Positions 1 to 5,085 of a DNA stretch of 5,085 bases are shown here, piece by piece. Location of the stretch: NCBI GenBank assembly GCA_937902565.1, contig CALFMX010000320.1, positions 1-5,085 on the forward strand. The letters are read 5' to 3'. Position numbers and translations under genes: made by a program. Below the pieces are notes generated by a model. That model was not told the DNA's origin and made no database searches. It saw only the letters and a list, made by a program, of their open reading frames with translations. The stretch's first letter is position 1; each line of letters starts with the position of its first letter. The DNA comes from an uncultured Spirochaetales bacterium (GTDB lineage: Bacteria > Spirochaetota > Spirochaetia > Sphaerochaetales > Sphaerochaetaceae).

Positions 1-878
1 CCGCCGCACAGCCCGCTCCTGCTCCTGCCACACCCGCCCCGGCCCCGGCTCCCGCTGCTCCTGCCAAGGTTGCAGTCGATGCTGACGCTGTCCTGCTCGC
101 TGCTGCCAAGGAGTACTTCCCGGCCCTCGCGACCAGCAACAACATGATCTCGGCCAAGGACCTCAAAGCCTTGCTTGATGACAACCCCGATGCACTGGTG
201 CTCGTTGACATCCGCTCTGGAGCAGACTTCGAGGCCGGGCACATCGAAGGGGCATACCATAGTGCATGGGCAGATCTGGGCGCAGTCATGGAGAAGATTC
301 CGACCAACCGCCAGGTTGTCATCGTCTGCTACTCCGGACAGACTGCCAGCCAGGCAGGAGGCGCCCTCCGCCTCGCTGGCTTCTCGAACGTCAAGATCCT
401 CACCGGTGGCATGAACGGCTGGAAGAGCGCAGGCTTCGAAGCTGCCGAGACCGGGGCGCGGCCCATGTCCAGCCGCAGCAACGTCTCCTCTCCGAAGGGT
501 GATGAACAGCAGGTCCTCTGGGATGCAGCGAAGGCGTACTTCAAGTCGGTCGGGACCGATGGCAACAAGATGGTCACGGCACAGAACCTGTACGACGCCC
601 TTGAGACCAATCCCAGGGCCTTCAAGGTCATCGACATCCGTGGCGAGAGCGACTTTGCCGAAGGGCACATCCAAGGGGCGACCCACAGTGCGTGGGCACA
701 GTTTGCCTCGGTCATCCCCTCCCTCTCCAAGAGTGAGAAGATCCTCATCGCCTGCTTCTCCGGCCAGACCTCTGGTCAGACCGTCGGCGTGCTGCGTGCG
801 ATGGGCTACGATGCCTACTCCCTGCAGGGTGGCATGAACAACGGCTGGAAGCCGGCCAACCTCCCGTTGGTACAGTAA
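1..878 (+). CDS. Tandem rhodanese-domain protein, 5' end outside the window
   Basis: The frame is open from base 3 to a TAA at 876-878 (291 visible residues), so the gene starts upstream. The ATG at 144 lies inside the first rhodanese domain region and is not the true start. Visible residues 1-22 are a Pro/Ala-rich linker, often found between an N-terminal export signal or lipid anchor and a periplasmic domain; that location is inferred because the N-terminus is missing. Two homologous rhodanese domains follow, at about residues 30-145 and 175-291. Each has an AK-x-YF lead-in, a VDIR or IDIR motif, GHI-x-GA-x-HSAWA, and the active loop C-[YF]-SGQT with Cys at residues 109 (codon 327-329) and 251 (codon 753-755), then GGMN-GWK. 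Rhodaneses transfer sulfane sulfur through a Cys persulfide, and some can carry selenium. Substrate and physiological role are unknown. Domain assignment is secure. Confidence 0.9.
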   Translation, partial: AAQPAPAPATPAPAPAPAAPAKVAVDADAVLLAAAKEYFPALATSNNMISAKDLKALLDDNPDALVLVDIRSGADFEAGHIEGAYHSAWADLGAVMEKIPTNRQVVIVCYSGQTASQAGGALRLAGFSNVKILTGGMNGWKSAGFEAAETGARPMSSRSNVSSPKGDEQQVLWDAAKAYFKSVGTDGNKMVTAQNLYDALETNPRAFKVIDIRGESDFAEGHIQGATHSAWAQFASVIPSLSKSEKILIACFSGQTSGQTVGVLRAMGYDAYSLQGGMNNGWKPANLPLVQ

Positions 879-891
879 CCATGACCTCTAT

Positions 892-915
892 GGGGGACCA
901 CTGCGGTGGTCCCCT
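892..915 (+). other. GC-rich hairpin between the rhodanese gene and selC
   Basis: Bases 893-901 pair perfectly with 906-914 (nine base pairs), plus a G-U pair 892/915, closing a TGCG loop of the stable C(UNCG)G class. It lies 13 bases after the rhodanese stop and ends two bases before the first tRNA base. It resembles an intrinsic terminator stem but is followed by TCTGG rather than a run of T. It may be a weak terminator for the rhodanese transcript, or a leader hairpin that helps define the tRNA 5' processing site. Confidence 0.6.
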
Positions 916-917
916 CT

Positions 918-1006
918 GGAAGCTGATGGGGCCTGGTGGCTCCCGCGGTCTTCAAAACCGTTGGCTGTATCAATAGCAGCGGCAGGTTCGATTCCTGCCT
1001 CTTCCG
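918..1006 (+). tRNA. selC: tRNA-Sec (anticodon UCA)
   Basis: This is the UGA-reading selenocysteine tRNA. The D stem has six base pairs (928-933 with 938-943) and a four-base loop, typical of tRNA-Sec. The anticodon stem 945-949/957-961 holds loop CTTCAAA with anticodon TCA at 952-954. The long variable arm pairs 964-968 with 976-980. The T arm is 982-986/994-998 with loop TTCGATT. The acceptor pairs 918-922 with 1001-1005, and G1006 is the discriminator, as in E. coli. Oddities: acceptor positions 923/1000 and 924/999 are C-U and U-C mismatches, and acceptor plus T stems add up to 12 rather than the canonical 13 layers. CCA does not directly follow G1006; the next bases are TACCA, so CCA is probably added by nucleotidyltransferase. 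selA starts five bases downstream. Identity is very secure; the exact ends are less so. Confidence 0.93.
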
Positions 1007-1010
1007 TACC

Positions 1011-2348
1011 ATGAACGAGTTATATGCCTCTCTTCCACAAGTCGAGACTCTCTTACAACAGGACCGCATCGAGGTGTGGTTCAGCCGGATCAGCCGGCCG
1101 GTTGCCGTTGATGTGGTACGGGAGACCCTGCAGCTCTTTCGCTCCCGTATCGAGAGTGAGCAGCGTGCATTCTCTCCAGAGGAGATCATCGAGGAGTGCG
1201 TAGCCGCCCTTGATGCCGTCTACCAACGCCGGCTCAAGCCTGTGATCAACTGCACCGGTGTGATCATCCACACCAACCTCGGCCGCGCCCCCCTCAGTGC
1301 CAAAAGCTGGCAGGAGGCAGGGCGGTTGAACACCTCCTACACCAACCTCGAGTTCGACCTCTCATCGGGCAAGCGGGGGAAGCGCTCCTCCTTCACCACC
1401 GAGCTCCTTTCGCGGCTGTGCGGCAGCGAGAGCGCCCTGGTGGTCAACAACAACGCCGCGGCCGTCTTCCTGATCCTCTCCACCTTCGCTCGGCGCAAGG
1501 AGGTGATCGTCAGCCGCTCCGAGCTGGTCCAGATCGGCGGTGGCTTCCGTATCCCCGACATCCTCGCCTCCTCCGGGGCCAAGCTCGTCGAGGTGGGGAC
1601 CACCAACATCACCACCATCGACGACTACCTGGAGGCGATCACCGACCGTACGGCAGTGGTACTCAAGGTCCACCGCTCCAACTTCGCCCTGCGCGGCTTC
1701 ACCGAAGAGCCCTCGACCCGCACACTGGCGGCCCATCTGCCGCCCAACATCCTGCTCGTCGTCGACCAGGGGTCGGGGGTGCTCTCAAGCGACATCAAGG
1801 GGGAGACGCCGGTGAGCTCCCATATACGGGATGGGGCCCACCTCGTCTCCTTCTCTGCCGACAAGGCCCTCGGCTCGGTGCAGGGGGGTTGCATCGTCGG
1901 CAACGGAGACCTGGTTGCAAAACTTGCCACGCATCCGCTCTATCGCACCATGAGGGTCGGAAAGACAGTCTCATCCCTGCTCGAGGCCTCCCTGATCGAC
2001 CACCTCAACGGCGTGGGGACCCCTGCCCTCGCCTTTGCCCGACGCAGCGTCGAAGAGCTTGCGGCCATCGGGCACACCATCCTTGGCGCGGTGGCAAGCA
2101 GCCGCCTCTCCCTGGTCGAGGAGACCATGACCCTCGGTGGTGGCAGCACCCCCGACGAGTCCCTTCCCTCCCTCGCCATCCGCCTCGCCTCAGCCAAGCC
2201 GAACAGGGACGCCCAGGTTCTCAGAAGCCGCGAGGTGCCCATCATCACGACCGTCGTCAAGGGGGCCATCCACCTCAACCTCGGTGCCCTTGCCCCCGAG
2301 GAGGCCGGCACGGTCATCTCTGCCCTCAAGGACCTGCTGGAGGCGTAG
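1011..2348 (+). CDS. selA: L-seryl-tRNA(Sec) selenium transferase (selenocysteine synthase)
   Basis: Encodes 445 residues, close to the roughly 460 of E. coli SelA. This cytoplasmic PLP enzyme converts Ser-tRNA(Sec) to Sec-tRNA(Sec) using selenophosphate. The N-terminus LYASLPQVETLL matches the tRNA-binding domain start of the family (LYSQLPAIDRLL in E. coli). Further matches are RPVINCTG-like KPVINCTGVIIHTNLGRAPLS ending near residue 96, NNNAAA (146-151), IGGGFRIPD, VEVGTTN, KVHRSNF and VSFSADKALGSVQGG, whose Lys285 (codon 1863-1865) is the expected PLP Schiff-base lysine. The ATG at 1011 is chosen because homology begins there; the in-frame GTG at 936 would place the start inside the tRNA gene. 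No Shine-Dalgarno sequence precedes the ATG, and upstream bases belong to selC. The TAG stop lies two bases before selB, so the two are translationally adjacent. Confidence 0.95.
   Translation: MNELYASLPQVETLLQQDRIEVWFSRISRPVAVDVVRETLQLFRSRIESEQRAFSPEEIIEECVAALDAVYQRRLKPVINCTGVIIHTNLGRAPLSAKSWQEAGRLNTSYTNLEFDLSSGKRGKRSSFTTELLSRLCGSESALVVNNNAAAVFLILSTFARRKEVIVSRSELVQIGGGFRIPDILASSGAKLVEVGTTNITTIDDYLEAITDRTAVVLKVHRSNFALRGFTEEPSTRTLAAHLPPNILLVVDQGSGVLSSDIKGETPVSSHIRDGAHLVSFSADKALGSVQGGCIVGNGDLVAKLATHPLYRTMRVGKTVSSLLEASLIDHLNGVGTPALAFARRSVEELAAIGHTILGAVASSRLSLVEETMTLGGGSTPDESLPSLAIRLASAKPNRDAQVLRSREVPIITTVVKGAIHLNLGALAPEEAGTVISALKDLLEA
2339..2343 (+). promoter_or_regulatory. Ribosome binding site of selB
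   Basis: GGAGG lies inside the last codons of selA, seven bases before the GTG at 2351. It fixes the selB start, because the frame runs open far upstream as a shadow of selA. SelA and SelB synthesis is probably coupled. Confidence 0.8.
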
Positions 2349-2350
2349 TT

Positions 2351-4159
2351 GTGTACATCATCGGGACAGCCGGCCATGTGGACCATGGCAAATCATCGCT
2401 GGTAGAGGCGCTCACCGGCAGCAACCCCGACCGCCTCCCCCAGGAGAAGGAGCGGTCGCTGACCATCGTCCTCGGCTTTGCCTCCTATACCAACGCCCGG
2501 AACCAACGGATCGGCATCATCGACGTACCGGGCCATGAACGCTTCATCCGCAATATGGTCAGCGGCATCTGGTCACTGGACCTGGCCCTGCTCATCGTCG
2601 CCGCCGATGACGGGTGGATGGAGCAGACCGAGGACCACGCCGCCATCCTCAAGGCGATGGGGGTCACAGAGATCATCGTTGTCATCACCAAGGCGGACCT
2701 CGTCGATGTAGGGCGCCTGGCCACCGTAACAGAGGAGGTCGCTCTCCACTTCGAGGCGATCTTTGACCGGAGGCCGCCGGTGGTGGTCACCAGTGCCCCG
2801 AGTGGACTCGGCATCGAAGCGCTCAAGAGGGCAGTCGATGCCACGCTTGCCCAAAGACTGGAGCACCCCTTTCCCCCCGCCCTCTGCATCGACCGCTCCT
2901 TCATCATCGACGGCATCGGGGCGGTGGCCACCGGCTCGCTGAGGGGGCAAACCCTGCAAGTAGGTGAGCAGGTCACCCTCCTCCCCTCCGGAGTGAAGGC
3001 CAAGGTCAGGACAATCCAATGCTACGGGGAGGCGGCACAGAGGGCGGGCGACGGCACCCGTGTCGCCCTCTCCCTGCAGGGCATCACCAAGGAGCAGCTT
3101 CCCACGGGGGAGGTGATCACCACCACCCCCTCCTTCTACCGTACAAGCCGGCGTGTACACCTCCTGGTCACACCGATTCGCACTGGCGAGCGCCTGAAGC
3201 TCAAACGGGTCGGCGAGGTGGAGATCGCCAGTGCGACCTGGCACGACTGGGCAACAATGCACATCACCGGAGATCGTGAGGGGGAGACGCTGCTCGCTAC
3301 CCTCACACTGGAGGAGGTGAGACCCTGGTACAGCGGAGAGAGCGTGGTCTTGATCAGAAACGGCTCCTCCAAGGTCCTGGCCAAGGGGACGGTCATCACC
3401 GCCGCAGAGCTGGAAAAGGGCGGGCTGAGGAGCCTCGCCGCAATCGTGGCACGGTGCAATGGCCTCCCCCCATCCCTTGCCACCGAGGCGGATCTCTTCC
3501 TCCACCTCAATGGGTACGGCAAGAGTGCAGATCACGGAGCTGTCCGCATGATCGAGGGGGAGACGTTCATCCGTCTCGGGCCGTGGTACCTCAAACAGTC
3601 ACAGCTTGAGGCGTGCGCACAGAAGCTGGCCAGCGACCTTGATGTGCGCCACTCACTCCCGCTCCAGACCTTCAAGCAGGAGAGCGGACTGCCGCTCGAG
3701 TTGGCAGAGCTGGTTGCCTACCACCTCGTGGAGGGGAAGCAGGCTCGCCTCGTTGGGGCGAACCTCGAGGCAGCGGTCCAGCAATCGGCGCTGAGCGCCG
3801 ATGAGGAGGCGCTGCTCAAGAAGATCGAGGGGCAGGGATTTGAGGGGTCTCCGGTGAAGTGGATCGCAAAGGAGGAGCGGACCACTATCACCTCACTGCG
3901 ACAAAAGCAGGAGATCCTCATCGTGGAGGGGAGCTTCGTCTACAGTGAGCGGACCTTTGCCGAGATCGTCTCCCGGATCCTCAAAGGCAAGGCGGTGGGC
4001 ACTACCTTCACCATCGCCGATGCGAGGCAGCACCTCGACCTCAGCCGCAAATACATGATCCCGCTACTCAATACCCTCGAAGATCGAGGCTACGTGCAGA
4101 GAATGGGCGATGTACGCCGGGTTTTGGCCCTGCCGGGGGAGAAAGGGCGCACATTATAG
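2351..4159 (+). CDS. selB: Selenocysteine-specific elongation factor SelB
   Basis: Encodes 602 residues from a GTG start, near the 614 of E. coli SelB. SelB is a GTPase that delivers Sec-tRNA(Sec) to UGA codons carrying a SECIS hairpin. G motifs: GHVDHGKS (8-15), switch I with T38, DVPGHE (58-63), TKAD (113-116), TSAPSG (147-152). EF-Tu-like beta-barrel domains follow at about 175-380, including DRSFIIDGIGAVATGSL. The C-terminal third is the winged-helix array that binds SECIS RNA; its last helix-turn-helix carries DLSRKYMIPLL and GDVRRVL, close to the family signature. Start chosen by homology (VYIIGTAGHVDHGK against MIIATAGHVDHGK) and the GGAGG at 2339-2343. Upstream in-frame sequence back to 1418 is selA read in another frame. 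Oddity: switch I reads RSLTIVLGF where the family usually has RG-x-TI-[D/E]-LGF. TAG stop. Confidence 0.96.
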   Translation: MYIIGTAGHVDHGKSSLVEALTGSNPDRLPQEKERSLTIVLGFASYTNARNQRIGIIDVPGHERFIRNMVSGIWSLDLALLIVAADDGWMEQTEDHAAILKAMGVTEIIVVITKADLVDVGRLATVTEEVALHFEAIFDRRPPVVVTSAPSGLGIEALKRAVDATLAQRLEHPFPPALCIDRSFIIDGIGAVATGSLRGQTLQVGEQVTLLPSGVKAKVRTIQCYGEAAQRAGDGTRVALSLQGITKEQLPTGEVITTTPSFYRTSRRVHLLVTPIRTGERLKLKRVGEVEIASATWHDWATMHITGDREGETLLATLTLEEVRPWYSGESVVLIRNGSSKVLAKGTVITAAELEKGGLRSLAAIVARCNGLPPSLATEADLFLHLNGYGKSADHGAVRMIEGETFIRLGPWYLKQSQLEACAQKLASDLDVRHSLPLQTFKQESGLPLELAELVAYHLVEGKQARLVGANLEAAVQQSALSADEEALLKKIEGQGFEGSPVKWIAKEERTTITSLRQKQEILIVEGSFVYSERTFAEIVSRILKGKAVGTTFTIADARQHLDLSRKYMIPLLNTLEDRGYVQRMGDVRRVLALPGEKGRTL

Positions 4160-4189
4160 TTGTTATATTCTTATCGATACGGTTATAAT
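4160..4189 (+). promoter_or_regulatory. Sigma-70-type promoter for the cytochrome gene
   Basis: A perfect TATAAT lies at 4184-4189. TTGTTA at 4160-4165 matches four of six -35 consensus bases, with an 18-base spacer, so transcription would begin near 4196. The region is conspicuously AT-rich against its GC-rich surroundings and begins directly after the selB stop codon. It suggests the cytochrome has its own transcript apart from selC-selA-selB, giving a leader of about 30 bases. Confidence 0.7.
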
Positions 4190-4216
4190 GAGTCGAACGT
4201 GTATATTTTGGAGTCA

Positions 4217-4224
4217 GGGAGGAG
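4217..4224 (+). promoter_or_regulatory. Shine-Dalgarno sequence of the cytochrome gene
   Basis: GGGAGGAG directly precedes two consecutive ATG codons at 4225 and 4228. The second ATG has the more usual spacing from GGAGG (five bases), so it may be the main start. A second GGAG at 4210-4213 would suit the first ATG. Confidence 0.7.
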
Positions 4225-5085
4225 ATGATGGGAAAAAAACGACTGAGACTGTCCCGCCTAGGCTTGCTCGCACTCAGTGCGCTCTTGCTTGTCGTTGGGG
4301 TTGGATGCAAGAAGAAGGAAGTTGAAGAGGCGCCACAAATCACGGCGCGGTTCACCAACCCGGTTGCCATCGAATCACAGCCAAGCAGCAAGTGTATCGC
4401 CTGTCACACCCAGGTCGGTCCGATCAACAACCTCGCTACCCCTGTCACTGCAGCAGCAGAGACAGGAGGGTGAGCCCCTGCTGCGCCGGAGTTTTCGGCG
4501 CTTGAAAAATTCCTGGTTTCCACTGAGTTCTTGTCCACCGCCCACGGTCAGCTGGGCTGTGTAACCTGTCATGGCGGCAATGGTAATGAGGGTCGTTTCA
4601 CACACGCCCACATCGGGGTCAATCCCGCACCGTCCGCCGATCCTGCTGGAATCTGTGCCCAATGTCACCTGGAGGCCACTGAGACCTATGCCAAGTCGCT
4701 GCACTACTCGGTGCGGGGCTTTGCCAACTCCCTCATTGACTTTGCCGGTGATCCCAATGCCCTTGACGACATACACAAGGGACTCGGGGAGGTCTTCAAC
4801 CTCAACTGCATGAACTGTCACGCCACCTGTGGAGAGTGTCACGTCAGCCGTCCGGACAGCTATGCCGGTGGCCTGATCGACCAGCACCGCTTCTTCAGCC
4901 CCCCGCCGATGGACCAGACCTGCTACGCATGTCACGGTGCACGCAATGCCGGAGAGTTCATGGGAACGGTCGGGTTTACCAAGGACGTCCACTACGAGAT
5001 GGGCTTCACCTGTGTTGACTGTCACGACGTGAGCAACTTCCACGGCACCGGGGCCGAGTTCGACTCGATGTGGGACAAGAGCACC
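4225..5085 (+). CDS. Selenocysteine-containing multiheme cytochrome c lipoprotein, 3' end outside the window
   Basis: 287 codons are visible and the frame is open at the window end. Residues 1-27 form a signal peptide (KKRLRLSR, then a Leu-rich core) ending at VGVGC, which fits a permissive lipobox with lipidated Cys28. Seven CxxCH heme c motifs follow: CIACH (4393-4407), CVTCH (4558-4572), CAQCH (4654-4668), CMNCH (4807-4821), CGECH (4828-4842), CYACH (4921-4935) and CVDCH (5011-5025). An in-frame TGA at 4471-4473 (codon 83) falls between hemes 1 and 2. It is read here as Sec because the downstream part has no start or signal peptide, a SECIS-like hairpin follows, and selC, selA and selB lie directly upstream. 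The protein is probably an envelope electron carrier; partners and substrate are unknown. The start may be 4228. Alternatives are a nonsense-mutated pseudogene or a sequence error. The cytochrome call is secure; the Sec call is strong but inferred. Confidence 0.85.
4471..4473 (+). other. In-frame UGA, predicted selenocysteine codon (Sec83)
   Basis: Local context is AETGG-U-APAAPEF, a small-residue and Pro-rich linker. There is no neighbouring Cys, so it is not a CxxU or UxxC redox pair; the nearest cysteines are heme ligands at residues 60 and 112. The codon would be read by the UCA-anticodon tRNA at 918-1006. Confidence 0.83.
4483..4501 (+). promoter_or_regulatory. Bacterial SECIS element (hairpin)
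   Basis: GCGCCG at 4483-4488 pairs perfectly with CGGCGC at 4496-4501, extended by a G-U pair 4489/4495, closing the five-base loop AGUUU. The loop starts after 16 intervening bases from the UGA. Bacterial SECIS hairpins lie in the coding region just downstream of UGA, with a loop roughly 16 to 37 bases away and a G in the first two loop positions; both hold here. SelB's last winged-helix domain would bind it. There is no T run after it, which argues against a terminator. Confidence 0.8.

What the first reader, a model, noticed from the sequence alone, without database searches (positions are those of the whole stretch)
4225..5085. A selenocysteine-containing multiheme cytochrome c, hidden by an in-frame TGA
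Seen: one signal-peptide-bearing frame with a CxxCH motif runs into TGA at 4471, and the same frame continues for 204 codons with six more CxxCH motifs to the window end. The downstream part has no in-frame ATG before 4810 and no export signal, so it could not mature as a cytochrome alone. Known: selC, selA and selB, directly upstream, decode UGA as Sec when a SECIS hairpin follows. Inferred: this is one selenoprotein. Heme c multiheme cytochromes are not among the classical selenoprotein families I know (formate dehydrogenase, glycine reductase, SelD, Prx-like, HesB-like), so it may be new or little described. A standard gene caller would report an 82-residue stub and miss the rest.
Basis: partly seen in the sequence, partly recalled or inferred. 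Interest (0 to 1): 0.95.

Follow-up and report, generated by a model that had tools for sequence, protein, structure and literature searches.

The report
Selenocysteine cytochrome beside its own decoder
In spirochaete-group bacteria, a stop codon that sits inside the gene for an electron-carrying multiheme cytochrome, at the same codon in all 20 genomes in which the gene was found, is likely read as the rare amino acid selenocysteine by genes that often lie nearby, so most database entries looked at here hold only the part after that codon.

Summary
The read-through frame at 4225-5085 carries 7 CxxCH motifs, one before and six after the TGA at 4471. The gene runs off the contig; full-length relatives carry 11. 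The organism is Sphaerochaeta-like (Spirochaetota), not a deltaproteobacterium. The in-frame TGA is at the same codon in 20 of 20 genomes found. A bacterial-SECIS-like hairpin follows it, with compensatory changes between lineages and frozen synonymous codons. selA/selB lie in the same stretch in 12 of 20 loci, cytochrome c maturation genes (ResB/CcsB) in 17, a periplasmic rhodanese gene in 15. In a 392-genome sample, 12 of 12 cytochrome carriers have SelA against 91 of 392 overall. One database homologue has Cys at the site; three others spanning it do not. Sec multiheme cytochromes have precedents (ExtKL; a TIGR04315 octaheme), but the members tested match neither model and no NCBIfam equivalog. 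I call it a new variant of a known kind: an 11-heme selenocytochrome, often in a cassette with Sec machinery and a rhodanese partner. Its reaction (most likely extracytoplasmic chalcogen reduction) is inference. No experiment here shows Sec.

The parts
3..878 (+). Two-domain rhodanese, 5' end cut by the contig; full-length relative in L008 looks like a lipoprotein (by eye)
   Evidence: PF00581, E 2e-32, 2 stretches; same gene heads the cassette in L008, L010, L023
918..1005 (+). selC, tRNA-Sec (UCA anticodon)
   Evidence: RF01852 68.6 bits; ARAGORN
1011..2348 (+). selA, L-seryl-tRNA(Sec) selenium transferase
   Evidence: TIGR00474 453 bits, cut-off 267.9
2351..4159 (+). selB, Sec-specific elongation factor
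   Evidence: TIGR00475 271.2 bits, cut-off 242.25
4225..5085 (+). First 287 residues of the predicted Sec-containing multiheme cytochrome c; the C-terminal part is on G000:C112:1-477 (L034)
   Evidence: full-length relatives about 400-460 aa with 11 CxxCH
4225..4308 (+). Signal peptide with lipoprotein-like Cys at residue 28 (read from sequence by eye, no predictor run)
   Evidence: sequence; Cys also in L006-L010 and L012, absent for example in L017
4393..4407 (+). CxxCH heme motif 1 (CIACH)
4471..4473 (+). In-frame TGA, predicted Sec codon (residue 83)
   Evidence: TGA at this codon in 20 of 20 genomes; Cys in P0137
4483..4501 (+). Predicted bacterial SECIS hairpin: 8-bp stem, loop GUU, 17 nt from UGA
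4558..4572 (+). CxxCH (CVTCH)
4654..4668 (+). CxxCH (CAQCH)
4807..4821 (+). CxxCH (CMNCH)
4828..4842 (+). CxxCH (CGECH)
4921..4935 (+). CxxCH (CYACH)
5011..5025 (+). CxxCH (CVDCH)

Best explanation
Window 4225-5085 encodes the first 287 residues of what is likely one exported multiheme c-type cytochrome (11 CxxCH motifs in its full-length relatives), whose in-frame TGA at 4471 is predicted to be read as selenocysteine by the selC-selA-selB genes directly upstream. The hairpin at 4483-4501 would recruit SelB; the protein would be exported, and hemes attached by the ResB/CcsB (system II) genes that follow the cytochrome. Inferred function (about 0.35): the Sec, in a flexible linker between heme motifs 1 and 2, handles a chalcogen substrate (sulfane sulfur or selenite) together with the periplasmic rhodanese, and the heme chain passes the electrons, so the cassette works as an extracytoplasmic chalcogen reductase. 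Shown: reading frame, conservation of the TGA, gene order, co-occurrence. Inferred: Sec insertion, export, heme ligation, reaction. The confidence given is for Sec decoding, not for the reaction.
For: TGA at the same codon in 20 of 20 genomes, 0 TAA/TAG/sense. A hairpin within the published bacterial SECIS limits (PMC13188914 section 5) after the TGA in 17 of 17 loci folded; 48-nt MFE -8.7 to -17.6. In registers chosen after seeing the sequences, the stem is 8/8 paired in L013 with four two-sided changes against the Sphaerochaetaceae-like stem, and the eight f26/f30/f32 loci counted have a third stem, 7/7 paired; 0-9 of 731-1049 shifted positions of the same gene pair as well. Synonymous codons identical in 4 of 6 hairpin codons against 12 of 219 outside codons +4 to +14, Fisher 2.4e-4. 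SelA over cut-off in 12 of 12 cytochrome genomes against 91 of 392 overall, hypergeometric 1.4e-8. selA/selB in the same stretch in 12 of 20 loci, rhodanese 15, ResB/CcsB 17. selD in 15 of 15 cytochrome genomes tested, though it is common anyway (32 of 60 relatives). P0137 has Cys at the site. P0100 and P0107 carry rhodanese domains.
Against: No protein data. Of the 4 fetched database proteins that span the site, only P0137 has Cys: P0014 has Trp, P0062 Leu, and P0059 Ala or (shifted by two) Trp, in a poorly alignable stretch. 8 of 20 loci (L007, L009, L024-L027, L052, L053) show no selA/selB in the stretch held; L007 and L052 are short contigs, but in G143, G369, G296 and G375 SelA lies on another contig. 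G375 and G474 show no rhodanese. G044 and G296 show no ResB/CcsB, and G143 only a weak CcsB-like match about 7 kb away. In 6 of 17 loci (L014, L016, L018-L021) the hairpin MFE is unremarkable for the gene: 76-193 codons score lower. Residues 84-88 of the L008 model, just before its Sec 90, have pLDDT under 50, so no defined active site is predicted. The SelA test is not corrected for shared ancestry. Function rests on neighbours only.
Confidence: 0.9

Rival explanations
1. TGA 4471 is a true stop: an 82-residue one-heme lipoprotein is made and the downstream part is a separate protein from an internal start, or the gene is decaying.
For: Gene callers treat it so in 134 of 138 fetched database proteins.
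Against: Always TGA in 20 genomes, never TAA/TAG; downstream frame intact with 10 further heme motifs in full-length loci; no export signal seen by eye at its start; hairpin and frozen codons after it; Sec genes co-occur.
Confidence: 0.03
2. The UGA is read through as another residue (for example Trp) without Sec.
For: P0014 has Trp at the site; whether its DNA reads TGG, or TGA under another code, is unknown.
Against: selA/selB nearby in 12 of 20 loci, SelA in 12 of 12 carriers, SECIS-like covarying hairpin, Cys in P0137.
Confidence: 0.04
3. Functional rival: the Sec cytochrome is an electron conduit or metal (Fe, Se or Te oxyanion) reductase of the Geobacter Ext type, and the rhodanese only processes by-products or serves selenium supply.
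For: ExtKL is a predicted 5-heme selenocytochrome in a cluster with rhodanese ExtH linked to selenite/tellurite reduction (PMC5877670, passages); weak matches to ExtM/ExtN and DmsE models; weak structural resemblance to OcwA, HAO and MccA.
Against: Model scores are far below cut-offs. No second multiheme frame of 90 aa or more lies in the five neighbourhoods listed (L024, L026-L028, L033), unlike the ext cluster; the other loci were not checked for this, and porin and cytochrome b/Rieske genes were not searched for.
Confidence: 0.3

Closest known systems
ExtKL, Sec-containing multiheme cytochrome of the Geobacter ext cluster (NF040886)
   Same: c-type cytochrome predicted to contain Sec, encoded in a cluster with a rhodanese gene (PMC5877670, passages; PMC13188914, table part).
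   Different: 5 hemes against 11; NF040886 not reported at E up to 10 for three members; the ext cluster has a porin and other cytochromes, while this cassette often carries selABC and ResB/CcsB.
Tetrathionate reductase family octaheme cytochrome, Sec form (TIGR04315)
   Same: Multiheme cytochrome listed with Sec in the 2026 catalogue (PMC13188914, passage).
   Different: 8 hemes by its name; TIGR04315 not reported for three members at E up to 10.
Dethiobacter alkaliphilus rhodanese-linked multiheme DealDRAFT_1917 / OMD50_RS07060
   Same: Multiheme next to rhodanese genes; the search returned a Dethiobacter homologue (P0030) that starts after the TGA site.
   Different: Discussed as an octaheme of SirA/Otr kinship; 'seleno' occurs nowhere in the main text (PMC10376724, passages and section 23). 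Its identity with P0030 was not tested.
Octaheme HAO / MccA / OcwA fold group
   Different: Weak similarity only, extra hemes, Sec linker.

Membership tests
Bacterial selenoproteins (UGA-decoded Sec) | In-frame UGA conserved at one site across species | tested here: met
   20 of 20 genomes
Bacterial selenoproteins (UGA-decoded Sec) | bSECIS hairpin: loop 16-37 nt from UGA, G early in loop, MFE <= -7.5 | tested here: met
   17 of 17 loci folded; limits from PMC13188914; MFE not exceptional within the gene in 6 of 17
Bacterial selenoproteins (UGA-decoded Sec) | Sec machinery in the genome | tested here: met
   selC, selA, selB in window; selD at G000:C321; SelA in 12 of 12 carriers
Bacterial selenoproteins (UGA-decoded Sec) | Cys homologues at the Sec site | tested here: inconclusive
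   1 Cys (P0137) among 4 fetched proteins that span the site; the others Trp, Leu, and Ala or Trp
Bacterial selenoproteins (UGA-decoded Sec) | Selenium found in the protein | not testable with these tools
   needs 75Se label or mass spectrometry
ExtKL (NF040886) | Match to the curated model | tested here: not met
   not listed for L008, L013, L017 at E up to 10 (HMMER's filters drop most matches above about 0.1)
ExtKL (NF040886) | Five hemes | tested here: not met
   11 CxxCH in full-length loci; five from PMC5877670
Octaheme tetrathionate reductase family (TIGR04315) | Match to the curated model | tested here: not met
   not listed for L008, L013, L017 at E up to 10 (same filter caveat)
DmsE/MtrA decaheme (TIGR03508) | Score over cut-off 192.2 | tested here: not met
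   47.5 bits (L006) and 52.6 bits (L008)
HAO / MccA / OcwA octaheme fold group | Shared fold and heme arrangement | tested here: inconclusive

The most novel reading that the evidence does not exclude
A self-contained respiratory cassette in which the Sec decoding set (selCAB, in some genomes also selD), a heme ligation pair and a periplasmic rhodanese are inherited together to make one client, an 11-heme cytochrome whose Sec takes a chalcogen from the rhodanese and is reduced by the heme chain: a selenol-heme catalytic site of which the searches named here found no description, and a Sec trait kept in Sphaerochaetaceae chiefly for this enzyme.
Probability: 0.3. Interest if true: 0.87.

Novelty: new variant of a known kind. 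Interest (0 to 1): 0.72.

Why it matters
It adds a predicted selenoprotein family that gene calling splits in two: 134 of 138 fetched database relatives, including entries labelled Dethiobacter, Gudongella, Tindallia and Desulfitibacter, start after the Sec site. If true, it places selenium chemistry beside a long heme wire and links a translation trait to one respiratory gene, which makes the question of why a lineage keeps Sec directly testable.

Tried and rejected
A viral-contig scan with alignment A2 found no relative. tblastn against plasmids found none. The third protein search (P0137 residues 30-130) returned only itself, so Cys and sense variants stay few. Foldseek against the PDB gave nothing at E <= 0.001. 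SelD as a marker was rejected because it is common without the cytochrome. Weak RF01852 matches are probably ordinary tRNAs: 59 of 60 genomes match at E <= 0.001, 11 of 60 over the gathering score, 9 of them above 60 bits. MAFFT put L013 out of register in the hairpin, so pairs were counted without gaps in a script. A GrdB search rang nowhere, controls included, and says nothing. I did not reach the DNA of the Bacillota homologues; that they too carry TGA is inference from their truncated starts. Axial ligands: 11 CxxCH but only 9 non-motif histidines invariant in the 15 Sec loci aligned, with a tenth (H380 of L008) nearly invariant in the 63-row alignment; whether Sec sits at the odd heme could not be tested because I had no model coordinates.

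Full report
Observation. The window is a whole 5085-base contig (G000:C320) holding, all on the + strand, a rhodanese gene cut at its start, tRNA-Sec, selA, selB and the start of a multiheme cytochrome. The cytochrome frame meets TGA at 4471 after 82 codons and goes on for 204 more to the contig end, with one CxxCH before and six after. The rest of the gene opens contig C112 of the same bin, followed by ResB and CcsB genes. The cassette is therefore probably whole in this organism, though two contigs are not proof of adjacency.

Kinship. The five named relatives from genome contigs are Sphaerochaeta, Sphaerochaetaceae, Spirochaetales and Spirochaetia MAGs.

Conserved TGA. Searches of 60 relatives, 392 genomes of the phylum and 394 of the class, which overlap, plus genome contigs, gave 20 distinct genomes with the cytochrome (contig lengths identify L006 as G014, L007 as G022, L008 as G277, L009 as G602). 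One search also listed G032, a weak match (35% identity over 133 residues) whose frame, by eye, looks like a nitrite-reductase-type cytochrome; I did not count it. In 20 of 20 the codon is TGA, always with Gly before it and Ala or Gly after it. The 19 complete frames hold 11 CxxCH each.

Hairpin. In 17 of 17 loci folded, a stem-loop within the published bacterial SECIS limits follows the TGA (for the limits). Three kinds of stem occur beside that of L004. Against the Sphaerochaetaceae-like stem, L013 changes four pairs on both sides and keeps 8 of 8 paired; the eight f26/f30/f32 loci counted use a bulged 7-pair stem. Of seven Sphaerochaetaceae-like loci, six are 8/8 and L009 is 7/8. The registers were chosen after seeing the sequences; elsewhere in the same genes 0-9 of 731-1049 shifted positions pair as well. 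Among codons whose residue is the same in all loci present (at least six of the seven), 4 of 6 in the hairpin are identical at DNA level, against 12 of 219 outside codons +4 to +14 (Fisher 2.4e-4). By folding energy alone the site is unremarkable in L014, L016 and L018-L021, so the energy test does not carry the case in that group.

Machinery. SelA over cut-off occurs in 91 of 392 genomes of the phylum sample and in all 12 of those with the cytochrome; hypergeometric 1.4e-8, without correction for shared ancestry. The f1 (own family) genomes over the SelA cut-off in that sample are the same three that have the cytochrome (G000, G277, G309). selA or selB lies in the stretch held with the cytochrome in 12 of 20 loci (window, L006, L008, L010, L023, L028-L033, L051); in G044, G414, G223 and G355 selD is there too. 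The other eight are L007, L009, L024-L027, L052 and L053; in G143, G369, G296 and G375 SelA is on another contig. Rhodanese genes are near in 15 of 20, not found in G375 and G474, and out of sight in three cut contigs (L006, L007, L051). ResB/CcsB are near in 17 of 20, the window's own pair being counted from C112; G044 and G296 show none and G143 a weak CcsB-like match about 7 kb away. The arrangement recurs in families f1, f10, f17, f26 and f30, although the cytochromes of f26/f30/f32 are only 34-38% identical to L008.

Database view. The protein searches gave 76 and 466 (best 120 listed) hits. Of 138 proteins fetched, 134 begin after the Sec column and 4 span it: P0137 Cys, P0014 Trp, P0062 Leu, P0059 Ala, or Trp if shifted. 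Truncated entries include Dethiobacter, Gudongella, Tindallia and Desulfitibacter. Two proteins are fused to rhodanese domains (P0100, P0107).

Family. NCBIfam reports no cytochrome model over its cut-off for the members scanned; the best are ExtM and DmsE at about 50 bits against cut-offs of 800 and 192. NF040886 (ExtKL) and TIGR04315 are not reported for three members. The predicted fold (pLDDT 88) resembles HAO, OcwA and MccA only weakly.

Literature. Searches for selenocysteine or selenoprotein with multiheme or c-type cytochrome, ExtKL, Sphaerochaeta and rhodanese listed no paper whose title or abstract start describes this family. In the 2026 catalogue (PMC13188914: outline, sections 5 and 9, part 1 of 3 of section 7, and passages seen) the word cytochrome occurs three times, in the rows for ExtKL and TIGR04315; I did not read parts 2 and 3 of its section 7. 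PMC5877670 was seen as passages; PMC10376724 as passages and section 23, where a rhodanese-linked Dethiobacter multiheme is discussed without Sec; PMC9312934 and PMC12545173 as passages. Most subscription journals are not searchable here.

Function. Rhodanese neighbours and fusions, system II heme ligation genes and the Ext precedent make extracytoplasmic reduction of sulfane sulfur or selenium oxyanions the most likely role (about 0.35, with Sec acting on the chalcogen). This is inference. Against a sulfur-only role, the Dethiobacter strain that cannot reduce sulfur also has the rhodanese-linked multiheme (PMC10376724), if that is the same family.

Verdict. Supported as a selenoprotein (about 0.9); a new variant of a known kind.

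Noticed in passing
G000:C207:1378-3225 (L054): Formate-dehydrogenase-like frame with an in-frame TGA (RVUHGPT), below the TIGR01591 cut-off, in the same bin; it may be a second selenoprotein or a foreign contig, as the 5 other f1 genomes searched beside it (G014, G022, G277, G309, G602) have no match.
   Followed up: partly
G011 and G024 (same genus): tRNA-Sec at about 65 bits but no cytochrome and no SelD over the cut-off.
   Followed up: no
P0100, P0107: Homologues fused to rhodanese domains, which also start after the Sec site.
   Followed up: partly
L008:642-1532 and L010:601-1425: A divergent aldo/keto-reductase-like gene (label recalled, not scanned) heads the cassette in both; the two are 62% identical.
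   Followed up: no
L010:10904-11752: Reverse-transcriptase-like frame (group II intron type by eye, not scanned) near the cassette.
   Followed up: no
G043, G044, G058, G143, G223, G355, G367, G369, G388, G414: SelD frames that themselves carry one in-frame TGA, so these genomes may make Sec-SelD; SelD of G000, G014, G022, G277 and G309 shows none.
   Followed up: no
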